DNA from: Terriglobia bacterium
Lineage (GTDB): Bacteria > Acidobacteriota > Terriglobia > Terriglobales > Acidobacteriaceae
Assembly (NCBI GenBank): GCA_020073665.1
Contig: JAIQEU010000006.1
Span: forward strand, 372,001 to 436,000
DNA length: 64,000 nt
Direction of reading: 5' to 3'
Each line of letters begins with the position of its first letter. Within the stretch, counting starts at the first letter, position 1. Positions 1-64,000 of this stretch are shown one piece after another. Made by a program: the position numbers and the translations under genes. A model generated the notes under the pieces. It was not told where the DNA came from, ran no database searches, and saw nothing but the letters and a program-made list of their open reading frames with translations.

Positions 1-1
1 C

Positions 2-1942
2 GCGGATGGCTTGACCCTGCTGGAAGAGCGCGACTTGGTTTCCAGGGTGATCCACGAGTTCGTGGGCGACCAGTACAGCTGCTGGAACGAGCATTTGCGT
101 CCCCAGCTGGCGGAAAACGGCATCCGCGTACTCGGCATTCATGAACTGGAGTCGGAAGCGCGCGCCTTTGTTGAGGAGTATTGCGAGAAGGAACTGGACC
201 TGCTGCTGACCCCGGTCACGATTGATCCTGCTCATCCCTTTCCCCGGGTCATCAACAAGGCGCTGTGCGTAGCGTTTCTGCTGCGCCGGCGGCGGCGTTC
301 GTCGCTCACCTATACCGGTGTGGTAACCGTGCCGCGCGCCCTGCCCCGCCTGGTGCGCTTGCCTTCGGAGGGAACTGACGACTTCATCTTCCTGGCCGAC
401 CTAGTCACCTACCATGCCGCTCGCATGTATCACGGTTACGACATTGTTTCCTCCGCGGCGTTCCGCGTCACCCGCAACAGCAATCTCTACCTGGCGGAGG
501 AGGAATCGCGCAGCCTGCTGGAGTCGGTGCGCACCGAGTTGCACAACCGCCGCAAAGGCGACGCGGTGCGCCTGGAAATTGAAGCCGACGCCGACCCGGA
601 AATCATCGAGCGCCTGCGTACCAACTTTGAGCTGGAGCCCTGGCAGGTTTTCCCGGTAAATGGCCCGGTGAACCTTTCGCGGCTGTTCAATATCTACGAG
701 CAGACCGGACATCCGGAACTGAAGTTCAAACCCTTTGCCCCGCGCGAGCTCCGGCTGACAGCCAAGTCCCAGGACCTGTTCGAGGAATTGCGGCGGCACG
801 ATGTCCTGCTGCATCATCCCTACGATTCTTACGACGCTGTGGTGTCGTTTATTGAATCTGCGGCGGAAGATGCGCGCGTGCTTTCCATCAAGCAGACGCT
901 GTACCGGACCAACGAGCACTCGCTGATTGTTCCCGCCTTGATCTCCGCGGCTGCGCGGAAAGAAGTCACCGCGGTGGTGGAGTTGAAGGCGCGTTTCGAC
1001 GAAGCCACCAACATCCGCTGGGCGCGCGACCTGGAAGATGCCGGGGTGCAAGTGTTCCACGGACTGGTGGGCCTCAAGACCCACTGCAAGCTGTCGCTTC
1101 TGGTGCGCAGCGATCCCGATGGCGTCACCCGGCGCTATGCCCACCTGGGGACGGGGAACTACAACGCGGCTACGGCCCGCATCTACACCGACCTGAGCCT
1201 GCTTACGGCCGACCCGGAGATTACCGCTGCGGTACACGACGTGTTCAGTTTTCTGACCGCCTACGCCGAGCACCCCAACTACGATCCGCTTCTAGTCGCG
1301 CCCCTGAACCTGGCGGAGCATTGCCTGGCGCTGATTGCCCGCGAAGCCGAACACGCACGTCACGGCCGGCCGGCACACATCATCGCCAAGATGAACGCCT
1401 TACTCGACAAGAACATCATCGCTGCGCTGTACCGGGCCTCGCAAGCCGGGGTGCGGATCGATTTGATCGTGCGTGGCATGTGTAGCCTGCGTCCCGGCGT
1501 CCGCGGGGTGAGCGACAACATCCGGGTGCGGAGTATTGTGGGCCGCTTCCTGGAGCACAGCCGCATCTACCATTTTGCCAACGGTGGGGAAGAGGAAGTC
1601 TACGTGGGAAGTGCCGACTGGATGCCCCGCAATCTCTACGAACGAGTCGAGGTGCTTTTTCCGCTGAAAGACGAACTGCTGCGCGAGCGGGTGCGGCAGG
1701 AGATCCTGGGCGCCTACCTGGCGGACAACCTGAAGACGCGCGTGATGCAGAAGGATGGCCACTACCCCCGGGTGTGGCAGGCCCAGGGGAAGAGGAAGTC
1801 GCCGGCGGGAGCGGCCGCATTCAATGCCCAGGAATTCCTCATCGCATTGGCGGAAGGGAAGCAGAAGCTGGAAGGCATGCCTGAACCTGCCACGCGCAAG
1901 GCCCGGAGTGCTTCCCTGCGTAAAACTGGAAAGGAAAGATAA
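2..1942 (+). CDS. ppk1: Polyphosphate kinase 1 (5' end outside window)
   Basis: Cytoplasmic or membrane-associated enzyme that reversibly transfers the ATP gamma-phosphate to polyphosphate through a phosphohistidine. The reading frame is open to the window edge; the TTG at 11 is probably not the start, because family members carry roughly 70-90 more residues before the DGLT sequence seen here. Counted from that TTG, the autophosphorylated histidine is likely H358 in LKTHCKL, followed by the TGNYN stretch; the second catalytic histidine is H516 in LEHSRIYHF. Both phospholipase-D-like halves are complete, as is the C-terminus. sixA follows after 6 bp, suggesting co-transcription. Identity is secure; only the true start is unknown. 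Confidence 0.96.
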   Translation, partial: ADGLTLLEERDLVSRVIHEFVGDQYSCWNEHLRPQLAENGIRVLGIHELESEARAFVEEYCEKELDLLLTPVTIDPAHPFPRVINKALCVAFLLRRRRRSSLTYTGVVTVPRALPRLVRLPSEGTDDFIFLADLVTYHAARMYHGYDIVSSAAFRVTRNSNLYLAEEESRSLLESVRTELHNRRKGDAVRLEIEADADPEIIERLRTNFELEPWQVFPVNGPVNLSRLFNIYEQTGHPELKFKPFAPRELRLTAKSQDLFEELRRHDVLLHHPYDSYDAVVSFIESAAEDARVLSIKQTLYRTNEHSLIVPALISAAARKEVTAVVELKARFDEATNIRWARDLEDAGVQVFHGLVGLKTHCKLSLLVRSDPDGVTRRYAHLGTGNYNAATARIYTDLSLLTADPEITAAVHDVFSFLTAYAEHPNYDPLLVAPLNLAEHCLALIAREAEHARHGRPAHIIAKMNALLDKNIIAALYRASQAGVRIDLIVRGMCSLRPGVRGVSDNIRVRSIVGRFLEHSRIYHFANGGEEEVYVGSADWMPRNLYERVEVLFPLKDELLRERVRQEILGAYLADNLKTRVMQKDGHYPRVWQAQGKRKSPAGAAAFNAQEFLIALAEGKQKLEGMPEPATRKARSASLRKTGKER

Positions 1943-1948
1943 GGCCCC

Positions 1949-2482
1949 ATGATCATTTACTTCCTGCGTCATGCCAACGCTGGCGAACGCATGACCAATC
2001 CCAAGAAGGATGAAAAGCGCGCCTTGGACGAGACCGGGATTGAACAGTGTGGGAGCGTTGGCCGCGCCCTGGCCGCCCTGGACGTGCAGGTGGATGTGAT
2101 CGTTTCCAGCCCGCTGAAGCGGGCGGCGCAAACCGCCTCCCTGGTGGGCAACGAGATCAGCTACGAGGGCAAGCTGCAGCTGGATGACGCCCTCCGTCCT
2201 TCCGCTTCATTTGCCGATTTCCACCGCTTGCTCGATAAGTACGCCAAGTACGAAGCCATCCTGGTGGTCGGCCACAATCCCAACCTGAGTGAGTTTCTGG
2301 GAAGGTGCATCAGCGAAGCTGGTTGCGAAGCCTCGGTGGATTTGAAGAAAGGCGGGGTGGCCCGGGTAGAAATGGGTCGCAACTCAGCCTACCTGCAGTG
2401 GTGCTTGACCCCGAAAGTGCTGCGCTCGCTCTACGCCGCCGCTGCGGCTGAGAGTTCGCGTCCGAAGATCTCGCGGAAGTAG
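1949..2482 (+). CDS. sixA: SixA-type phosphohistidine phosphatase
   Basis: Histidine-phosphatase (phosphoglycerate-mutase fold) protein of 177 residues, the usual size for SixA. The N-terminal LRHANAGE gives the catalytic Arg7-His8 pair, and VVGHNPNLSEF gives the second conserved histidine. SixA enzymes remove phosphate from phosphohistidine in proteins. The gene starts 6 bp after ppk1, with a purine-rich AAAGGAAAG upstream of the ATG. Its 3' end overlaps the convergent ppx gene by 52 bases. Placement directly behind PPK, whose intermediate is a phosphohistidine, suggests but does not prove a functional link. Confidence 0.9.
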   Translation: MIIYFLRHANAGERMTNPKKDEKRALDETGIEQCGSVGRALAALDVQVDVIVSSPLKRAAQTASLVGNEISYEGKLQLDDALRPSASFADFHRLLDKYAKYEAILVVGHNPNLSEFLGRCISEAGCEASVDLKKGGVARVEMGRNSAYLQWCLTPKVLRSLYAAAAAESSRPKISRK

Positions 2483-3963
2483 CTGCGCTCTTTTTCCACC
2501 GCCCACAGTTCCAGATCGATGCTAGCTCGCGGCTTGGCCACTAGGTTCAGGTTAACCACGCCGTTGCGGATGCTCACCCGGGCCGTGCGCAACGCCCCGC
2601 TTCTGCCGAGGTTGAGCGCTCGCGCCAACCGCAGCACCAGCGACGCTTTCCTCACCAGCTCGCGCTCCTGAGGCGGCACCAGTTTCATGGGGCCATCGTT
2701 GGGCAAAGGCCGCGACTTGCCCAGGTAGCGGGCAATCGCCGCGATCACTCGCCGCTGCCGCGGCGTGTATCCCAGAATCTCGGAGTTGGAAATGATGTAG
2801 TAAGCGTGGCGATGCCGGCCATTGCGGTTCACGTAGTCGCCGACTTCGTACAGCATGGAGGCTGCCGAGAGCCACTCCCGGTACTCTGGAGGCAACTGGT
2901 GTACTGACGCCAGAGCGTTGAACAACTGCATGGCGGAAGCACGGACCTGCAGCGCATGGTCCATATCCACATGGTAGTGCTCCACCGCTGCCCGAATTGA
3001 ATCCCAGCGTTCTGACTCGATCTGCTTGCCGGAACGCGTGCTGCGGTCGTACTCGGCAGCCATCTGCGCCAGCAGGCCATCCCGCAAGCCCAGCGGAGAG
3101 TAGCGGAAGCCCTGCAAGCCGCAACTGTCGAGAAGTTGCAGGTAGACCACGGCGCCGGCGGCAATGATTTCGGCCCGCCGGGGGCCGACGCCGGAAAGCT
3201 TTCTGCGCCCCTCGAGCGGAAGCCGTGCCAGCATCTTGGCCATGCGTCGCATTTGGGTGCGTGACACCACCGCGGCGCGGGACCCCTTGGTCTTGTACAG
3301 ACCGTGACAGACGGCGGCCAGGGAAGCGGCAGTTCCGGAAGTGGCGATGACAACTTTCGGGCGTGCTCCTGAGATGCGGTCGGCAATCCGCCCTATTTCA
3401 CGCTCCACGAAGCCGCGCAATCGTTGCAGCTCAGACTTGCGCGGGGGATCGTGTCGGAGGAATTCATTGGTGAGACGAACTGCACCCAGCGGCAGGCTGA
3501 CGGTGTCGTGGATGTGTCCTTTGCGGGAGACGGTCAACTCACAACTGCCGCCGCCCAGGTCCACCATCAGCACCGTCGAAGCGCTGACCCTCAAGCTGGA
3601 GACCAGTCCCAGGTGGATCAGCCGCGCCTCTTCCAACCCGGAGATGATTTCCACTTTCCATCCCGTCGTCGACCGCACCCACTCCAGAAACGCCTTGGAA
3701 TTGCGCGCGTCGCGTAACGCACTGGTACCGACCACGCTGACGGTGTCGGCGCCCGCTTCCTGCACTGCGCGATGAAAACGCCGCAGCACCTTGATAGTCT
3801 CCGCCATGGCGTCGGGCGAAAGGATGCCGCTGCGAAATACACTTTCTCCCAGCCGCGTCACCTCGCGGTCTTCGTGGATAGCCCGCAGCCGCCCCCGAGT
3901 GAGGCGGGCAATCTTCAGCCGGACGGAGTTGGATCCGATGTCAACAGCCGCGAAGGTCGGCAT
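2431..3963 (-). CDS. ppx: Exopolyphosphatase / pppGpp phosphohydrolase family
   Basis: Protein of 510 residues. The N-terminal half is the actin-like Ppx/GppA fold: VDIGSNSVRLKIARL near residues 7-21 (phosphate 1 loop) and MVDLGGGSCELTVS around residue 140 (phosphate 2 loop). The C-terminal 190 residues match the helical HD-like domain of longer Ppx proteins. It should degrade polyphosphate from chain ends or hydrolyse pppGpp; the sequence alone does not separate these. It is transcribed toward sixA and overlaps its 3' end by 52 bases, so the two mRNAs are antisense to each other there. ATG at 3963. Confidence 0.93.
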   Translation of the reverse strand: MPTFAAVDIGSNSVRLKIARLTRGRLRAIHEDREVTRLGESVFRSGILSPDAMAETIKVLRRFHRAVQEAGADTVSVVGTSALRDARNSKAFLEWVRSTTGWKVEIISGLEEARLIHLGLVSSLRVSASTVLMVDLGGGSCELTVSRKGHIHDTVSLPLGAVRLTNEFLRHDPPRKSELQRLRGFVEREIGRIADRISGARPKVVIATSGTAASLAAVCHGLYKTKGSRAAVVSRTQMRRMAKMLARLPLEGRRKLSGVGPRRAEIIAAGAVVYLQLLDSCGLQGFRYSPLGLRDGLLAQMAAEYDRSTRSGKQIESERWDSIRAAVEHYHVDMDHALQVRASAMQLFNALASVHQLPPEYREWLSAASMLYEVGDYVNRNGRHRHAYYIISNSEILGYTPRQRRVIAAIARYLGKSRPLPNDGPMKLVPPQERELVRKASLVLRLARALNLGRSGALRTARVSIRNGVVNLNLVAKPRASIDLELWAVEKERSYFREIFGRELSAAAAA

Positions 3964-4019
3964 GGTGGAAGCAAATTAGTTTACAGCGTGGGTGGGGCCC
4001 GGTTGGAAGGAAATCACGG

Positions 4020-4105
4020 TCGTCCCGGCAAATCGGACCATTGTCATTCCGAGCGAAGCGAGGAAGCCCGATCCTGAGCCTGGTGGTGCTCTTCCGGGCC
4101 GGAAC
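4020..4105. repeat. Dispersed short intergenic repeat (GAGCGAAGCGAGGAA type)
   Basis: The 284-bp gap between ppx and the CHAD gene contains CATTCCGAGCGAAGCGAGGAAG at 4046-4067. The core GAGCGAAGCGAGGAA recurs near 52090 in another gene-free stretch. No gene was recognised in the gap. It looks like a member of a dispersed, non-coding repeat family. Confidence 0.5.
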
Positions 4106-4247
4106 GGGTGATGGTTGGATGGGCCTTCATGTGAGAAGGAAGACGTTATAACGCTCGCCGCGGACCTGGCGTCTGCATCAGAACTTAGGTCAGCCTCCGG
4201 CGGTTCTTGAGCCCATGTAGTCTGAAAATGACAAAGGTGGGGAGGTC

Positions 4248-5093
4248 TCATGCCACTGCAGAGGCGTCCGTGGCTACTCGGGCGGAGGGCTTGGGGCCCT
4301 GCGCTTCCATCGCGGTCGGCTTCTTGCCGGCCAATGCTATTCGCGTCTCGGTCAGGGCCGCGATCGCCTGGCGGAACTTGGCGCGGGTCACGTTATGCAG
4401 CGCGGACACCAGGGCCGAATCCTGTGGGGCGCCGAACAGCTTTCCTGCTTTTTCACTCAGCTTCAGCCAGTCGTGCCAATCGCCCAGCACATCCTGCATA
4501 CGCTTCAGTTGTTCCACCAGGAACTTCGCCTGCGGATCGTCCCCGGACAGTTCGGCCAGGTAGCGTGCCCGCTTTCCTGCGATGCGGTACTGGTGCAGGA
4601 TTTTTTCGGTCAGGGGCCCGTGGTCTCGCCCCAGTTTGCCCAACTGGAGCAGGGCGAGCGCCAGCGGATCGGTGGTCTCCGGGATCTCAGTCTCGGCGGC
4701 ACGCTTCAAGCGCTTGCGCAACTCGCGCAAGGTGTCAGGATCGAAGGCCCGGGCCAGCTTCTTCTCCCGCAACCTGCGCTCTTCGGTGAGGGCAAGCAGC
4801 AACTGTGACTTGCGGGACGGTTCCTGCGGGATTTTCAGATTGCGCAGGGCTGCGATCTGTACATCCAGATCGCGCACTTTGCCGGCCTTGCTGCGCAGGC
4901 GTGCCAGTATCTTGAGCAGACGTTTGTCATTGCGAGTTGGTTCAGGAACCAGCTCGTCCACCAGCGCCTCGATCCGTCGCCCGTAGGTGCGAAAACGATG
5001 AACGTTTTCCGGGGCCGTCTTGGCCGACAGTTTCGTCAGCTGGCGTCCCAGCTTCTGAAATGCGCTACGGCTGAGTTTTTGGTCGAACGGCAT
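4248..5093 (-). CDS. CHAD domain protein
   Basis: Protein of 281 residues from the ATG at 5093 (MPFDQKLSRSAFQ). The open frame runs further upstream, but that extension does not resemble the family. It is mostly alpha-helical and rich in Arg, Lys and conserved His (ENVHRFRTYGRRIEAL near residue 30; ILHQYRIAGKRARYLAEL near residue 185; MQDVLGDWHDW near 215). These are hallmarks of the CHAD fold, which binds polyphosphate through a basic surface. No CYTH triphosphatase domain is fused. Its position between ppx and the pst operon fits a role in polyphosphate binding or granule organisation. That role is inferred from family and context. Confidence 0.88.
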   Translation of the reverse strand: MPFDQKLSRSAFQKLGRQLTKLSAKTAPENVHRFRTYGRRIEALVDELVPEPTRNDKRLLKILARLRSKAGKVRDLDVQIAALRNLKIPQEPSRKSQLLLALTEERRLREKKLARAFDPDTLRELRKRLKRAAETEIPETTDPLALALLQLGKLGRDHGPLTEKILHQYRIAGKRARYLAELSGDDPQAKFLVEQLKRMQDVLGDWHDWLKLSEKAGKLFGAPQDSALVSALHNVTRAKFRQAIAALTETRIALAGKKPTAMEAQGPKPSARVATDASAVA

Positions 5094-5219
5094 AAAAATC
5101 AAAAGAGTGGGGACTGAAAAATACAGCCTAACCCTGGGAAATGCAAATGCAACGTCGAGCGTTTTGAGGCATCCCTTGCGGTAGCTTCTACCAAAGTGGG
5201 AACCGGGGCCAGTTTGCAT

Positions 5220-5237
5220 TTTAACATTCCTGTAACA
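5220..5237 (+). promoter_or_regulatory. PHO-box-like direct repeat upstream of pstC
   Basis: TTTAACA at 5220-5226 and TGTAACA at 5231-5237 are 7-base near-repeats with an 11-bp period, the spacing of PhoB-type half sites. They end 22 bp before the pstC ATG. The match to the classical CTGTCAT half site is partial, so this is a candidate only. Confidence 0.4.
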
Positions 5238-5259
5238 CGATTCTGGTAGGTTCAGCCTG

Positions 5260-6294
5260 ATGGGCAATTACGCCTTAGGAGCACCGCGTCTGCCTGGGCC
5301 GCAACCTGTTGACAAATCGAAGGTTACGGACATATCCCGGGCGCAAACCGGACCCTTGATCCAGTCCGGGAGCAGTCGGCTGGCGGATCGCGCGTTCTAC
5401 TTTGCCATTCTGGCTTGCGGTCTGTGCGTGCTGGCGCTGGTCGGGCTCATCATCTTCGAACTGGTCACCAAGTCAAGCCTTTCATGGCACGCATTCGGAT
5501 GGAAGTTCTTCTTCCAGAGTGACTGGGACCCGGTCAACGACCAGTACGGAGCTTTGCCGTTTGTTTACGGCACCATCGTTTCCTCTATCCTGGCACTCGT
5601 CCTGGCGGTGCCGCTGGCCGTCGGAGTAGCGGTGTTCATCACCGAGATGTCTCCGCGCTGGCTGCGAGTTCCATTGGCATTCACCACCGAACTGCTGGCT
5701 GCGATTCCCAGCGTGATCTACGGATTGTGGGCAATCTTCGTGCTGGTCCCGCTGCTGCGCGAGTACGTGGAGCCCTGGCTCGCACGTTATTTCGGATGGA
5801 GCGGACTGTTTGAAGGCGCGCCCTACGGAATTGGAATGCTGGCCGCTGGGATCATTCTGGCCATCATGGTGGTGCCCATCATTTCCTCGATCACGCGCGA
5901 GGTGATGACCGCCGTCCCGCAGCAGCAACGCGAGGCCGTGCTGGCCCTGGGGGCAACCCGCTGGGAGATGATCCGCACCGGCGTGCTGCGCAATGCGCGG
6001 GCTGGGATCATGGGTGGCGTCATCCTCGGTCTGGGCCGAGCCCTCGGCGAGACCATGGCGGTCACCATGGTGATCGGGAACCGCCCGGAGATCGCACGCT
6101 CGCTGTTCGCTCCCGGATACACCATGGCCAGCGTCATCGCCAACGAATTCAGCGAGGCCACCGGCGACCTCTATCTCAGCGCCCTGGTTGAAGTGGGCCT
6201 GGCACTTTTCATCGTCACGATCCTGGTCAACATGGCTGCGCAGTTGCTGGTGTGGACAGTGACCCGCGGAACCCCGGCGAGGGCCAATGGCTAA
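5260..6294 (+). CDS. pstC: Phosphate ABC transporter permease PstC
   Basis: Inner-membrane permease of 344 residues. After a soluble N-terminus of about 45 residues there are about six membrane helices. The ABC-permease EAA-type loop is visible as REAVLALGATRWEMIRTGVLRNARAGIMGG, followed by LGRALGETMAVTMVIGN, which is typical of PstC. First gene of pstCAB-phoU; overlaps pstA by 8 bp. No pstS precedes it: the upstream neighbour is the divergent CHAD gene. The N-terminus is longer than in E. coli PstC, and the ATG at 5260 fits the frame. Confidence 0.96.
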   Translation: MGNYALGAPRLPGPQPVDKSKVTDISRAQTGPLIQSGSSRLADRAFYFAILACGLCVLALVGLIIFELVTKSSLSWHAFGWKFFFQSDWDPVNDQYGALPFVYGTIVSSILALVLAVPLAVGVAVFITEMSPRWLRVPLAFTTELLAAIPSVIYGLWAIFVLVPLLREYVEPWLARYFGWSGLFEGAPYGIGMLAAGIILAIMVVPIISSITREVMTAVPQQQREAVLALGATRWEMIRTGVLRNARAGIMGGVILGLGRALGETMAVTMVIGNRPEIARSLFAPGYTMASVIANEFSEATGDLYLSALVEVGLALFIVTILVNMAAQLLVWTVTRGTPARANG

Positions 6295-7171
6295 CTTGGA
6301 AACCACCGCCGACATCTCGCTCCCGCAGCTCAGCCTGTACCGGCGGGGCACGAATGTTTTGGTGACGCTCATGGCCGCCAGTGCGGTCATCCTGGTGCTG
6401 CTGCCGCTCGGTGCGGTGTTCGGATACCTGATCTACAAAGGCATCGGCTCCATCAATCTGGCCTTCCTTACCCAGACCCCGAAACCGGTTGGGGAAGCGG
6501 GCGGAGGCATGGCCAACGCCATTGCCGGCTCAGCCCTGATCCTGCTCATCGCCAGCTGCATCGGGGTGCCGGTTGGCATCGGGGGAGGAATCTATCTCGC
6601 CGAATATGGACGCAACCGCTTCGGAAACCTGATCCGCTTTACCGCAGACGTGCTGAACGGCGTGCCCTCGATCATTGTCGGCATCGTGGCCTACGGATTG
6701 GTGGTGCTGACGCAAGGGCACTTTTCGGCGCTGGCCGGCGGAGTCGCGCTGGCGATCATGATGGTTCCGACCATCACCCGGGCCACCGAAGAGATGCTTC
6801 TGCTGGTGCCCAATACGGTGCGGGAAGCCGCTCTTGGACTGGGAGTTTCGCGCTGGCGCACGACGCTATCCATCACCTTGCGGACCGCCACTTCCGGAAT
6901 CATCACCGGCGTAATGCTGGCCTTTGCCCGCGCCGCCGGGGAGACCGCTCCGCTGTTGTTCACCGCCTTCGGCAACCAGTATTGGAATTGGAACACCAGT
7001 CAGCCAACCGCGGCGCTGCCGCTGCAGATTTTTACCTACGCGATATCGCCCTTCGACGAGTGGCATCGCCAGGCCTGGGCGGGAGCGCTGATACTGATCG
7101 TCCTGATTGTGCTTGCGGTCAGCGCGGTGCGGGTTGCGGCCAGCCGGGGCATGCTCAAGGGAGCAAACTGA
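6287..7171 (+). CDS. pstA: Phosphate ABC transporter permease PstA
   Basis: Second transmembrane subunit of the high-affinity phosphate importer, 294 residues, about six helices. The permease loop reads REAALGLGVSRWRTTLSITLRTATSGIITG, followed by AFARAAGETAPLLFTAFGNQYW, characteristic of PstA. The start overlaps the end of pstC (ATGGCTAA), implying translational coupling. Pairs with PstC to form the channel and contacts PstB through the loop. Confidence 0.96.
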   Translation: MANLETTADISLPQLSLYRRGTNVLVTLMAASAVILVLLPLGAVFGYLIYKGIGSINLAFLTQTPKPVGEAGGGMANAIAGSALILLIASCIGVPVGIGGGIYLAEYGRNRFGNLIRFTADVLNGVPSIIVGIVAYGLVVLTQGHFSALAGGVALAIMMVPTITRATEEMLLLVPNTVREAALGLGVSRWRTTLSITLRTATSGIITGVMLAFARAAGETAPLLFTAFGNQYWNWNTSQPTAALPLQIFTYAISPFDEWHRQAWAGALILIVLIVLAVSAVRVAASRGMLKGAN

Positions 7172-7174
7172 GAT

Positions 7175-7933
7175 ATGGGTGTGAGCATCCAAGTCGACAA
7201 GCTGAACGCCTGGTTTGGGAAGACGCAGGCGCTTTACGACATCGACATGAAGGTCGAAGCCAATCACGCTACCGCAGTCATTGGCCCTTCCGGCTGTGGC
7301 AAGTCCACCTTCGTGCGTTGCTTGAACCGCATGCACGAAACTATTCCCGAAGCCCGGGCGACCGGGCGGGTGCGCATTGGCGAGTTAGACGTCTACAACG
7401 GGACCTCGGCCACGCAGATTCGCCGTCGTATCGGGATGGTGTTTCAGAAACCCAACCCGTTTCCAACGATGTCGATTTACGACAACGTGGCCGCGGGGTT
7501 GAAGCTCAACGGTTTCCGCGATCGCCACCGCCTGGACGAAATCGTGGAGCGTTCGCTGCAGCTCTCCGCGCTGTGGGACGAGGTGAAGGATTTTCTGAAG
7601 AAGAAGTCAGGCGCCAGCCTCTCGGGCGGACAACAGCAGCGTCTGTGCATTGCCCGCGCTCTGGCGGTCCAGCCCCAGGTACTGTTGATGGACGAACCTT
7701 GCTCGGCCCTGGACCCGATCTCGACGGGCAAAATCGAAGAGCTGATCTTCCAGCTCAAGGAAAGCTTTACCATCGTGATTGTCACCCATAATATGCAGCA
7801 AGCGTCCCGGGTGGCAGAGTTCACCGGCTTCTTCCTCCTGGGAAAGCTGATCGAGTTCGACAAGACCGAAAAGATTTTCACCAACCCGTCCGACAAACGG
7901 ACGGAGGACTACATCACAGGCAGGTTTGGATAA
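7175..7933 (+). CDS. pstB: Phosphate ABC transporter ATPase PstB
   Basis: ABC ATPase of 252 residues that powers PstCA. Walker A is GPSGCGKS at residues 37-44. The Q-loop lies in [19 protein letters not shown], typical of PstB. The signature is SLSGGQQQR, Walker B is [13 protein letters not shown], and the switch histidine is in IVTHNMQQ. Starts 3 bp after pstA; its stop overlaps the phoU start (TAATG). Confidence 0.97.
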
Positions 7934-8628
7934 TGCGTACCCGCTTTCAGCAGGGACTTGACGATCTTCGCACCCGTTTGCTGCGTATGGGCGGGCTGGC
8001 CGAGCAGGCAGTGGATCGCGCCTGCCAGGCCTATATCGACCGCGATCTTTCACGCTGCCACCTGGTGCTGGAAGGCGAATCGCAGATCAACGTGGCCGAG
8101 CGCGAGATCGACGAACTCGCCTTCGACTTGCTGGCCATGCAACAGCCTATGGCGGTGGATCTGCGCTTCATTCTTGCCGTCACCAAAATCAACTCCGACC
8201 TGGAACGCGTGGGCGATCAGGCCGTCAACATCGCGGAACGGGTGATGGACCTGGTGGAACTGCCCAAGGTTGACCTGCCGGTGGACATCCCGCGCATGGC
8301 GGCCGCAGTCTCGGCCATGGTGCGGCGCGCGCTCGAGTCCTTCATCGAAGGCAAGGCCGAACTGGCCCAGGCGGTGCTCGAGATGGACAACGTTGTCGAC
8401 CGCATGCGCGACGAAGCCTTCATCATGCTGGTGAAAGCCATGAACGAACGTCCGGAAGTCACGCGCCAGGCCCTGGATGCGCTGCTGGTGGCGCGCAACC
8501 TGGAGCGCGTCGCCGATCACGCGACCAACATTTCGGAAGACGTCATCTTCTGGGTGCGCGGAGCGGACGTACGGCATAACGTCGGGAATGATGTGGCTGC
8601 ACAGCACGAGAGTACGGATACTCATTAA
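7933..8628 (+). CDS. phoU: Phosphate transport regulator PhoU
   Basis: All-helical protein of 231 residues with two tandem PhoU domains. Metal-binding D/E-rich helices are seen in NSDLERVGDQAVNIAER and again in ARNLERVADHATNISEDVIFWVRG. PhoU links PstSCAB activity to the PhoR/PhoB response and limits phosphate uptake. The ATG overlaps the pstB stop by one base. Last gene of the operon, followed by an intrinsic terminator 26 bp downstream. No phoR/phoB pair is in the window. Confidence 0.96.
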   Translation: MRTRFQQGLDDLRTRLLRMGGLAEQAVDRACQAYIDRDLSRCHLVLEGESQINVAEREIDELAFDLLAMQQPMAVDLRFILAVTKINSDLERVGDQAVNIAERVMDLVELPKVDLPVDIPRMAAAVSAMVRRALESFIEGKAELAQAVLEMDNVVDRMRDEAFIMLVKAMNERPEVTRQALDALLVARNLERVADHATNISEDVIFWVRGADVRHNVGNDVAAQHESTDTH

Positions 8629-8654
8629 AGAAGTAGTTGAAGTATAAGAATGCT

Positions 8655-8682
8655 GCCGGCCAGGTGAACTGGCCGGCTTTTT
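8655..8682 (+). terminator. Intrinsic terminator of pstCAB-phoU
   Basis: A perfect 9-bp GC-rich stem (GCCGGCCAG / CTGGCCGGC) with a 5-base loop is followed by a run of five T. It lies just after the phoU stop. Confidence 0.9.
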
Positions 8683-8759
8683 GTTGCGACTGGTATCTTT
8701 GAGCTTTCGGCGGGCGGATTAGAATGCTCGCCCGACACCGGCGATTCGACGGAGGAAGC

Positions 8760-11537
8760 TTGAAGCGTTTCTTGTTTGTTGCCGCTGTGCTACTGGTAGC
8801 TCATGTCGGCCTTTTTGCCCAAAAGGATTCCAAGCCGAGCGAGATTCTGCTACCCACGACCAAGCACCTGCTGCTGCCGACGCCAGGACACCTCGGCCCG
8901 GTGAACAGTTTCCCGGTGACCATAGCTTTGAGCCCTGACCAGCACTACGCGGCGCTGCTGAATGACGGATACGGGACGCAGACTGCCTTGGCCCGTCAGT
9001 CCGTCGCAATCTTGGACCTCACCACCAATCAGCTGACCGATTTTCCCGAAGATCGTCTGCCCGAATCTGCGCACCAGAGCTATTTCATTGGTCTCGCGTT
9101 CAGTTCTGACGGTAAGCATCTTTATGCATCCATGGGTTCGGTGACTGACCCCACCGGCGAGAAGCCGAAGAACACCGGAAACGGAATCGCGGTCTACAGC
9201 TTCGACCATGGCAAGGTCGTCCCCGAACGCTTCGTGAAAATCGCGCCGCAAAAGCTTCCCGACGGGAAGAAGGTCGCATTCGGTTTGCGCAAGGTGCCGC
9301 CGGGGACAGCAATTCCATATCCTGCAGGCCTGGCGTTGGTTTCCCAGCAGGGCAAAGACCGACTGTTGATCGCCAACAATCTTTCCGACAACGCAATCCT
9401 GATGGACCCTGCTGACGGCCGCATTCTGCAGACTTTCGACCTCACCACCCACCGCATTGTGCCATCTTCGTTCCCCTACACGGTGGTCGCCACCCGCGAT
9501 GGCCGCCGCGCTTGGTGCAGCTTGTGGAACGCATCCAAGGTTGCTGAACTCGATCTGGAGAAGGGAATAGTTGCCCGCTGGATATCACTGCGCGAGCCCA
9601 CAGATCCTCTCGTCCCCGGATCGCATCCCACAGCACTGCTGCTCAGCCCGGACGAAAAGCTGCTGTACGTCGCGCTCTCGAATGCAGACGCAGTGGCGAT
9701 AGTACGAACTGACAGCGGAGAGTCCTTAGGCACTCTGGGAACCCGCTTGCCGGGACAGGAGAGTTCTGGTTCGTATCCGAGCGCTCTAGCCCAATCCCCG
9801 GATGGGGAGAGGTTGTTTGTGGCCGATGCCTCGCTCAACGCTGTTGAAGTTTTTGACATATCCCATGAAAGCAACCGCTTGAGACGCAGTCCGGGTTTCA
9901 TCCCTACCGACTGGTATCCCAGCGCGCTGGCCACGGTGGGCGATGATCTTCTGATCGCGACCGCCAAAGGGGAGGGAACCGGGCCAAACAATTTCAAGGG
10001 GCACACCGCGTACGAGCGCCGTCATCGCGAGTACGCCTACATCCCAACCCTGCTTTACGGCTCGCTGGCACGCTTGAACTTCCGCGAAGCCGAAAAACAG
10101 CTGCCCGATCTCACACGCAAAGTCGAGGACTCCAACCTGCTGCATTCCGATCCCGGCAAGCTCCAGTTCGCGACGGGTGCGAATCCCATTCACCACGTGA
10201 TTTACATCCTCAAAGAAAATCGCACCTACGATCAGATCCTCGGCGACCTGAAGGTCGGTAACGGCGACAAGTCCCTGACCATGTATGGCGAGAACGTCAC
10301 GCCCAACGAGCACAAGCTGGCGCTGCAATTCGGTGTGCTCGACAATTTTTACGACAGCGGGGAAGTCTCGGGTGACGGTCACGAGTGGTCGATGGCGGCC
10401 ATTGCCAGCGACTACAACGAGAAGACCTGGCAAATCGGATACCGCAGCCAGGAACGCACCTACGACTACCAGGGCACGGTGGCCGACGAGTTTCCGCTGG
10501 AAAACGGCGAGTCCGACGTAGACGCACCTGCCACCGGATACATCTGGGATAACGTGGCCAGCCACCACCTGAGCTATCGCGACTATGGCGAGTTCATTAG
10601 CGCCGTCTGGTGCAAGCCCGCCGAAGACGCCCCTGCCCCGCCCCAGGAAGGCACCACTTCACGCTCGCCTGACGAGTGTCCGCGGCAGCATATTGCGAAA
10701 GGCGACCCGTTGCCGCCGAACGTCGGCGATCCGCACGGATCGGCAAGTCCATGGCCTTGGGCAGTTCCGGTGCTGCGCCGCGTGCGCCCGTCAAAGGCCG
10801 CTTTGCGCGATCATTACGATCCGCAGTTCCCAGACTTCAACACCGACTATCCCGACCAGCTGCGCGCCGACGAGTTCCTCAACGAGTTCGAAGGCTTTGT
10901 GCGCGCGCGCCAAGAAGGGAAGGGAACCGAGCTGCCGCAGTTCGTCCTGCTCTACCTGCCCGACGATCACACCGGCGGCACGCGCGCCGGCAGGCCCACG
11001 CCAGCAGCCTCGGTTGCGGACAACGATCTGGCGGTCGGGCGCGTGGTCGAAGCCGTGTCCCACAGCCCCTACTGGGACGACACCGCAATCTTCGTTCTGG
11101 AAGACGATGCCCAGGATGGCGCCGACCACGTGGACGCACATCGTTCGATCGCGCTTGCCATCAGCAAATACTCGCCCGGTTCGGCGGAGCATCCCTTCGT
11201 AGATAGCCGCTTCTACACCACCGTGAATATGCTCCACACCGTGGAGACGCTGCTGGGACTGCCGCCGATGAATCAGAACGACGCGTACGCCCCGGTGATG
11301 GCGCCGCTATTCTCCGGCGAGGGTAAGCAGCCTCCGTTTACAGCGGACCACAGTAATCGCGACAACAGCCTTATTTACCAGGTCAACCCGCCCAAGGGAC
11401 AAGGCGCAACGGAATCGGAGAAGATGGATTTTTCGCGGCCGGATGCCGCCAATTCGAAAGTGCTCAACGCGATTCTCTGGCGTGACAGTAAGGGCCACAC
11501 TCCTATGCCAGCACCTAGGCACGCGATGTTTCCTTAG
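8760..11537 (+). CDS. Secreted YncE-like propeller fused to alkaline-phosphatase-superfamily phosphoesterase
   Basis: Protein of 925 residues from the TTG at 8760, which has GGAGG five bases upstream and begins a classic signal peptide (MKRFLFVAAVLLVAHVGLFA, ending near AQ). An ATG at 8724 would leave an unlikely extension before it. Residues about 50-460 form a YncE/lactonase-type beta-propeller (repeated SPDG..LFVAD, LSPDEKLLYVAL). Residues about 480-925 are a phosphoesterase domain with the ENRTYDQILGD metal-site motif, GDGHEWSMAA and LEDDAQDGADHVDAHRS. It probably hydrolyses phosphate esters outside the inner membrane. Placement after pst-phoU fits phosphate scavenging; the substrate is unknown. 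Confidence 0.87.
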   Translation: MKRFLFVAAVLLVAHVGLFAQKDSKPSEILLPTTKHLLLPTPGHLGPVNSFPVTIALSPDQHYAALLNDGYGTQTALARQSVAILDLTTNQLTDFPEDRLPESAHQSYFIGLAFSSDGKHLYASMGSVTDPTGEKPKNTGNGIAVYSFDHGKVVPERFVKIAPQKLPDGKKVAFGLRKVPPGTAIPYPAGLALVSQQGKDRLLIANNLSDNAILMDPADGRILQTFDLTTHRIVPSSFPYTVVATRDGRRAWCSLWNASKVAELDLEKGIVARWISLREPTDPLVPGSHPTALLLSPDEKLLYVALSNADAVAIVRTDSGESLGTLGTRLPGQESSGSYPSALAQSPDGERLFVADASLNAVEVFDISHESNRLRRSPGFIPTDWYPSALATVGDDLLIATAKGEGTGPNNFKGHTAYERRHREYAYIPTLLYGSLARLNFREAEKQLPDLTRKVEDSNLLHSDPGKLQFATGANPIHHVIYILKENRTYDQILGDLKVGNGDKSLTMYGENVTPNEHKLALQFGVLDNFYDSGEVSGDGHEWSMAAIASDYNEKTWQIGYRSQERTYDYQGTVADEFPLENGESDVDAPATGYIWDNVASHHLSYRDYGEFISAVWCKPAEDAPAPPQEGTTSRSPDECPRQHIAKGDPLPPNVGDPHGSASPWPWAVPVLRRVRPSKAALRDHYDPQFPDFNTDYPDQLRADEFLNEFEGFVRARQEGKGTELPQFVLLYLPDDHTGGTRAGRPTPAASVADNDLAVGRVVEAVSHSPYWDDTAIFVLEDDAQDGADHVDAHRSIALAISKYSPGSAEHPFVDSRFYTTVNMLHTVETLLGLPPMNQNDAYAPVMAPLFSGEGKQPPFTADHSNRDNSLIYQVNPPKGQGATESEKMDFSRPDAANSKVLNAILWRDSKGHTPMPAPRHAMFP

Positions 11538-11939
11538 TCCGTGGGCTTGAAAACTTCTTAGCCAAGGGACGAAGGCATGTTTTCGCCCACGACCGGATTA
11601 CTGCTGAAATAGCGGTGTTTCGCCAACTATCTCCTTAGAACCTCTCACAAGAACTCGATTTGCAACTCCTCCCCTTTTCTCCTCCTGATCTGAGCCTGGA
11701 ATCGCCGGTCTGCGTTAGAACTTTGGGAATTACCGATCTTCCTCCCTCTCCACTTTTCCCATGCACCGTTGACCTGAATGTTCCCTGATACCGTCGCGTT
11801 GATACGCCACCCGGCCTTCCGAGCGGCGTTTCTTTGGCTGAGCGCGATCACTGTAGTAAACAGGCGTTTACACTCACAACCGGGTCAATGAATGTGTTTT
11901 TCGGGGGTTGTAATTTTTTAGTTCAGGAAACGACTCGAC
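11538..11939. other. Gene-free stretch after the phosphoesterase
   Basis: About 400 bp with lower GC than its surroundings. A 68-codon frame on the minus strand (11645-11851) resembles no family I know and has no convincing ribosome site. I see no supported feature here. Confidence 0.4.
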
Positions 11940-12203
11940 CTAACTGTTCGGCTGTTCCGGGGGCAAAAGCTCTTCTTCCAGCACGCCCATCTGCTCCAGG
12001 AGTTCGTAGGTGCGCCGGGCCTCGGCCTCATCCAGGCGGCTGATGGCGAAGCCGACGTGGACCAGGACGTAGTCGCCCAGATCCGCTTCGGGCACGAAGT
12101 CCAGGCAGATTTCGCGCTTGATCCCGCCGAACTGGACCTGGCCCACCGCCACGCCGCCGATGTTGGTTTTGGTCAGCAACTTTCCGGGAATGGCCAAGCA
12201 CAT
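11940..12203 (-). CDS. hypC: Hydrogenase maturation chaperone HypC/HupF
   Basis: Small chaperone of 87 residues starting MCLAIPGKLL; the invariant Cys2 carries the Fe(CN)2CO unit in HypC proteins. It delivers the iron centre to, and holds open, the immature large subunit. Last gene of the hydrogenase operon, 12 bp after the protease gene. It could be the group-1-specific paralogue HupF rather than the general HypC. HypA, B, D, E and F are not in the window. Confidence 0.94.
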   Translation of the reverse strand: MCLAIPGKLLTKTNIGGVAVGQVQFGGIKREICLDFVPEADLGDYVLVHVGFAISRLDEAEARRTYELLEQMGVLEEELLPPEQPNS

Positions 12204-12215
12204 AAAAAGCTCCGT

Positions 12216-12749
12216 TCAGACCTCAACTGCCGGCGCTAGCTCGAACACGAGTTGGTCAACGATCTGTTGCGTTTTTTCGAGAGCCGGTCCTATCGATTTC
12301 TGCACCGCTGGCGACAGGCCCAAGCGAGTGCAGACCGATTCGGGCTGCACTCCGACTACGTAAAGCCGATCGGGCAAATCGCCGAGCAAAGCCGCGACCG
12401 ACAGCAGTTCCATGGCATTGCTCTCGTGCGCCGAACAACTGCGCTGTTTCGGGCCCGAGATCTCCGCCAGCCCAGCCAGCACCGAAACCGTTCCCGGCAC
12501 TTCTCCCGTGTCGAGCGCATCCAGGATCACCAGTGCCCTGCGGTTGGCAATCAGCCCGAGCAGGGCCAAGCCCTGGGTTCCGCCGTCCACGAACTCGACG
12601 CCAGGCGCGTTCTCTTCGTTGTGGACTATGAGTTCCTCGAGCAACGCAGGCCCGAAGCCGTCGTCGCCCAGCAATACGTTGCCCACGCCTAGCACCAGTA
12701 TAGGCCTCTCCTGCGTGTCACTCGCGAAATCAGCTGACCCAGCGGTCAT
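12216..12749 (-). CDS. hyaD: Hydrogenase maturation protease (HyaD/HupD family)
   Basis: Nickel-dependent endopeptidase that clips the C-terminal tail of the large subunit once nickel is inserted; 177 residues. The metal-site positions are visible: GNVLLGDDGFG (residues 23-33), VILDALD (74-80) and SAHE with H108, matching the acidic, acidic, His set of HybD. Overlaps the cytochrome b gene by 20 bp, so translation is probably coupled. Confidence 0.93.
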   Translation of the reverse strand: MTAGSADFASDTQERPILVLGVGNVLLGDDGFGPALLEELIVHNEENAPGVEFVDGGTQGLALLGLIANRRALVILDALDTGEVPGTVSVLAGLAEISGPKQRSCSAHESNAMELLSVAALLGDLPDRLYVVGVQPESVCTRLGLSPAVQKSIGPALEKTQQIVDQLVFELAPAVEV

Positions 12750-13467
12750 GCTTCAGGTCTCCCCGTTTGTAAAACTTGTAGCCCGAGATGATCGAGGTGA
12801 TCAGTCCATTGCCGTATTGCGTGGAGTCGTACAGGATCACGTACACGTGGAGTATGGCAAAGACCACGAATCCCCAGGCGAAGGTGTGGTGCCACATCCG
12901 GGCCTGGAAAGAACCGCCGAGGAAGGGAAGCACCCAGCCGAACACCCGGCCGAAGAAGCCACTGGGATTGGTTTCCGAATACAGGGCAAAACCAGTGAAC
13001 ATCTGCGCCCAGCCCAGGGCCACCACGAACAGGGTGTAAACCAGGCCGCCCAGCGAGTTGTGTCCCAGGTGGACGTGTCCGCGTTCGAGTTTCAGGTAGT
13101 CGGTCGCTTGCCGGAACAGGTCTCGCCACCAGCTGGGCCGCCATACAAACGGGAATCCCGAACGGGAGTAGTTGTTTCCCATCCAGAACCAGTACACGCG
13201 TACCAGGAAGCTGACCATGAAGACCATGGCCGAGATGAAATGGATCTGCCGGACACGTCCCATGACGAAGTTCTTGTAGGCTTCACCGCTGGGAGCCAGG
13301 ATGGGATGCGATATGTAAATCCCGGTCAGAAACAGCACGATCAGGCAGGCGGCGTTCACCCAGTGGCTGATGCGCACCGGCAGTTCCCACACATATTCCC
13401 GGCGGAAGTAGCTGTCCGGGTGCTGCGCCATATCCTTCGGATCGAACTCTCTGATGGCAGTGGCCAT
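12730..13467 (-). CDS. hyaC: Ni/Fe-hydrogenase b-type cytochrome subunit
   Basis: Integral membrane dihaem cytochrome b of 245 residues that passes electrons from the small subunit to the quinone pool. It begins with a soluble stretch, then ELPVRISHWVNAACLIVLFLTGIYISHP, with the first haem-ligand histidine. Further histidines lie in RQIHFISAMVF and, near residue 200, MWHHTFAWGFVVFAILHVYVILY. About four helices. It sits 9 bp after the large-subunit gene. Marks this as a membrane-bound, respiratory uptake hydrogenase. Confidence 0.95.
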   Translation of the reverse strand: MATAIREFDPKDMAQHPDSYFRREYVWELPVRISHWVNAACLIVLFLTGIYISHPILAPSGEAYKNFVMGRVRQIHFISAMVFMVSFLVRVYWFWMGNNYSRSGFPFVWRPSWWRDLFRQATDYLKLERGHVHLGHNSLGGLVYTLFVVALGWAQMFTGFALYSETNPSGFFGRVFGWVLPFLGGSFQARMWHHTFAWGFVVFAILHVYVILYDSTQYGNGLITSIISGYKFYKRGDLKHDRWVS

Positions 13468-13476
13468 GATCGTCTC

Positions 13477-15198
13477 CTAACGGATGATCACTTCGGACAA
13501 TTTGCGGCCGTCGGGCCCCAGCACATGCGAGGCACACGCCAGGCACGGGTCAAACGAGTGGATGGTGCGCAGGATCTCCACCGGCCGCTTGGGATCGGCC
13601 ATCGGCGTATCCAGCAGCGCGGCCTCGTAAGCTCCACGCTGTCCCTGGCCATCCTTGGGCGATGCATTCCAGGTTGAAGGCACCACGATCTGGTAATTAG
13701 CAATCTTCTGGTCTTTGATGTGGAGCCAGTGGCCAAGCGCTCCACGAGGCGCTTCGGTAAAGCCGAAACCCTTGGCTTCCGCGGGCCAGGTCGAAGGATC
13801 CCAACGCGACGTATCGGCGGTGGCAGAATCGCCGGCCTTCAGGTTGGTAATCAGGTGTTCATACTCCTGCATCAACCAGCGTACGGCCAACCGAGTCTCC
13901 AGGCCGCGGGCTGCGGTGCGTCCCAGGGTAGAGAACAGGGCCGTGGCCGGCAGCTTCAATGCGCCGAGGGCCTCGCCCACCACATCTTTGAACTCGGTGT
14001 TGCCGCTGGCATAGCCCACCAGCATGCGGGCCAGCGGACCTACTTCTACGGCGTTGCCTTTCCAGCGCGGAGACTTCAGCCAGGAGTAGCCGCCATTCTC
14101 ATCGAGCTGTTTGTAGGGCGGCTTGGGTCCGTTGTACCGGGCCTGGGTCACGCCGTCCCAGGGATGGAGCGCCTTTTTTCCTTCCGGATATTCGTACCAG
14201 GAGTGCGCGACCTCTTCCGTGATTTGTCCGCTGTCGGCCAGGTCAAGCGGCAGGACTTCGCTGAGATTCTTGTGCAGCACCACGCCGCGCGGGAAGCGGA
14301 AGCGGCTGGGATCGCCGATGCCGTTCTGCGGAATGTCGCCATACACCATGTAGCTTCCCAACCCGCCACCGATCTGCGTCCACTCGGGATAGAACGACGC
14401 CACCGCCAGCAGGTCGGGAATATAGAGGTTCTCCACGATGTTGGTGGCATCCTGAATCAGCCCGCGAACGTAGTTCAGCCGCTCCATGTTGATGGCGTTG
14501 TCGCCCTGCATGGAGATCGCCGACGCCATGCCGCCCACGATGTAGTTGGGATGAGGATTCTTGCCACCGAAAATGGTGTGGATCTTGACGATTTCTTTTT
14601 GCCACTTCAGCGCTTCCAGGTAGTGGGCCACGGCCATCAGGTTAGCTTCCGCAGGCAGCTTGTACGCGGGATGCCCCCAGTAGGCGTTCTGGAAAATGCC
14701 CAGTTGTCCGGAGTCGGCAAACTTCTTGAGCGTGCCGGCGATGTCACGGAAATATCCCGTGCTGGCATATGGCCATGACGGTGAGACTTTCTGCGCCAAG
14801 GCGGCGGTGGCGGCGGGATCGGCCTTCAGCGCCGAGACTACATCCACCCAATCGAGTGCGTGCAGATGGTAGAAGTGAATGACATGGTCCTGCACCATCT
14901 GGGTGAGGAACATGATGTTGCGGATGATGTCGGCATTGGGCGGCACCTGGATGCCCAGCGCATTCTCCACCGAACGCACCGAGGCCAGCGCGTGCACCGT
15001 GGTGCAGACGCCGCAGATGCGTTCGGCAAAGGCCCAGGCATCGCGGGGATCACGTCCCTGCAGGATCACTTCCAGGCCGCGCCACATGGTGCCTGACGAA
15101 ATGGCATCGTGAATGACGTTGCGATCGTCCAGCATGGCTTCGATGCGCAGATGGCCTTCAATGCGAGTTACGGGATCGACCACCACTCGAGTCGTCAT
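13477..15198 (-). CDS. hyaB: [NiFe] hydrogenase large subunit, group 1
   Basis: Catalytic subunit of 573 residues that oxidises H2. The N-terminal nickel ligands are in RICGVC (R60, C62, C65). The C-terminal pair is in DPCLACASH (C552, C555, H558), followed by a 15-residue tail from V559 that the maturation protease should remove after H558. EGHLRIE near residue 14 is also typical. The ATG overlaps the small-subunit stop by 4 bp (ATGA on the minus strand). All catalytic residues are present, so it should be active. Confidence 0.97.
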
Positions 15199-16316
15199 AC
15201 GTCACCTCTGCCTTTGTCGCCGCTGTCCGGAGTTGGTTGCGCGGGCTTCTGTCCGAAACGGCGCACCACGCTGGAAACGAAGTGCGCGCCCACACCGATC
15301 ACCGCGGCCCCGGCAAGCGTGGCCCCGACCTCATCGGGCGTGGAGTCGATCCCCGGTACCGGGATGCCGGAGAGCCGCTGGTAGAAAGGTCCGTTGTCCC
15401 AGAAGTTGTTTTCGGCGCATCCGATGCAGCCATGCCCCGAGCCGATCGGCCAGGAAACGCCGTTGTTCCATTTGAAGGTGGAGCAGGAGTTGTAAGTGCT
15501 GGGCCCGCGGCATCCCATTTTGTACAGGCACCAGCCTTTGCGAGCGCCCTCGTCATCCCAGGCTTCGACGAACTGTCCGGCGTCGAAGAACGGGCGGCGA
15601 TAACACTTGTCATGCAGACGCTGGCCGTAGAACATTTTCGGCCGGCCAATTCTGTCCAGTTCGGGGAGTTGTCCGAAGGTCAGAATGTAGGTCAGCACTC
15701 CGGTCATGACCTCGGCGATGGGAGGGCAGCCGGGCACATTGATGATGGTCTTGTGCGGCAGCAGAGCGTGAATCGGCTTGGCGCCGGTCGGATTCGGCTT
15801 CGCCGCCTGCACGCATCCGTTCGAAGCGCAGGAACCCCAGGCGATGATCGCCTTGGCCTTTTCCGCCGTCTCCTCCAGAATGCTGAGGAAAGTTTCTCCG
15901 CCGACGGTGCAGTACACGCCGCCGTCCTTGGTGGGCGCATTGCCTTCCACCGCCAGCAGGTATTCCCCGGGATACTCCTTCATGATCCGCTTGCGAATGT
16001 CCTCCACCTGGAAGCCGGCGGCGGCTTGCAGGGTGTCGTCGTAATCCAGGGAGATCATGTTCAGGATGATGTCCTGCGCAATGGGGTGGGAGGAGCGGAT
16101 GAACGACTCGCTGCAGCAGGTGCACTCCAGCCCGTGCAGCCAGATGACGGGGATGCGGGGCTTGTTCTCCAGGGCCTCGACAATCTGAGGGACCATGGTG
16201 GCGTCCAACCCCAGGGCGGCGGCCATCGCGGTACAGAACTTGATGAAGCTCCTGCGGTCCACGCCATGCTGTTCCAGGACCTGATAGGTGGAGGGCCTGA
16301 GCGGTGGATTCTCCAT
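15195..16316 (-). CDS. hyaA: [NiFe] hydrogenase small subunit, oxygen-tolerant type
   Basis: Iron-sulfur subunit of 373 residues from the ATG at 16316, chosen because GAGAGGGG precedes it and because a Tat signal (RRSFIKF, residues 21-27) follows. The frame stays open upstream, but that part looks non-coding. The proximal cluster region reads CTCCSE with C65, C67, C68, then GSCASNGC with C163 and C168, plus PGCPP. C67 and C168 correspond to the two extra cysteines that build the 4Fe-3S cluster of oxygen-tolerant hydrogenases. Distal and medial cluster ligands follow (H and Cys of LHDKC, then WC, GCRGP, GCIGC). A C-terminal hydrophobic helix (about 322-341) anchors it to the membrane. Confidence 0.97.
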
Positions 16317-16406
16317 GGCAACCCCTCTCTGTAAAGAAGATTGAGAAAACCTGGGCCGAATGTTGGAGATTATTAGGGGTGACATCACGTCCGTGCAGTG
16401 ACGCCA

Positions 16407-16424
16407 CTCACAGCTGGTTGTGAG
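16407..16424. promoter_or_regulatory. Candidate operator between hyaA and the RluA-like gene
   Basis: CTCACA and TGTGAG form an inverted repeat with a 6-bp spacer, in the 210-bp divergent region and about 90 bp upstream of the hyaA ATG. No specific regulator can be named; arms this short can occur by chance. Confidence 0.25.
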
Positions 16425-16526
16425 CACGGTACCGGCACGAGTCACGAGCCACTCGGACGCGATCTTTGGGTTTGCGATGGCAAGCGGAATGGTTTGTAAT
16501 GACCTGACCGTGAAGGAACCTGGCCG

Positions 16527-17294
16527 ATGAAGAGACTTCCACGAACGGCTCGCAGCGGAAAAGGAAAGCCGGATCGGGTTTTGGGTCACCAAGACCGGCG
16601 CCGCCCTCGTTTCTCCCGGGAGCTTTCTGTGCTTTACGAGGACGATGCGGTGGTCGTTCTCGACAAACCGGCCGGGCTTCTGGCCGTGCCAATTAAGGGT
16701 TCCGATACTGCGTCCGCTTTGTCTCTGCTTGTCGCAAAACTCAAGCTGAACCGACAACGGGCCTTGGTGGTGCATCGCATCGATCGCTTTGCCTCCGGGG
16801 CTTTGCTATTTGCGAAGACCCGTCCGGATCGAGATGCGCTGGTGCGGCAATTTCTCGACCATACTCCCGTAAGGCAGTATCTCGCGGTGCTGCGCGGCCG
16901 TCTCAGCGTGGAGGCGGGGACGCTGGTGCACTATTTTCGTCGGGAAGGAATGTTTCAGCAGTTGCGCACGGCGAGAGACCCCCGAGCGGCCCGTGCCGAA
17001 CTGCGATATTCCGTCGAGCGCCTTTTTGCGGATGCTTCGCTGGTTCGGGTTGAGCTGGTCACAGGATTGCAAAATCAGATTCGAGCGCAATTCTCGGCGA
17101 CGGGACACCCGGTTATCGGTGACAGAAAATACCAGCCGGCGGAATCGTTGGAGCCGCTCATTGCTCGCGTTGCTCTTCACGCCGTGCATCTTCAATTTGC
17201 CCATCCGCGCTCGGGGAAAACCGTCTCGATTGACTGCAAACTACCCCCCGATTTTCAGCATCTGGTTCAAGCACTGTCGCGATCGCGCCGGTGA
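16527..17294 (+). CDS. RluA-family pseudouridine synthase
   Basis: Protein of 255 residues converting uridine to pseudouridine in rRNA or tRNA. The catalytic motif is [17 protein letters not shown] with the nucleophile D86, a slight variant of the usual HRLDxxTSG. Further family signatures are [14 protein letters not shown] near residue 43 and [21 protein letters not shown] near residue 180, with TGLQNQIR replacing the usual TGRxHQIR. No S4 domain is visible. It is divergent from the hydrogenase operon and does not appear functionally linked to it. Target site unknown. Confidence 0.88.
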
Positions 17295-17415
17295 GGTGAA
17301 GGGCATTGCTGTTTAGCCCACATTCCTGCCAGTCGGTTCTTCATCGCACCGGGTAACAGGTTACGAGCTGCCGGTTACCGAAAGCGGGTAATGAGACCAG
17401 CCAGTGGCCGTTCGC

Positions 17416-17438
17416 CCACACCCCATGAACCGGGGTGT
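17416..17438. other. Hairpin in the gap after the RluA-family gene
   Basis: CACACCCC (17416-17423) and GGGGTGTG (17431-17438) form a perfect 8-bp stem with a 7-base loop, within a 276-bp gene-free gap. There is no T-run, so it is not a standard terminator. Not a tRNA. Confidence 0.4.
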
Positions 17439-17570
17439 GACCCCGTGTGATGCGTTCCGTGTTACGTTGAGGCAACACCAGCCGAGTAACCTGCGTTGCG
17501 ATCTTTTGAATTCTGGCCGACGCGGTCTGGTGTGCCACGCTAGTTCGCAACGCTCAGGATTGAGGCAGGC

Positions 17571-17774
17571 ATGGCGGGCCAGTTCCTTAAGCAGCTCTTC
17601 GAAAAATTATGCCCCCATCGGTTCACCTGGCCGCATAGCGGCGTTCATGGGCAGGACTATCAGGTGTGTCTCATATGCGGAGCCACCTACAAGTATGACT
17701 GGACAACCATGCGTCGGACCGGCCGGCTGGCGGTGCCGATTGAGGAGCGAAGGGAATCGGTTCCCGGAGAATAG
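17571..17774 (+). CDS. Small Cys/His-rich protein (putative zinc binding)
   Basis: A 67-residue protein with Cys and His (CPHRF near residue 14) followed by QVCLICGATYKYDW with a CxxC pair (C33, C36). Together these look like a small zinc ribbon. No family function is known to me; it resembles short conserved proteins I associate with Acidobacteria. It lies 56 bp before the PilZ-like gene on the same strand, so the two may be co-transcribed. Confidence 0.6.
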   Translation: MAGQFLKQLFEKLCPHRFTWPHSGVHGQDYQVCLICGATYKYDWTTMRRTGRLAVPIEERRESVPGE

Positions 17775-17830
17775 TCCGGGACCAATTAAAGGCGAGATGG
17801 CAGATGAACTCAGCGCGACGAGGAACAACT

Positions 17831-19273
17831 ATGCATAGTGCAACCCTACCCGACAGCTTGCGACGCAGTTCGAGAGTGCCGGTCACCGTCCCCATACTGG
17901 TCACCAGTCTCGAGCCGGAATCCAACTTCTCACAAGTGTGTGAAACCCTGGTGGTGAATGCGCACGGTTGTGCGATGCGTTCACCCGTCAAGTTGAAGGC
18001 TGGGGCTGCGCTGCAATTTCATAGCAAGGATGGCCGCGAGGCGACCGCCCGCGTAGTTGATTGCCAGCCGATCGGAACTAATCAACTGGGCTGGAGGCTG
18101 GGCGCGAAGCTGGATCAGCCGGAAAATTTCTGGGGCTTGCAAGCCTGTCCGGAAGACTGGATGCTATTGACGGGAAAGCGGCCGACTGCTGAGCAGCATC
18201 CCCCGCGCAAGTCGGCCGGCAATGGCGAGGTGACGGCCCAGCTCCAAAGTCAGGCTGCGCCCTCGGTAAGAGTCGTGCTCACCAAAGAGCACTTGCGGGC
18301 GATGGTGGCTGAATTTGTGCAGCCATTGCATGCCGAACTGACCGACCTCAAGGAAAAGCTGGCAGCAGGGGATTCCAGGCGCAGCCGGTTTGAGGTGTCG
18401 CTCTCGCAGATTCCTCCTGAACTCCAGGAGCAACTGTGGAAACGCCTGCGGCAAGACCTGAGCACACAAGTTCTGCACTACACGCGCGAGCAGTCGGAGC
18501 AGGTACTTGGTTCCGCCAGAATAACAATTGAGCAAAAGATCGCTGAGGCCCAGAACGAATTCCGGCAGCAGCTCGCCGCAGAACTGCAAGCGGTTGAGCA
18601 ACGGGCGCAGTCTTTCTCCGAGGAACTCGCGGACACGGTGCGACAGACCTTCCGCAGCGGTGCGACAAGGTTTGAGCGACAGGTGACGGATGCGGGAACC
18701 CGCCTGGAAGAGCGCAGCGAGGCACTCTTGCAATCCCAGCAGCAGCGTCTGGGAGCGGATCACGACGCGCGCTACCGCGAATTGCAGGAACTGCAGGCAG
18801 CGATGCAGTCAGAATCGTCGCGCCTGCAGGCGCAGATTGCTGATCTGGGCAGCCGCATGGCCAAGCTGGACGAGTCTGCGCGCCGGCTCGAGTCTGACCT
18901 CGACGCGCGCCTGGCGCGGATGGCCGGCGAGGTATTGTCCGGCGCACACGCCGAACTGGAGAACGCCGCCGAGATGATCGTGAAGCAGCTGGAGACGCGC
19001 AACGCGAAAGCGCTCGAGAGTCAACTAGACGACGCCTGCGGCAGGCTGAGGATTATCCAGAAAGGAATCGAGACCTCAGTTTCCGAGTCGCTCCGGTCCC
19101 AGGTTGCCGACACGATGCAGTGCTTCGAGCAGAACGTGGACGAAATAGCCCGGCACTCGGTGGAGCGCTGGCGCCTCGCACTCGCCAGGAATTTGAACTC
19201 GCTGGGGAAAATCCTTGGCGAGCAGTTCCGGCTGGACCTGTCCGACGGCAACGAAGTCCACCACGGCGAGTGA
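17831..19273 (+). CDS. PilZ-like domain plus long coiled-coil protein
   Basis: Protein of 480 residues from the ATG at 17831, preceded by GAGGAAC; an in-frame ATG at 17804 has a weaker context. Residues about 5-115 resemble an N-terminal PilZ-type beta-barrel (LRRSSRVPVTVPILVTSLE, VNAHGCAMRSPVKL, GWRLGAKLDQP). RRSSRVPV could be the c-di-GMP RxxxR-type element, but the second motif is not clear. Residues about 150-470 are almost entirely heptad-like, rich in Q, E, R, A and L. No membrane segment. Likely a cytoplasmic scaffold or signalling protein; function unknown. Confidence 0.65.
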   Translation: MHSATLPDSLRRSSRVPVTVPILVTSLEPESNFSQVCETLVVNAHGCAMRSPVKLKAGAALQFHSKDGREATARVVDCQPIGTNQLGWRLGAKLDQPENFWGLQACPEDWMLLTGKRPTAEQHPPRKSAGNGEVTAQLQSQAAPSVRVVLTKEHLRAMVAEFVQPLHAELTDLKEKLAAGDSRRSRFEVSLSQIPPELQEQLWKRLRQDLSTQVLHYTREQSEQVLGSARITIEQKIAEAQNEFRQQLAAELQAVEQRAQSFSEELADTVRQTFRSGATRFERQVTDAGTRLEERSEALLQSQQQRLGADHDARYRELQELQAAMQSESSRLQAQIADLGSRMAKLDESARRLESDLDARLARMAGEVLSGAHAELENAAEMIVKQLETRNAKALESQLDDACGRLRIIQKGIETSVSESLRSQVADTMQCFEQNVDEIARHSVERWRLALARNLNSLGKILGEQFRLDLSDGNEVHHGE

Positions 19274-19317
19274 TGGTCTAACCGTCATGCATGCCGCGCT
19301 TGTGTGTCGGCAGTTGG

Positions 19318-20622
19318 CTACTGCACGCCCACCCATGCCGCCAGTTCGTCGGTCGCCCGCAGCAGGGTGATGCGGGCCCGCTCGAGTTCAAAGTTCGCAT
19401 CCTGCAGCGCGTTGTAGAGTTGATTCACCTGGGCCCGCGCATCATCCACATCGTGTAGGTTAGCCCCTCCGGAGTCGAGCTTAACCCGTAACGTCTCCAG
19501 GTTCGACTGCGCCACCTGGTATTCGAGGTCGGCGACTTCCTGCGCCGCGGCCAGTTGCTGTACCGAACGCTGCAAGCGCAAGGTCTCTTCCGAAACCTGG
19601 TTCTTGGCGTTTTCCGCCTGCTTGTGAGCGTGGACCGCCTCTGCATCGGCGGCTTCAGCACGGGCGTGCTGCGACCAATTCAGGAAGGGAAACCGTATGG
19701 CCAGGCCGATGCTGGCGTTGTTGCGCTCGAAGCGTCGGTAGAAATCGGCATAGTTGTTGAAATTGGAGAGCAGCGCATACTGCGCCGCGAAGTCCACCGT
19801 CGGCCATATGGCACGGTGCTCGCCGCGTGCGCGCAGGTCCTGGGCCGCGGCCCGGGTGTCCGCCGACTGCACTGCCGGGCTGTTCTGGGCAGCCTTCGCC
19901 GCCAGGTCTTCTTCCTGCTTGATCTCGGGCAGAGGAGGGATCGACTCCGCCGCCGTCACAATCCATGCCGGTGGCAGTCCCGTCAGCTCCGACAATCGTT
20001 TGCGCAGCACGTCAATTGCTCCCTGGGCCTCCGCCGCTCGCAGGCGCACCCGGGCGGTTGCTAGCCGTGCCTTGTTCCGCATCTGGGGATTGTCGACTCC
20101 CTCCTGGATACGCTGGTTTACGATCTCTTCCGACTTGCCAGCGTCCACCTGCTCCTGCTGCAGGTGTTTTGAGAGATCTTCCCACTTGTGCAATTCGGCG
20201 TAGCTCAGCACCGTGTCCTGGATGACCTGGTTGCGCTGGTCTTTGCTTTGGAGCTTGGCGGCTTCGTAATCGGTCTTGGCCGCGCGAACGAAGTCATGCA
20301 AGGAAGGATTGAACAACGCCGACTGCGAATTCACGTTGATGAGGGATGGCGCCGAGCCCTCCAGCGTGAGCGGGAAGCCGTGGGAGTACCCCAGTCCGGA
20401 ACCCGCCACAATCTGCGGCAGGTACTGGTTACGCGCCTCGCGATACGAGGCAAACGCCCGCTGCGAATCAGCCGCCGCCGAAACCGCCATTGTGCTATGG
20501 CTGAGCGCCAGTTCCACCACCCGCTTTAAAGTCAGCGGTTCAGCCGCCACCAGGGCAGGGAGCAACAGCGCAATCAACAGCACAACTCCCATCCGGAACA
20601 CACAGCGCAAGTCAGGTTTCAT
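19318..20622 (-). CDS. TolC-family outer membrane efflux protein
   Basis: Protein of 434 residues from the ATG at 20622, which begins a signal peptide (MGVVLLIALLLPALVAAEP). The frame upstream is repeat DNA. It has two OEP repeats of long helices (LTLKRVVELALSHSTMAVSAA; LRLQRSVQQLAAAQEVADLEYQVAQSNLETLRVKLDSGGANLHDVDDAR). It should form the trimeric outer-membrane duct of a tripartite exporter. Downstream of the TPR and adaptor genes on the same strand, but separated by about 200 bp of repeat sequence. Confidence 0.9.
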   Translation of the reverse strand: MKPDLRCVFRMGVVLLIALLLPALVAAEPLTLKRVVELALSHSTMAVSAAADSQRAFASYREARNQYLPQIVAGSGLGYSHGFPLTLEGSAPSLINVNSQSALFNPSLHDFVRAAKTDYEAAKLQSKDQRNQVIQDTVLSYAELHKWEDLSKHLQQEQVDAGKSEEIVNQRIQEGVDNPQMRNKARLATARVRLRAAEAQGAIDVLRKRLSELTGLPPAWIVTAAESIPPLPEIKQEEDLAAKAAQNSPAVQSADTRAAAQDLRARGEHRAIWPTVDFAAQYALLSNFNNYADFYRRFERNNASIGLAIRFPFLNWSQHARAEAADAEAVHAHKQAENAKNQVSEETLRLQRSVQQLAAAQEVADLEYQVAQSNLETLRVKLDSGGANLHDVDDARAQVNQLYNALQDANFELERARITLLRATDELAAWVGVQ

Positions 20623-20637
20623 TGATTCCGCCTTTAA

Positions 20638-20840
20638 TGAGTACCGAGTGCCTAGTACCGTGTACCGAGTGTAAAACAGTCTCGAGTAGCGAACGGTGAG
20701 TAGAACTGGTTTCATAAATAGGTTGAGTCGGGCACGGCTTCAGCCGTGCCACTGGTGGCTACATAAATGATGCGGGCTTTCGCCACGGAAGGCATGGCGC
20801 TCGGTTCTCGCTCCGTACTCGGACTAGGTACTCGGTACCC
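20638..20840. repeat. Inverted repeat structure with internal hairpin (MITE-like)
   Basis: AGTACCGAGTGCCTAGTACC near 20639 and its near-complement ACTCGGACTAGGTACTCGGT near 20817 bracket about 145 bp. Inside is a perfect hairpin, GGCACGGC-TTCA-GCCGTGCC, around 20734-20753; the same palindrome, slightly changed, recurs near 52118. The structure sits between the TPR gene and the tolC-like gene and overlaps the last codons of the TPR gene. No coding content. Confidence 0.5.
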
Positions 20841-21792
20841 GCCTTAGTGCTTCCTGCGCGGGCGCGTAGCCCTTGGCCAGCGACAACGCGGCGCGATACT
20901 CAGTGGCGGCGGCCGGCTTGTCTCCCTGTTTCTCCAGTACGGTTCCCAGCAGGTAGTGGGCCTTGAACGCCGGCGCTTCTTCCACCGTCGCGCCCGAGGT
21001 CAAGTAGCGGCGCAACAGCTGCGCCGCCAGGGGAAAATTCCGTCCCCCCCTGATCAGCATCTCTGCGGCATCCACCAGGACACCCGCGTGATTAAGCGGC
21101 GCCGAACTGGCGTGCTGGATGGCGTCTTCCATGTCCGCTGGACGCCCCGCGTGCCGGTAAAACAACGCCAGATCCAGCCAGGTGCTGGCGCTGCCGTGGC
21201 TGGCCTCAATCGCGGCGCGGTATTCCGCTTCCGCGGCGGCCGTATCTTTATTCTTCTCGGCCAGCCTTCCGTTCACCCAGTGGGCCTTGGCGGAATCCAG
21301 CTTAGCCAGCGCCTGGGCTTGCGCCTGAGCCTTGTCTTTTCCCCCGCCCATGATTCCCGGTGCTTCTACGTAGTACTCGGCCAGGTCTGTCCGTGCGTCC
21401 ACATTCTCGGGGTCCAGCTTGACCGCCGTCTCGAATTCGACCCGCGTCTTCTTGGCAAAGCCGGGAGCGCTCAGAAAGCTCGAGCTGTCTGCTTTTTCCC
21501 CATAAACCCGCCCCAACCAGAGGTGATACTGGCTATTGCCGGGGGCCAGGGCGATGGCCTTCTCGCACTCTGAAATCCCCGCATCCCACTTACCCAGCGC
21601 GTAATATGCCCGGCACAGAAGATTGTGCGACGGGGCGTCGTTGGGTGCGCTGGTCAAGTTGCTCTGCAGGGAAGAGATGGCCTCATCGATGCGGCCTTGT
21701 GCCAGCAGGTCGGCTGCGGTTTCGGTGGCATTCGCCGCCAAGGCCAACACGCAGGTTAGGAGTAGGGCAAAAACTTTGAGGTGTGGCCGCAT
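20824..21792 (-). CDS. Periplasmic TPR protein
   Basis: Protein of 322 residues with a signal peptide (MRPHLKVFALLLTCVLALAANA). Several tetratricopeptide repeats follow: DLLAQGRIDEAISSLQSNLTSAPND near residue 29, AYYALGKWDAGISECEKAIALAPGN near 63, and others to the C-terminus. It starts 3 bp after the adaptor stop, so it is in the same transcript. Likely an assembly or adaptor protein acting with the efflux system; no enzymatic motif. Confidence 0.8.
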   Translation of the reverse strand: MRPHLKVFALLLTCVLALAANATETAADLLAQGRIDEAISSLQSNLTSAPNDAPSHNLLCRAYYALGKWDAGISECEKAIALAPGNSQYHLWLGRVYGEKADSSSFLSAPGFAKKTRVEFETAVKLDPENVDARTDLAEYYVEAPGIMGGGKDKAQAQAQALAKLDSAKAHWVNGRLAEKNKDTAAAEAEYRAAIEASHGSASTWLDLALFYRHAGRPADMEDAIQHASSAPLNHAGVLVDAAEMLIRGGRNFPLAAQLLRRYLTSGATVEEAPAFKAHYLLGTVLEKQGDKPAAATEYRAALSLAKGYAPAQEALRRVPST

Positions 21793-21795
21793 CCT

Positions 21796-23043
21796 TTAAC
21801 GAACCACCTTGACTACCAGACCATCGTGGAGCGGCTTGGAATCCGGTGAATTCAACGCCACCTGGGAGCTCTCCGCGATTCCCCCGGTTATCTCCACGGT
21901 GGTCAGGTCTGATACAGAGGTCTGAACGTCCCGCCGGTGCAATTCGTTGTTCACAATCTGCAGGACGAAGGGCTTGGTTCCATCCAGCCGGATGGCTTCA
22001 CGGGGCACGGTCAGCGTATTTTGGTGCTCCGCTATAACGATCATCACCGTCACGTTGACGTTCGGCAGCAGCTTGAAATCGTGATTGTCCACCACGCACG
22101 TGGTCTCACCCACGTTGCGCGCGCCCCGCAGCTTTACCGTCGCGGGGACGCCGTTGAGCGAACCTTGCCACACCCGGCCGGGCACCGCGTCCCAGGTGAC
22201 TTCGATTTTCTGTCCCGCAGCCAGGCGGCCTACGTCGGGTTCATCCACGAAAGCGCGAATCTGCACCTTGGAGAGATCGGCCACCTGCACCACCAGGTCT
22301 CCAGCGTTCAGGTAGTTTCCTTCCCGCACCGGCAGGGAATAGACCACGCCCGCAAACGGCGAGCGAATGTTCAATTGGCTCAGGACGTCCTGGGCCGCGG
22401 AATAAGCCGCCTGGGCTTCTTCTTTCTGGGCTTCGACACGGGCCACCTCCGGCGGAGAATAGCGTCCCTTCTGCTTTTGCTCCAGCAACTCCAGGTTGGC
22501 CTCGGTGGTGGCCAACTGGTTTTGCGCATCTTTCACCTCGCCGGGCGAGGCTGCTCCCGTCTGCAAAAGCTTCTGCAGCGCTTCCAGGTTGCGCTGCGCG
22601 GCATCGTGGTCGGAACGGGCCTTTACCAGTTGCGCCTCCAGCGTCAGGACCTCTTCGTGGGTGCCGCCGCTCTCCACTGCGCTGACCTCGGCCTGCGCGG
22701 CCTTCATTTGTGACAGGGCCCGTGCTGCCTGGTTGCGGGCGTCCGCGTCATCCATCTGTACCAGCAGTTGCCCTCGCGCGACGTGGTCGCCCTCCTTCAC
22801 CAGCACGCGTCTCACCGTGGTGCCGGCCGGTGCATGCGCCTCAAAACTCTGTAGCGGTTCAACTTTGCCGTTAGTGGAAACCGCGCTGCGGATGGTCCCA
22901 CGCTGCACCGTGGCCGCGCGCACCCGCACCACGTCGTCGCGCGACACGAATGAGGCGAGCACCACCACCGCCACCACGATGCCGATCGTCCAGACCAGCC
23001 AGTGCCGGGAAAACCAGCCGGGTTTCTTATCTGTCAAGGCCAT
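21796..23043 (-). CDS. Periplasmic adaptor (HlyD/MacA family) of an efflux pump
   Basis: Membrane-fusion protein of 415 residues. One N-terminal anchor helix (HWLVWTIGIVVAVVVLASFV, residues 14-33); a biotinyl-lipoyl half (APAGTTVRRVLVKEGDHVARGQLLVQMDD, near 70-98); a long coiled-coil hairpin (about 105-215); the second lipoyl half (NIRSPFAGVVYSLPVREGNYLNAGD); then beta-barrel and membrane-proximal domains. It should bridge an inner-membrane transporter and the TolC-like duct. No ABC ATPase gene is in the cluster; the only nearby permease is the opposite-strand ADOP gene. Confidence 0.9.
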   Translation of the reverse strand: MALTDKKPGWFSRHWLVWTIGIVVAVVVLASFVSRDDVVRVRAATVQRGTIRSAVSTNGKVEPLQSFEAHAPAGTTVRRVLVKEGDHVARGQLLVQMDDADARNQAARALSQMKAAQAEVSAVESGGTHEEVLTLEAQLVKARSDHDAAQRNLEALQKLLQTGAASPGEVKDAQNQLATTEANLELLEQKQKGRYSPPEVARVEAQKEEAQAAYSAAQDVLSQLNIRSPFAGVVYSLPVREGNYLNAGDLVVQVADLSKVQIRAFVDEPDVGRLAAGQKIEVTWDAVPGRVWQGSLNGVPATVKLRGARNVGETTCVVDNHDFKLLPNVNVTVMIVIAEHQNTLTVPREAIRLDGTKPFVLQIVNNELHRRDVQTSVSDLTTVEITGGIAESSQVALNSPDSKPLHDGLVVKVVR

Positions 23044-23186
23044 GCTTTCGACTGAAGCAATAATGTACCACTTGCACCCATTTCAAGCGCAAAACGAGGC
23101 TTAGCGTGTTAGATGCACAATTCCGGGTTAGGTATGGAAATTTCACCACTTGGGTGTTTCCCGCCCGCACTGGTTACAATAACCAG

Positions 23187-23582
23187 ATGGCGAACCCGCG
23201 CTACACCTCCGAGCACGCCCAAGCCGGACTCGACGCAAAATTCCCCGAAATCGAAACCTGGCCCAACCAGTTTCCCGGATACGAGATCGTGGTGGATGAT
23301 CCCGAGTTCACTTCCGTCTGCCCCAAGACCGGTTTGCCCGATTTCGGCACGATCACCATCCGCTACATGCCCGCCAAGAAATGCCTCGAATTGAAATCCC
23401 TGAAGGAATACTTACAGTCCTACCGCAACCTCGGCATTTTCCAGGAGAACATCGTCAACCGGGTGCTCGAAGACGTAGTCCGTTGGGCCAAGCCGGTGTG
23501 GGCCGAAGTGAAAGGCGACTTCCGTCCCCGCGGAGGGATTTCGACAGTGGTGGTGGCCCGCTGGCCGCGGCCGAAGAAGTAA
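23187..23582 (+). CDS. queF: NADPH-dependent 7-cyano-7-deazaguanine reductase
   Basis: Reduces preQ0 to preQ1 in queuosine synthesis; short, unimodular form of 131 residues from the ATG at 23187. FTSVCPKTGLPDFG gives the thioimide cysteine C45 and D52; CLELKSLKEYLQSYRN is the NADPH-binding QueF motif. The histidine-containing FHE of many QueFs is FQE here, an accepted variant in some lineages as far as I recall. No other queuosine genes are near. The frame is open further upstream, but the family begins here. Confidence 0.94.
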   Translation: MANPRYTSEHAQAGLDAKFPEIETWPNQFPGYEIVVDDPEFTSVCPKTGLPDFGTITIRYMPAKKCLELKSLKEYLQSYRNLGIFQENIVNRVLEDVVRWAKPVWAEVKGDFRPRGGISTVVVARWPRPKK

Positions 23583-23657
23583 TCGCTCCGTATCATTCTG
23601 CAGGGTTCTGCCGAAATCGTCTGCTAACACTACTACTTCTCGTCCGTCGATTCCTGC

Positions 23658-26051
23658 ATGCTCCAGGAACTTCGCTTTGCGGCGCGTGTTCTTCGCAAAA
23701 GTCCTGGGTTCACCATGGTCGCCGTTCTTACGCTTGCCCTCGGTCTGGGAGCGAACACCGCCATTTTCGCCGTGGTCAATGCCACCCTGCTGCGCCCGCT
23801 TCCGTACAAAAACCCGGAAGCTATCGTGCACATCAGCGACCGCCACAGCGCGGAAGCCTTCCACTTGGCCGGCGCTACCTTCCGCGATTTGCGTGACCAG
23901 AATCGCGTGTTTTCCGCGGTTGCAGCTTACCGCGTGATCCCCGTCAACTTCAGCGACAACGCCGAGCCTGAGCGGCTGCAAGAGGCAATGGTGTCGGCGG
24001 ATTTCTTTCAGGTACTGGCCGTTCGCCCCCTGCTCGGCGCCACCTTCACGGACGAGAGCTTTCACCAGGCTGCGCAAGGTCCCGTCCTACTCAGTTACGG
24101 AGTCTGGCAGCGTCGCTTCGCCTCCAATGCCGCCGTCCTGGGAACCTCTGTCCTGGTGCAAGGCGAGCCACGGCGGATTGTTGGAATTCTTCCTCCAGGA
24201 TTCGATTTTCCTGACTCGGTCGGTCTTTGGATTCCGCTCGCCGGCGAAATGGCGCTGGCTGAAAATCGGCGGGCGCATCTCTTTACTGTGCTGGCACGTT
24301 TGCGCGACGGCATTTCACTCGATCAGGCTCGCGCCAACCTTCAACTGCTCGCGCAGCAGATCGACCAGCAGAACCCAGGCGTTGATCCAGGCCTCAACTT
24401 CACCGCTGACCGTCTGCACGAGCACCTGGTGGCCAGTTCGCGTCCCGCGCTCCTGGTTCTGCTGGGCGCTGTCGGGCTGGTCCTGCTCATTGCTTGTGTA
24501 AACGTGGCCAATTTATTTCTCTCACGCACCGCCGCGCGCCAACGGGAGTTCAGTATTCGCACGGCTCTCGGCGCTGGGAGAGTGCAACTGCTGCGGCAAG
24601 TCCTGGCTGAGAGCCTGGTGATCGGAACCATGAGTGCTGTTCTGGGAGCTTGCTTCGGATTCTGGTCGATCAAGCTGCTGCTGGCGGCGTATCCGGAAGC
24701 AGTCCCGCTGATTGGTGGACTGCAGCTCGATCTGCGGGTGCTGGCCGTCATTTTTGTGCTCGCGGTTTTGGCGGCCGCCGTTCTCGCGGTGGTCCCGGTG
24801 CTACAGTTTGCCCGCCTGGGTCTTAGCGCCGCTCTCGCTGAGGGCGCACGCTCGTCACTTAGCCGGCGTCAGCATCGCGTTCGCTCTCTGCTGGCTGTTT
24901 CCGAGATCGCGGTGGCGCTGTTGCTTCTCATCAGCGCTGGATTGCTGGTTAAGAGCCTCCTCCGTATTGAGCAGGTCGATCCCGGTTACGACCCCTCGCA
25001 CCTGCTGACCATGTCAGTCACTCTCTCCGACGCGAACTACGAAACCTTTGCACAATCCACGCGGTTCTACGATCAGGTTCTTGACCGCATCCGCCGTCTT
25101 CCCGGGGTGCAATTGGTGGCGGCGACCAATTCCATGCCGAATGAGCTATATCCCGACACCGACATTGATATTACGGGCCACCCTGCCGCTCCCGGGCAGG
25201 AACTCGACGCCGCCATTCTCACTGCAACCCCTGACTTGTTTCGCACGCTACCCATCCCGCTGCTTGCCGGTCGAAACTTCACTGCCCAAGATGTGGCCGG
25301 AGCGCCCATCGTCCTGATCGTGAATCAGACCTTCGTCCGCCACTATCTCCCCGGCGAAAATCCCATTGGCCAACGCATCACGATGAAGGATTGGGGAGAC
25401 CCGCTGGACGGCGAGATCGTGGGCGTCGTCGGCGACGTCCGGCAGGAATCATTGGATGTTCCTCCGACACCTAGCATCTACTACAGTCTGGCCCAGTTTG
25501 ACCGCGGAAGTTTGTCTACCAACCTGCTGGTGCGCACAGACGTCGACCCGGCTGCGCTCGCCTCCGCTGTCCGCCGGGAAATCTGGAGCGTGGACAAAGC
25601 CGAGCCCGTCGCCGACCTTGCTCCCATGAACTTGGTGCTCGCCAACTCTCTCCGCAGCCGCCGTTTTACCCTGATTCTGATGGCCAGCTTTGCAGGCCTG
25701 GCGTTCTTGCTCTCGATAGTAGGTATTTACGGAGTGATGAACTCTTCCGTTGGAAGCCGGCGTCAGGAGTTTGCCATTCGCCTGGCGCTGGGTGCGCAGC
25801 AGCGCGATGTGCTCTTCATGGTCTGCGGCGAGGCCTTGCGCCTGGCCGGTGCCGGACTCCTGGTCGGAGTGGTCGCCGCTCTGGCCTCAACGCGACTCCT
25901 GCGCAGCTTCCTCTTTGGAGTCGGCGCCACCGATCCGCTTACGTTCTGCTCGCTGGCCGCGGCCCTCATCGTCACGGCGCTTTTGGCCAGCTATGTCCCC
26001 GCCCGACGCGCCACCCAGGTCGACCCCATGGTGACCTTGCGGGCGGAGTAA
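23658..26051 (+). CDS. ADOP-type ABC permease (MacB-like, two FtsX domains)
   Basis: Protein of 797 residues. The start LRFAARVLRKSPGFTMVAVLTLALGLGANTAIF is the hallmark of the acidobacterial duplicated orphan permease family. Order: helix 1 (about 17-38), MacB periplasmic domain, three helices with FtsX core (about 270-390), a linker, a fourth helix (RSLLAVSEIAVALLLLISAGLLVKSL), a second periplasmic domain, and a second FtsX core at the C-terminus. No ATPase domain. Such permeases are usually stand-alone. The divergent adaptor/TolC operon could supply a tripartite partner, but that is only inference. Confidence 0.93.
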   Translation: MLQELRFAARVLRKSPGFTMVAVLTLALGLGANTAIFAVVNATLLRPLPYKNPEAIVHISDRHSAEAFHLAGATFRDLRDQNRVFSAVAAYRVIPVNFSDNAEPERLQEAMVSADFFQVLAVRPLLGATFTDESFHQAAQGPVLLSYGVWQRRFASNAAVLGTSVLVQGEPRRIVGILPPGFDFPDSVGLWIPLAGEMALAENRRAHLFTVLARLRDGISLDQARANLQLLAQQIDQQNPGVDPGLNFTADRLHEHLVASSRPALLVLLGAVGLVLLIACVNVANLFLSRTAARQREFSIRTALGAGRVQLLRQVLAESLVIGTMSAVLGACFGFWSIKLLLAAYPEAVPLIGGLQLDLRVLAVIFVLAVLAAAVLAVVPVLQFARLGLSAALAEGARSSLSRRQHRVRSLLAVSEIAVALLLLISAGLLVKSLLRIEQVDPGYDPSHLLTMSVTLSDANYETFAQSTRFYDQVLDRIRRLPGVQLVAATNSMPNELYPDTDIDITGHPAAPGQELDAAILTATPDLFRTLPIPLLAGRNFTAQDVAGAPIVLIVNQTFVRHYLPGENPIGQRITMKDWGDPLDGEIVGVVGDVRQESLDVPPTPSIYYSLAQFDRGSLSTNLLVRTDVDPAALASAVRREIWSVDKAEPVADLAPMNLVLANSLRSRRFTLILMASFAGLAFLLSIVGIYGVMNSSVGSRRQEFAIRLALGAQQRDVLFMVCGEALRLAGAGLLVGVVAALASTRLLRSFLFGVGATDPLTFCSLAAALIVTALLASYVPARRATQVDPMVTLRAE

Positions 26052-26294
26052 GTAGCGTCGGCGTCCCGCTGGCAATGGAACACCCGACCCCACAGTCTCG
26101 TAACACTCCTCAGGAGGCCGCATGCGCCGCTTAGGGGTAGGACATCCCGCCGCTCTGGACGCACGGCCCCTCGAGTATGAAGATCACGTAATACGGTTTC
26201 TGGTCGCAATCGTCCGCTAGCACGGGATGCCTCGAGATTGTTCCTCTCTGGCTATCAGAAAACCGCTTTCCGCCGTGCTATATTCCATCCCTGC

Positions 26295-27539
26295 GTGCCC
26301 CCGACTAAACTCTATCCTCGCACCGCGCTCTTCCTGCTGACGCTGCTCAATCTGCTGAACTACATTGACCGCTCGGTGCTGTTTGCGGTGCAGGAGATGG
26401 TGAAGCGGGAATTCCATCGCAGCGACGCAGCATTCGGCTTCCTGACCAGTGTGTTCTTCATTTTCTACATGTGCGCGGCACCGTTCATGGGACCGTTGTC
26501 GGTGCGCTTCTCCCGTAAGGCGGTCATTATTGCCGGAGCGCTGATCTGGAGCCTGGCCACTCTGTTGACAGCGTTCACCAAGACTTACGGTGAGCTGCTG
26601 ATCCGGCACACGCTGGTCGGGATCGGGGAAGCCAGCTTTGTCATTCTGTCTCCGACTTTCGTAGCCGACATGTTTCCCGAGGAGAAGCGGGGCAGGGTTA
26701 TGGGAGTCTTCTACCTGGCGATTCCAGTCGGCACCGCCCTGGGCTATTTTCTAGGCGGATACATGGGCCCGAAGTACGGATGGCGGACGCCGTTTTATGT
26801 CGGAGCAGCGCCCGGCGTGGTCTTGGCTTTCCTGTTGTTTTTCATTCCGGAGCCGCCCTTGGGTCAGTTTGACGCCAAGAATGAGCCGCCCGAGCGCGAC
26901 ACGATCAGGGGCTTGGTGCGCAATCCCGCGTTCCTCACCGCGACCCTGGGTATGGCAATGATGACCTTTGCTTTGGGAGGGCTGCAGGTCTGGATGCCGA
27001 CGTTCCTGCAACGAGTCCACGGCTACAGCGTATTGGCCTCGAATCTGATCTTTGCCTCCAGCACCATCGTGAATGGCATCGTAGCCTCGATCAGTGGTGG
27101 CTGGATCTCTGACCGACTGCTGCGCAGAACTCCAGCGGCTCACTATCTGGTGTCCGCAGTGAGCCTCGGAATCGGAGTACCCGCCATGTGTGTCGCGCTC
27201 TTCACCAGCGGCAATGTAATGATCACGGGAATCTTCGTTGCCGAATTTTTTCTTCTGCTCAACACCGGCCCGCTCAATGCCGCTGTCATCAACGCAGTTG
27301 GACCGCATGTTCGCGCCATGGCCCTGGCGGTAAACATATTTATCTTCCACCTGCTGGGGGACATACCTTCTGCCTGGCTGATTGGCTACATGTCCGACAG
27401 GTACTCGTTGCATGCGGCTTTTGTTGCTCCGGTCATCGCCATCGGCCTTTCCTCTGCGATACTGTTATACGGAATGAGATTTGCTCCGCCCCTGCATCAT
27501 CTGAACACGGACGGCATCGCAGGAACCCAGCCGGGATGA
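26295..27539 (+). CDS. MFS transporter, spinster-like
   Basis: About 414 residues from a GTG at 26295; the frame also opens at a TTG at 26238, and neither has a clear ribosome site, so the start is uncertain. Twelve hydrophobic helices. LLNLLNYIDRSVLFAVQEMVKREF in helix 1 and GIGEASFVILSPTFVADMFPEEKRGRVMG between helices 4 and 5 are typical of spinster-like MFS proteins. Substrate unknown (lipid or sugar-acid relatives are known in the family). The stop overlaps the next start (ATGA), so it is coupled to the glycosyltransferase. Confidence 0.85.
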   Translation: MPPTKLYPRTALFLLTLLNLLNYIDRSVLFAVQEMVKREFHRSDAAFGFLTSVFFIFYMCAAPFMGPLSVRFSRKAVIIAGALIWSLATLLTAFTKTYGELLIRHTLVGIGEASFVILSPTFVADMFPEEKRGRVMGVFYLAIPVGTALGYFLGGYMGPKYGWRTPFYVGAAPGVVLAFLLFFIPEPPLGQFDAKNEPPERDTIRGLVRNPAFLTATLGMAMMTFALGGLQVWMPTFLQRVHGYSVLASNLIFASSTIVNGIVASISGGWISDRLLRRTPAAHYLVSAVSLGIGVPAMCVALFTSGNVMITGIFVAEFFLLLNTGPLNAAVINAVGPHVRAMALAVNIFIFHLLGDIPSAWLIGYMSDRYSLHAAFVAPVIAIGLSSAILLYGMRFAPPLHHLNTDGIAGTQPG

Positions 27540-28702
27540 CCTACTTCCTCTGGATCGCTGGCCTCATCCTTGCCCTGGCTTGGTCCTCCCGCGTGGTAGG
27601 CGCCGCCCTCGGCATGCCCAAGATTCCCGACATCTCCGGGCCGGGGTGGGACCGCATGCCTCACGGCAATCCGCGGGTCAGCATCATCGTGCCGGCTTGC
27701 AACGAAGAAGAATCCATTGAGCAGGCCCTGACCCAGATGTTGGCGCTCGACTATCCCAACTACGAGATCATTGCCGTCAACGATCGCTCCACCGACCGCA
27801 CCGGCGAGATCATGGACCGTGTTGCCGGCAGCCAGCAGGCCCACGGACAGCTCAAGGTGGTCCACGTTGACGCGCTACCCAGCGGATGGTTGGGCAAAAC
27901 CCACGCCATGTGGACCGCCAGCAAGCAGGCCAGCGGAGACTGGCTGCTGTTCACCGATGCCGACGTGCTGTTCAAACCCGATGCGTTGCGCCGTGCCCTG
28001 GCCTATGCCGAAGCCGAACCCGCCGACCACGTGGTGCTGTTTCCGCGCATGATTATGAAACGTCCCGGCGAAAAAATGATGATCGCCTTTTTCCAGACGC
28101 TTTTCGTCTTCGGACACCGTCCCTGGAAAGTTGCCGACCCGGACACCCAGGATCACATGGGCGTGGGTGCCTTCAACTTCATTCGCCGCAGCGTGTATGA
28201 AGCCATCGGCACCTACCAGGCGCTGCGTTTCGAAGTGCTGGATGACATGAAACTGGGCAAGGTAGTGAAGACCGCCGGATACGCCCAGCGCAACGTGTTC
28301 GGCGCCGACCTGATTTCCATCCGCTGGGCGAAAGGCGCGCTAGGCGTGGTGCGCAACCTGACCAAGAATTTTTTCGCGGTCATGTCGTTCCAGTGGCCGC
28401 GAGCGCTGTTGTCGTGTCTGGCGCTGGGTTTTCTGAATCTCATGCCGTTCGTCGGCGTCTGGCTGGCCCAAGGCTGGGCCCGGCTGCCGTACGTCGTTGC
28501 ACTGCTGTCGATGTTTCTGATCTACGCCGGCATGTCGATGCACTCTTCCATTCCGCCGTATTATTTCTTTCTGCACCCCATCAGCACCTTGCTGTTCATG
28601 TACACCATGCTGCGCTCCATGCTACTCACGCTGTGGCACGGCGGCGTAGTCTGGCGGGGAACTAAGTATCCCCTGGAAGAATTGAGAAGAGGGATGGTTT
28701 AG
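27536..28702 (+). CDS. Membrane-anchored family 2 glycosyltransferase
   Basis: GT-A type glycosyltransferase of 388 residues. One N-terminal helix (TYFLWIAGLILALAWSSRVVG), then PRVSIIVPACNEEESIEQAL, the nucleotide-binding NDRSTDRTGEIMD, and the metal-site FTDADVLF near residue 142. EVLDDMKLGK near residue 239 is in the acceptor/base position. Three or four C-terminal helices follow. Similar in layout to HpnB-like and ceramide-glucosyltransferase-like enzymes, but the acceptor cannot be told. Overlaps the MFS gene by 4 bp: a possible synthesis-plus-transport pair. Confidence 0.85.
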   Translation: MTYFLWIAGLILALAWSSRVVGAALGMPKIPDISGPGWDRMPHGNPRVSIIVPACNEEESIEQALTQMLALDYPNYEIIAVNDRSTDRTGEIMDRVAGSQQAHGQLKVVHVDALPSGWLGKTHAMWTASKQASGDWLLFTDADVLFKPDALRRALAYAEAEPADHVVLFPRMIMKRPGEKMMIAFFQTLFVFGHRPWKVADPDTQDHMGVGAFNFIRRSVYEAIGTYQALRFEVLDDMKLGKVVKTAGYAQRNVFGADLISIRWAKGALGVVRNLTKNFFAVMSFQWPRALLSCLALGFLNLMPFVGVWLAQGWARLPYVVALLSMFLIYAGMSMHSSIPPYYFFLHPISTLLFMYTMLRSMLLTLWHGGVVWRGTKYPLEELRRGMV

Positions 28703-28715
28703 GGGTGGGTACCCA

Positions 28716-29267
28716 CTACCGCTCCGATCCGGTCGCGTCGACCGGTTCTTCGGTCTCCACCGGCGCAGTCTGGCGCTGCTTAGCCGGCTTTCGTGCGGAA
28801 CTGGGCCGGCTGAACTTGCCCGCGCTGTAACGACCTTTCTGCTCGACGTCGTACCCCTTGGGCAAGGGGGGAATCCGCGCCGCCTCGCCCCGCAACTGCT
28901 TCACCTGCTCCAGGATGATCTCCGCCCGCCCGTCATACTGCTTGATCTGCCCGTGCACTTCGATGTCCTTACCCTGGAGTTGCCGCACGTCGCCTACATC
29001 TTTCAGGTTTTGGGCAAATACCACCACCGTGAATGAGCACAGCCGGTAGTCTTCGCAGAAATCCAGGTAGGTGACCCCCGCCTTGCCTGTTTTCACGTGC
29101 AACACTTTGCCGCTCACGCAGCGGATCTCGCCCAGATGTTTGGCAGCTTCGGCAAAAGGAATGCACTGCCCTGAACCGGGAAGCGCACACAGCAGGAGAA
29201 GCCAGCCGGCGATCGCGCCTGGCCATGGTATCCATTTGGCGACGCGGAATTCACAACGGGTTCCCAC
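28716..29267 (-). CDS. Secreted protein with OB-fold-like domain
   Basis: Protein of 183 residues with an N-terminal hydrophobic signal (AIAGWLLLLCALPGSGQC). The middle part (IRCVSGKVLHVKTGKAGVTYLDFCEDYRLCSFTVVVF, then LQGKDIEVHGQIKQYDGRAEIILEQVKQL) has the pattern of a bacterial OB-fold domain of the tOB/BOF kind. The tail is Pro/Lys/Arg-rich and probably disordered. Convergent with the glycosyltransferase (13 bp apart). Function unknown. Confidence 0.65.
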   Translation of the reverse strand: MGTRCEFRVAKWIPWPGAIAGWLLLLCALPGSGQCIPFAEAAKHLGEIRCVSGKVLHVKTGKAGVTYLDFCEDYRLCSFTVVVFAQNLKDVGDVRQLQGKDIEVHGQIKQYDGRAEIILEQVKQLRGEAARIPPLPKGYDVEQKGRYSAGKFSRPSSARKPAKQRQTAPVETEEPVDATGSER

Positions 29268-29412
29268 GGCTCCATTGTATGAACGGGCCAGCCTTTGGCT
29301 GTGACATCCGAAGCAGGGAACTGTGATGAGTGGACAAACGGAAAAGCGCAGGCCGGGGAGAACCGGCCCGCCCGTGGTCTAGATTTCTGCGACCTGCGAC
29401 CTGCCGCCGCAG

Positions 29413-29760
29413 CTACTTCCCGAACGCCTTCACCGCTGTTGCCTCGTCGTCTTTCACATCGAAGACGGTATACAGCTTGGTGATCTGCAGCAGGTCGTGC
29501 ACTTTCTTGGTCAGGTTCAGCAGCTTCAGGTCGCCGCCCTGGTTGCGCACGGTGGTGAACGCGCTTACCAGCTCGCCGATGCCCGAGCTGTCGATGTAGT
29601 TCACGTCGCCCAGGTTCAAGAGAATCTTCTTATTGCCTTTGGAAAGCAGTTCGCGCACCGTATCCCGCAGGGTAATGCTGCCTTCACCTAGCGTGATACG
29701 GCCGCTGCAATCGACGATGGCCACACCATCGATCTGCCGAGTACTGGTCTTCATGCTCAC
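29413..29760 (-). CDS. STAS-domain anti-sigma factor antagonist (RsbV-like)
   Basis: Single STAS domain of 115 residues (an in-frame ATG two codons in gives 113). The phosphorylatable serine lies in NYIDSSGIGELVSAF near residue 58. When unphosphorylated, such proteins bind the anti-sigma kinase and release its partner. Overlaps the upstream kinase gene by 4 bp. No sigma factor or PP2C phosphatase is adjacent, so the output is unknown; the partner need not be a sigma factor. Confidence 0.9.
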   Translation of the reverse strand: MSMKTSTRQIDGVAIVDCSGRITLGEGSITLRDTVRELLSKGNKKILLNLGDVNYIDSSGIGELVSAFTTVRNQGGDLKLLNLTKKVHDLLQITKLYTVFDVKDDEATAVKAFGK

Positions 29761-30203
29761 TGGGAAGCCTCCTTACCGCCCGCGGCGGTGCCGTGGACGT
29801 GCTTGACTAGTTTGATTTCGGTGCCCGTGTGGCTGGGGCGAATGTGCACCTCATCCATGAACGAGCGAATCAGAAAAATGCCCCGTCCTGACGTCTTCAG
29901 CAGGTTCTCCGGCGCCAGGGGGTCGGGTATCTTGTTCAGGTCCAACCCTTTACCCTGGTCACAAATGGTGATCACCAGGTCGTAGTTGGTCCGTTCAATG
30001 TCCAGCTTTACTTTCTTGCCGGGATCGTAAGCATTGCCATGCAGCACGGCGTTGACCGCCGCTTCCCGCACCGCCATGGCAATACGCATGACCTCATCAT
30101 CATCAAAGCCGGCCTCCGCCGCAATCCGGCTGGCCGTCTGCTCCGCACTGTCGACAGTCTCCAACGTTGAATCCAACGTGTAGGAGACCCGGTGTTCGGT
30201 CAT
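29757..30203 (-). CDS. RsbW-like anti-sigma serine kinase
   Basis: HATPase_c_2 (GHKL) protein of 148 residues. The N box is VREAAVNAVLHGNAYDPGKKV; G1 is ICDQGKGLDLNKIPDP; G2 is TSGRGIFLIRSFMDEV. It should phosphorylate the downstream STAS protein. ATG at 30203; the end is translationally coupled to the STAS gene. Confidence 0.9.
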   Translation of the reverse strand: MTEHRVSYTLDSTLETVDSAEQTASRIAAEAGFDDDEVMRIAMAVREAAVNAVLHGNAYDPGKKVKLDIERTNYDLVITICDQGKGLDLNKIPDPLAPENLLKTSGRGIFLIRSFMDEVHIRPSHTGTEIKLVKHVHGTAAGGKEASQ

Positions 30204-30514
30204 GGCAAGGTTAGTGATTAAAGTTGCGGATCCGGAGCATTCGCCAACTCCGCCCTACCGGGACAGCTCGCCGTTCAGACTGACAGCGAAAACCGGCAAG
30301 AATAGCGAATCCGGTAGTTTGCCCTGCCCCTGTGGAAATGTCAACGCATCGCTTCCAGTTTACTCCGAGAGACGGCGGGAAAACTTCTCGGGCGCCCCCT
30401 TGGACTGCGGCAAGGCAAGACTCCGGGCTCGCGGTGCCGCGGAAGGATGTGATTTGCGGCAAGAAATAGGGCGGCCCGGCGAACCGGACCGCCCTTTTGC
30501 TTCGAATTGAAGCG
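30204..30514. other. Intergenic stretch between the kinase and haloperoxidase genes
   Basis: About 310 bp without a supported gene; apart from the terminator near 30469 I see nothing in it. It must hold the promoter of the kinase/STAS pair, but no site could be recognised. Confidence 0.4.
30469..30498 (-). terminator. Terminator of the haloperoxidase-like gene
   Basis: GGGCGGCCCGG and CCGGACCGCCC pair with one C-A mismatch around a CGAA loop. On the minus strand it is followed by TATTTCTT, and on the plus strand by TTTT, so it can act in both directions. Confidence 0.7.
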
Positions 30515-32287
30515 TTACTGGTTGGTGATCGTTACCTTGTTTCCATCCAGCTTAGTGAAGGTGATGCTGAACTTCTCGTTGTAGGTTTGGGCGCGATCCT
30601 TGAGCATGCTGATCGCCATGGCTTCGCCCAGGGTCATTGAGTAATCGGTATCGGTGCGCCAGTGGATTCCGGCATGCACACCGTGGCCGAAGCTGACGTT
30701 GCGAGCCAGTTTGTTGAGTTCGCCTCCGACCGTGATCTGTCCCGCATCCGGACCGGTGTAGGGCAGGAGCGAAAGACCATCGCTCGAGGGCACCAGCGGA
30801 TTCGGAATCACGTAGTTCTCGTCGAAGAAGAACTTCAGGAACGTGATGGCAGCGCCGGCAACGGTGCCGTGGCCGGTCGGGTACGACGGGTGAGTCGGTG
30901 AACCTTCCGGGAACGGTTGCGACAACAGGTACGTGCCGTACTTGCTGAAGCTCTGCGCCACTGCCTGGCAGTTCTTCACGTTGCTGTTCACCTGCGCGTC
31001 GATCGTGCCGCCCGTCAGGTTCTGATGCAGGACCCCGCCGCCGGACTCTGGACGGTGGGTCAAGTGAATCAGCCACTTCTGGTACCACACCTTTTGCAGG
31101 GACCTCGCCGCGCATTCTCCCATGGCAGCAGCCATGTCCGGCCCGCCGAAGGTGCAGAAACCGTTCTGCGTCCTCGATCCGATGTAGGGGTTGCCCGGGT
31201 TCGGCGGTGCCTTCAGCGTGCCCAGCACCAGCAATGCAATCAGGTAGCCCTGGTACAGCACATCGTTGTGCGTCCAAGCCGACAAGCCGCGCCCGTCATG
31301 CAGATAGCGGCGGATCGGATCGAACTGGGTGCTCAACCCTGTGGATATGCCATTCTGCACCTGCAGGAAGGTTGTGGTGTCGGTCATGAAGTCAATGCCC
31401 GGCAGGTAGGTATTCTGCAGTTGGTCAATGGGCTGCTGACCAAAACTGGTGGGAGTAATCATCAGCTGCGACATGTACGGCCCGATCGTCTCCCCCGGGA
31501 AGTTGCCGCGGAACAACAGGTCCGTGGTCACATTGCCGTTGCCGTCCCTAGGCCCACGGTAGCCGAAAGTTTTCGTGAGCTCAGCCGCGGCCGCTTGCGC
31601 TGTGGCGTTGGTGCCGTAGTCGGTGAAGGCCACATCGCGCAACATCGAAGCCCAGTACATCTCAATCAGTTGTGCTCCGTACGCCGGGCTGGAGATCTTG
31701 TCGAACGGCGGCACGACGATGATGCCGGTGGGATCGCCCGGCAATGGAGCATTACCGTACTGCACGGAGTCGAGACTTTCCAGGTCGTAGCAATAGGAGC
31801 CTTGCGGGCCATTCTGGGTACGGGTGCCGCCGATGATGATGGCTTCCCAGTCGCTCATCTTGCCGCTCGCCAAAGCAGTCTTGAAGGAAGCCCAGGCCGC
31901 CGGATTCACGACTCCGATGTCGTCCTGCAACAGGCCTTTGCTATAGCTGGCCGAGTGGTCGGGATAGCGATTTTCGTCACCATTGGTGGTGTGCGGTGGA
32001 ACCGGTACTGAAGCATCGGCGTTGGCTTTGGCGATGCGAATCGCCGTGGCTTTGGCCACGCGCGGGTTGGAAGCTACCGGCTTGGAAAGGCCGAAGTTGC
32101 TGGACTGCGCCAGAGCTGCCGGGGCGTTGCCCAGGACACCGGCTGCCATGGTTGCGGTAGCAGCAGTACCTATCTTCCCTAGAAAGCTGCGGCGACTGGA
32201 GGAGGTAATTTCGGAGTCGGCCTCTGTGGCAGTGGGTTTTTCTACAGACACATCTACAGCTTTACCATCACGGGGGGTCCTGTTCAT
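30515..32287 (-). CDS. Tat-exported vanadium haloperoxidase / PAP2-superfamily protein
   Basis: Protein of 590 residues. A Tat signal (SSRRSFLGKIG at about 28-38, then a hydrophobic stretch ending NAPAALA) predicts export folded. The C-terminal region shows the vanadate/phosphate-site motifs of the VHPO/PAP2 fold: a Lys and an Arg-Pro in WYQKWLIHLTHRPESGG near residue 400, SYPTGHGTVAGA near 470 (variant of PSGH), and SFGHGVHAGIHWRTDTDYS near 530. The spacing between that Lys and Arg is one longer than the textbook K-x6-RP. Could be a haloperoxidase or an acid phosphatase. AAGGAGAG lies before the ATG. Confidence 0.85.
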   Translation of the reverse strand: MNRTPRDGKAVDVSVEKPTATEADSEITSSSRRSFLGKIGTAATATMAAGVLGNAPAALAQSSNFGLSKPVASNPRVAKATAIRIAKANADASVPVPPHTTNGDENRYPDHSASYSKGLLQDDIGVVNPAAWASFKTALASGKMSDWEAIIIGGTRTQNGPQGSYCYDLESLDSVQYGNAPLPGDPTGIIVVPPFDKISSPAYGAQLIEMYWASMLRDVAFTDYGTNATAQAAAAELTKTFGYRGPRDGNGNVTTDLLFRGNFPGETIGPYMSQLMITPTSFGQQPIDQLQNTYLPGIDFMTDTTTFLQVQNGISTGLSTQFDPIRRYLHDGRGLSAWTHNDVLYQGYLIALLVLGTLKAPPNPGNPYIGSRTQNGFCTFGGPDMAAAMGECAARSLQKVWYQKWLIHLTHRPESGGGVLHQNLTGGTIDAQVNSNVKNCQAVAQSFSKYGTYLLSQPFPEGSPTHPSYPTGHGTVAGAAITFLKFFFDENYVIPNPLVPSSDGLSLLPYTGPDAGQITVGGELNKLARNVSFGHGVHAGIHWRTDTDYSMTLGEAMAISMLKDRAQTYNEKFSITFTKLDGNKVTITNQ

Positions 32288-32618
32288 CTTTGCTCTCCTT
32301 AAATTAGTTGAGTGACTAACGTGACCGGCGAGTAACTATCCGCCGGGCTGTTTGCACTTGTGCAGCCAAAGGGATGGCAGGCCTTTTTCACCTCGTGAAT
32401 CGGTGGGGTAAGTTGCTGAATCCAATTGCCCTTATGCGGCCTGTGGGGGGAACTCTGGGCGATTGAAGCGCGATTCCAACAGGGGGCGAGAATGCAGGCG
32501 GCTGCGACACTAGTGAAAGAGGTTGCTCCGGGCGCAACCGCTCCAAGTCCTGTGACTCGCTCGCGCGCAAGAGGTCTCAGACGAAGTGCGCGACCATCTC
32601 TCTGGGAGGCGGACTTCT
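32288..32618. other. Intergenic stretch upstream of the haloperoxidase gene
   Basis: About 330 bp. Small open frames on both strands look random. It presumably includes the haloperoxidase promoter, but I cannot identify sites. Confidence 0.35.
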
Positions 32619-33323
32619 CTACGCAGGTAATGCTGGTAGGGTGGAAAGTCTCTGAACCAAATCTGGAATATCTGCAACGCTGGGGATCAGATGGGTGTGG
32701 GGCTCGCTCTCCAGCCGAGCTCTTGGAACCGAACCAGTAAGCACGCCCACCACGCTGCCCACTCCGGCGTTGGTCCCTGACCGCAGATCCAGCGGGGTAT
32801 CTCCCACATTCATGACGTCACTGACGCTGGTTACACCCGCCGCTTCCATGGCGTGGAAAATCATGAAAGGCGCTGGGCGTCCTTGACGCACCTCGCTGCT
32901 GGAGATGCTGGCGTCGATCATTCCGCGCCACCCAGCCTTTTCGAGAATCAAGTCATTCACTTCGCGGTAGAAGCCAGTGGTGGTGGCGATCCTTATTTTG
33001 CGGTCTGCCAGCCATTTGAAAGTCGCTTCCACCCCAGCAATCGGAGTGATTCCCAGGGTGCGGTAGCGGTCTTCCAGCAGGGCGCGAAAATCGGCATAGG
33101 TTCGATCAATCTGTTCACTGTGGTCAGCGCCAGTCCCCAACTGTTGCTCGAAGAGGTGTCGGATGACCTCACGCTTCGAAGCCCCTCTCCATTCCACCAA
33201 TTGGGACGCAGCGATGGCAATGCCATTCTGGCCGAGAGCCTGCCGGAAAGCGTCCGCCACCTCTCCGTGGTCCTCAATGATGGTGCCGGCCACATCGAAA
33301 ATCACCAGGCGGATGGTTCTCAT
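32619..33323 (-). CDS. Phosphonatase-like HAD hydrolase
   Basis: HAD-superfamily phosphohydrolase of 234 residues from the ATG at 33323 (MRTIRLVIFDVAGTII). The frame is open far upstream, but only as an antisense shadow of the MgtE-like gene. The nucleophile is D10 in FDVAGTII; motif 2 is ATTTGF; the motif 3 region contains a lysine-free QGRPAPFMIF; motif 4 is NVGDTPLDL. The DVAGT start, GASKREVIRHLF and RPAP resemble the phosphonatase-like subfamily (TIGR03351 type), related to PhnX. No phosphonate genes are near. Substrate unknown. Confidence 0.83.
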   Translation of the reverse strand: MRTIRLVIFDVAGTIIEDHGEVADAFRQALGQNGIAIAASQLVEWRGASKREVIRHLFEQQLGTGADHSEQIDRTYADFRALLEDRYRTLGITPIAGVEATFKWLADRKIRIATTTGFYREVNDLILEKAGWRGMIDASISSSEVRQGRPAPFMIFHAMEAAGVTSVSDVMNVGDTPLDLRSGTNAGVGSVVGVLTGSVPRARLESEPHTHLIPSVADIPDLVQRLSTLPALPA

Positions 33324-33489
33324 GGAATTGGTCCTGCCTTTTGAGGCGCAGATTAGCGAAAGCATAGCAGAGCGGTTGAAGCCCGGTCGGAGGGTGCCCG
33401 CCCCAATCCCTTTCTTATCTGGGCACCAGGTCACAAAAAAACCGAAAGCCTTCTGGCTTCCCGCTTGACTCTTGAGTATTCTCAAAGTG

Positions 33490-34731
33490 ATGCCTACGCT
33501 TGCGCTTACCGAACTGCTGGGCGCCCCGGTGTTCGACCCCGCCGGCGGCCACTGCGGACGTGTGCGCGAGATGGCCCTGGCTCCGCAGGAGGACCGTGCC
33601 CGCATCGCCATGCTGGTTGTCCGCACCAAGACCGGAGACCGCATGCTGCCGTTCGCGGCCGTAGCTTCCATCAATGGGGGGATTCGTACTTCGACCGCCT
33701 CCTCTGATTGGCCGGCCAGCGACGGCTCCGAAGGCCTGTTCTTACTGGAACGCGACTTGCTCGACCAGCAGGTGATTGATGTTTTCGGGCGCAAGGTAGT
33801 GCGCGTCAATGATGTCGAACTGCACCAGGAATCTGCCGCCAACCGGCTGGTCCTCAAGGTGGAGTCCGTCGATATCGGCGCTCGCGGGGCCGTGCGGCGG
33901 TTGCTGAAAGGGGTTGTTCCCAGTGCCGCTCTCCGGGCGTTGCTGCGCAGCATTCCCGCTCGCCCCATCCCCTGGGATTTCGTCGATCTCATCGAAACCG
34001 ATCCGGCCCGCCGGGTGAAGCTGAAGATTTCACACGAGCGCCTGGCCAAGCTGCATCCCGCCGACATCGCCGATATCGTCGAGGACCTGGCACCGGACGA
34101 GCGCGAAGCCGTCTTCGAAACCCTGGACGAAGAGGTGGCTGCCGAAGCCCTCGAAGAAGTCGAGCCCAAAGTGCAGAAGGCCATTGTTGAATCGCTCGAC
34201 TCCGATCGCGCCGCCGACATCGTCGAGGAGATGGAGCCCGATGCCGCTGCCGATCTGCTCGACAATCTGGAAGAAGATCGCACCTCGGAGATCCTCCTCG
34301 AAATGGCCCCCGAGGAGCGAAAGGAAATGGTCGAGCTGCTCGAGTTCAAGGAAGACACCGCGGCCGGCCGCATGAACACCGAGTACCTGGCGCTCAATGT
34401 CAGCGCCACCACCCATGACGCGGTGGAGGCCCTGCGCCACTTCGAAGGCGGCGTCGAAACCGTCAGCACCCTGTACCTGGTCGACTCCCACGGTACCCTG
34501 GCGGGCGCCGTCCCCCTGGCCAAGATTGTTCTGGCGGATCGGGAGACGCCGCTGCTGGCGCTTACCCAGGAACCGCTGATCTCCACCCACGCTGGCGTCG
34601 ACGAAAAAGAGGTAGCCGAGCTGTTCGACAAGTACAACCTGCTCACCTTGCCGGTGGTGGACGACGACAAGCGCCTGACCGGGGTCATCACCTCGGACGA
34701 CGTCATCAGCTTGCTCCGCGCCAAACTGTAA
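33490..34731 (+). CDS. Soluble MgtE-N / CBS protein with PRC-barrel-like start
   Basis: Protein of 413 residues from the ATG at 33490 (an in-frame TTG at 33472 is the alternative). Residues about 1-130 contain two PRC-barrel-like segments (GHCGRVREMAL..., QQVIDVFGRKVVRVNDVEL). Residues about 180-290 are the acidic MgtE-N superhelix (LAKLHPADIADIVEDLAPDEREAVF, repeated IVEEMEPDAAADLL). Residues about 295-413 are paired CBS motifs ending VVDDDKRLTGVITSDDVISLL. The Mg-channel membrane domain of MgtE is absent and the gene ends cleanly. Likely a sensor or regulator of metal transport; partner unknown. Confidence 0.88.
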   Translation: MPTLALTELLGAPVFDPAGGHCGRVREMALAPQEDRARIAMLVVRTKTGDRMLPFAAVASINGGIRTSTASSDWPASDGSEGLFLLERDLLDQQVIDVFGRKVVRVNDVELHQESAANRLVLKVESVDIGARGAVRRLLKGVVPSAALRALLRSIPARPIPWDFVDLIETDPARRVKLKISHERLAKLHPADIADIVEDLAPDEREAVFETLDEEVAAEALEEVEPKVQKAIVESLDSDRAADIVEEMEPDAAADLLDNLEEDRTSEILLEMAPEERKEMVELLEFKEDTAAGRMNTEYLALNVSATTHDAVEALRHFEGGVETVSTLYLVDSHGTLAGAVPLAKIVLADRETPLLALTQEPLISTHAGVDEKEVAELFDKYNLLTLPVVDDDKRLTGVITSDDVISLLRAKL

Positions 34732-34815
34732 AAGCCATCACGCCCTCGCAGGGATCGGCAGTGGGTCAGTTTGATTCCCCACGCGAAGCGATCTTTCCCC
34801 CGAGTCAGTCGCCGC

Positions 34816-35430
34816 TCACTTTCCGGGAATAACAATCATGACAGCATCCGGCTGCCCGGCCCGAATCAGGCGCGGCATGCTCTTAGATGGTGGCGGCGAG
34901 CCGATGTCTGCCTCAGTTGCATAGGGGGCATAAAACATCAGGTGCGGAGGAAGATGGACCAGTTGATGGGTGGCAGGATTCAGCAGGTAGCCAAGGTCAG
35001 ACATCATGTAGACGATGCCTGGCTTTTGCGGCGCCCGGAATTTTCCGCTCTTGTATCCCTGTTCAATTTCTGCCTTGATCTGTTCTTCACTCTTACCAGC
35101 AGCCCGCTGCTGCTCGGCGTAGAGTCTGCTTTGCAAGGTGGTCGCGCTGCCCTCCGAATCAAAGCAGGTTGGTTCCAGGTTAAGCGGATCTTGGCGGTCT
35201 ACGAAGCACGAGAACCCGTTTGTTCCCTCGCGCACCTTCACATAACCCGTCCGCTCCAAGACATAGACAGTGGCTTTGCCCGAAATCTCAGGAGGGGCCG
35301 CACTTTCAGCCAACTTGATCCTCTCCTCCCGTGGCAAGGAAAAGTCGTAGGCTGGTTTCGGGCTGTCCGCCTGGGCGAACATTGCCAAGCTCGTACCAAT
35401 AACAAGACTAACCAGGAGTGTTCTGCGCAT
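34816..35430 (-). CDS. Secreted protein of unknown function
   Basis: Protein of 204 residues with a clear signal peptide (MRRTLLVSLVIGTSLAMFAQA). The mature part has a conserved-looking C-terminal block: GIVYMMSDLGYLLNPATHQLVHLPPHLMFYAPYA. A single possible disulfide pair (C75, C89) is present. I recognise no enzyme motif. An AGGTGAC-type site precedes the ATG. Confidence 0.7.
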   Translation of the reverse strand: MRRTLLVSLVIGTSLAMFAQADSPKPAYDFSLPREERIKLAESAAPPEISGKATVYVLERTGYVKVREGTNGFSCFVDRQDPLNLEPTCFDSEGSATTLQSRLYAEQQRAAGKSEEQIKAEIEQGYKSGKFRAPQKPGIVYMMSDLGYLLNPATHQLVHLPPHLMFYAPYATEADIGSPPPSKSMPRLIRAGQPDAVMIVIPGK

Positions 35431-35642
35431 GAGTCACCTCTGGAGCGCGACTTGGACATCGGCTCCATGCGGATAGACGCAAGCGTTTCTGCTCCGATAG
35501 CAACTGCCACCATGCGCTCGTGAGGGGCGCCGCCGCAGGGCGCAGCTAAGGTTCTCTCGGCACCCAGGTACTCGCAGGTCCTCGACGATTTCTCCTGCAA
35601 CCCCTATCATAGACATGTAACGCCATCATTCGAGGAAACTAC

Positions 35643-35882
35643 ATGCCTGAGCCGACCTACGAAGAATTGAAAGCCCGTTTAGCCGAACTGGAAAAGCAGG
35701 GACCCAAGCGCAGCGGCAGCCTGGAATTTCGCGTGAGCGAGAAGGGCGGGGTCAGCGTCTACGGCCTTGGCCGCTTTCCCGTCACCCTCTATTACGAGCA
35801 GTGGAAGCGGTTGCTCGACGTCGCCGACAAGCTGGGTGAGTTCCTGGACGACAACAAGTCCAAGCTTAAACTGAAAGAATAG
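35643..35882 (+). CDS. Small conserved hypothetical protein
   Basis: A 79-residue protein with GAGGAAAC just upstream. It begins with a short helix (YEELKARLAELEKQ), then a beta-type segment (LEFRVSEKGGVSVYGLGRFPVTLYYEQWKRLL) and a Lys-rich helix. It looks like the common small cytoplasmic proteins that present a GLGRFPVTLY core; function not known to me. Confidence 0.7.
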   Translation: MPEPTYEELKARLAELEKQGPKRSGSLEFRVSEKGGVSVYGLGRFPVTLYYEQWKRLLDVADKLGEFLDDNKSKLKLKE

Positions 35883-35902
35883 CCGCCTCATGAAAACACA
35901 TA

Positions 35903-35929
35903 GCCGGAGCAACCCCAGGTTGCTCCGGC
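35903..35929. terminator. Bidirectional terminator between convergent genes
   Basis: A perfect 12-bp stem (GCCGGAGCAACC / GGTTGCTCCGGC) with a 3-base loop lies between the 79-residue gene and the minus-strand monooxygenase-like gene. The T-tracts are weak on both sides. Confidence 0.7.
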
Positions 35930-35956
35930 CAAGTGCCTGGTTCCTGGAGTCGCGTC

Positions 35957-36280
35957 TCAGGCTGCCAGGGCATCTACAAAGTGCTGGCAAAGGGTGGTTT
36001 CCACCTCGTACATCCGGACCACCATGGGCGTGTTGATGTGGGGCTTCACAATCTGCTCCACCTTGGTGAACGTGTCTCTCTCATAACGCTCGATGTCTTT
36101 CCTGTCCATCCACAGGCTGATGGTGATCACCTTCTCGTTCTTGATTTCCGGGAACAAGGGCAGCATCTCCAGGAAGCCGGGCTGCTTTTTCAGGATGGGC
36201 AGAACCTCGTTCTTGATGGTCTTGACCAACTCGTCTTTCTTCTCCAGTTTGGGGGTGAACTCAAGGACACGGGCAAACAT
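35957..36280 (-). CDS. ABM-fold (antibiotic biosynthesis monooxygenase-like) protein
   Basis: Dimeric ferredoxin-like fold protein of 107 residues: FARVLEFTPKLEKKDELVKTIKNEVLPILKKQPGF then EKVITISLWMDRKDIERYE. This is the pattern of small ABM or Dabb-type proteins. It may be a haem-degrading or quinone-handling enzyme or a simple stress protein; no catalytic residue decides. AAGGAGAT precedes the ATG. Confidence 0.7.
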   Translation of the reverse strand: MFARVLEFTPKLEKKDELVKTIKNEVLPILKKQPGFLEMLPLFPEIKNEKVITISLWMDRKDIERYERDTFTKVEQIVKPHINTPMVVRMYEVETTLCQHFVDALAA

Positions 36281-36469
36281 GGGGGAATCTCCTTTCGTTC
36301 TTACTGGTTGAAATTCGAAAGTCCGACTTACCGGACAACGCGACCATACTCTTCCACGATGGCCCCGGCGATGATTTTCGGCGTCACCTCAGAGTGACGG
36401 GTGTCCATTTGGGATGGCCCAAAACTTGCGCCTTCCCGTTTCGGTCGCTGATTTATGATTTTTTTGTCT

Positions 36470-36570
36470 CGGATTCTCCTGTGCCTTTCGTACCTCTGTG
36501 CATAACGTGATTTCTTGCACAGGCTCGATCCTCGGTGTCCCCCGTGCCCTCTGTGGATAAAATAGTTTTC
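36470..36570. repeat. Degenerate intergenic repeat (CTCTGTG type)
   Basis: The 290-bp gap before the hydrolase carries CCTGTGCCTTTCGTACCTCTGTGC and GGTGTCCCCCGTGCCCTCTGTGG. These are degenerate copies of a dispersed repeat whose reverse strand reads HRGHGGHRG. A related fragment lies near 37910-37990. No gene here. Confidence 0.45.
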
Positions 36571-36571
36571 C

Positions 36572-37342
36572 ATGTCCTCCGAAAGCATCCTCACGCTCCC
36601 GCCTCCTCCCGCCGATGTCCGCCTCGCCTACGGCGGCGATTCAAACCAGTTCGGAGATCTCCGCCTGCCTAAGTCCAAGGGCCCTTTTCCCGTCGTCATG
36701 AACATCCACGGAGGCTACTGGCGCGCCAAGTATGACCTGGCCCATGCCGGACATCTCTGCGCCGCCCTGACTGCCAAAGGTCTGGCCACCTGGAACCTGG
36801 AATACCGCCGCGTTGGCAACGAAGGCGGCGGTTGGCCCGGCACTTTCGAAGACGTCGGCAGGGGATACCGTTTCCTGCCCCAGATCGCCAAGCGCTACAA
36901 CCTCGAACCCACCCGGACGCTGGTCATGGGCCACTCCGCCGGAGGCCAGCTCGCACTCTGTCTCGCCGCCCACGAGCCCGCCGTTAAGCGGGTGGTCTCT
37001 CTTGCTGGTGTGGTTGATCTGGAGGGCGCATGGGAGCAGCACCTCAGCAACGACGCGGTAGTGGAATTCCTGGGCGGCAAGCCCAAAGACGTGCCTGAAC
37101 ACTACCGCGACGCCGACCCCATGCAGCTAGCTATCCCGCAAGCCGCCCAGTGGCTGATCCACGGCCTGGCCGACGACATCGTCCCCCCGACCTTCAGCCG
37201 CAATTATGTTCAGGAGAAACAGAAGAAAAAAGAGGATGCCCACCTGCTGGAAGTCTCCCAGGCCGGCCACTTCGAACTGATCGACCCCCGCTCCACAGCG
37301 TGGCCCAGGGTCGAGCAAACTGTTCTGCACTTGTTGGGCTAA
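36572..37342 (+). CDS. Alpha/beta hydrolase (BD-FAE / kynurenine-formamidase-like)
   Basis: Serine hydrolase of 256 residues without a signal peptide. The oxyanion motif is HGGYW (46-50), the nucleophile is S122 in MGHSAGGQL, the acid is probably in HGLADDIVPP, and the histidine is in SQAGHFELIDP. All triad members are present. HGGYW plus GHSAGG is typical of carboxylesterases of the kynurenine formamidase group; no tryptophan-degradation genes are nearby, so the substrate is open. Confidence 0.82.
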   Translation: MSSESILTLPPPPADVRLAYGGDSNQFGDLRLPKSKGPFPVVMNIHGGYWRAKYDLAHAGHLCAALTAKGLATWNLEYRRVGNEGGGWPGTFEDVGRGYRFLPQIAKRYNLEPTRTLVMGHSAGGQLALCLAAHEPAVKRVVSLAGVVDLEGAWEQHLSNDAVVEFLGGKPKDVPEHYRDADPMQLAIPQAAQWLIHGLADDIVPPTFSRNYVQEKQKKKEDAHLLEVSQAGHFELIDPRSTAWPRVEQTVLHLLG

Positions 37343-37362
37343 TCAAGCATTGAGGGTCTTGC

Positions 37363-37390
37363 GATCTCTCTGGTTTGAGATCTTGGTTTT
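37363..37390 (+). terminator. Weak terminator after the hydrolase
   Basis: A short 6-bp stem GATCTC / GAGATC with an 8-base loop is followed by TTGGTTTT, in the 51-bp gap between convergent genes. Confidence 0.35.
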
Positions 37391-37393
37391 GCG

Positions 37394-37858
37394 CTACCGT
37401 TGCAGCTGGTAACCCAAATAAATCATCTGCCCCACATGATGATGCAGGTGGGTGGCGCAACGGAAAAAGATGTTGAAGCGGTTTCCCGCGTCGTCCTCGC
37501 GCATCGCGGTGTACGCTCTTGACCAATCCTCCGGAGACTGTGCCGCAATAGCCCGCTGTACCACTGCAACTGCCGCATCAAACTGTTTCAGCACTTCGTC
37601 TTTTGAAGGACGATCCGCCTCTGTAAACTCGCGATCGCGATCCCGCACGTATCCCGTCCCGGCAATCTCGGTGCCGATGTAGTAATTCAAATTCCCCGTT
37701 AAATGCAGCACCAGATGTCCAAAACTGTTGCCGAAGGGGAAAGGCTTTCGCCAGAACTGTTCATCGCTGAGCGGCCCTGCTAGCTCCCGCACTTTGGCCG
37801 CCAAGGTCGCATACCGTTCCGCCAACGCCGCCGCGACTGTTTCATGCAAGCTGTGCAT
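37394..37858 (-). CDS. DinB-family protein
   Basis: Four-helix bundle protein of 154 residues. The metal-binding histidine set of the DinB/YfiT fold is seen as FGHLVLHLTGNLNYYIG near residue 46 and RCATHLHHHVGQMIYLGYQL at the C-terminus. Members bind a divalent metal; several are thiol transferases, most are of unknown function. ATG at 37858. Confidence 0.85.
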   Translation of the reverse strand: MHSLHETVAAALAERYATLAAKVRELAGPLSDEQFWRKPFPFGNSFGHLVLHLTGNLNYYIGTEIAGTGYVRDRDREFTEADRPSKDEVLKQFDAAVAVVQRAIAAQSPEDWSRAYTAMREDDAGNRFNIFFRCATHLHHHVGQMIYLGYQLQR

Positions 37859-38015
37859 TTTGCACCGGGACTGCCGACCCTAGCAGAAGCTGGCAGTCGA
37901 ATCCCATCGTGTACCTTAGTATCCTTCGTAGTAATACTTTGATGATCTGTTGATTGGAAAGATCCGTGAAAATTCGTGGCAGTGAAGTTCTCCGTGTATT
38001 CCGCACCCGCTCTGG

Positions 38016-39269
38016 TCAGGCAATTTTTCTCAAAACGAGCGCCGAATTCTTCGACCCGAAAGCGATGCAGTTGCACACCGCATGCTCGACGTCTTTTTGA
38101 CGCCCCACCTCCGGCACATAATCCAGATCACACTCCGGATCCGGATTCTCCAGGTTAATGGTGGGTGGAATCTGACCGCTCTGCATGGCCACAATGGTCG
38201 CCGCCACTCCAGCCGCCCCACACGCCCCCTGCGGATGCCCGATCTGCGACTTCAGCGCCGACATTGGTACCTGCCGCGCCCGCTCATCCCCCAAGGCCAG
38301 CTTCAAGGCCCGGGTCTCGATGCGATCGTTCAACTGGGTAGAAGTCCCATGCAGATTCACATAATGGACATCCGCCGGCCCGATCCCCGCCTCTTTCATA
38401 GCCAACCCGATCGCGCGTGCCGGCTCCTCGCCGCACTCCTGCAGACGCACCCGGTGAAACGCTTCACAGGTTGACCCGTAGCCCCGCACCTCCGCCAGCA
38501 TATTCGCCCCGCGCGCCCGCGCATGCTCGTATTCTTCCAGCACGAACATCCACGCGCCCTCCGCCAGCACAAACCCGTCTCGGTCCACCGAAAACGGGCG
38601 TGATCCCCGCTCCGGCGACACGTTCCACGAATCGGTCAAGATCTTCATCAGGATGAATCCCTTGACAATGCCCAGCGCAATCGGCGCATCCGCCCCGCCG
38701 CTTAGCACCATGTCCAGACGTCCCGACTGTATCTGCCGCAGCGAATATCCAAAGGCGTCGGTCGATGAGGTACAGCCGGTGGTGATCACGTGGCTCGCCC
38801 CACGCAGCCCGAAGCGGACGCTCAGTTCGCTCGACAGCGTGCCCATCACCCCGGTGGGAACGCAGAACAGGCTCATCGACTTGTACTGCTGATGAAAAAA
38901 CAACCGGTACTGCTCCTCGGTAAACTCCTGCGATCCGCCGCCCGAACCCAGGATCACGCCAAAGCGCCGCTTCTCCTCCAGGGGCAGGGAAGAGGGATCG
39001 AACCCCGCTGTTTGCAGCGCCTCGGTGGCTGCCGCCAGCGCCAGCGGCAGCACCCGCGACACATGCTTGCGCTCGCGCTTTTCCACCCAGGCCAGTTCGT
39101 CAAAGCCGCGCACTTCGCCCGCAATCTGCACCGGAATCTCCGCCGCATCGAAGTGCGAAATCCGTCGCACCCCGCTGCGCCCCGCCAGCGCCCCTTGCGA
39201 GAAAGCCGCATTGCCCACGCCATTGGGACTGACCGCTCCCATCCCCGTGATCACCACGCGTCGCTTCAA
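38016..39269 (-). CDS. Beta-ketoacyl-ACP synthase (FabF/KAS II family)
   Basis: Condensing enzyme of 417 residues from a TTG at 39269, chosen because AGAGGT precedes it and MKRRVVITGMGAVSPNG is the family start. The catalytic triad is complete: C166 in TTGCTSSTDAFG, H307 in NLHGTSTQLND, H345 in SALKSQIGHPQG, with K340. No acpP, fabG or other fatty-acid gene is adjacent, so it may be a secondary FabF for a specialised acyl product rather than the housekeeping copy. Confidence 0.9.
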   Translation of the reverse strand: MKRRVVITGMGAVSPNGVGNAAFSQGALAGRSGVRRISHFDAAEIPVQIAGEVRGFDELAWVEKRERKHVSRVLPLALAAATEALQTAGFDPSSLPLEEKRRFGVILGSGGGSQEFTEEQYRLFFHQQYKSMSLFCVPTGVMGTLSSELSVRFGLRGASHVITTGCTSSTDAFGYSLRQIQSGRLDMVLSGGADAPIALGIVKGFILMKILTDSWNVSPERGSRPFSVDRDGFVLAEGAWMFVLEEYEHARARGANMLAEVRGYGSTCEAFHRVRLQECGEEPARAIGLAMKEAGIGPADVHYVNLHGTSTQLNDRIETRALKLALGDERARQVPMSALKSQIGHPQGACGAAGVAATIVAMQSGQIPPTINLENPDPECDLDYVPEVGRQKDVEHAVCNCIAFGSKNSALVLRKIA

Positions 39270-39480
39270 ATCTGGACCTCTCGTTTGCTGGAAAACTATA
39301 CACCACGAACCATGCAGGCTTGGATGCGAAGAATTGTCAGACAAATGTCAAAACTAGGTCCGCTCCGCGATCTTCGCGTCCCCAGCGGCTTAGGATTCCG
39401 TGTCGCTCAATCGCCGTGCCCTGTCAACGGACGTCCAACCCCCGTGCTAAACTGCGCCCACATTGATCGCGAGGAACCCG

Positions 39481-40886
39481 ATGCCAACATTCATTCGTCG
39501 ACCATTCCGCGTGTTGTTCTGCGTGAGCCTGATCTCAGTGATGGTGGCTGCCCAGCCCCAAGCAGCGCTCTCCCCGGATCTCCAAACACAAATCGCGACT
39601 ATCGCTCGAGAAGCGCTCGCCTCGACCGGTGTTCCCAGCGCTTCCATCGCCATTGTGCAGGACGGGAAAATTAGCTACCTCCAGGCGTACGGTCAGGCCC
39701 GTATCGATCCGCCCACTCCGGCGCGATCTGACATGCGCTACAGCATCGGCTCCATCAGCAAACAATTCACAGCTGCCGCCATTCTGCTACTCGCCGAGCA
39801 GGGCAAGCTTTCACTGGATGATCCCGTCTCGCGCTTTGTCCCCGACCTCACGCGCGGCCGCGAAACCACCATTCGCCAAATCCTTTCCCATACTTCGGGC
39901 TACCAGGACTTCTGGCCGCAGGATTACGTCCCTCCCTTCATGCTCCAGCCCATCACCGCTGACAAAATTCTCGATCTTTGGGCGCGGAAGCCGCTCGATT
40001 TTGATCCGGGCACTCAATGGCAGTACAGCAATACCAACTTTGTGATCGCAGGTCTCATCGTGGAGAAGGCCAGCGGCATGCCGCTGCTCGACTTCCTCAG
40101 CAAGTACATCTTTGCCCCGCTCAACATGCGGAGCGTCATGAATATCGACCAGAATCGCCTTACGGAAACCGACCCCATCGGCTACCTGCGCTACGCGCTC
40201 GGCCCGCCCCGAGTCGCTCCTAAGGAAGGGAAGGGTTGGCTCTTTGCCGCCGGTGAGCTGGCCATGCCCGCAGAGGACCTCGCCAAGTGGGACATCAGCA
40301 TCATCAACCAGACCGTGCTTCGGCCCGCCTCCTATCGTGAAATGGAGACTGAGGTCGTGCTCAAGAACGGTCTGGGCACGCGTTACGGGCTAGGCGTCTC
40401 GGTGCGACAGGAATCCGGTCGCCGCGCCATCGAGCATGGAGGAGAGGTCTCCGGTTTCACCGCTCACAATATGGTCTTCCCGATGAACGCGTCGCCGTGG
40501 TCGTTCTCACCAACCAGGATTCTGTGGACGCGTCCGGCGAGATCGCCCGCAAAATTGCGCCACTGCTGTTCCCACACGACGACGCCAGCAAGCAGGAACA
40601 GCAATCCCGTGCCATCTTCGAGGGGTTGCAACAGGGCAAGATCGACCGTTCGCTGTTTACCGTCAATGCCAACAGTTACTTCACCGAACAAGCGCTGGCA
40701 GACTTCGCCAGCAGCCTGGGCCCCCTCGGCCCGCCCCAGGAGTTCACCCAAACCACGCGCCAGGATCGTGGTGGCATGACCTTCCGGCTGTTCGAAGCAC
40801 ACTTTCTGCAGAAGACACTCGAAATCTGGGAACGCATCATGCCCGATGGCAAGATCGAACAGTATCAGGTAGCGGCGAAGGAGTAG
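39481..40886 (+). pseudogene. Class C beta-lactamase-family serine hydrolase, frameshifted
   Basis: Starts at the ATG at 39481 (GAGGAACCC upstream) with a signal peptide (MPTFIRRPFRVLFCVSLISVMVAAQPQA). SxxK is SISK (S91, K94), YSN is at 182-184, and EHGGEVSGF marks the third motif. Near 40478-40485 the frame breaks. Before it the protein reads NMVFP; after it the first frame becomes Arg-rich nonsense, while the +1 frame continues sensibly (DERVAVVVLTNQD, then ASGEIARKIAPLLF to the stop at 40886). A single missing base (TTCCCGATGAA, expected TTCCCGGATGAA) explains this. Either a recent pseudogene or a sequencing error. Confidence 0.85.
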
Positions 40887-40926
40887 CGGAGCCCGGAAAG
40901 TGCCCCGCTGATCTCCCTCTGCGACC

Positions 40927-41346
40927 TTAGTTGACCGTAAATTGCTTCTTGCTGGTAGCGGCGCCTCCGGCATTGGTTACCGTGACCGGACCAGTAGTAG
41001 CGCCGGAGGGAACCGTAGCGCTGAGGAATTTGGTGTCGAGCACTCGGAAGCTCGCACTTACTCCATTGAAGGCAACTGCCGTGGTCCCGATGAAGTTGCT
41101 CCCACGAATCGTCACCCGCGACCCCACTTTGCCGCTGCTCGGAGGGAAGGCTGCAATCGCTGCTGCCGGAGGCTTCAGTCCGGCGTCCAGCACCCACACC
41201 GTGCCAAAAGCCTGGTTGCCCTGGCCATCTCGTCCACAGCCACTGGAGGTACCAAGCAGCCGGCCATCACTTCCCTGAATCGGCGCAGCCATCGGCAGGC
41301 TTCCGTTCTGGCACGTGAACATGAAACTGCTCACGAAGGTAGTCAA
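40927..41346 (-). pseudogene. C-terminal remnant of an IPT/TIG-domain secreted protein
   Basis: A 139-codon frame. Residues about 63-139 are a full IPT/TIG immunoglobulin-like domain (PPSSGKVGSRVTIRGSNFIGTTAVAFNGV to PVTVTNAGGAA). Residues about 17-50 (APIQGSDGRLLGTSSGCG, FGTVWVLD) look like the last unit of the tandem GloVer-type repeats that normally precede this domain. There is no signal peptide, and no further repeat upstream. It therefore looks like the tail of a much larger surface protein left after deletion. It could be expressed but is unlikely to be functional. Confidence 0.6.
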
Positions 41347-41420
41347 CCGCCGCAGCGTGCGTAGCTCCGCCCCGGCAGCGCGTTACCGCCGTGCCTTCGT
41401 GGTTAGAGATTTTGGTTAGA

Positions 41421-43067
41421 TTAAGCAGACACCCAATTCCGTCGCTCTAGGATCATGGGAGGCTCATAAGTCTTGCCCGCAGCTAGTTGTTTTTCTTCCC
41501 TCCGCGTGGTCCATAACAGCACCGGCCCCAGCAAGTGTGCTGTGATCCAGGACGCCACCCCGCATTCTTTCCCCACTTCGCGACGCAGCTCTCCAATTCG
41601 TTCGCTCACTTTCCGGTTCACCTTGCGGAACTCCCGTTCCATCGCCCACAACATGCCGCTGTACGCGCTGCCCAGTTTCCGCATGTCGCGTGCAAAGCGT
41701 TCCCGCACCCGGGCATCGGGATAATCTTTATAGCGCCGCCATCCTTGCAGCATGGTCTCGCAGATCCGGTACAGGCTGGGCCCGTTGCGCTCGAAATCGC
41801 GCCAGAAAGCCCAATCCAGAAACCGCTTGGAATCGTCGCGCGAGATGGCCGCATGCCGGAAGTTGAACTTGAATTGCCCGTGAATATCCGCCGGGTCCAC
41901 GTCGTCCAGCATCCGCCCCTGTTCCTCCATCTCCTTATATAAAGGAGTTCCCGGCACCGGGGTGTACAGCATGAACTGGTGAAAATCAGTCTCATGCCCG
42001 ACCGCGTACTCGATTTCGGTTTCGATGTTCTCCGGAGTGTGGTGCTCCAGCCCCACGATTGTGGATCCCTGCACCCGTATGCCGTGCGCCCGCAGTTCAC
42101 GCGTAAGCTGCACCGTATCCGCGCCCTGCAGCTTGGTGTAGGTGGATCGAGGCGACTCCAACCCCATCCATATCCACGACACCCCCAGCTCCACCAATTC
42201 CTGCATCGTGTACTTGCGGATCGCATTGGCCGAAGAGAATACCGCCAGCCCCCAGCTCTTGCCCGCCGCTTTCATGCGCGCCAGCAGTTGCATCGCCCGC
42301 GTCCGGTGCAGGAGAAAATTTTCATCCATCACGAAAAACGAATCCACCTTGAGTTCCGCCTCGATCTTGCACATCACCTCGAACAGCTCATCTCCACCGT
42401 CGTAAAAGTTGATGAACTTCCCCTTGCCGCCGAAAAATGCCGAGGTAGTGCAGAAATTGCATCCCATCGGGCACCCCACCGAAGGAATCACGGTTGCCGC
42501 CGTGCCGCCCTTGCGTTCCGGCAGCCGCATTCCCATCACTCGGGTTCGCAATCCCGAAACAATGGCCGGATGCCGGATGGGCGCGTGCTCATCCTCACCC
42601 AGGTAGCGCCGCATCCACGAAATACCCTCACCCTTCACGATGTGGTCGGCGTCAACCAGTTTCTCGATACCCGGAATCGCTGCCACGTGCCCGCCCACCA
42701 CAATCTCTGACCGCGGAGAGAGCTTCCGCACCAGCCGGCACATCTCCCGCACCTTGCCCACATTCACGATGATCGACGAAATCCCCACAATGTCGTAATC
42801 GTGAGCCGCGACCTCGCGTGCAAAATCCTCCCGCGTAGGAAAATCCAGCACCGTACAAGGCGCCGAAATATTCTCCTGAATCATCATGATCCCCCACGAG
42901 CGGTGAAACATGCGTAGGGAAAACGCCCCCTGCGCCCGGGTCACCTGATTCTCGTACAACTCGATGGGGTTGATCTTGCGGCTGCCGAACTCGTCGTCCT
43001 GGGCGTAGGGGCCGAAGACCGAGCTGAGCAGGATGCGGGCATGAGTTCCCTTAGGATGAATGTCCAT
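41421..43067 (-). CDS. B12-binding-type radical SAM protein
   Basis: Protein of 548 residues. The N-terminal 170 residues have a cobalamin-binding-like Rossmann part (DYDIVGISSIIVNVGKVREMCRLVR, EIVVGGHVAAIPG), but no DxHxxG base-off motif. The radical SAM core starts at CPMGCNFC (C199, C203, C206: CxxxCxxC). VDSFFVMDENFLLHR and LGLE-like WMGLESPRS continue the barrel. The C-terminal 150 residues are helical and basic. The target is unknown; related proteins act on lipids, tetrapyrroles or tRNA. Not in an operon. Confidence 0.86.
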   Translation of the reverse strand: MDIHPKGTHARILLSSVFGPYAQDDEFGSRKINPIELYENQVTRAQGAFSLRMFHRSWGIMMIQENISAPCTVLDFPTREDFAREVAAHDYDIVGISSIIVNVGKVREMCRLVRKLSPRSEIVVGGHVAAIPGIEKLVDADHIVKGEGISWMRRYLGEDEHAPIRHPAIVSGLRTRVMGMRLPERKGGTAATVIPSVGCPMGCNFCTTSAFFGGKGKFINFYDGGDELFEVMCKIEAELKVDSFFVMDENFLLHRTRAMQLLARMKAAGKSWGLAVFSSANAIRKYTMQELVELGVSWIWMGLESPRSTYTKLQGADTVQLTRELRAHGIRVQGSTIVGLEHHTPENIETEIEYAVGHETDFHQFMLYTPVPGTPLYKEMEEQGRMLDDVDPADIHGQFKFNFRHAAISRDDSKRFLDWAFWRDFERNGPSLYRICETMLQGWRRYKDYPDARVRERFARDMRKLGSAYSGMLWAMEREFRKVNRKVSERIGELRREVGKECGVASWITAHLLGPVLLWTTRREEKQLAAGKTYEPPMILERRNWVSA

Positions 43068-43193
43068 GGATTACAGCCTAGGCATAGACGCCAGTGGGGT
43101 GCTGTGAGGCAGAGCACAAAATACAAAAACATTACATAAGCCGGGAATGCGGGACCTTGCCTTATAATCGCGTTTCGCTTCCGGAGAGTGAGA

Positions 43194-44744
43194 TTGGCCT
43201 ACGATGACCTGCGCGAGTGGATCGCGGCCCTGGACCGCGCCGGCGAACTGAAGAAGATTCGCACCGAAGTCGATCCCGTCCTCGAGATTACCGAAGTCAC
43301 CGACCGGGTGTCGAAAGGCCTGGGTTCGAAAGGCGCACCGCCCGGTGGTCCGGCCCTGCTTTTCCAGAACATCAAAGGTCACTCCGGCTCGCAGGTGTTG
43401 ATCAACCAGTTCGGTTCGCTGCGGCGGATGAACCTCGCCCTCGAAGTGGATGCGCTCGATCAGGTCGCCGACCGCATTCGCGCGTTCATGGACGTCAAGT
43501 CGCCGCAGGGCTTTCTCGACAAGGTCAAAATGCTTCCCATGCTGGCCGAGATGGGCAGGTTCTTTCCCAAGACCGTCTCCACCGGCCCCTGCAAGGAAGT
43601 CATCAAGCGCGACAATTTCTCGTTACTCGATTTCCCCATCCTGCAATGCTGGCCCAAAGACGCCGGCCGTTTTATCACGCTGCCTTGCGTGGTGACCCGC
43701 GATCCCAAGACCGGCAAGCGCAACGTCGGCATGTATCGCATGCAGGTATACGACGAACGCACTACCGGCATGCACTGGCAGCGGCAGAAGGTGGGGGCCG
43801 AGCATTACCGCGAGCGCATGCGGGAGGCTGCGGCAGACAAGGCGGCCGCCGTCGATCTGATGGCCCGCACTTCCGGGGGCTCACAAACCGCAGACGCTCT
43901 CCCTTCCGGCAAAATGGAAGTAGCCGTCGCCATCGGCACCGACCCCGCGATAACGTTCTCTGCCATCGTCCCCGCCCCGCCCGACGTCGAGGAATATCTC
44001 ATCGCCGGATTCCTGCGGCAGAAGCCGGTCGAGCTGGTGAAGTGCGAAACGGTTGATCTGGAAGTCCCCGCCTCCGCCGAAATCGTCCTCGAAGGCCACG
44101 TCCACCTCGACGAACTCCGCACCGAAGGCCCGTTCGGCGATCACACCGGGTTCTACTCGCTGGACGATCTCTATCCCGTGTTCCACGTCAGTTGCATCAC
44201 CCACCGCAAAGACCCGATCTACTCCACCACCATCGTGGGCAAGCCGCCGATGGAAGATGGCTGGATGGGCAAGGCGGTGGAGCGCATCTTCCTGCCGCTG
44301 ATGAAACTGACCATCCCCGAAATCGTCGACATCAACCTGCCGGTCGAAGGCATCTTCCACAACCTGATGCTGGTCTCGATCAAGAAGTCCTATCCCGGAC
44401 AAGCCCGCAAGGTGATGAACGCCATCTGGTCGCTGGGACAGGCGATGTTCACCAAGTGCATCATCGTGATGGATGAAGACGTCAACGTGCAGGACATCGG
44501 CGAAGTTACTCTCAAAGCCCTGAACCACATCGACCCCGAGCGCGACATCCAGTTCACCTTGGGCCCGGTAGACTCGCTCGACCACGCTTCGCGCCTGCCG
44601 AACTACGGCTCCAAGATGGGCGTGGACGCAACCCGCAAATGGCCCAGCGAAGGCTTCACCCGGCCCTGGCCCGACGAAATCCTGATGGACGCGAAGACCA
44701 AGGCGCTGGTGGACAAGAAGTGGAAAGAGCTGGGGCTGGATTGA
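43194..44744 (+). CDS. UbiD-family (de)carboxylase
   Basis: Prenylated-FMN-dependent decarboxylase of 516 residues from a TTG at 43194 (MAYDDLREWI), with GGAGAG upstream; a GTG two codons earlier is possible. Family motifs include EGHVHLDELRTEGPFGDHTGFYS near residue 300, which contains the conserved catalytic Glu region, and PCVVTRDPKTGKRNVGMYRMQV near 165. Family substrates include 4-hydroxy-3-polyprenylbenzoate and other aromatic or alpha,beta-unsaturated acids. A UbiX flavin prenyltransferase is required but is not in the window. Confidence 0.92.
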   Translation: MAYDDLREWIAALDRAGELKKIRTEVDPVLEITEVTDRVSKGLGSKGAPPGGPALLFQNIKGHSGSQVLINQFGSLRRMNLALEVDALDQVADRIRAFMDVKSPQGFLDKVKMLPMLAEMGRFFPKTVSTGPCKEVIKRDNFSLLDFPILQCWPKDAGRFITLPCVVTRDPKTGKRNVGMYRMQVYDERTTGMHWQRQKVGAEHYRERMREAAADKAAAVDLMARTSGGSQTADALPSGKMEVAVAIGTDPAITFSAIVPAPPDVEEYLIAGFLRQKPVELVKCETVDLEVPASAEIVLEGHVHLDELRTEGPFGDHTGFYSLDDLYPVFHVSCITHRKDPIYSTTIVGKPPMEDGWMGKAVERIFLPLMKLTIPEIVDINLPVEGIFHNLMLVSIKKSYPGQARKVMNAIWSLGQAMFTKCIIVMDEDVNVQDIGEVTLKALNHIDPERDIQFTLGPVDSLDHASRLPNYGSKMGVDATRKWPSEGFTRPWPDEILMDAKTKALVDKKWKELGLD

Positions 44745-44814
44745 TGGATTGCTGAATTCCCGGATTGTCGAATTGAAAAACTAGGCCCCATCTTGTCTTG
44801 AAAGGGTTCGGCCT

Positions 44815-45741
44815 TCAGCCGCGCCGCTCCGGCTTGCGGGGCAGGGCGAGTAAGCGTGACAGATCCTGGGCGAAGCTCTGGATCGTGGAGCCGTCCTCGG
44901 CGCCGTGGTCGGGGTTGATTTCGGTCAGGGTCAATCCGGCAAACTTCGGGCTCTTCAGAAAAACCTCCAACACCTCCAGGGTGTGTTTGCACGACAGCCC
45001 TCGGTTCTTGGAATAGTTCTCCGCCAGCGGGAGATGGTTGAAATCAACTACGTCCACATCAAAGTGAACCAGTAACCGCTCAAACTTCGCACCCCATTTG
45101 GCGAGGACCGTCTCCGCACATCGGGCGGGGGACTGGGTGACATCGGCAACGCTCGAGACGGCAATCGCACGATCGCGGATGACGCCGCGTTCCCACTCGG
45201 TGGCGCGCTCGGGATCGAATCCAACGAGATGAACGTCGGCGGTGGACAATAAAGGATAGCGAGGCCCGCAGCGCGCCAGTTGGGGAAGGGCGCCCTCCAG
45301 GCCAAGCATGTGCGCCATGCCCATCCAGTCGAGCGCGCCGTCGGTGGTGGACGCGGGAGTATTCATGTCGGCATGCAGGTCAAGGTAAATCAGGCCCAGC
45401 CTCTCCGACTTCTTCAGGTTCGCCGCGACCACCCCGAGTTCGACGGTGCAGTTTCCTCCCACCACAATCGGGATGTGTCCCTGACTTACGGCTGGCGCGA
45501 GATGGGCTTCGGTCTGCTGGACGCAGGCCACGACGGCCTCTGCGTGCTGGGCTAGCGGATTCGTGCGATCGGGATGCCAGCGGCGCACGGGAAGGTCGCC
45601 GTAGTCCACGACCGTCAGACCTTGCTGGCGCAGCATGTCAGGAAAGCCCGCGGCGCGGAAGGCTTGCGGGGCCTTCTCTTGGCCGGGGGCGTAGGACCCC
45701 AGACTGGTAGGAACTCCGGCATAGGCGATGGTGTGGGGCAT
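44815..45741 (-). CDS. Arginase/agmatinase-superfamily protein
   Basis: Ureohydrolase-fold protein of 308 residues. Manganese ligands are D121, H123 and D125 in DLHADMNTP and D228, D230 and D233 in FDVDVVDF. The usual GGDH segment is GGNCT (95-99), so the MnA-ligand histidine is Cys98. Subfamilies with Cys at this place exist, so this may be a natural variant with altered metal use or substrate. ATG at 45741; a perfect inverted repeat lies 23 bp upstream. Convergent with the ubiD gene. Substrate cannot be assigned. Confidence 0.83.
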   Translation of the reverse strand: MPHTIAYAGVPTSLGSYAPGQEKAPQAFRAAGFPDMLRQQGLTVVDYGDLPVRRWHPDRTNPLAQHAEAVVACVQQTEAHLAPAVSQGHIPIVVGGNCTVELGVVAANLKKSERLGLIYLDLHADMNTPASTTDGALDWMGMAHMLGLEGALPQLARCGPRYPLLSTADVHLVGFDPERATEWERGVIRDRAIAVSSVADVTQSPARCAETVLAKWGAKFERLLVHFDVDVVDFNHLPLAENYSKNRGLSCKHTLEVLEVFLKSPKFAGLTLTEINPDHGAEDGSTIQSFAQDLSRLLALPRKPERRG

Positions 45742-45764
45742 GAAGATGTCTCCGCCAAAAGTGA

Positions 45765-45796
45765 TATAACCATCATACGTTAGTTTGATGGTTATA
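45765..45796. promoter_or_regulatory. Perfect inverted repeat, probable operator of the arginase-family gene
   Basis: TATAACCATCA (45765-45775) and TGATGGTTATA (45786-45796) are perfect 11-bp arms with a 10-bp spacer. They lie immediately upstream of the arginase-family start, in an AT-rich patch. The layout fits a dimeric repressor site overlapping the promoter. The regulator is unknown and not encoded next to it. Confidence 0.6.
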
Positions 45797-45810
45797 TACG
45801 AATTCAGGAT

Positions 45811-45845
45811 GAAAAATAAAAAGCCGCGGGCGACTCGCCCGCGGC
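45811..45845 (-). terminator. Intrinsic terminator of the TIGR03118-like gene
   Basis: GCCGCGGGCG / CGCCCGCGGC with a 3-base loop (45823-45845). Read on the minus strand it is followed by a T-rich run (45811-45822). It separates the propeller gene from the arginase promoter region. Confidence 0.85.
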
Positions 45846-45945
45846 CACACCAACACCAGCCCGGCCGGTCCCATCCTTCGCGGGGTTACGAGGAGGATGG
45901 GACGCCTTGCTGGGCCCTGCCTAAGCGGTGGTTACCGCTTATCTC

Positions 45946-46971
45946 TTAATTCGACTCGATCACTCCGAAGGTGCCACCGGCGTATTCTCCCGGGCCGGCA
46001 GTGAAGAACAGTTGGTTGGTGTTACCGTTGCCGGGCGTCCCGCCGCCGAATTCCAATCCCCAGAGTTGGTCGATTTCGATGGTCTTGCCACTGCGGTCCC
46101 GCAAGCGGCCCAGAAATTTCCCGGTCTTTAGGTCGAAGGCGTTGATCTGTCCACCGGGCAGGTTATTGCCGACCAGCAGTGCATTGCTGAAAGCCCCGAA
46201 ATTCGCCGGCGCCAGCGCGATTCCCCAAGGCTGGTTCAGGTGGGAGTCGCTGGTGAAGCGCTTCTGCAGCACTCCGGCCTCGTTGAAGATGTCGATGAAT
46301 CCGCCCGGTGCGTCGCTCACGCTGGCGTAAGTCACGAATACCTGCCCGCCAATATCCTGAATGCCGTAGGGTGCAAAACCGGCGGGGATGGTGGAATCTT
46401 TGAGCGATTTAACCAGTTGGAATTTACCGTTAAAAACATCCACTCGGTTGTTCACCACGTCGGCGGCATACACGAAGTTGGTTTTGCTAAGTTGGCTGAT
46501 AGCCAGACCGGTGTAGATCGCCCCATCCTTTGAGCGATCTTTCACCAGCACGGCATTGTTTAGATCCACAGCCGGACTCCATCCGCTGATAGTGCCGTCG
46601 GTGGTGGCGAAAATGAAACGGGCCTGTCCTGACAAGCCGTTCTTCGAGACCAGAAAATCATTGCCGCCGTTGAATACTATTCCGCTGGGGTGGCCGATAA
46701 CCTGGCCCGCCGCGGGAGGAATGGTTACCACCAATGCATTCTTATTGCCGCTGCCGTCGTACAGAGTGGAAAATCCACTCACGTTGTCGCTGACCCAGAA
46801 ATTACTGGTTGCGCTGCGGGCGATCCCCCAGGCGTTTACCAGTTGGGAGTCGGTTGCGTTGGTGACCAGGTTGGTGACCTGGTACTGAGCTAGCGCTGCA
46901 CCTGGTACGAACATAACCACCAGCGCGAGCGCAGAACTGAGAGCAAGGATGCGAGTGAACCAGCGATGCAT
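45946..46971 (-). CDS. Secreted beta-propeller protein (TIGR03118 type)
   Basis: Protein of 341 residues with a signal peptide (ILALSSALALVVMFVPGAALA). The mature chain starts YQVTNLVTNATDSQLVNAWGIARSATSNFWVSDNVSG, the hallmark of the TIGR03118 family, and continues with propeller-like repeats (GHPSGIVFNGGNDFLV, FVYAADVVNNRVDVFNGKFQLVKSL, NQPWGIALAPANFG). Function of the family is unknown. Single gene with its own terminator. Confidence 0.87.
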   Translation of the reverse strand: MHRWFTRILALSSALALVVMFVPGAALAQYQVTNLVTNATDSQLVNAWGIARSATSNFWVSDNVSGFSTLYDGSGNKNALVVTIPPAAGQVIGHPSGIVFNGGNDFLVSKNGLSGQARFIFATTDGTISGWSPAVDLNNAVLVKDRSKDGAIYTGLAISQLSKTNFVYAADVVNNRVDVFNGKFQLVKSLKDSTIPAGFAPYGIQDIGGQVFVTYASVSDAPGGFIDIFNEAGVLQKRFTSDSHLNQPWGIALAPANFGAFSNALLVGNNLPGGQINAFDLKTGKFLGRLRDRSGKTIEIDQLWGLEFGGGTPGNGNTNQLFFTAGPGEYAGGTFGVIESN

Positions 46972-47185
46972 GACATTCTCCTTTGCCGTTTGGGGCGTTG
47001 TTCGGATGCTAGCTTGGGTGGGCGAGTAGGGTTGTCAGGAAGCGGTCACCGAGTTGTAATTTATTGCCGACTTTGTAATTTTGTTTTCGACACCAGACCT
47101 GTCTATCAACACGCGCGACGTCCTTGCGCTGTTGCCTGCCTTTTCAGTAGCCTGATCGGCTGACGTCTAGCCACGGAGGATTCTT

Positions 47186-47659
47186 ATGAAGGGAAGTGCC
47201 AAGGTCATTAAAGAACTCAATGCCGCGCTGAGCGACGAACTCACGGCCATCGTGCAATACATGGTGCAAGCGGAGATGCACGCCAACTGGGGCTACGGAG
47301 GGCTGGGCGCCATCACCAAGAAGCGCGCCATCGAAGAGATGCGTCACGCCGAGGGCCTGATCGAGCGCATTCTATTTCTCGACGGAGACCCGGGCGTGGG
47401 CATTGCGTTGGTCCCCAGGATTGGCAAGAACGTGAAGGCCCACCTGGAAGTGGACCTGGAAGACGAACTCAACGCGGTCAAACAGTACAACGCCTCGGCT
47501 GCGCTGTGCGAAAAAGAGGGCGACAACGGCAGCCGCGAACTGTTCGAAAGAATGATCAAAGACGAAGAACACCACGCGGATTATCTGGAAGCCCAGCTTC
47601 ACAGCATCGGCGAGATGGGCATCGACAACTACCTGGCCACCCAGATGGACGAAGACTAG
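47186..47659 (+). CDS. bfr: Bacterioferritin
   Basis: Iron-storage ferritin of 157 residues forming 24-mers. All ferroxidase ligands are in canonical positions: E18, E51, H54, E94, E127, H130. M52 in EEMRHAE is the haem-ligand methionine of true bacterioferritin. GGAGGA lies before the ATG. Convergent with the DUF2911 gene (17 bp between stops). No bfd ferredoxin nearby. Confidence 0.96.
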   Translation: MKGSAKVIKELNAALSDELTAIVQYMVQAEMHANWGYGGLGAITKKRAIEEMRHAEGLIERILFLDGDPGVGIALVPRIGKNVKAHLEVDLEDELNAVKQYNASAALCEKEGDNGSRELFERMIKDEEHHADYLEAQLHSIGEMGIDNYLATQMDED

Positions 47660-47676
47660 AGCGGCCCCGGTAGAAT

Positions 47677-48837
47677 CTATTTGCCCTCTTTCAGTTCCTG
47701 GAGTGCTTTCTCATATCCCGTGAGTTGTGATTTTTCGCTGTCCGGAACACTCAGGAGTGCGATCTCCCAGTTCTTGATGGCGTTGCTCTTATCGCCGACT
47801 GCGGTGTAGGCCTGAGCCAGTCCAAGATACGTCCAGTATTTCTCTTCCGGATGCCGCTGCCGGTTGAGCTGGGCAACCTGCAGCGCTTTGTCGTTCTTTC
47901 CGGCCATCAGAAGCGCGTCGCCATAACGATAAAGAGAGAAGATGTCGATGTCGGGAAGACTCACGGCCTTGTCCATGAGTGCGTCCGCTTCAGTAGTCCG
48001 TCCCAGCGCCCGCAATATCGCGGCCTTGGTCAGCAGGGTGCCGAAGTCTACGCGACCGGCCAAGGTTACACCACGGAACGGTTCAGTCATGGCTTTGTCG
48101 GCCCAGGTCAACGCTTCCTCCAGGTTGATCTTGCGGACCGCGCAAAACTGGGCTGCGGTCGCCCAGTTCTTATAGTTGAATCCAGGCCAGCCCTGCAGTT
48201 CCTTGCGCATTTGGTCCACGTACAGTTGGTTCACATTGGGAACGTCAATGCGGAAGGAAATCCGCTTTTTCTCCCACTGCAGATAGGCCACTGTCGAGCT
48301 AGGCCGGCGTTCATCAAATCCAAAAGTCATGAACTCGGTGTAAGGAGCATCCTGCGGAGTTGCTTGTACCCGCAACGCGTCATTCTTAGGATCATATTGA
48401 AAACTGCCCCAACCGATGTTGTTGGAGAAAATCCAGGTCCATGGCCCGGTCGGCTCTAACTCCAGGAACAGGGCATAGGTGCCGGCTTTCAGGTCCTTTC
48501 CTTCTACCTTCACGTCGTGCGAGAAAGTGATGGTGGTGCTTTCGTTCGCCCCGACCCGCCACGGGGTTGCCTTCGACGGTCCGTAGCCATCGTCAAAGAA
48601 ACCGTAGTGCACCAACTCTCCCCAGATATGTCCGGTGCGGTCCGCGCCCCCGCCACCGTGAACATTGGGACTGTGATACTCGATGCTGACCTTCACCAGT
48701 CCGATCCACTGCGACACCTCGGCTCTTTCGTTGTCGCCATTCGGAGGGAGAGAGAGGGCCGACAGTACTTGGCTGTGAGCCAGACCCACGAGCATGCAAA
48801 GACTGAATACGGCCAACCGGGCGAGTGTGCGCTTCAT
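47677..48837 (-). CDS. Secreted DUF2911 / TPR protein
   Basis: Protein of 386 residues from the ATG at 48837 (GAGGTGAAC upstream), with a signal peptide (ARLAVFSLCMLVGLAHS). Residues about 25-180 are DUF2911: VSQWIGLVKVSIEYHSPNVHGR-type start, then WGELVHYGF, PWRVGANESTTITFSHDVKVEGKDLKAGTYALF. Residues about 240-380 are helical TPR-like repeats. Widespread in Acidobacteriota and Bacteroidota; function unknown. Confidence 0.86.
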   Translation of the reverse strand: MKRTLARLAVFSLCMLVGLAHSQVLSALSLPPNGDNERAEVSQWIGLVKVSIEYHSPNVHGGGGADRTGHIWGELVHYGFFDDGYGPSKATPWRVGANESTTITFSHDVKVEGKDLKAGTYALFLELEPTGPWTWIFSNNIGWGSFQYDPKNDALRVQATPQDAPYTEFMTFGFDERRPSSTVAYLQWEKKRISFRIDVPNVNQLYVDQMRKELQGWPGFNYKNWATAAQFCAVRKINLEEALTWADKAMTEPFRGVTLAGRVDFGTLLTKAAILRALGRTTEADALMDKAVSLPDIDIFSLYRYGDALLMAGKNDKALQVAQLNRQRHPEEKYWTYLGLAQAYTAVGDKSNAIKNWEIALLSVPDSEKSQLTGYEKALQELKEGK

Positions 48838-49137
48838 GTTCACCTCAATTGTCGATGGACTTGTGGTGCGGTGAGGAAGTTGGTCAACACATTGTCTGTG
48901 TGCTTCCGCGCGCCACCAAAACGGTTGGACGTACTCGCTGGCACGGTGTTACCGCCGATACGTCAAACCGGGATGAAAAGAGGAAAAAGCTGCCGGATGG
49001 AACAAAGTTGCGGGACATGCCGTGCAACAGGCGGCCGGCCCCACGCCTTGGTGTCGCTCCAACACCCGAGGGCGTCCCCGTCCAAGGTTCCCCGGGCGGG
49101 GACATTCCACGGTCGCTGACGGAAATGGAAGATCCGC
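48838..49137. repeat. Gene-free stretch with GC-rich palindromic repeat
   Basis: About 300 bp between two minus-strand genes. It contains GGGCGTCCCCGTCC then GGGCGGGGAC near 49070-49105, similar in wording to the repeats near 49790 and 52200. No gene recognised. Confidence 0.4.
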
Positions 49138-49692
49138 TTAGCGCGGCCACAGCCAGCCGAACGTACCAGCGGTCAGTAATCCGTAGACCAGCCCGTCGAA
49201 AACCTCTTTTAGCGTCGTCACCCACATCTGGCCTTTCCAGATGCCATTGCTCAGGTTTCCCAGGCCGTAAGCCATGAACGCGGCGGTGCCCGCTACGCGA
49301 AAGACCGCCAGATAGTCTGTGCCGACCGCAACCGTGTGCCAGGTCAGATAGGCGACGAAAAATCCAATCAATAGGCAATAGACGAACCACTGGACCAGGA
49401 ACTTCGGCATAGCGGGCGGTCCGCTGGGAAGGATGGTGAGAAAGCCAACCGGCCCCTGCTTGTACTTCTCCATGGTTTCGGGTGCCTTCATATTCTTGTG
49501 GGTGCAGTACGGGAAGACATAGAGCCCCCGCTTGAGGTTGGCGGCCCGCAGCCCGCTGAGGAGCTTGTCCTCGTCGGGTAGTTGACTGTAGTCGCTTTTG
49601 TGGTAGGGCAGCACCATGTGCATGATGGAGCTGGCGACAAACACGATGACTGCCGACAACACGATGGGGAGCCACAGAGCAAGAGGAACCAT
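49138..49692 (-). CDS. Conserved membrane protein
   Basis: Protein of 184 residues with about four membrane segments: LWLPIVLSAVIVFVASSIMHMVLP (residues 6-29), FLVQWFVYCLLIGFFVAYLTW (near 98), a third near 130-150, and a short C-terminal one. The loop between the first two has KSDYSQLPDEDKLLSGLRAANLKRGLYVFPYC. Resembles unannotated acidobacterial membrane proteins; function unknown. GAGG is present upstream of the ATG. Confidence 0.72.
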   Translation of the reverse strand: MVPLALWLPIVLSAVIVFVASSIMHMVLPYHKSDYSQLPDEDKLLSGLRAANLKRGLYVFPYCTHKNMKAPETMEKYKQGPVGFLTILPSGPPAMPKFLVQWFVYCLLIGFFVAYLTWHTVAVGTDYLAVFRVAGTAAFMAYGLGNLSNGIWKGQMWVTTLKEVFDGLVYGLLTAGTFGWLWPR

Positions 49693-49784
49693 GCGCAGCC
49701 TCCTTAGGTGTGCGAGAACGATGAGGGAATTTCGCAGGCGAGGCTACGCCTGACGGAAGCTGAGGTCAAGAGGGGTGAACGGAG

Positions 49785-49855
49785 CTGCGCAGACTAGCCC
49801 CCCGCCCAAGCGGAGCTTGGACGGGGCACCCTCGAGCCTTCTACCCCGGCCCGAT
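49785..49855. repeat. Dispersed palindromic repeat (GGGGCACCCTCG type)
   Basis: CCCCCGCCCAAGCGGAGCTTGGACGGGG is an imperfect palindrome beginning near 49798. It is followed by CACCCTCGAG, also found in complement near 52210. It overlaps the 3' end of the aspartic-protease-like gene. Confidence 0.45.
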
Positions 49856-50782
49856 CTGAATTGCAGCACCGTCACGCTCGAACCGAACGCGGCGGTTCTT
49901 TTGATCAAAGCTGACCGACTGAAACAGCTTGAAGAATCCAAATCCAAAATTTGCGTGCGTCCCATTGATATCGCTGACTACCACGTAAGGCTGCCGAAAA
50001 ACATACCGGCCGAGGTGCAAGTCGGTCTTAAGCCGGCCTTCGAAGATGCTGAAACGGTTCGCGATGGTACCGGCCTCGCCTATTTTTTCGGGTGCTGAAG
50101 CCCACTCGAAGCCCGCAGTCATGCTTTTCGGAAACGACATCTGGATCGGGTTTCCCGCATCGACGTGCACGCGCAGCGCCTTACCTGCAATTATCATCTC
50201 CATGTCCGGGATGCCGATCGGCGTAGTGTAAGAGAAGATATCTTGACCGTTGCTGGCGGGTAACGACGCCCGGCGCAAGACAATGCGGTTACTCGCGGGC
50301 TGGAACTCGCACAGGTACTCCCGGAAGATCGGGAGTCCAACCACGCCGTCGAGTCCAACATCCAGTCCGAACATTTCCACCTTCTCTGCTTTGAATCCCC
50401 CGAACTCAAGCCCGGCCGCCAGGAACATCGGCGCCTGCAGCTTCTGGTTGTTGGTGGGGTCCGAGGTTTCGCCCATGCCCACTTGCGGCAGTCCGAGGTC
50501 CTTCGCGATCTTCGGATTGATCACCGCCAGGTGTTCTTCGCCAGTATCAACGATGAAGGTGTAGGGGCCTTTTCCGTTAACCATGACTTTGACCATGGGA
50601 ACACCATTGTCGGAGGTGAACGGAATCTCGACCGCAGAGGCTTCGTTGGCAGGATGGGCGGCGATGGGCGCCGCCAGTAGCAGCAGTAATACGCCCGCAA
50701 CCGCGGCGCCCAACCACCGTCGTGCGAGGATTCGGGGTATGTTCGTCTGGACCCTGGTAGCAACTTGTCGTAGAAAGGTCAT
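49841..50782 (-). CDS. Secreted retropepsin-like aspartic protease family protein
   Basis: Protein of 313 residues. An N-terminal hydrophobic segment (GAAVAGVLLLLLAAPIAAHPA, about 25-45) is a signal or anchor. The first half carries VNGKGPYTFIVDTGEEHLAVI, the DTG catalytic loop, and LDGVVGLPIFREYL, the flap and second psi-loop region. The second half has a degenerate repeat (LRVHVDAGNPIQMSF, VDAG for DTG). Tandem retropepsin-like domains of this sort are frequent in Acidobacteriota; activity is plausible for the first half only. Start chosen at ATG 50782. Confidence 0.8.
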   Translation of the reverse strand: MTFLRQVATRVQTNIPRILARRWLGAAVAGVLLLLLAAPIAAHPANEASAVEIPFTSDNGVPMVKVMVNGKGPYTFIVDTGEEHLAVINPKIAKDLGLPQVGMGETSDPTNNQKLQAPMFLAAGLEFGGFKAEKVEMFGLDVGLDGVVGLPIFREYLCEFQPASNRIVLRRASLPASNGQDIFSYTTPIGIPDMEMIIAGKALRVHVDAGNPIQMSFPKSMTAGFEWASAPEKIGEAGTIANRFSIFEGRLKTDLHLGRYVFRQPYVVVSDINGTHANFGFGFFKLFQSVSFDQKNRRVRFERDGAAIQIGPG

Positions 50783-50894
50783 GTCGTCGCCTTAGACGGC
50801 TGACCTGCAATTTCGTTAATCGTCGATTTGGGGCGCCTCAGGAATAAGACCAGCACTGCAATCCAAGGTCTTCAGTGCTCCCATGGAAAATGGG

Positions 50895-50990
50895 TTCCAG
50901 GCCGGTGCCCCATCCTTTTCCGCGTATGTTGCGAAAAGGGTGGGTGCCGGGCGGAATCCCACCTGACCCACCCGCCGAGCATAACCAGGA
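50895..50990. repeat. Dispersed palindromic repeat (GGTGCCCCATCC / AGGGTGGG type)
   Basis: GGTGCCCCATCCTTTTCCGC followed by GCGAAAAGGGTGGGTGCC forms an imperfect hairpin at 50904-50949, and then GGAATCCCACC. The same words recur near 52210-52390, 53785 and 58715-58790. No coding content; the 278-bp gap has no gene. Confidence 0.6.
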
Positions 50991-51060
50991 AGCTTCTGGG
51001 AAGGGCACTGCTTTGGCCGTGACGCCCGGGCCACATCCCGCGGACCAAATCCACCATGTC

Positions 51061-51909
51061 TCACTTCTTTACGATTGGTCCCATCGAAAACACAGCGTCA
51101 GCTTGTCCCGCAGTCATGGCCCCTGCCGAGCGCGGCCACGTGACTCCCTCTAGACGCGGATCATCGCATGCGATCCAGAAAAAGAACTGGGTCTCCGGAA
51201 CTGAAACTTTCCAAGTGAGCACTGGCTTGCCGGATATTCCCGCAATTTCTTCTTTCCCCACTACATGATAGGTCATGCGAGCGACAAAGCACGGCCCAAT
51301 GAGACAGGGCGTCACCACGGAGGGAGATCCCGATATCACCGGCACTGATCCCTCGAACCCATCGTGCAAGGGCACCGCGAGCAGTACCGGCAGCCCCACC
51401 CCTTCCGCCCACGCGAACGCTGGCTCCGACAGATCAAATTTCGCCGTCACGGTCTCCGCTTTTTGTCCCGCAGGCAGAGGCTGCCGAAAGTCCCCAGCTG
51501 TCCGAGTCTCCTTCACATGTATTCCGTTGAACTCGCGGCGCACAAAACGGCCATCGGAAGCCCGCAGTTCCGTGTAATACGGCAGCAGAGTTTTTTCATC
51601 GAAAACGACAGTGGCCCAACGCGTGAATTCCGTTTCTCCGGGCTTGGTCGTAGCCGCGATACGACGCATGGCTTTGTGTCCGTGCCAGCTGACTTTATCC
51701 ATGGTGTCATGAAACGTAGTAGCCGGGTCCAGGCTGCCGTCGCTCTTCTTAGGAGTGCCTACCATGTCCAGAACGAACGGCTTGAGGGGGCCCTGTGGCC
51801 TCGCGCCCGTCCACATAGGGTTTTCCCCCGAAGCTGCGGCGAAGGCCAGAGCCGCGCTCGAACTGCACAGCCCAGCCAGCAGTAAGAATGTTGCGAGTGT
51901 CCGCTTCAT
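51061..51909 (-). CDS. Secreted protein of unknown function
   Basis: Protein of 282 residues from the ATG at 51909 (MKRTLATFLLLAGLCSSSAALAFA), a clear signal peptide; the frame upstream of it is repeat DNA. The mature part includes WATVVFDEKTLLPYYTELRASDGRFVRREFNGIHV and a C-terminal WKVSVPETQFFFWIACDDPRLEGVTWPR. The general shape, a beta-rich exported protein, is reminiscent of DUF3108-like proteins, but I cannot assign a family. No catalytic motif. Confidence 0.7.
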   Translation of the reverse strand: MKRTLATFLLLAGLCSSSAALAFAAASGENPMWTGARPQGPLKPFVLDMVGTPKKSDGSLDPATTFHDTMDKVSWHGHKAMRRIAATTKPGETEFTRWATVVFDEKTLLPYYTELRASDGRFVRREFNGIHVKETRTAGDFRQPLPAGQKAETVTAKFDLSEPAFAWAEGVGLPVLLAVPLHDGFEGSVPVISGSPSVVTPCLIGPCFVARMTYHVVGKEEIAGISGKPVLTWKVSVPETQFFFWIACDDPRLEGVTWPRSAGAMTAGQADAVFSMGPIVKK

Positions 51910-52390
51910 CAGTGTCCTTTTTGGAGAATGGGATTCGGCCTTGGGTCGGCATGACGATAGACGAGACCAAAAGCTTAGCGAAAGCACTTCGGGCCAGACG
52001 TCCGGTTAACCGGGGCGAACGGACGGTACGCCATGGCGCCGGCGAAATCGTGTGGCGCAGAACTGCCCTAAGCGAAGTCGAAGGATCCACCGAGCGAAGC
52101 GAGGAAGGTTTTGGAAGGGCACGGCCTCAGCCGTGCCGCTCAGATGGAAAGCTCCGGGGCTTTAGCCCCTGAGGGCCTCACCTCCCAAGCGCTCGCATCC
52201 CCCCAACTCTCGAGGGTGCCCCATCCTAACGTCGCGCTTTTCGACGTTAGGGTGGGGTTGTTGGGATGACCGCTGTCGAGTGCCGATAAGGGTGGGTGCT
52301 GGGGGATCATCGCTGCACCCTGGGGGACGACGGACACTTCAAGAGCTAGCGAGAAATCCTAAGGGGGAGGCGACCGTGGAATCCCACCCT
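51910..52390. repeat. Repeat-rich gene-free region
   Basis: About 480 bp with several repeat families side by side: GAGCGAAGCGAGGAAGG near 52092; the hairpin GGCACGGCCTCAGCCGTGCC near 52119; GCTCCGGGGCTTTAGCCCC near 52151; and a long imperfect palindrome GGTGCCCCATCCTAACGTCG ... CGACGTTAGGGTGGGG (52214-52257). It ends with GGAATCCCACCC near 52378. No coding evidence. This is the densest repeat patch in the window. Confidence 0.7.
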
Positions 52391-53734
52391 TCAAGAAAGG
52401 AAGAGTGGAGCGCCGGGCTTCTCCAGTCCCCAGCCCAGATGGGAAGTCTCTAAGATTGGTCCATCGTAACCGATTGCGTATGCGACCATTCGGTGCAGCA
52501 ATTCAACTGCACTGCAATAGAGACTCCAGCCTGGTCCTTCCTCGGTCACCGTTTCTCCGTGTGCCTTCGGGTTGCGGAGCTTCTTCCATCCATCCAGCAG
52601 CTCTCCGGAGATCCCAGTTCTCTTCGCCCATGCATACATCAAATCCGCAGTGCTGACATCTGACAATCGCGAAAGTGCTCCCTGTGCTCGTTTCTTGAGA
52701 GCGGCGTCACCTTGCCACAGCTCAAGATGGTCCAGCAACGGTCGGATCGACGGAGGAGATACTAATTCGTCCTTGAGAAGCAACTTGGCGATCGACTCGA
52801 TACCAACGCCCAACGTCAGACAAGCCGTTTGGAAAGAGCCTTGTGCACCGCGACGAATACCCTCTAACTCGTCGAGCAGCGGATACGGCTCGAACTGATG
52901 TTTCTCGATGTGGTTAAAGAAAAGCTCAACGACTCTCCAGAAATTGCCAGCACCTTCTCGGCCCCTGAAATAGACCGGAGGCGGTATTAGCGATGAATAG
53001 CGCCAGAATGGCCCGGAGTGCAAACCGAGATCCTCGCGACCCTTGAGTTCGCGGGTGATGACAACCGGCAAGATCGTCTGACCCGTGGCGAATCTGAGTG
53101 CATGACACATCAGTTCTGGCCACGTCGGCTCGAAAGCTCCACTTTGTGTCGCGGATACCGAAAGGAAACCCTCCTCTTCGTGTCGAAACGTAACGATTGC
53201 TCCTCCAATGTGATGCTCATGACGATCGATCGAAGATGAGTAACCTATCTCCCGTCCGCCGACGGACCGGCGATCCTGGGTAACCATATCAAAGGGCAGT
53301 GAGGGCGCACCTGGAATCAGAATTCGGACAGAGCTGTGTTCGGTTCTGCTCCCCTCGCGCGAGTGTAGGATGTTGGAAGTATGCTTCCGAACATGATAGT
53401 TCGGGAGCGGGATTTCGTTGCTCAAGTCTACTGTGAGCGGGTTGCTGCGCCACTCTCGCCCGGTTTCATCGATGGCCCGTAGTATCACGCAGTCCTCCAG
53501 ACTATAGACCTCCCCAGCGAGCTTGGAACCGAGCAACGACCTGTGTGGTGCAGCACCCAAGAAGGGGGAAATCATGCGAAAGTACAATCTCCCAAGATTG
53601 TCGGACCGTATGGCTCCCACTCCTTTGAGCGCAATCTGATCGTAGGAAGGGCACACCAGTAGCTCCATTTCAGGGCAGATCAAATCGAGCGTGCCCCCCT
53701 TGATTGCTGTCGCGTATTCCATTTCGTGGTCCAT
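52391..53734 (-). CDS. Unrecognised 447-residue protein with HEPN-like C-terminus
   Basis: No family assigned. Residues about 1-250 are beta-rich, with no signal peptide or membrane segment. From about 265 on the protein is helical (NFWRVVELFFNHIEKHQF, then GSFQTACLTLGVGIESIAKLLLKDEL). Near the end is WKKLRNPKAHGE with R387-x4-H392, the spacing of the HEPN nuclease motif (Rx4-6H), in a helix followed by another helix (LYCSAVELLHRMVAYAIGY). The overall layout, beta N-terminus plus C-terminal HEPN with RN..AHG, is like ApeA-type or other HEPN defence or abortive-infection proteins. Codon use is less GC-biased than in the neighbours and repeats flank it, suggesting acquisition. Confidence 0.7.
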   Translation of the reverse strand: MDHEMEYATAIKGGTLDLICPEMELLVCPSYDQIALKGVGAIRSDNLGRLYFRMISPFLGAAPHRSLLGSKLAGEVYSLEDCVILRAIDETGREWRSNPLTVDLSNEIPLPNYHVRKHTSNILHSREGSRTEHSSVRILIPGAPSLPFDMVTQDRRSVGGREIGYSSSIDRHEHHIGGAIVTFRHEEEGFLSVSATQSGAFEPTWPELMCHALRFATGQTILPVVITRELKGREDLGLHSGPFWRYSSLIPPPVYFRGREGAGNFWRVVELFFNHIEKHQFEPYPLLDELEGIRRGAQGSFQTACLTLGVGIESIAKLLLKDELVSPPSIRPLLDHLELWQGDAALKKRAQGALSRLSDVSTADLMYAWAKRTGISGELLDGWKKLRNPKAHGETVTEEGPGWSLYCSAVELLHRMVAYAIGYDGPILETSHLGWGLEKPGAPLFLS

Positions 53735-53943
53735 AACGCATTATCGGGTGGCCAAGACTCCGCGTCCATCTCGACTTCAAAAGGTGCCCCACCCGCGTGA
53801 TGAACGGAGATGGGGGGTACCCCGAACTTGTATGGGCCAACCGCCTGCACCGTTGCCATTTTTGGAATTTAAGGTTCATCCCGTCTTGGGGCCAGGCCGA
53901 ATATTTCGCGCGGGTAGCCCTTAGCGGTTGTAGAATCACACGC

Positions 53944-54522
53944 ATGTTTTGGGCATGGCTGCTGAAGTACAGCTCATTCTTGATTACTGGCGTTGTAAGT
54001 CTCATTGTCGGCTACATCCTTCACAAGCTGACCACCAGACAAGCCGAGCTTGTTTACTATACAAGCCACGCGCAATGGGTAACTCTCCCGCCCATCGGTG
54101 ACGCTCAAGCTGTGGGTCCGATTGGCACCTTCGCGCTGTTTCTGTGGAATCCTGGAAAAGCTCCCGCCAAGGACGTGCATGTGGGTCACTATTTGCTGCC
54201 AGCTAACAACGTGTTTCCGGACATACCAAGAGAAACCGTCGCGCTACCCGGCGGCGGGCAAGCCATGAAATTTCCGGTAATCCCTCCCAAGACCCAAGTC
54301 AGCATTTCGTATTTGTACTTTGGCGTAATGACCGTTGAGCAAATCATCTCGTATGTAGGTTGGGAAGGCGGCACAGCTAAGAGGCTTCCGGTCATCCTTC
54401 AGAGGGTTTGGCCTAAATGGTACGTCACGTCCATGTGGGTGCTTTTTCTTGCGGGTGTGTGGGTCTTACTAAACGGGATCTTGAGTTTGATTGAATTCCT
54501 TTGGTCCGTTTATTACCACTGA
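53944..54522 (+). CDS. Small membrane protein of unknown function
   Basis: Protein of 192 residues from the ATG at 53944. One helix at the N-terminus (FLITGVVSLIVGYILHKL), a beta-rich soluble middle (about 30-150, with a proline-glycine-rich PGGGQAMKFPVIPPKTQVSISYLYF), and one helix at the C-terminus (WVLFLAGVWVLLNGILSLIEFLW). Divergent from the HEPN-like gene, with a 209-bp gap between them. Lower GC than the surrounding core genes. Function unknown. Confidence 0.65.
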   Translation: MFWAWLLKYSSFLITGVVSLIVGYILHKLTTRQAELVYYTSHAQWVTLPPIGDAQAVGPIGTFALFLWNPGKAPAKDVHVGHYLLPANNVFPDIPRETVALPGGGQAMKFPVIPPKTQVSISYLYFGVMTVEQIISYVGWEGGTAKRLPVILQRVWPKWYVTSMWVLFLAGVWVLLNGILSLIEFLWSVYYH

Positions 54523-54711
54523 GGCGGGTGACCCGGGCCTTGTCCCTCAGAATTAGGTTTAGGGGTGCTCCGCTGCTTGCGTTGTGTGCAAGGGGAAATC
54601 TGGGGACAGACGGGACGTTTTCCGGGTTTTCTGCCGAGCTTCGCTCGGCCGAGACGGGGCAAAGCCTCGTCCCCACACGAACAATCCCCACACAAGCAGT
54701 GCTTCCGCAAA

Positions 54712-54741
54712 CAACAAAGCCCCGCTCTCGCGAGCGGGGCT
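54712..54741 (-). terminator. Intrinsic terminator of groES-groEL
   Basis: AGCCCCGCTC / GAGCGGGGCT with a 4-base loop (54718-54741). On the minus strand it is followed by TTGTTGTT. It lies 38 bp downstream of the groEL stop. Confidence 0.8.
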
Positions 54742-54778
54742 GTAATTCAAGCTAATAGCTAGTAGCTAGAAGCTGCTC
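54742..54778. repeat. Short AGCTAGTAGCTAG tandem repeat
   Basis: AGCTAATAGCTAGTAGCTAGAAGCTGCT lies between the terminator and the groEL stop: four degenerate copies of a 7-mer. Confidence 0.45.
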
Positions 54779-56455
<1,677 letters not shown>

Positions 56456-56506
56456 CTATTAATAAATTGTTTGCAGGCAGGGCCTGCGGATGTCTTCGGG
56501 TCGCGG

Positions 56507-56833
56507 TTACCGCTTCGCGCCGACGGTTTCCTTCTTGGCAGCCCCGGACAGGATGCCCAGGACTTCTTCTTCCTTCATGATCAGGAAGTCTTCGCCGTCA
56601 ATCTTGATCTCGGTGCCGGAGTACTTGCCGAACAGGACGCGGTCGCCATCTTTTACTGCCAGAGGGAAGGTCTTGCCTTCGTCGTTGGTGCGGCCCTTGC
56701 CGACGGAGATCACTTCGCCCTCCTGCGGTTTGTCCTTGGCACTGTCAGGAATAATGATTCCGCCACGGGTGGTGGATGCTTCTTCGACACGCCGCACCAG
56801 GATGCGGTCGTGGAGTGGGGTAAACTTAGCCAT
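56507..56833 (-). CDS. groES: Co-chaperonin GroES
   Basis: Co-chaperonin of 108 residues from the ATG at 56833 ([18 protein letters not shown]), with GAGTCA upstream; the longer open frame covers the 5' leader. The mobile loop is [20 protein letters not shown] (about 18-37). GEVISVGKG and [30 protein letters not shown] are canonical. The C-terminus is about ten residues longer than in E. coli ([13 protein letters not shown]). Confidence 0.97.
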
Positions 56834-56924
56834 AGTTGCTGACTCCTTTCGATGGTATTCAGTTGAAATTCGGGTTAGATTGCGTTCAGGCAATTCCCCC
56901 GGTATTGTGACTTGCTAGCACTCA

Positions 56925-56951
56925 ACCGGGAGGAGTGCTAATTGTACGAAG
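56925..56951. promoter_or_regulatory. CIRCE operator (HrcA binding site)
   Basis: CTAGCACTC-N9-GAGTGCTAA, matching the consensus TTAGCACTC-N9-GAGTGCTAA with one difference in the first base. It lies about 92 bp upstream of the groES ATG. This predicts heat-shock repression of groESL by HrcA, whose gene is not in the window. Confidence 0.95.
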
Positions 56952-57132
56952 ATGAGCCCGTGATTGTCAAGTCAGAGAGCCCCAGGAATTATGTAAAGTA
57001 TTTATTTACTATCGCTTACATGATATTCTTCGGACTCTCGAGCGCAAGCGGCGGCATCAGTGGAAATGCCGTTTTGGGAGCGGACAAGCGGGGGTGACAG
57101 CGGCTACCGCCCTGCATAGAATGGACACGATC

Positions 57133-57561
57133 ATGAGAAAACTTTCGCGTTGGGTGGTGGTAGCGGGACTGCTGCTGAGCTTGGCTTGGGCCGGAGAGAA
57201 GACCGCCGTGCTCAGCTTTGTGGTGATTCGGGACTACAACGGCAAGCCGATTCGCAACGCCAGCGTGGTCATGCATCCGGTGAACAAGGATGGCAAGCAG
57301 TCGCGCGGTGGGCTGGAGCTCAAGGCTGACTCCGAGGGCAAGACCAGCTTCGACGGCGTGCCGTATGGCAAAATGCGGGTGCAGGTGCTGGCGCCGGGCT
57401 TCCAGACTTTCGGCGACGACTACGACATCAACCAGCCGACCATGGAGATCACGGTCCGGATGAAGCGGCCGCAAGACCAGTACTCGGTATACGAGGATCA
57501 TCCGGGCGATAAGAAGGACGAGAAGAAAGACGACAAGAAGCCGGAGCAGAAACCACAGTAA
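57133..57561 (+). CDS. Secreted carboxypeptidase-regulatory-like domain protein
   Basis: Protein of 142 residues from the ATG at 57133 (an ATG at 57121 is also in frame). Signal peptide MRKLSRWVVVAGLLLSLAWAG. A single CarboxypepD_reg-like beta-sandwich follows (VVIRDYNGKPIRNASVVMHPV, SFDGVPYGKMRVQVLAPGFQTF), then a highly charged Asp/Lys tail (KKDEKKDDKKPEQKPQ). The domain usually mediates surface binding; function here unknown. Confidence 0.78.
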   Translation: MRKLSRWVVVAGLLLSLAWAGEKTAVLSFVVIRDYNGKPIRNASVVMHPVNKDGKQSRGGLELKADSEGKTSFDGVPYGKMRVQVLAPGFQTFGDDYDINQPTMEITVRMKRPQDQYSVYEDHPGDKKDEKKDDKKPEQKPQ

Positions 57562-57624
57562 TGGTCGTTAGTCGTCAGCCGAGCCCCGACGAACGGCCAA
57601 CTACGAAGGACCAACGACGGATCA

Positions 57625-58005
57625 ATGGACTATCTCCTCAAGACTGAACCTTCCGAATATTCCTTTGCCGACCTGCAGCACGACCAGAGCACGGTGTGGG
57701 ACGGCGTGTCGAACCCGGTGGCGCTGAAAAATCTGCGCGAGATGAAGCCCGGGGAGCGCCTGGTGATCTACGAAACCGGTGACCACAAGAGCGCGGTGGG
57801 AACGGCGAGCGTGGTCTCGCTGGATGCGTCCGACCCGAAGAATCCACGCGTGAAGATCAAAGCCGGGAAGGCGCTGGCCAAGCGGGTCACCCTGGCGGAA
57901 GTGAAGGCCAACAAACTCTTCGCAGACTCGCCGCTGGTGCGGCAGGGGAGACTCTCGGTGGTGCCGCTCAGCGCGGCGCAATACAAATTCTTGACCGGGG
58001 AGTAG
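57625..58005 (+). CDS. EVE domain protein
   Basis: PUA-like EVE-fold protein of 126 residues: YLLKTEPSEYSFADL at the N-terminus, TVWDGVSNPVALKNLREMKPGERLVIYETGD, and VTLAEVKANKLFADSPLVRQGRLSVVPLSAAQY at the end. This is the full set seen in THYN1/EVE proteins, which bind modified bases in DNA or RNA. Preceded by a short repeat-like stretch (57565-57620). Target unknown. Confidence 0.92.
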   Translation: MDYLLKTEPSEYSFADLQHDQSTVWDGVSNPVALKNLREMKPGERLVIYETGDHKSAVGTASVVSLDASDPKNPRVKIKAGKALAKRVTLAEVKANKLFADSPLVRQGRLSVVPLSAAQYKFLTGE

Positions 58006-58061
58006 GGTCCGACCCTAACTGCAATTTCGAACCCAGCCGCTCCTTCGCAAGCGGTTCCCAC

Positions 58062-58152
58062 TAAGCAGCCAAGGATAATCTCCCAAGGGACAGGGCCCGT
58101 GGCACCCCACGTTTCGAAAGGAGGGAAACGCGGGGTACCCGCGTACTGTCCC
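58062..58152. repeat. Dispersed palindromic repeat
   Basis: CCAAGGGACAGGGCCCGTGGCACCCC and GCGGGGTACCCGCGTACTGTCCCGCGG around a CGTTTCGAAAGGAGGGAAACG hairpin (58109-58129). Belongs to the same kind of intergenic elements as near 50904 and 58720. Confidence 0.5.
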
Positions 58153-58158
58153 GCGGAA

Positions 58159-58632
58159 CTATAGGGGCTTCGACATCTGGACTAAGTGGATGGGTACCTT
58201 GGGAGGACGCTGATCTATGGGGAATGGCAGAGTGCCGCACTCCGCATAGCCGAAGCGGCGGTAGTATGGCGGTAACCAGGTGCGCAGATTGACCAGGGTA
58301 AGGTCCATGAAGTGGCATCCCGCAGCGCGGCATTCGTCTTCGGCAGCAGTAATCAGGCGTGCGCCGATGCCCGCACCCTGGCGCGCGGGGTCGACGGCCA
58401 GCAATCCGAAGTATCCGCGCTCCCCGCGCACTTCGACATACACGCAACCCACCAGCGCCGCGTCATCCCAGAGCAGCAGGAATTTTCCCTTGTCCATCAG
58501 CCCGCGAACCTTCTCGGGATTGGTGCGGTCGCCGTCAATGTAGAAACGCTCGGGATTGAAGGCGGCATTGATTAGGCGCGCGATGGATTCGGCGTCGGTG
58601 AGTTCGGCAGGACGCATCAGCAGTGGGTTCAT
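58159..58632 (-). CDS. GNAT-family N-acetyltransferase
   Basis: Protein of 157 residues from the ATG at 58632; the longer frame upstream runs through repeat DNA. LRPAELTDAESIARLINAAF-type start (MRPAELTDAESIARL); the acetyl-CoA loop is LLAVDPARQGAGIGARLITAAEDECRAAG near residue 83. Complete single GNAT domain ending YYRRFGYAECGT. Substrate unknown. Confidence 0.9.
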   Translation of the reverse strand: MNPLLMRPAELTDAESIARLINAAFNPERFYIDGDRTNPEKVRGLMDKGKFLLLWDDAALVGCVYVEVRGERGYFGLLAVDPARQGAGIGARLITAAEDECRAAGCHFMDLTLVNLRTWLPPYYRRFGYAECGTLPFPIDQRPPKVPIHLVQMSKPL

Positions 58633-58689
58633 GGACAGCGCTAATTTTATCTTAGTGGGGCGATCGACCGAGACTACGGCAAGAAAGTC

Positions 58690-58800
58690 CGAGAGGGACA
58701 GAGCCGCTGAGTCCCCACCCTTTTCGCGAAGCACGCGAAAAAATGGCGGGAATCCCACCCTTCGCAAACCGTGAAGGGTGGGACAGCCTTGGCAGTAGTG
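58690..58800. repeat. Dispersed palindromic repeat (CCCACCCTT / AAGGGTGGG type)
   Basis: TCCCCACCCTTTTCGCGAAG, then GGAATCCCACCCTTCGC and GTGAAGGGTGGGAC near 58750-58785. The last two form a hairpin (TCCCACCCTTCGC / GTGAAGGGTGGGA). Similar elements lie near 50904 and 52214. Confidence 0.6.
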
Positions 58801-58902
58801 GCGCAAAGGCGGGGCCAGCTCCCAATCGCTCCGTAGAGGAGCCGCTCACCAATTGCTGGCGCACTTGCTCCAGTTCCACCAACCGTGTTTCCGTTTCATG
58901 CG

Positions 58903-59478
58903 TCAATCCGCGGTAATTCGTGTTGCCGCGAGTGTGCCCGTGACCTCCTGGAGGAGCACCCCGTTGACGTCATAAACCTTGTAGTCGAAGGTGCCCTGGT
59001 ACGTAGTACCGTCGTTGCTCACGGTGTTGGTTTCATTGATGGTGAAGGTCCCGGCCGGATTCCCGTTGCTGTCAAAGTTCCACCCGACATGATTGAGTTG
59101 GACGGTACGCAGTCCGACTTTCTTCCAGACACCCATGCAGACATTGCTCTCGATGGGTGAAAAATTGGCATTCTCGAACTCTGTTCGGTCGCTGTGCCAT
59201 TGATCGTAGGCTTCGTAGAAAAGCTGGCCGTCGGCGGTGTAAGTGACATGCCATAGGCCCACGATGGATGTACTGATACCGGACTGCCGGCCTTGGTTAT
59301 TCGCTTGGGTCAGGAACGGCAACTTGGTGGCGATTCCGGACCTTGAACCCACCGGACCGCCGCACGCGGCGTTTGCGGCGGTGGCCGCGAACACGATGCT
59401 GACTGCGGCGAGGGCGATGAACGCAATGCGGCCTAAGTGGCTCCAGAGAGTAAGTTTTGTCGTCTGGCAAAGGGTCAT
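58903..59478 (-). CDS. Secreted protein of unknown function
   Basis: Protein of 191 residues from the ATG at 59478 (GGAGGAAG upstream), with a signal peptide (GRIAFIALAAVSIVFAATAANA). The mature part is beta-rich: SIVGLWHVTYTADGQLFYEAYDQWHSDRTEF, GVWKKVGLRTVQLNHVGWNF, TTYQGTFDYKVYDVNG. The pattern of a small lipocalin-like or SnoaL-distant beta-barrel is possible, but I assign no family. Similar GLWHV..Y proteins recur in Acidobacteriota. Confidence 0.72.
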   Translation of the reverse strand: MTLCQTTKLTLWSHLGRIAFIALAAVSIVFAATAANAACGGPVGSRSGIATKLPFLTQANNQGRQSGISTSIVGLWHVTYTADGQLFYEAYDQWHSDRTEFENANFSPIESNVCMGVWKKVGLRTVQLNHVGWNFDSNGNPAGTFTINETNTVSNDGTTYQGTFDYKVYDVNGVLLQEVTGTLAATRITAD

Positions 59479-59676
59479 ATCGGCTTCCTCCTTCAATGTG
59501 CGTTTCAGTTTGAGTTCCCCGTTTTTGTGCGGAACTGTTGGCACCCTGCCCCGGCCCGCCGGAAGCGTCAATCGCGGCGATGTGTTTTTCTTGTGGTTTT
59601 CTTGTGTCGGAAGGTAAGCACTTGATAGCGCGCCACTTGTCCGTAACCACAAAGGCGGCTATAGTGACACCTCAGG

Positions 59677-61551
59677 TTGCCAATGGGGGCGTCGTCTTCA
59701 CACCATGGGCGTGGCTTCCGGCTGGACCTTGACGGCTACCAGTTACTGGAGGGGGACTGCCCAGTACGTCTGGAGCGGCAACCCATGGAAGTGCTCATCC
59801 TGCTGGTGGAGCGTCGAGGCCAGCTAGTCACCCGCGATGACATTGCTGCACGGCTCTGGGGCGATGGCGTGTTCGTGGACACCGACCGCAACATCAACAG
59901 CATCGTCCGCAAACTGCGCCAGGCTCTCAAGGACGATCCTGACCATCCCGAGTTCCTCGAAACCGTGGTGGGAAAGGGATATCGTTTTGTCGGCCCGCTG
60001 GAAGTGGTGTCCAGCCGGACTGGGACGCCGCAGTCCCACGCCACGGCTCCAGCCCCTTTTACCAGCGAACCAGCTCGCGGCCGTCTGTGGGCCATTGGGA
60101 TCCTGGCTTGCGTTGCGGTGGCTGCGCTCGTCTGGTTCGGGTGGCGCACCTGGCGTGCCCCTGCGGTAGAGGCCGGTCCTGCCCACTCCCTGGCCATCCT
60201 GCCTCTGGACAATCTTTCCGGTGACGCTGCCCAAGACTACTTCGCCGATGGCATGACCCAGGAGCTCACCACCGAACTGGCGCAGGTCAGCGAACTGCGC
60301 GTCATTTCTCACACCTCGGTGCTGCAATACCAAAATAGCCGCAAATCAGTGCCCGAGATCGCGAAGGAACTTCACGTGGACGCCGTGATCGAGGGTTCAG
60401 TGCTGCGCTCGGGGAATCGGGTACGGGTCACCGCGCAGTTGATCCGCGCCCCCTCCGACCGTGCGATGTGGGCGAACAGCTACGAGCGCGACCTGCGCGA
60501 TGTCTTGAGCCTGCAACGGGACATTGCCGAGGACATCGCCGCGCAAGTCAAAATCAAGCTGACCCGCAGCAGCGTGCCCACGGGCAGCCCGCGAGCGCTC
60601 GATCCCCAGGCTCATGATCTCTATCTCCAGGGCCTGTTCCACTACGAGAAGAACACTGAAAAAGATCTTCAGGAGGCCATCGGAGATTTCCAGAAGGCCA
60701 TTGCCAAAGATTCCAGCTATGCCGCCCCATACGCTGGCATGGCCGATACCTATGCAGAATTGGGCATCTTCTACTGGCCCCCGCCCCAGGCCATGCCCCA
60801 GGCGAAAGCCGCTGCCCTCAAGGCTCTGGAGTTGGATCCTAATCTTTCGGAGGCGCACGTTTCACTGGGGAGCGTTTACTACTTTTACGAATGGGACTGG
60901 GCGGCGGCAGAACGGGAAGCGCAGAGATCTCTAGCCCTCAATCGGAGCAATGCCTATGCCCGCGACTTACTGGCGGCGTACTACGGCACCGTCGGACGGT
61001 TCGATGACAGCCTGCGCGAGCTGCAACAAGCTCGCGATCTGGCGCCGCGTTCGGCCGAGATCCTCGGCGACACGGTTTTCTGGGTGTTTATGTCCCGCAA
61101 CTACGATCTTGCGATCGCCAACGGGCAAGCCGTGACCGCGTTTGAACCGGATAACGCGTTTGCGCAGGTCTTTCTGGGAATGGCGTACGCGAAGGAAGGA
61201 CACGTGCCGGAAGCGCTGCAGCATGCGGACTTGGCACGTCAGTATGACGACGGTCCGCTTATCGCGTCCTTCCGCGCCAACGTGTACGCGCTTGCCGGGC
61301 GCAAAAGCGAAGCTGCAGCAGCGCTGCGGGAGATCGAGAAACAAAGAGTCGAACACTACTCCTGCGCTTACGAGGTAGGCACGGGCTACATCCTGCTGGG
61401 CCAAACAGACCGGGGGTTCCACTGGCTGAACAACGCCTACGAAGGCCGGTCGGAATGCATGATTCTGCTCAAAGTCGATCCTCGCCTGGACAGCGTGCGT
61501 TCCGACCCGCGCTACCAGGGACTGCTGCGCCGCGTCGGCCTCGCCGACTAG
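59677..61551 (+). CDS. CadC-like membrane regulator with TPR domain
   Basis: Protein of 624 residues from TTG 59677 (ATG 59683 is nearly equivalent). Residues about 13-105 are an OmpR/PhoB winged helix: PMEVLILLVERRGQLVTRDDIAARLWG, DRNINSIVRKLRQALKDDPDHPEFLETVVGKGYRFVG. A single membrane helix follows (WAIGILACVAVAALVWFGW, about 138-156). Residues about 168-300 are the adenylate-cyclase-associated-like domain (SLAILPLDNLSGDAAQDYFADGMTQELTTELA). Residues about 310-600 are TPR repeats. It is probably a one-component, membrane-bound transcription regulator; ligand and targets unknown. The secreted 191-residue gene is divergent. Confidence 0.87.
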   Translation: MPMGASSSHHGRGFRLDLDGYQLLEGDCPVRLERQPMEVLILLVERRGQLVTRDDIAARLWGDGVFVDTDRNINSIVRKLRQALKDDPDHPEFLETVVGKGYRFVGPLEVVSSRTGTPQSHATAPAPFTSEPARGRLWAIGILACVAVAALVWFGWRTWRAPAVEAGPAHSLAILPLDNLSGDAAQDYFADGMTQELTTELAQVSELRVISHTSVLQYQNSRKSVPEIAKELHVDAVIEGSVLRSGNRVRVTAQLIRAPSDRAMWANSYERDLRDVLSLQRDIAEDIAAQVKIKLTRSSVPTGSPRALDPQAHDLYLQGLFHYEKNTEKDLQEAIGDFQKAIAKDSSYAAPYAGMADTYAELGIFYWPPPQAMPQAKAAALKALELDPNLSEAHVSLGSVYYFYEWDWAAAEREAQRSLALNRSNAYARDLLAAYYGTVGRFDDSLRELQQARDLAPRSAEILGDTVFWVFMSRNYDLAIANGQAVTAFEPDNAFAQVFLGMAYAKEGHVPEALQHADLARQYDDGPLIASFRANVYALAGRKSEAAAALREIEKQRVEHYSCAYEVGTGYILLGQTDRGFHWLNNAYEGRSECMILLKVDPRLDSVRSDPRYQGLLRRVGLAD

Positions 61552-61570
61552 AGCGGGCCGCCCCCAGCCC

Positions 61571-61864
61571 TCAATCAGGCGGACCTAATCCTTTCACCAC
61601 GATCTCGTGACAGCCGGGTTCGACGCAGGCGCAGCTGACTCGGTTGTGCTGGCGGTCGAGGCTGATGATGAATATGGGGCGGCCGTGCATGTCGCAGCGC
61701 GGCTGGCCGGGAACGAGTACGGGCGGTTCGCCCCTTTTTGGAGTTACGTATCCCACGCGCTCGCCAAAGCAGCGGCCGCAGAACTTCTCCGTACAGCGAA
61801 AGAACTCAATCGAGTAATCGGCGCTGAAGGGGGCGATGCATGGCGAGTGGCCCGCCGCTGCGCG
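61571..61864 (-). pseudogene. Truncated copy of the Cys-rich protein gene at 62638-62946
   Basis: The frame reads IAPFSADYSIEFFRCTEK then FCGRCFGERVGYVTPKRG and PRCDMHGRPIFIISLDRQ, nearly the same as the intact copy 800 bp away. Homology spans 61571-61840; upstream the frame has no Met and hits a stop at 61865-61867, so the first 18 or so residues are lost. A GTG at 61756 could still give a 61-residue product. Nucleotide match to the other copy is near 90% over the first 110 bases compared by eye. Confidence 0.75.
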
Positions 61865-62022
61865 CTATCGTAAGCCATCGCTGCTAAACCCACTTCGCGA
61901 GGGATGACACAGGGAGACACTAGCTGGAGGGTCATTTCACCGGAATCTAGCCGAATGTGCCTTTGACACGCCCAAGGGTGCGGACTAGACTTTGGCGCCA
62001 GAACTGGCACGCCGGAGGACGC

Positions 62023-62448
62023 TTGAAGAGTTCTGCGCTTTATCGAATCGCTTCTGTTCTTCTGCTGCTTTTTGCCGCCGGACATACGTTTGGGTTTCGC
62101 CAGAATAATCCGGCATGGGGGGCGGACGCGGTTCTTGGGTTAATGCGGTCCATCCACTTTGATGCACAAGGGTTTAGCCGGACTTATTGGGACTTCTTCA
62201 GTGCGTTCGGGCTTTTTTTCTCCGTGTTTCTTTTGTTCGCGGCGGTATTAGCGTGGCTGCTGGGGGGACTTCCGGCAGAGACTTTGGCACGCGTGCGCAG
62301 CATGGCGTGGGCGCTCGCCATTTGCTTTGTCGCAATCACAGCTTTGAGTTGGAGATACGCCTTTACCACCCCCATTGTTTTCTCAACCCTGATTACAGTG
62401 TGTTTGATTGCGGCCGCGTGGCTCTCGGCGAAGCCGAGGTCAGGGTGA
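62023..62448 (+). CDS. Small four-helix membrane protein
   Basis: Protein of 141 residues from a TTG at 62023 with GGAGGA just upstream (a GTG at 61957 gives a longer frame). Four hydrophobic helices: IASVLLLLFAAGHTFGF, WDFFSAFGLFFSVFLLFAAVLAWLLGG, MAWALAICFVAITALSW, FSTLITVCLIAAAWL. FGFRQNNPAWGADAVLGLMRSIHFDAQG is a soluble loop. The gene lies between the two copies of the Cys-rich gene. Resembles small uncharacterised membrane proteins; function unknown. Confidence 0.75.
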   Translation: MKSSALYRIASVLLLLFAAGHTFGFRQNNPAWGADAVLGLMRSIHFDAQGFSRTYWDFFSAFGLFFSVFLLFAAVLAWLLGGLPAETLARVRSMAWALAICFVAITALSWRYAFTTPIVFSTLITVCLIAAAWLSAKPRSG

Positions 62449-62637
62449 CGATTGAAGTCGTGCCCTTGCTGCAAGACATCGACCTCGATGCGAAGACTCT
62501 GTACGTCCGAGTCGGCAAGAACAAGTTCCGGCCCCGTGCGATCCCGGGTTTCGTGGGGACGCGATGGCTTGGGACCGACTTTGGAAAACGGAAAGTCAAA
62601 AGCCGAGGGCGAGGGCGCCCGCGCCACATGTACACAT
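62449..62637. other. Short intergenic stretch
   Basis: No supported gene. CCGAGGGCGAGGGCGCCCGCGCCACATG near 62600 looks like a common dispersed GC-rich element. Confidence 0.3.
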
Positions 62638-62946
62638 TCAGCATTTGATTACGATTTCGTGACAGTCAGGTTCGACGCAGGCGTAGCTGACGCGGTTGCG
62701 CTGGCGGTCGAGGCTGATGATGAACATGGGGCGTCCGTGCATGTCACAACGGGGCTGGTCGGGGGTGAGGACGGGCGGCTCGCCTCGCTTGGGATTCACG
62801 TAGCCGACGCGTTCGCCGAAGCAGCGTCCGCAGAATTTTTCGGTGCAGCGGAAGAACTCAATCGAGTAGTCGGCGCTGAAGGGGGCGATGCACGCCTCCA
62901 TGGTGCGGAAGTGCTTGTCGCAGAGGGGCAGGATGTCTGTCCGCAT
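62638..62946 (-). CDS. Cys-rich, probably zinc-binding small protein
   Basis: Protein of 102 residues, ATG at 62946. Four Cys/His groups: LCDKH (residues 8-12), RCTEKFCGRCF (33-43), PRCDMHGR and the C-terminal ACVEPDCHE. This number of CxxH, CxxC and Cx4CH pairs suggests two zinc sites. No known family. A truncated, nearly identical copy lies at 61571-61864, on the far side of a small membrane-protein gene. Confidence 0.7.
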   Translation of the reverse strand: MRTDILPLCDKHFRTMEACIAPFSADYSIEFFRCTEKFCGRCFGERVGYVNPKRGEPPVLTPDQPRCDMHGRPMFIISLDRQRNRVSYACVEPDCHEIVIKC

Positions 62947-63042
62947 GACGCCCCGAGTCTAGCATTTTAGTAAATGAAAACCGCGGGGGACACGGGGGAA
63001 GAGCAATCTCGTGGCCCGACCGCACGAGTGCATGGCGTGAAT

Positions 63043-64000
63043 CTAAGCCAGTCCCTGCCGCAGCTCTCTTCTTAAGATCTTCCCCGATGGGGTGCGGGGC
63101 AACGCTTCTACGAAGCGGATTTCGCGGGGCTGCTTGTAGTGGGTTAGGCGGTCGGCTACGAAGCCGCAGAGTTCTTCCTTCAGCTTGCTTGTTCCGGGGA
63201 AGCCTTCTCGCAGCACCACGAAGGCCACGGGAATTTCTCCCGCAGCCGGGTCGGGGCGCCCGATGACTCCGCAGTCGCGCACTGCGGGATGTTCCATCAG
63301 CAAGGCTTCCACCTCAGCGGGCGCGACCGGGAAGCCCTTGTACTTGATCAGCTCCTTGCGGCGGTCGAGCACATAGTAGAAGTCATTCTGATCGCGGGAG
63401 ACGACATCGCCCGACCAGTACCAGCCATCGCGCAACACGGCGGCGGTGGCGGCGGGTTCCTTCCAATAGCCCACCATGAATTGCGGACCGCGCATGACCA
63501 ACTCTCCGGGTTCGCCGGGTCCCAGTTCACGATCATTTGCGTCGAGCACGCGGCAGTCGGTGAGGGCCATGGGTTGGCCGATGGACTCTGGTTTGTAGAG
63601 TTCGGGCTGAAGATATCCGATGTGGGTGACTGGCGAAGCTTCGGTCATGCCGTAACCCTGGCAGACCAGCAAGCCGGTCAGTGCGGTAAAGCGTCGCGCC
63701 AGTTCCGGGGCGAGCGGGGCCGCGCCAGACTTTACCCAGCGCAGTCGGCAGCCTTTGGGAAACTGTCCGGCTTCGGCGGCCTGCGTGAGAGCGTTCAGCG
63801 CGGGGGGCACAGTGGGCATGGTGGTGACGCCCTCGCTCACCAGCAGGCCGAGCAAGTTGGGCACGTTAAAGCGAGGCATCAACAGGAGGGTGGCGCCAAG
63901 GGTGAGGGCCGGGTTCAGGACCACATTCAATCCATAGATGTGATACAGCGGCAAGAAGCAAAGCAGAACATCGTCATGCGCGAACCCGGAACCATTCGGG
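63043..64000 (-). CDS. AMP-binding acyl-/aryl-CoA ligase (4-coumarate-CoA-ligase-like), 5' end outside window
   Basis: C-terminal ~319 residues of an ANL-superfamily enzyme; the frame is open to the window edge (LLCFLPLYHIYGLNVVLNP). It adenylates a carboxylic acid with ATP and transfers it to CoA. GYGMTEASPVTHIG is the A5 motif; DGWYWSGDVVSRDQND and YVLDRRKELIKYKGFPVAPAEVEALL are A7-A8; the catalytic lysine is in PRTPSGKILRREL near the C-terminus. The layout and LPLYHIYGLN favour the 4-coumarate-CoA ligase group, but the substrate is not decided by what is visible. Confidence 0.93.
   Translation of the reverse strand, partial: PNGSGFAHDDVLLCFLPLYHIYGLNVVLNPALTLGATLLLMPRFNVPNLLGLLVSEGVTTMPTVPPALNALTQAAEAGQFPKGCRLRWVKSGAAPLAPELARRFTALTGLLVCQGYGMTEASPVTHIGYLQPELYKPESIGQPMALTDCRVLDANDRELGPGEPGELVMRGPQFMVGYWKEPAATAAVLRDGWYWSGDVVSRDQNDFYYVLDRRKELIKYKGFPVAPAEVEALLMEHPAVRDCGVIGRPDPAAGEIPVAFVVLREGFPGTSKLKEELCGFVADRLTHYKQPREIRFVEALPRTPSGKILRRELRQGLA

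Follow-up and report, generated by a model that had tools for sequence, protein, structure and literature searches.

The window, the whole 64,000-nucleotide stretch of Terriglobia bacterium DNA analysed here, contains a [NiFe]-hydrogenase operon of five genes that lie in one run on the minus strand in the order hyaA-hyaB-hyaC-hyaD-hypC (Table 1). Neighbouring genes overlap at two junctions, by 4 bases where the hyaA stop meets the hyaB start and by 20 bases between hyaC and hyaD. On the 3' side of hypC a gap of about 400 bases separates the operon from the terminus of an opposite-strand gene. A genome-wide search with PF01455 returned a single HypC-family gene in the window's genome, the hypC of this operon.

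Table 1. Features of the hydrogenase operon and its flank, in window coordinates.
Feature	Position	Strand	Evidence or remark
hypC chaperone	11940..12203	-	TIGR00074, 79 bits vs cut-off 48
hyaD-type maturation endopeptidase	12216..12749	-	TIGR00072, 127 bits vs cut-off 47.45; PF01750
hyaC-type cytochrome b	12730..13467	-	TIGR02125, 175 bits vs cut-off 121.5
hyaB-type large subunit, 573 aa	13477..15198	-	PF00374, 762 bits; 56% identity to E. coli HyaB, 55% to HoxG
L2 motif DPCLACASH, terminus of mature large subunit	13525..13551	-	
L1 motif including Glu59 (= Glu73 of Hyd-5)	14992..15024	-	
hyaA-type [NiFe]-hydrogenase small subunit, 373 aa	15195..16316	-	TIGR00391, 509 bits vs cut-off 179.5; PF14720 and PF01058
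Other cluster cysteines, C238 to C300	15417..15605	-	in register with HyaA and HoxK; PF14720
C197 (= C149 of MBH), sixth proximal ligand, in VPGCPP	15726..15728	-	
C163 and C168 (= C115, C120 of MBH); C168 is the second extra cysteine	15813..15830	-	
C65, C67, C68 (= C17, C19, C20 of MBH); C67 is an extra cysteine	16113..16124	-	
Twin-arginine (Tat) motif RRSFIKF, residues 21-27	16236..16256	-	matches RRSFLKYC of HyaA and HoxK
Pseudouridine synthase, on the other side of the operon (beyond hyaA)	16527..17294		PF00849

The best PDB match of the small subunit is Cupriavidus HoxK (5mdj_S), to which phmmer aligned it over residues 49-358 without gaps. The E-value of 2.9e-146, with identities of 62% to HoxK and 58% to E. 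coli HyaA, excludes a chance match. All 14 cysteines are in register, at a constant offset of 3 relative to HyaA and 5 relative to HoxK, and C65, C67, C68, C163, C168 and C197 therefore correspond to C17, C19, C20, C115, C120 and C149 of mature MBH. The small subunit carries six ligands for a proximal cluster that is predicted to be of the [4Fe-3S] type, and the proline ahead of the medial-cluster cysteines is retained. We checked the codon positions of the Tat motif, the ligand cysteines and VPGCPP on the DNA. The mechanical open reading frame extends upstream to 16775 (526 aa); the start at 16316 agrees with the relatives and with the position of the Tat motif. In MBH, loss of C19 and C120, singly or together, is described as reducing O2 tolerance, and native MBH, unlike its C19G variant, is described as recovering once O2 is removed with no need of reductive pulses (PMC10583674).

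An earlier sequence-only reading had bounded the small subunit gene exactly, leaving its minus-strand orientation unsaid. It had also claimed the two extra cysteines, and the ungapped HoxK alignment places C67 and C168 opposite C19 and C120, with no mismatch at either position. Its count of six cysteines around the proximal cluster was correct, although it numbered five and omitted C197. The Tat signal and cytochrome b partner that it named are borne out by the RRSFIKF motif, by the TIGR02125 match and by four histidines of HyaC (His35, His76, His193 and His207) conserved in 99-100% of 76 aligned rows.

In the large subunit, the L1 (RICGVCTxxH) and L2 motifs agree with the 1d motifs as given in PMC5364354. 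Work on Salmonella Hyd-5 describes the large-subunit residues Glu73 and His229 as influencing oxygen tolerance, with Glu usual at the Glu73 position in tolerant enzymes, Gln in sensitive ones, and the Gln of Aquifex an exception (PMC3940037). The window protein has Glu59 and His216 at these positions. We read Glu at the first of them in 34 of 35 window-clade rows (the remaining row is incomplete and unreadable there), in 44 of 45 rows that are mostly proteobacterial (the exception, L078, has Gln), in 10 of 10 rows of a second acidobacterial clade and in neither of the two Aquifex rows; L193, a divergent six-cysteine row, carries Gln there. Among 20 other large subunits, not of six-cysteine enzymes, the 14 that are readable there comprise 11 Gln, 2 Pro and 1 Met; E. 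coli Hyd-2 and the Allochromatium enzyme both have Gln. Glu59 fits a second marker of oxygen-tolerant enzymes, usual though not universal.

Judged by its motifs and ligands, the enzyme is of the group 1d type, a group that HydDB names oxygen-tolerant (PMC5037454). The Tat signal and the b-type cytochrome subunit in the operon agree with this assignment; helper genes near the structural genes, the form of proteobacterial 1d clusters, are missing from the window locus. Group 1f is ruled out by the ligand pattern, which has both extra cysteines and all canonical ligands; 1f enzymes are described as lacking the two extra cysteines and as having Asn or Asp in place of one ligand (PMC5364354). We also rejected a group 1h (Huc/Hhy) identity: in PDB comparisons the large subunit scores 176 bits against the Huc large chain versus 775 bits against Salmonella Hyd-5, with the four-cysteine Allochromatium enzyme at 774 bits.

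Like the window, Cupriavidus necator MBH (HoxKGZ, 1d) combines six proximal cysteines with a Tat signal, a cytochrome b, a protease and a HypC-like gene (identity 62% in the small and 55% in the large subunit). Unlike MBH, the window has no HoxO, HoxQ, HoxR or HoxT in its operon, its large subunit lacks the N-terminal extension present in HyaB and HoxG, and its genome has one HypC-family gene versus two in the MBH region of Cupriavidus pHG1. E. coli Hyd-1 (HyaABCDEF, 1d) shares the hyaABCD order, the six cysteines and the Glu before RICG (identity 58% and 56%), whereas hyaE and hyaF are absent from the window operon and have no family match genome-wide. The kind of enzyme is already known, and the window's is a well-marked but ordinary member of its group. 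Group 1d has been reported in Acidobacteria, in Thermoanaerobaculum aquaticum (EG19_11475; PMC5900883), in Ca. P. svalbardensis AM4 (PMC8528874) and in acid-mine sulfate reducers in which 1d genes are expressed (PMC9448743); going by these published descriptions, the enzymes have phylum and group in common with that of the window.

The 1d enzyme (HupSL) of Methylacidiphilum fumariolicum SolV resembles the window's in its 1d L1/L2 motifs and in its two extra cysteines; these cysteines are described for the hup-type enzymes of thermophilic methanotrophs, SolV included (PMC5364354). The same account gives SolV a RuBisCO, a 1h enzyme and a HupH in its gene list (PMC5364354), whereas searches of the window's genome found no RuBisCO, no 1h-like enzyme and no HupH_C match. 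The SolV 1d enzyme has been called oxygen-sensitive; cells expressed it at O2 levels under 0.2%, and from 0.2% upwards it is taken to be inactive (PMC7174314). Six cysteines are therefore not sufficient for activity in air.

We scanned species genomes with the small subunit and retained the best 80 of 382 relatives; loci were fetched by six peptide patterns, none of which contains the extra-cysteine motif, and then ranked by similarity to the window protein. Most of the related loci lie on MAG contigs. Loci L003-L036 are 70-84% identical to the window protein and are Acidobacteria by title except for two Planctomycetota MAG loci (L026 and L027). Beyond L036, among the best 80 of 382, identity falls to 59-67% and Proteobacteria predominate, alongside two loci from Polyangiaceae and two from Aquifex. 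Every one of the 35 window-clade rows (the window and L003-L036, two rows being incomplete elsewhere) has the two extra cysteines. These comparisons place the enzyme in a mainly acidobacterial clade, inside which a Thermoanaerobaculum MAG (L017) also falls, and they point to an acidobacterial host. Residue 166, Asn in the window versus Trp in HoxK and HyaA, is not a clade marker: the 35 clade rows have Asn in 27, His in 6 and Tyr in 2, and Asn also occurs in L073.

Across the window's phylum, 86 of 396 sampled genomes (66 of 211 genera), the window's own included, have a small-subunit homologue at E <= 1e-30. We counted cysteines in the 30 top-ranking loci, each from a different genome, and in four weaker ones (L194-L197), the matches of the other 52 genomes lying outside the count; both extra cysteines are present in 30 of 30 and 0 of 4, respectively. 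A second lineage accounts for 23 of the best 30, at 56-61% identity and with the motif FQECTCC (LQECTCC in one).

The window clade differs from the comparison loci in its helper genes. We trained helper profiles on half of the comparison loci, which are mostly proteobacterial, and ran them on all ORFs of the loci. This profile search found no hyaE/hoxO, hyaF/hoxQ, hoxR or hoxT/hybE in the window locus. Of the 38 window-clade loci, we counted the 22 whose downstream sequence reaches 6 kb or more, the other 16 being shorter on that side. In these 22, HyaE/HoxO, HyaF/HoxQ and HoxT/HybE each scored 0, and a HoxR-like gene occurs in one (L014). One of the shorter loci, L027, gave a weak match to the HyaE profile (E 0.0046, 15.9 bits). 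In the second clade (ten loci) and L193, each of HyaE, HyaF, HoxR and HoxT was found in 0 of 11. The 15 held-out comparison loci of at least 6 kb, again mostly proteobacterial, have HyaE in 12 and HyaF, HoxR and HoxT in 13 each; two held-out comparison loci (L056 and L064) have none of the four, and both Aquifex loci have HyaE and HyaF and lack HoxR and HoxT. A profile for HoxV was uninformative, since it also matches the large subunit.

Genome-wide searches for HupH_C, HyaE and HybE (PF04809, PF07449 and PF11939) gave no match over cut-off in six genomes, the window's and five others of the clade; the HoxR counts are at the level of the locus. HupH_C was found in 0 of 6 of these genomes versus 4 of 4 comparison genomes, HyaE in 0 of 6 (G009 has one match below the cut-off) versus 3 of 4, and HybE in 0 of 6 versus 2 of 4. 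The window's genome is listed as 100% complete; the other five were reached through their loci and may be incomplete. E. coli Hyd-1 reportedly still matures without hyaE or hyaF, which, if so, limits what can be inferred from missing helpers. We found no publication on the absence of the helper set in Acidobacteria in the open-access literature.

The window's genome has two further recognisable large subunits, both group 3-type. One, on C42, adjoins hypABDE and genes that match NADH-linked (HoxE/F/U/Y-like) subunits. In the PDB it best matches 7t2r_D (a NiFe hydrogenase large subunit) and 5xf9_D (a NAD-reducing hydrogenase), and it looks like a group 3d enzyme. The other, on C6, adjoins HdrA- and HdrB-like genes and best matches 7t2r_D, an F420-reducing-type alpha subunit and the methyl-viologen-reducing MvhA; it looks like group 3c, both group names being our own assignments. 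No Huc chain appears among the best 60 PDB matches of either protein. Two weak partial matches elsewhere in the genome (C4 and C7) look like NuoD-type proteins. The COX1 family has four matches over cut-off; together with the lack of a RuBisCO match, this fits an oxygen-respiring heterotroph, for which H2 would most likely be a supplementary electron donor.

All trees were quick searches with SH-aLRT support on part of the loci. The first large- and small-subunit trees included 23 of 44 comparison loci and both Aquifex loci; a wider small-subunit tree included 16 of 34 clade loci, 12 comparison loci and one Aquifex locus, with distant rows that are all acidobacterial. The small-subunit trees were built without the ligand columns and residue 166. 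In the first of them a single branch divides the six-cysteine rows from all others (SH-aLRT 100, 63 of 77 rows), and the wider tree shows the split again (SH-aLRT 97, 57 of 75 rows) with one state change. These trees favour a single origin of the six-cysteine state. In the wider tree the window clade groups with the comparison 1d and Aquifex rows (support 98), and the FQECTCC clade and L175 lie outside. Because the distant sampling is acidobacterial only, the wider tree does not place the starting point of the trait. The window clade itself has a support of 99 in the large-subunit tree (31 rows), where the backbone lacks resolution, and of 3 in the first small-subunit tree; in the wider one 17 of 18 of its rows group at 89, the gappy row L153 falling with the other clade.

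Together our results suggest that the operon probably encodes a membrane-anchored, periplasm-facing uptake hydrogenase of the 1d type that passes electrons from H2 to quinone, resists O2 and is assembled at low O2. The NiFe site in HyaB would split H2. The electrons would then travel along the HyaA chain of proximal six-cysteine [4Fe-3S], medial and distal clusters, reach haem b of HyaC and enter the quinone pool on their way to terminal oxidases, H2 serving as a supplementary donor of a heterotroph. The [4Fe-3S] cluster should confer resistance to O2 and fast recovery from it. Since the set of genes devoted to maturation in air is absent, we infer that assembly occurs mainly at low oxygen, perhaps in wet or peaty soil, and that activity could continue once air returns. 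Family membership supports the H2 oxidation to quinone that the sequence-only reading had predicted. Its oxygen-tolerant physiology agrees with the 1d type, the six ligands and Glu59, but operation in air goes beyond this evidence, given the sensitive SolV 1d enzyme and the missing helpers.

The same enzyme might instead serve anaerobic or microoxic respiration, its cysteines protecting it through brief exposure to O2 and not supporting H2 oxidation in air. We regard this use as possible but rather doubtful, and as it overlaps with the reading above (same enzyme, other use) the confidence given to the two does not sum to one. The SolV 1d precedent and the absent aerobic-maturation helpers speak for it, as does the finding that a Thermoanaerobaculum MAG carries the clade enzyme: T. 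aquaticum has been described as an anaerobic reducer of iron and manganese oxides (PMC8528874), so six cysteines alone do not mean life in air. In sulfate reducers, too, oxygen-tolerant-type (1d/3d) hydrogenases are described as not necessarily a sign of O2 tolerance (PMC9448743). The four COX1 matches in the host and the retained Glu59 weigh against anaerobic or microoxic use, and E. coli Hyd-1 is described as O2-tolerant though it is synthesised in anaerobic growth (PMC3431244).

The trace-gas role suggested in the sequence-only reading finds no support here, and a high-affinity enzyme for atmospheric H2 appears very improbable. Acidobacteria do scavenge atmospheric H2, but the cited example, Acidobacterium ailaaui, is described with a group 1f enzyme (PMC6776052) and the window enzyme is neither 1f nor 1h; moreover the apparent affinity of the SolV 1d enzyme is estimated at 1-2 uM (PMC5364354), and the genome's two other recognisable hydrogenases are group 3-type. 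It is equally improbable that a group 1e- or 1f-like enzyme gained the extra cysteines independently. The large subunit's missing HyaB/HoxG-type extension, its equal score with the Allochromatium enzyme and the poorly resolved backbone of its tree are compatible with such an origin, but independent gain is disfavoured by the small-subunit trees, built without ligand columns (support 100 and 97, one state change), and by the large-subunit constraint that holds all six-cysteine rows together, which is not rejected (likelihood 9.43 higher, p-AU 0.746). Glu59, where Gln might have stood, also argues against it.

What most deserves to be followed up is the separation of cluster and helpers. We tentatively propose, at somewhat less than even confidence, that six-cysteine hydrogenases have a single origin with much of their deep diversity in Acidobacteria (the window clade, and the FQECTCC clade as an outgroup to window-clade and proteobacterial enzymes combined), that a genuine [4Fe-3S] cluster is built there without HyaE, HyaF, HoxR and HoxT, and that the proteobacterial helper set was added later for synthesis in air. 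If so, the [4Fe-3S] cluster and the aerobic assembly line would be separable traits. Oxygen tolerance in [NiFe]-hydrogenases is often shown as a single package of six cysteines and helper proteins, and one proposal holds that cluster remodelling in air requires auxiliary proteins, with HoxR enabling the Cys19 bridge (PMC10583674). A soil phylum with the cysteines and without the helpers offers a natural test of which part the cluster needs and which part synthesis in air needs. A cysteine motif or group label alone is no basis for claiming aerobic or trace-gas H2 use.

We also screened for alternative helpers by clustering ORFs of at least 80 aa around 49 loci and inspecting the 40 largest families. 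As far as names and reading frames allow a judgement, all but one of these 40 are structural genes, hyp genes or overlapping shadow ORFs. The exception, which has no counterpart in the window operon, is a response-regulator-like family present in 6 of the 49 loci.

Genome-wide, the only HypC-family gene found was the hypC of the hydrogenase operon in the window. The genes hypA, hypB, hypD and hypE lie on a different contig of the same genome, where they adjoin the 3d-like hydrogenase of locus L098. This single HypC may be shared by all three hydrogenases of the genome. Another of these, the 3c-like enzyme at locus L097, is encoded by large and small subunit genes that adjoin genes resembling HdrA and HdrB. 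This neighbourhood also encodes a hydrophobic protein that had no Pfam match.

Coordinates of the hydrogenase-associated and neighbouring features
Feature	Location	Remarks
pstC-pstA-pstB-phoU	window 5260-8628	phosphate uptake operon
937-aa protein	window 8724-11537	weak matches: beta-propeller lactonase, phosphoesterase-family
hypC	window 11940-12203	
3c-like hydrogenase locus	L097 3177-11324	
401-aa hydrophobic protein	L097 10119-11324	

Within the mainly acidobacterial six-cysteine clade of the window, the small subunits of ten loci (L015, L018, L022, L023, L028-L032 and L035) carry an additional cysteine a few residues ahead of the medial-cluster proline, in variants including NCGQGWP, NDGCGFP and NECVSFP. 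The titles of these members are mostly Bryobacterales or Bryobacteraceae, and their medial cluster is possibly altered by this residue. The window small subunit lacks a cysteine at this place.

We also observed a second six-cysteine lineage of Acidobacteria, reading FQECTCC (L154-L177 except L175), in which the Ile of the large-subunit ERICGVC motif is replaced by Ala, Thr or Val (ten large subunits read). The family of the window also includes two genomes that instead encode a CAGN-type small subunit (L196 and L197), a pattern described for group 1f. The genome of clade member L003 encodes a second, four-cysteine small subunit reading FQDCTGCTETL at the motif (L125), which grouped in trees with E. 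coli Hyd-2-type sequences. In genome G017, the match of a small-subunit homologue (L149, contig C124) contains one in-frame TGA.
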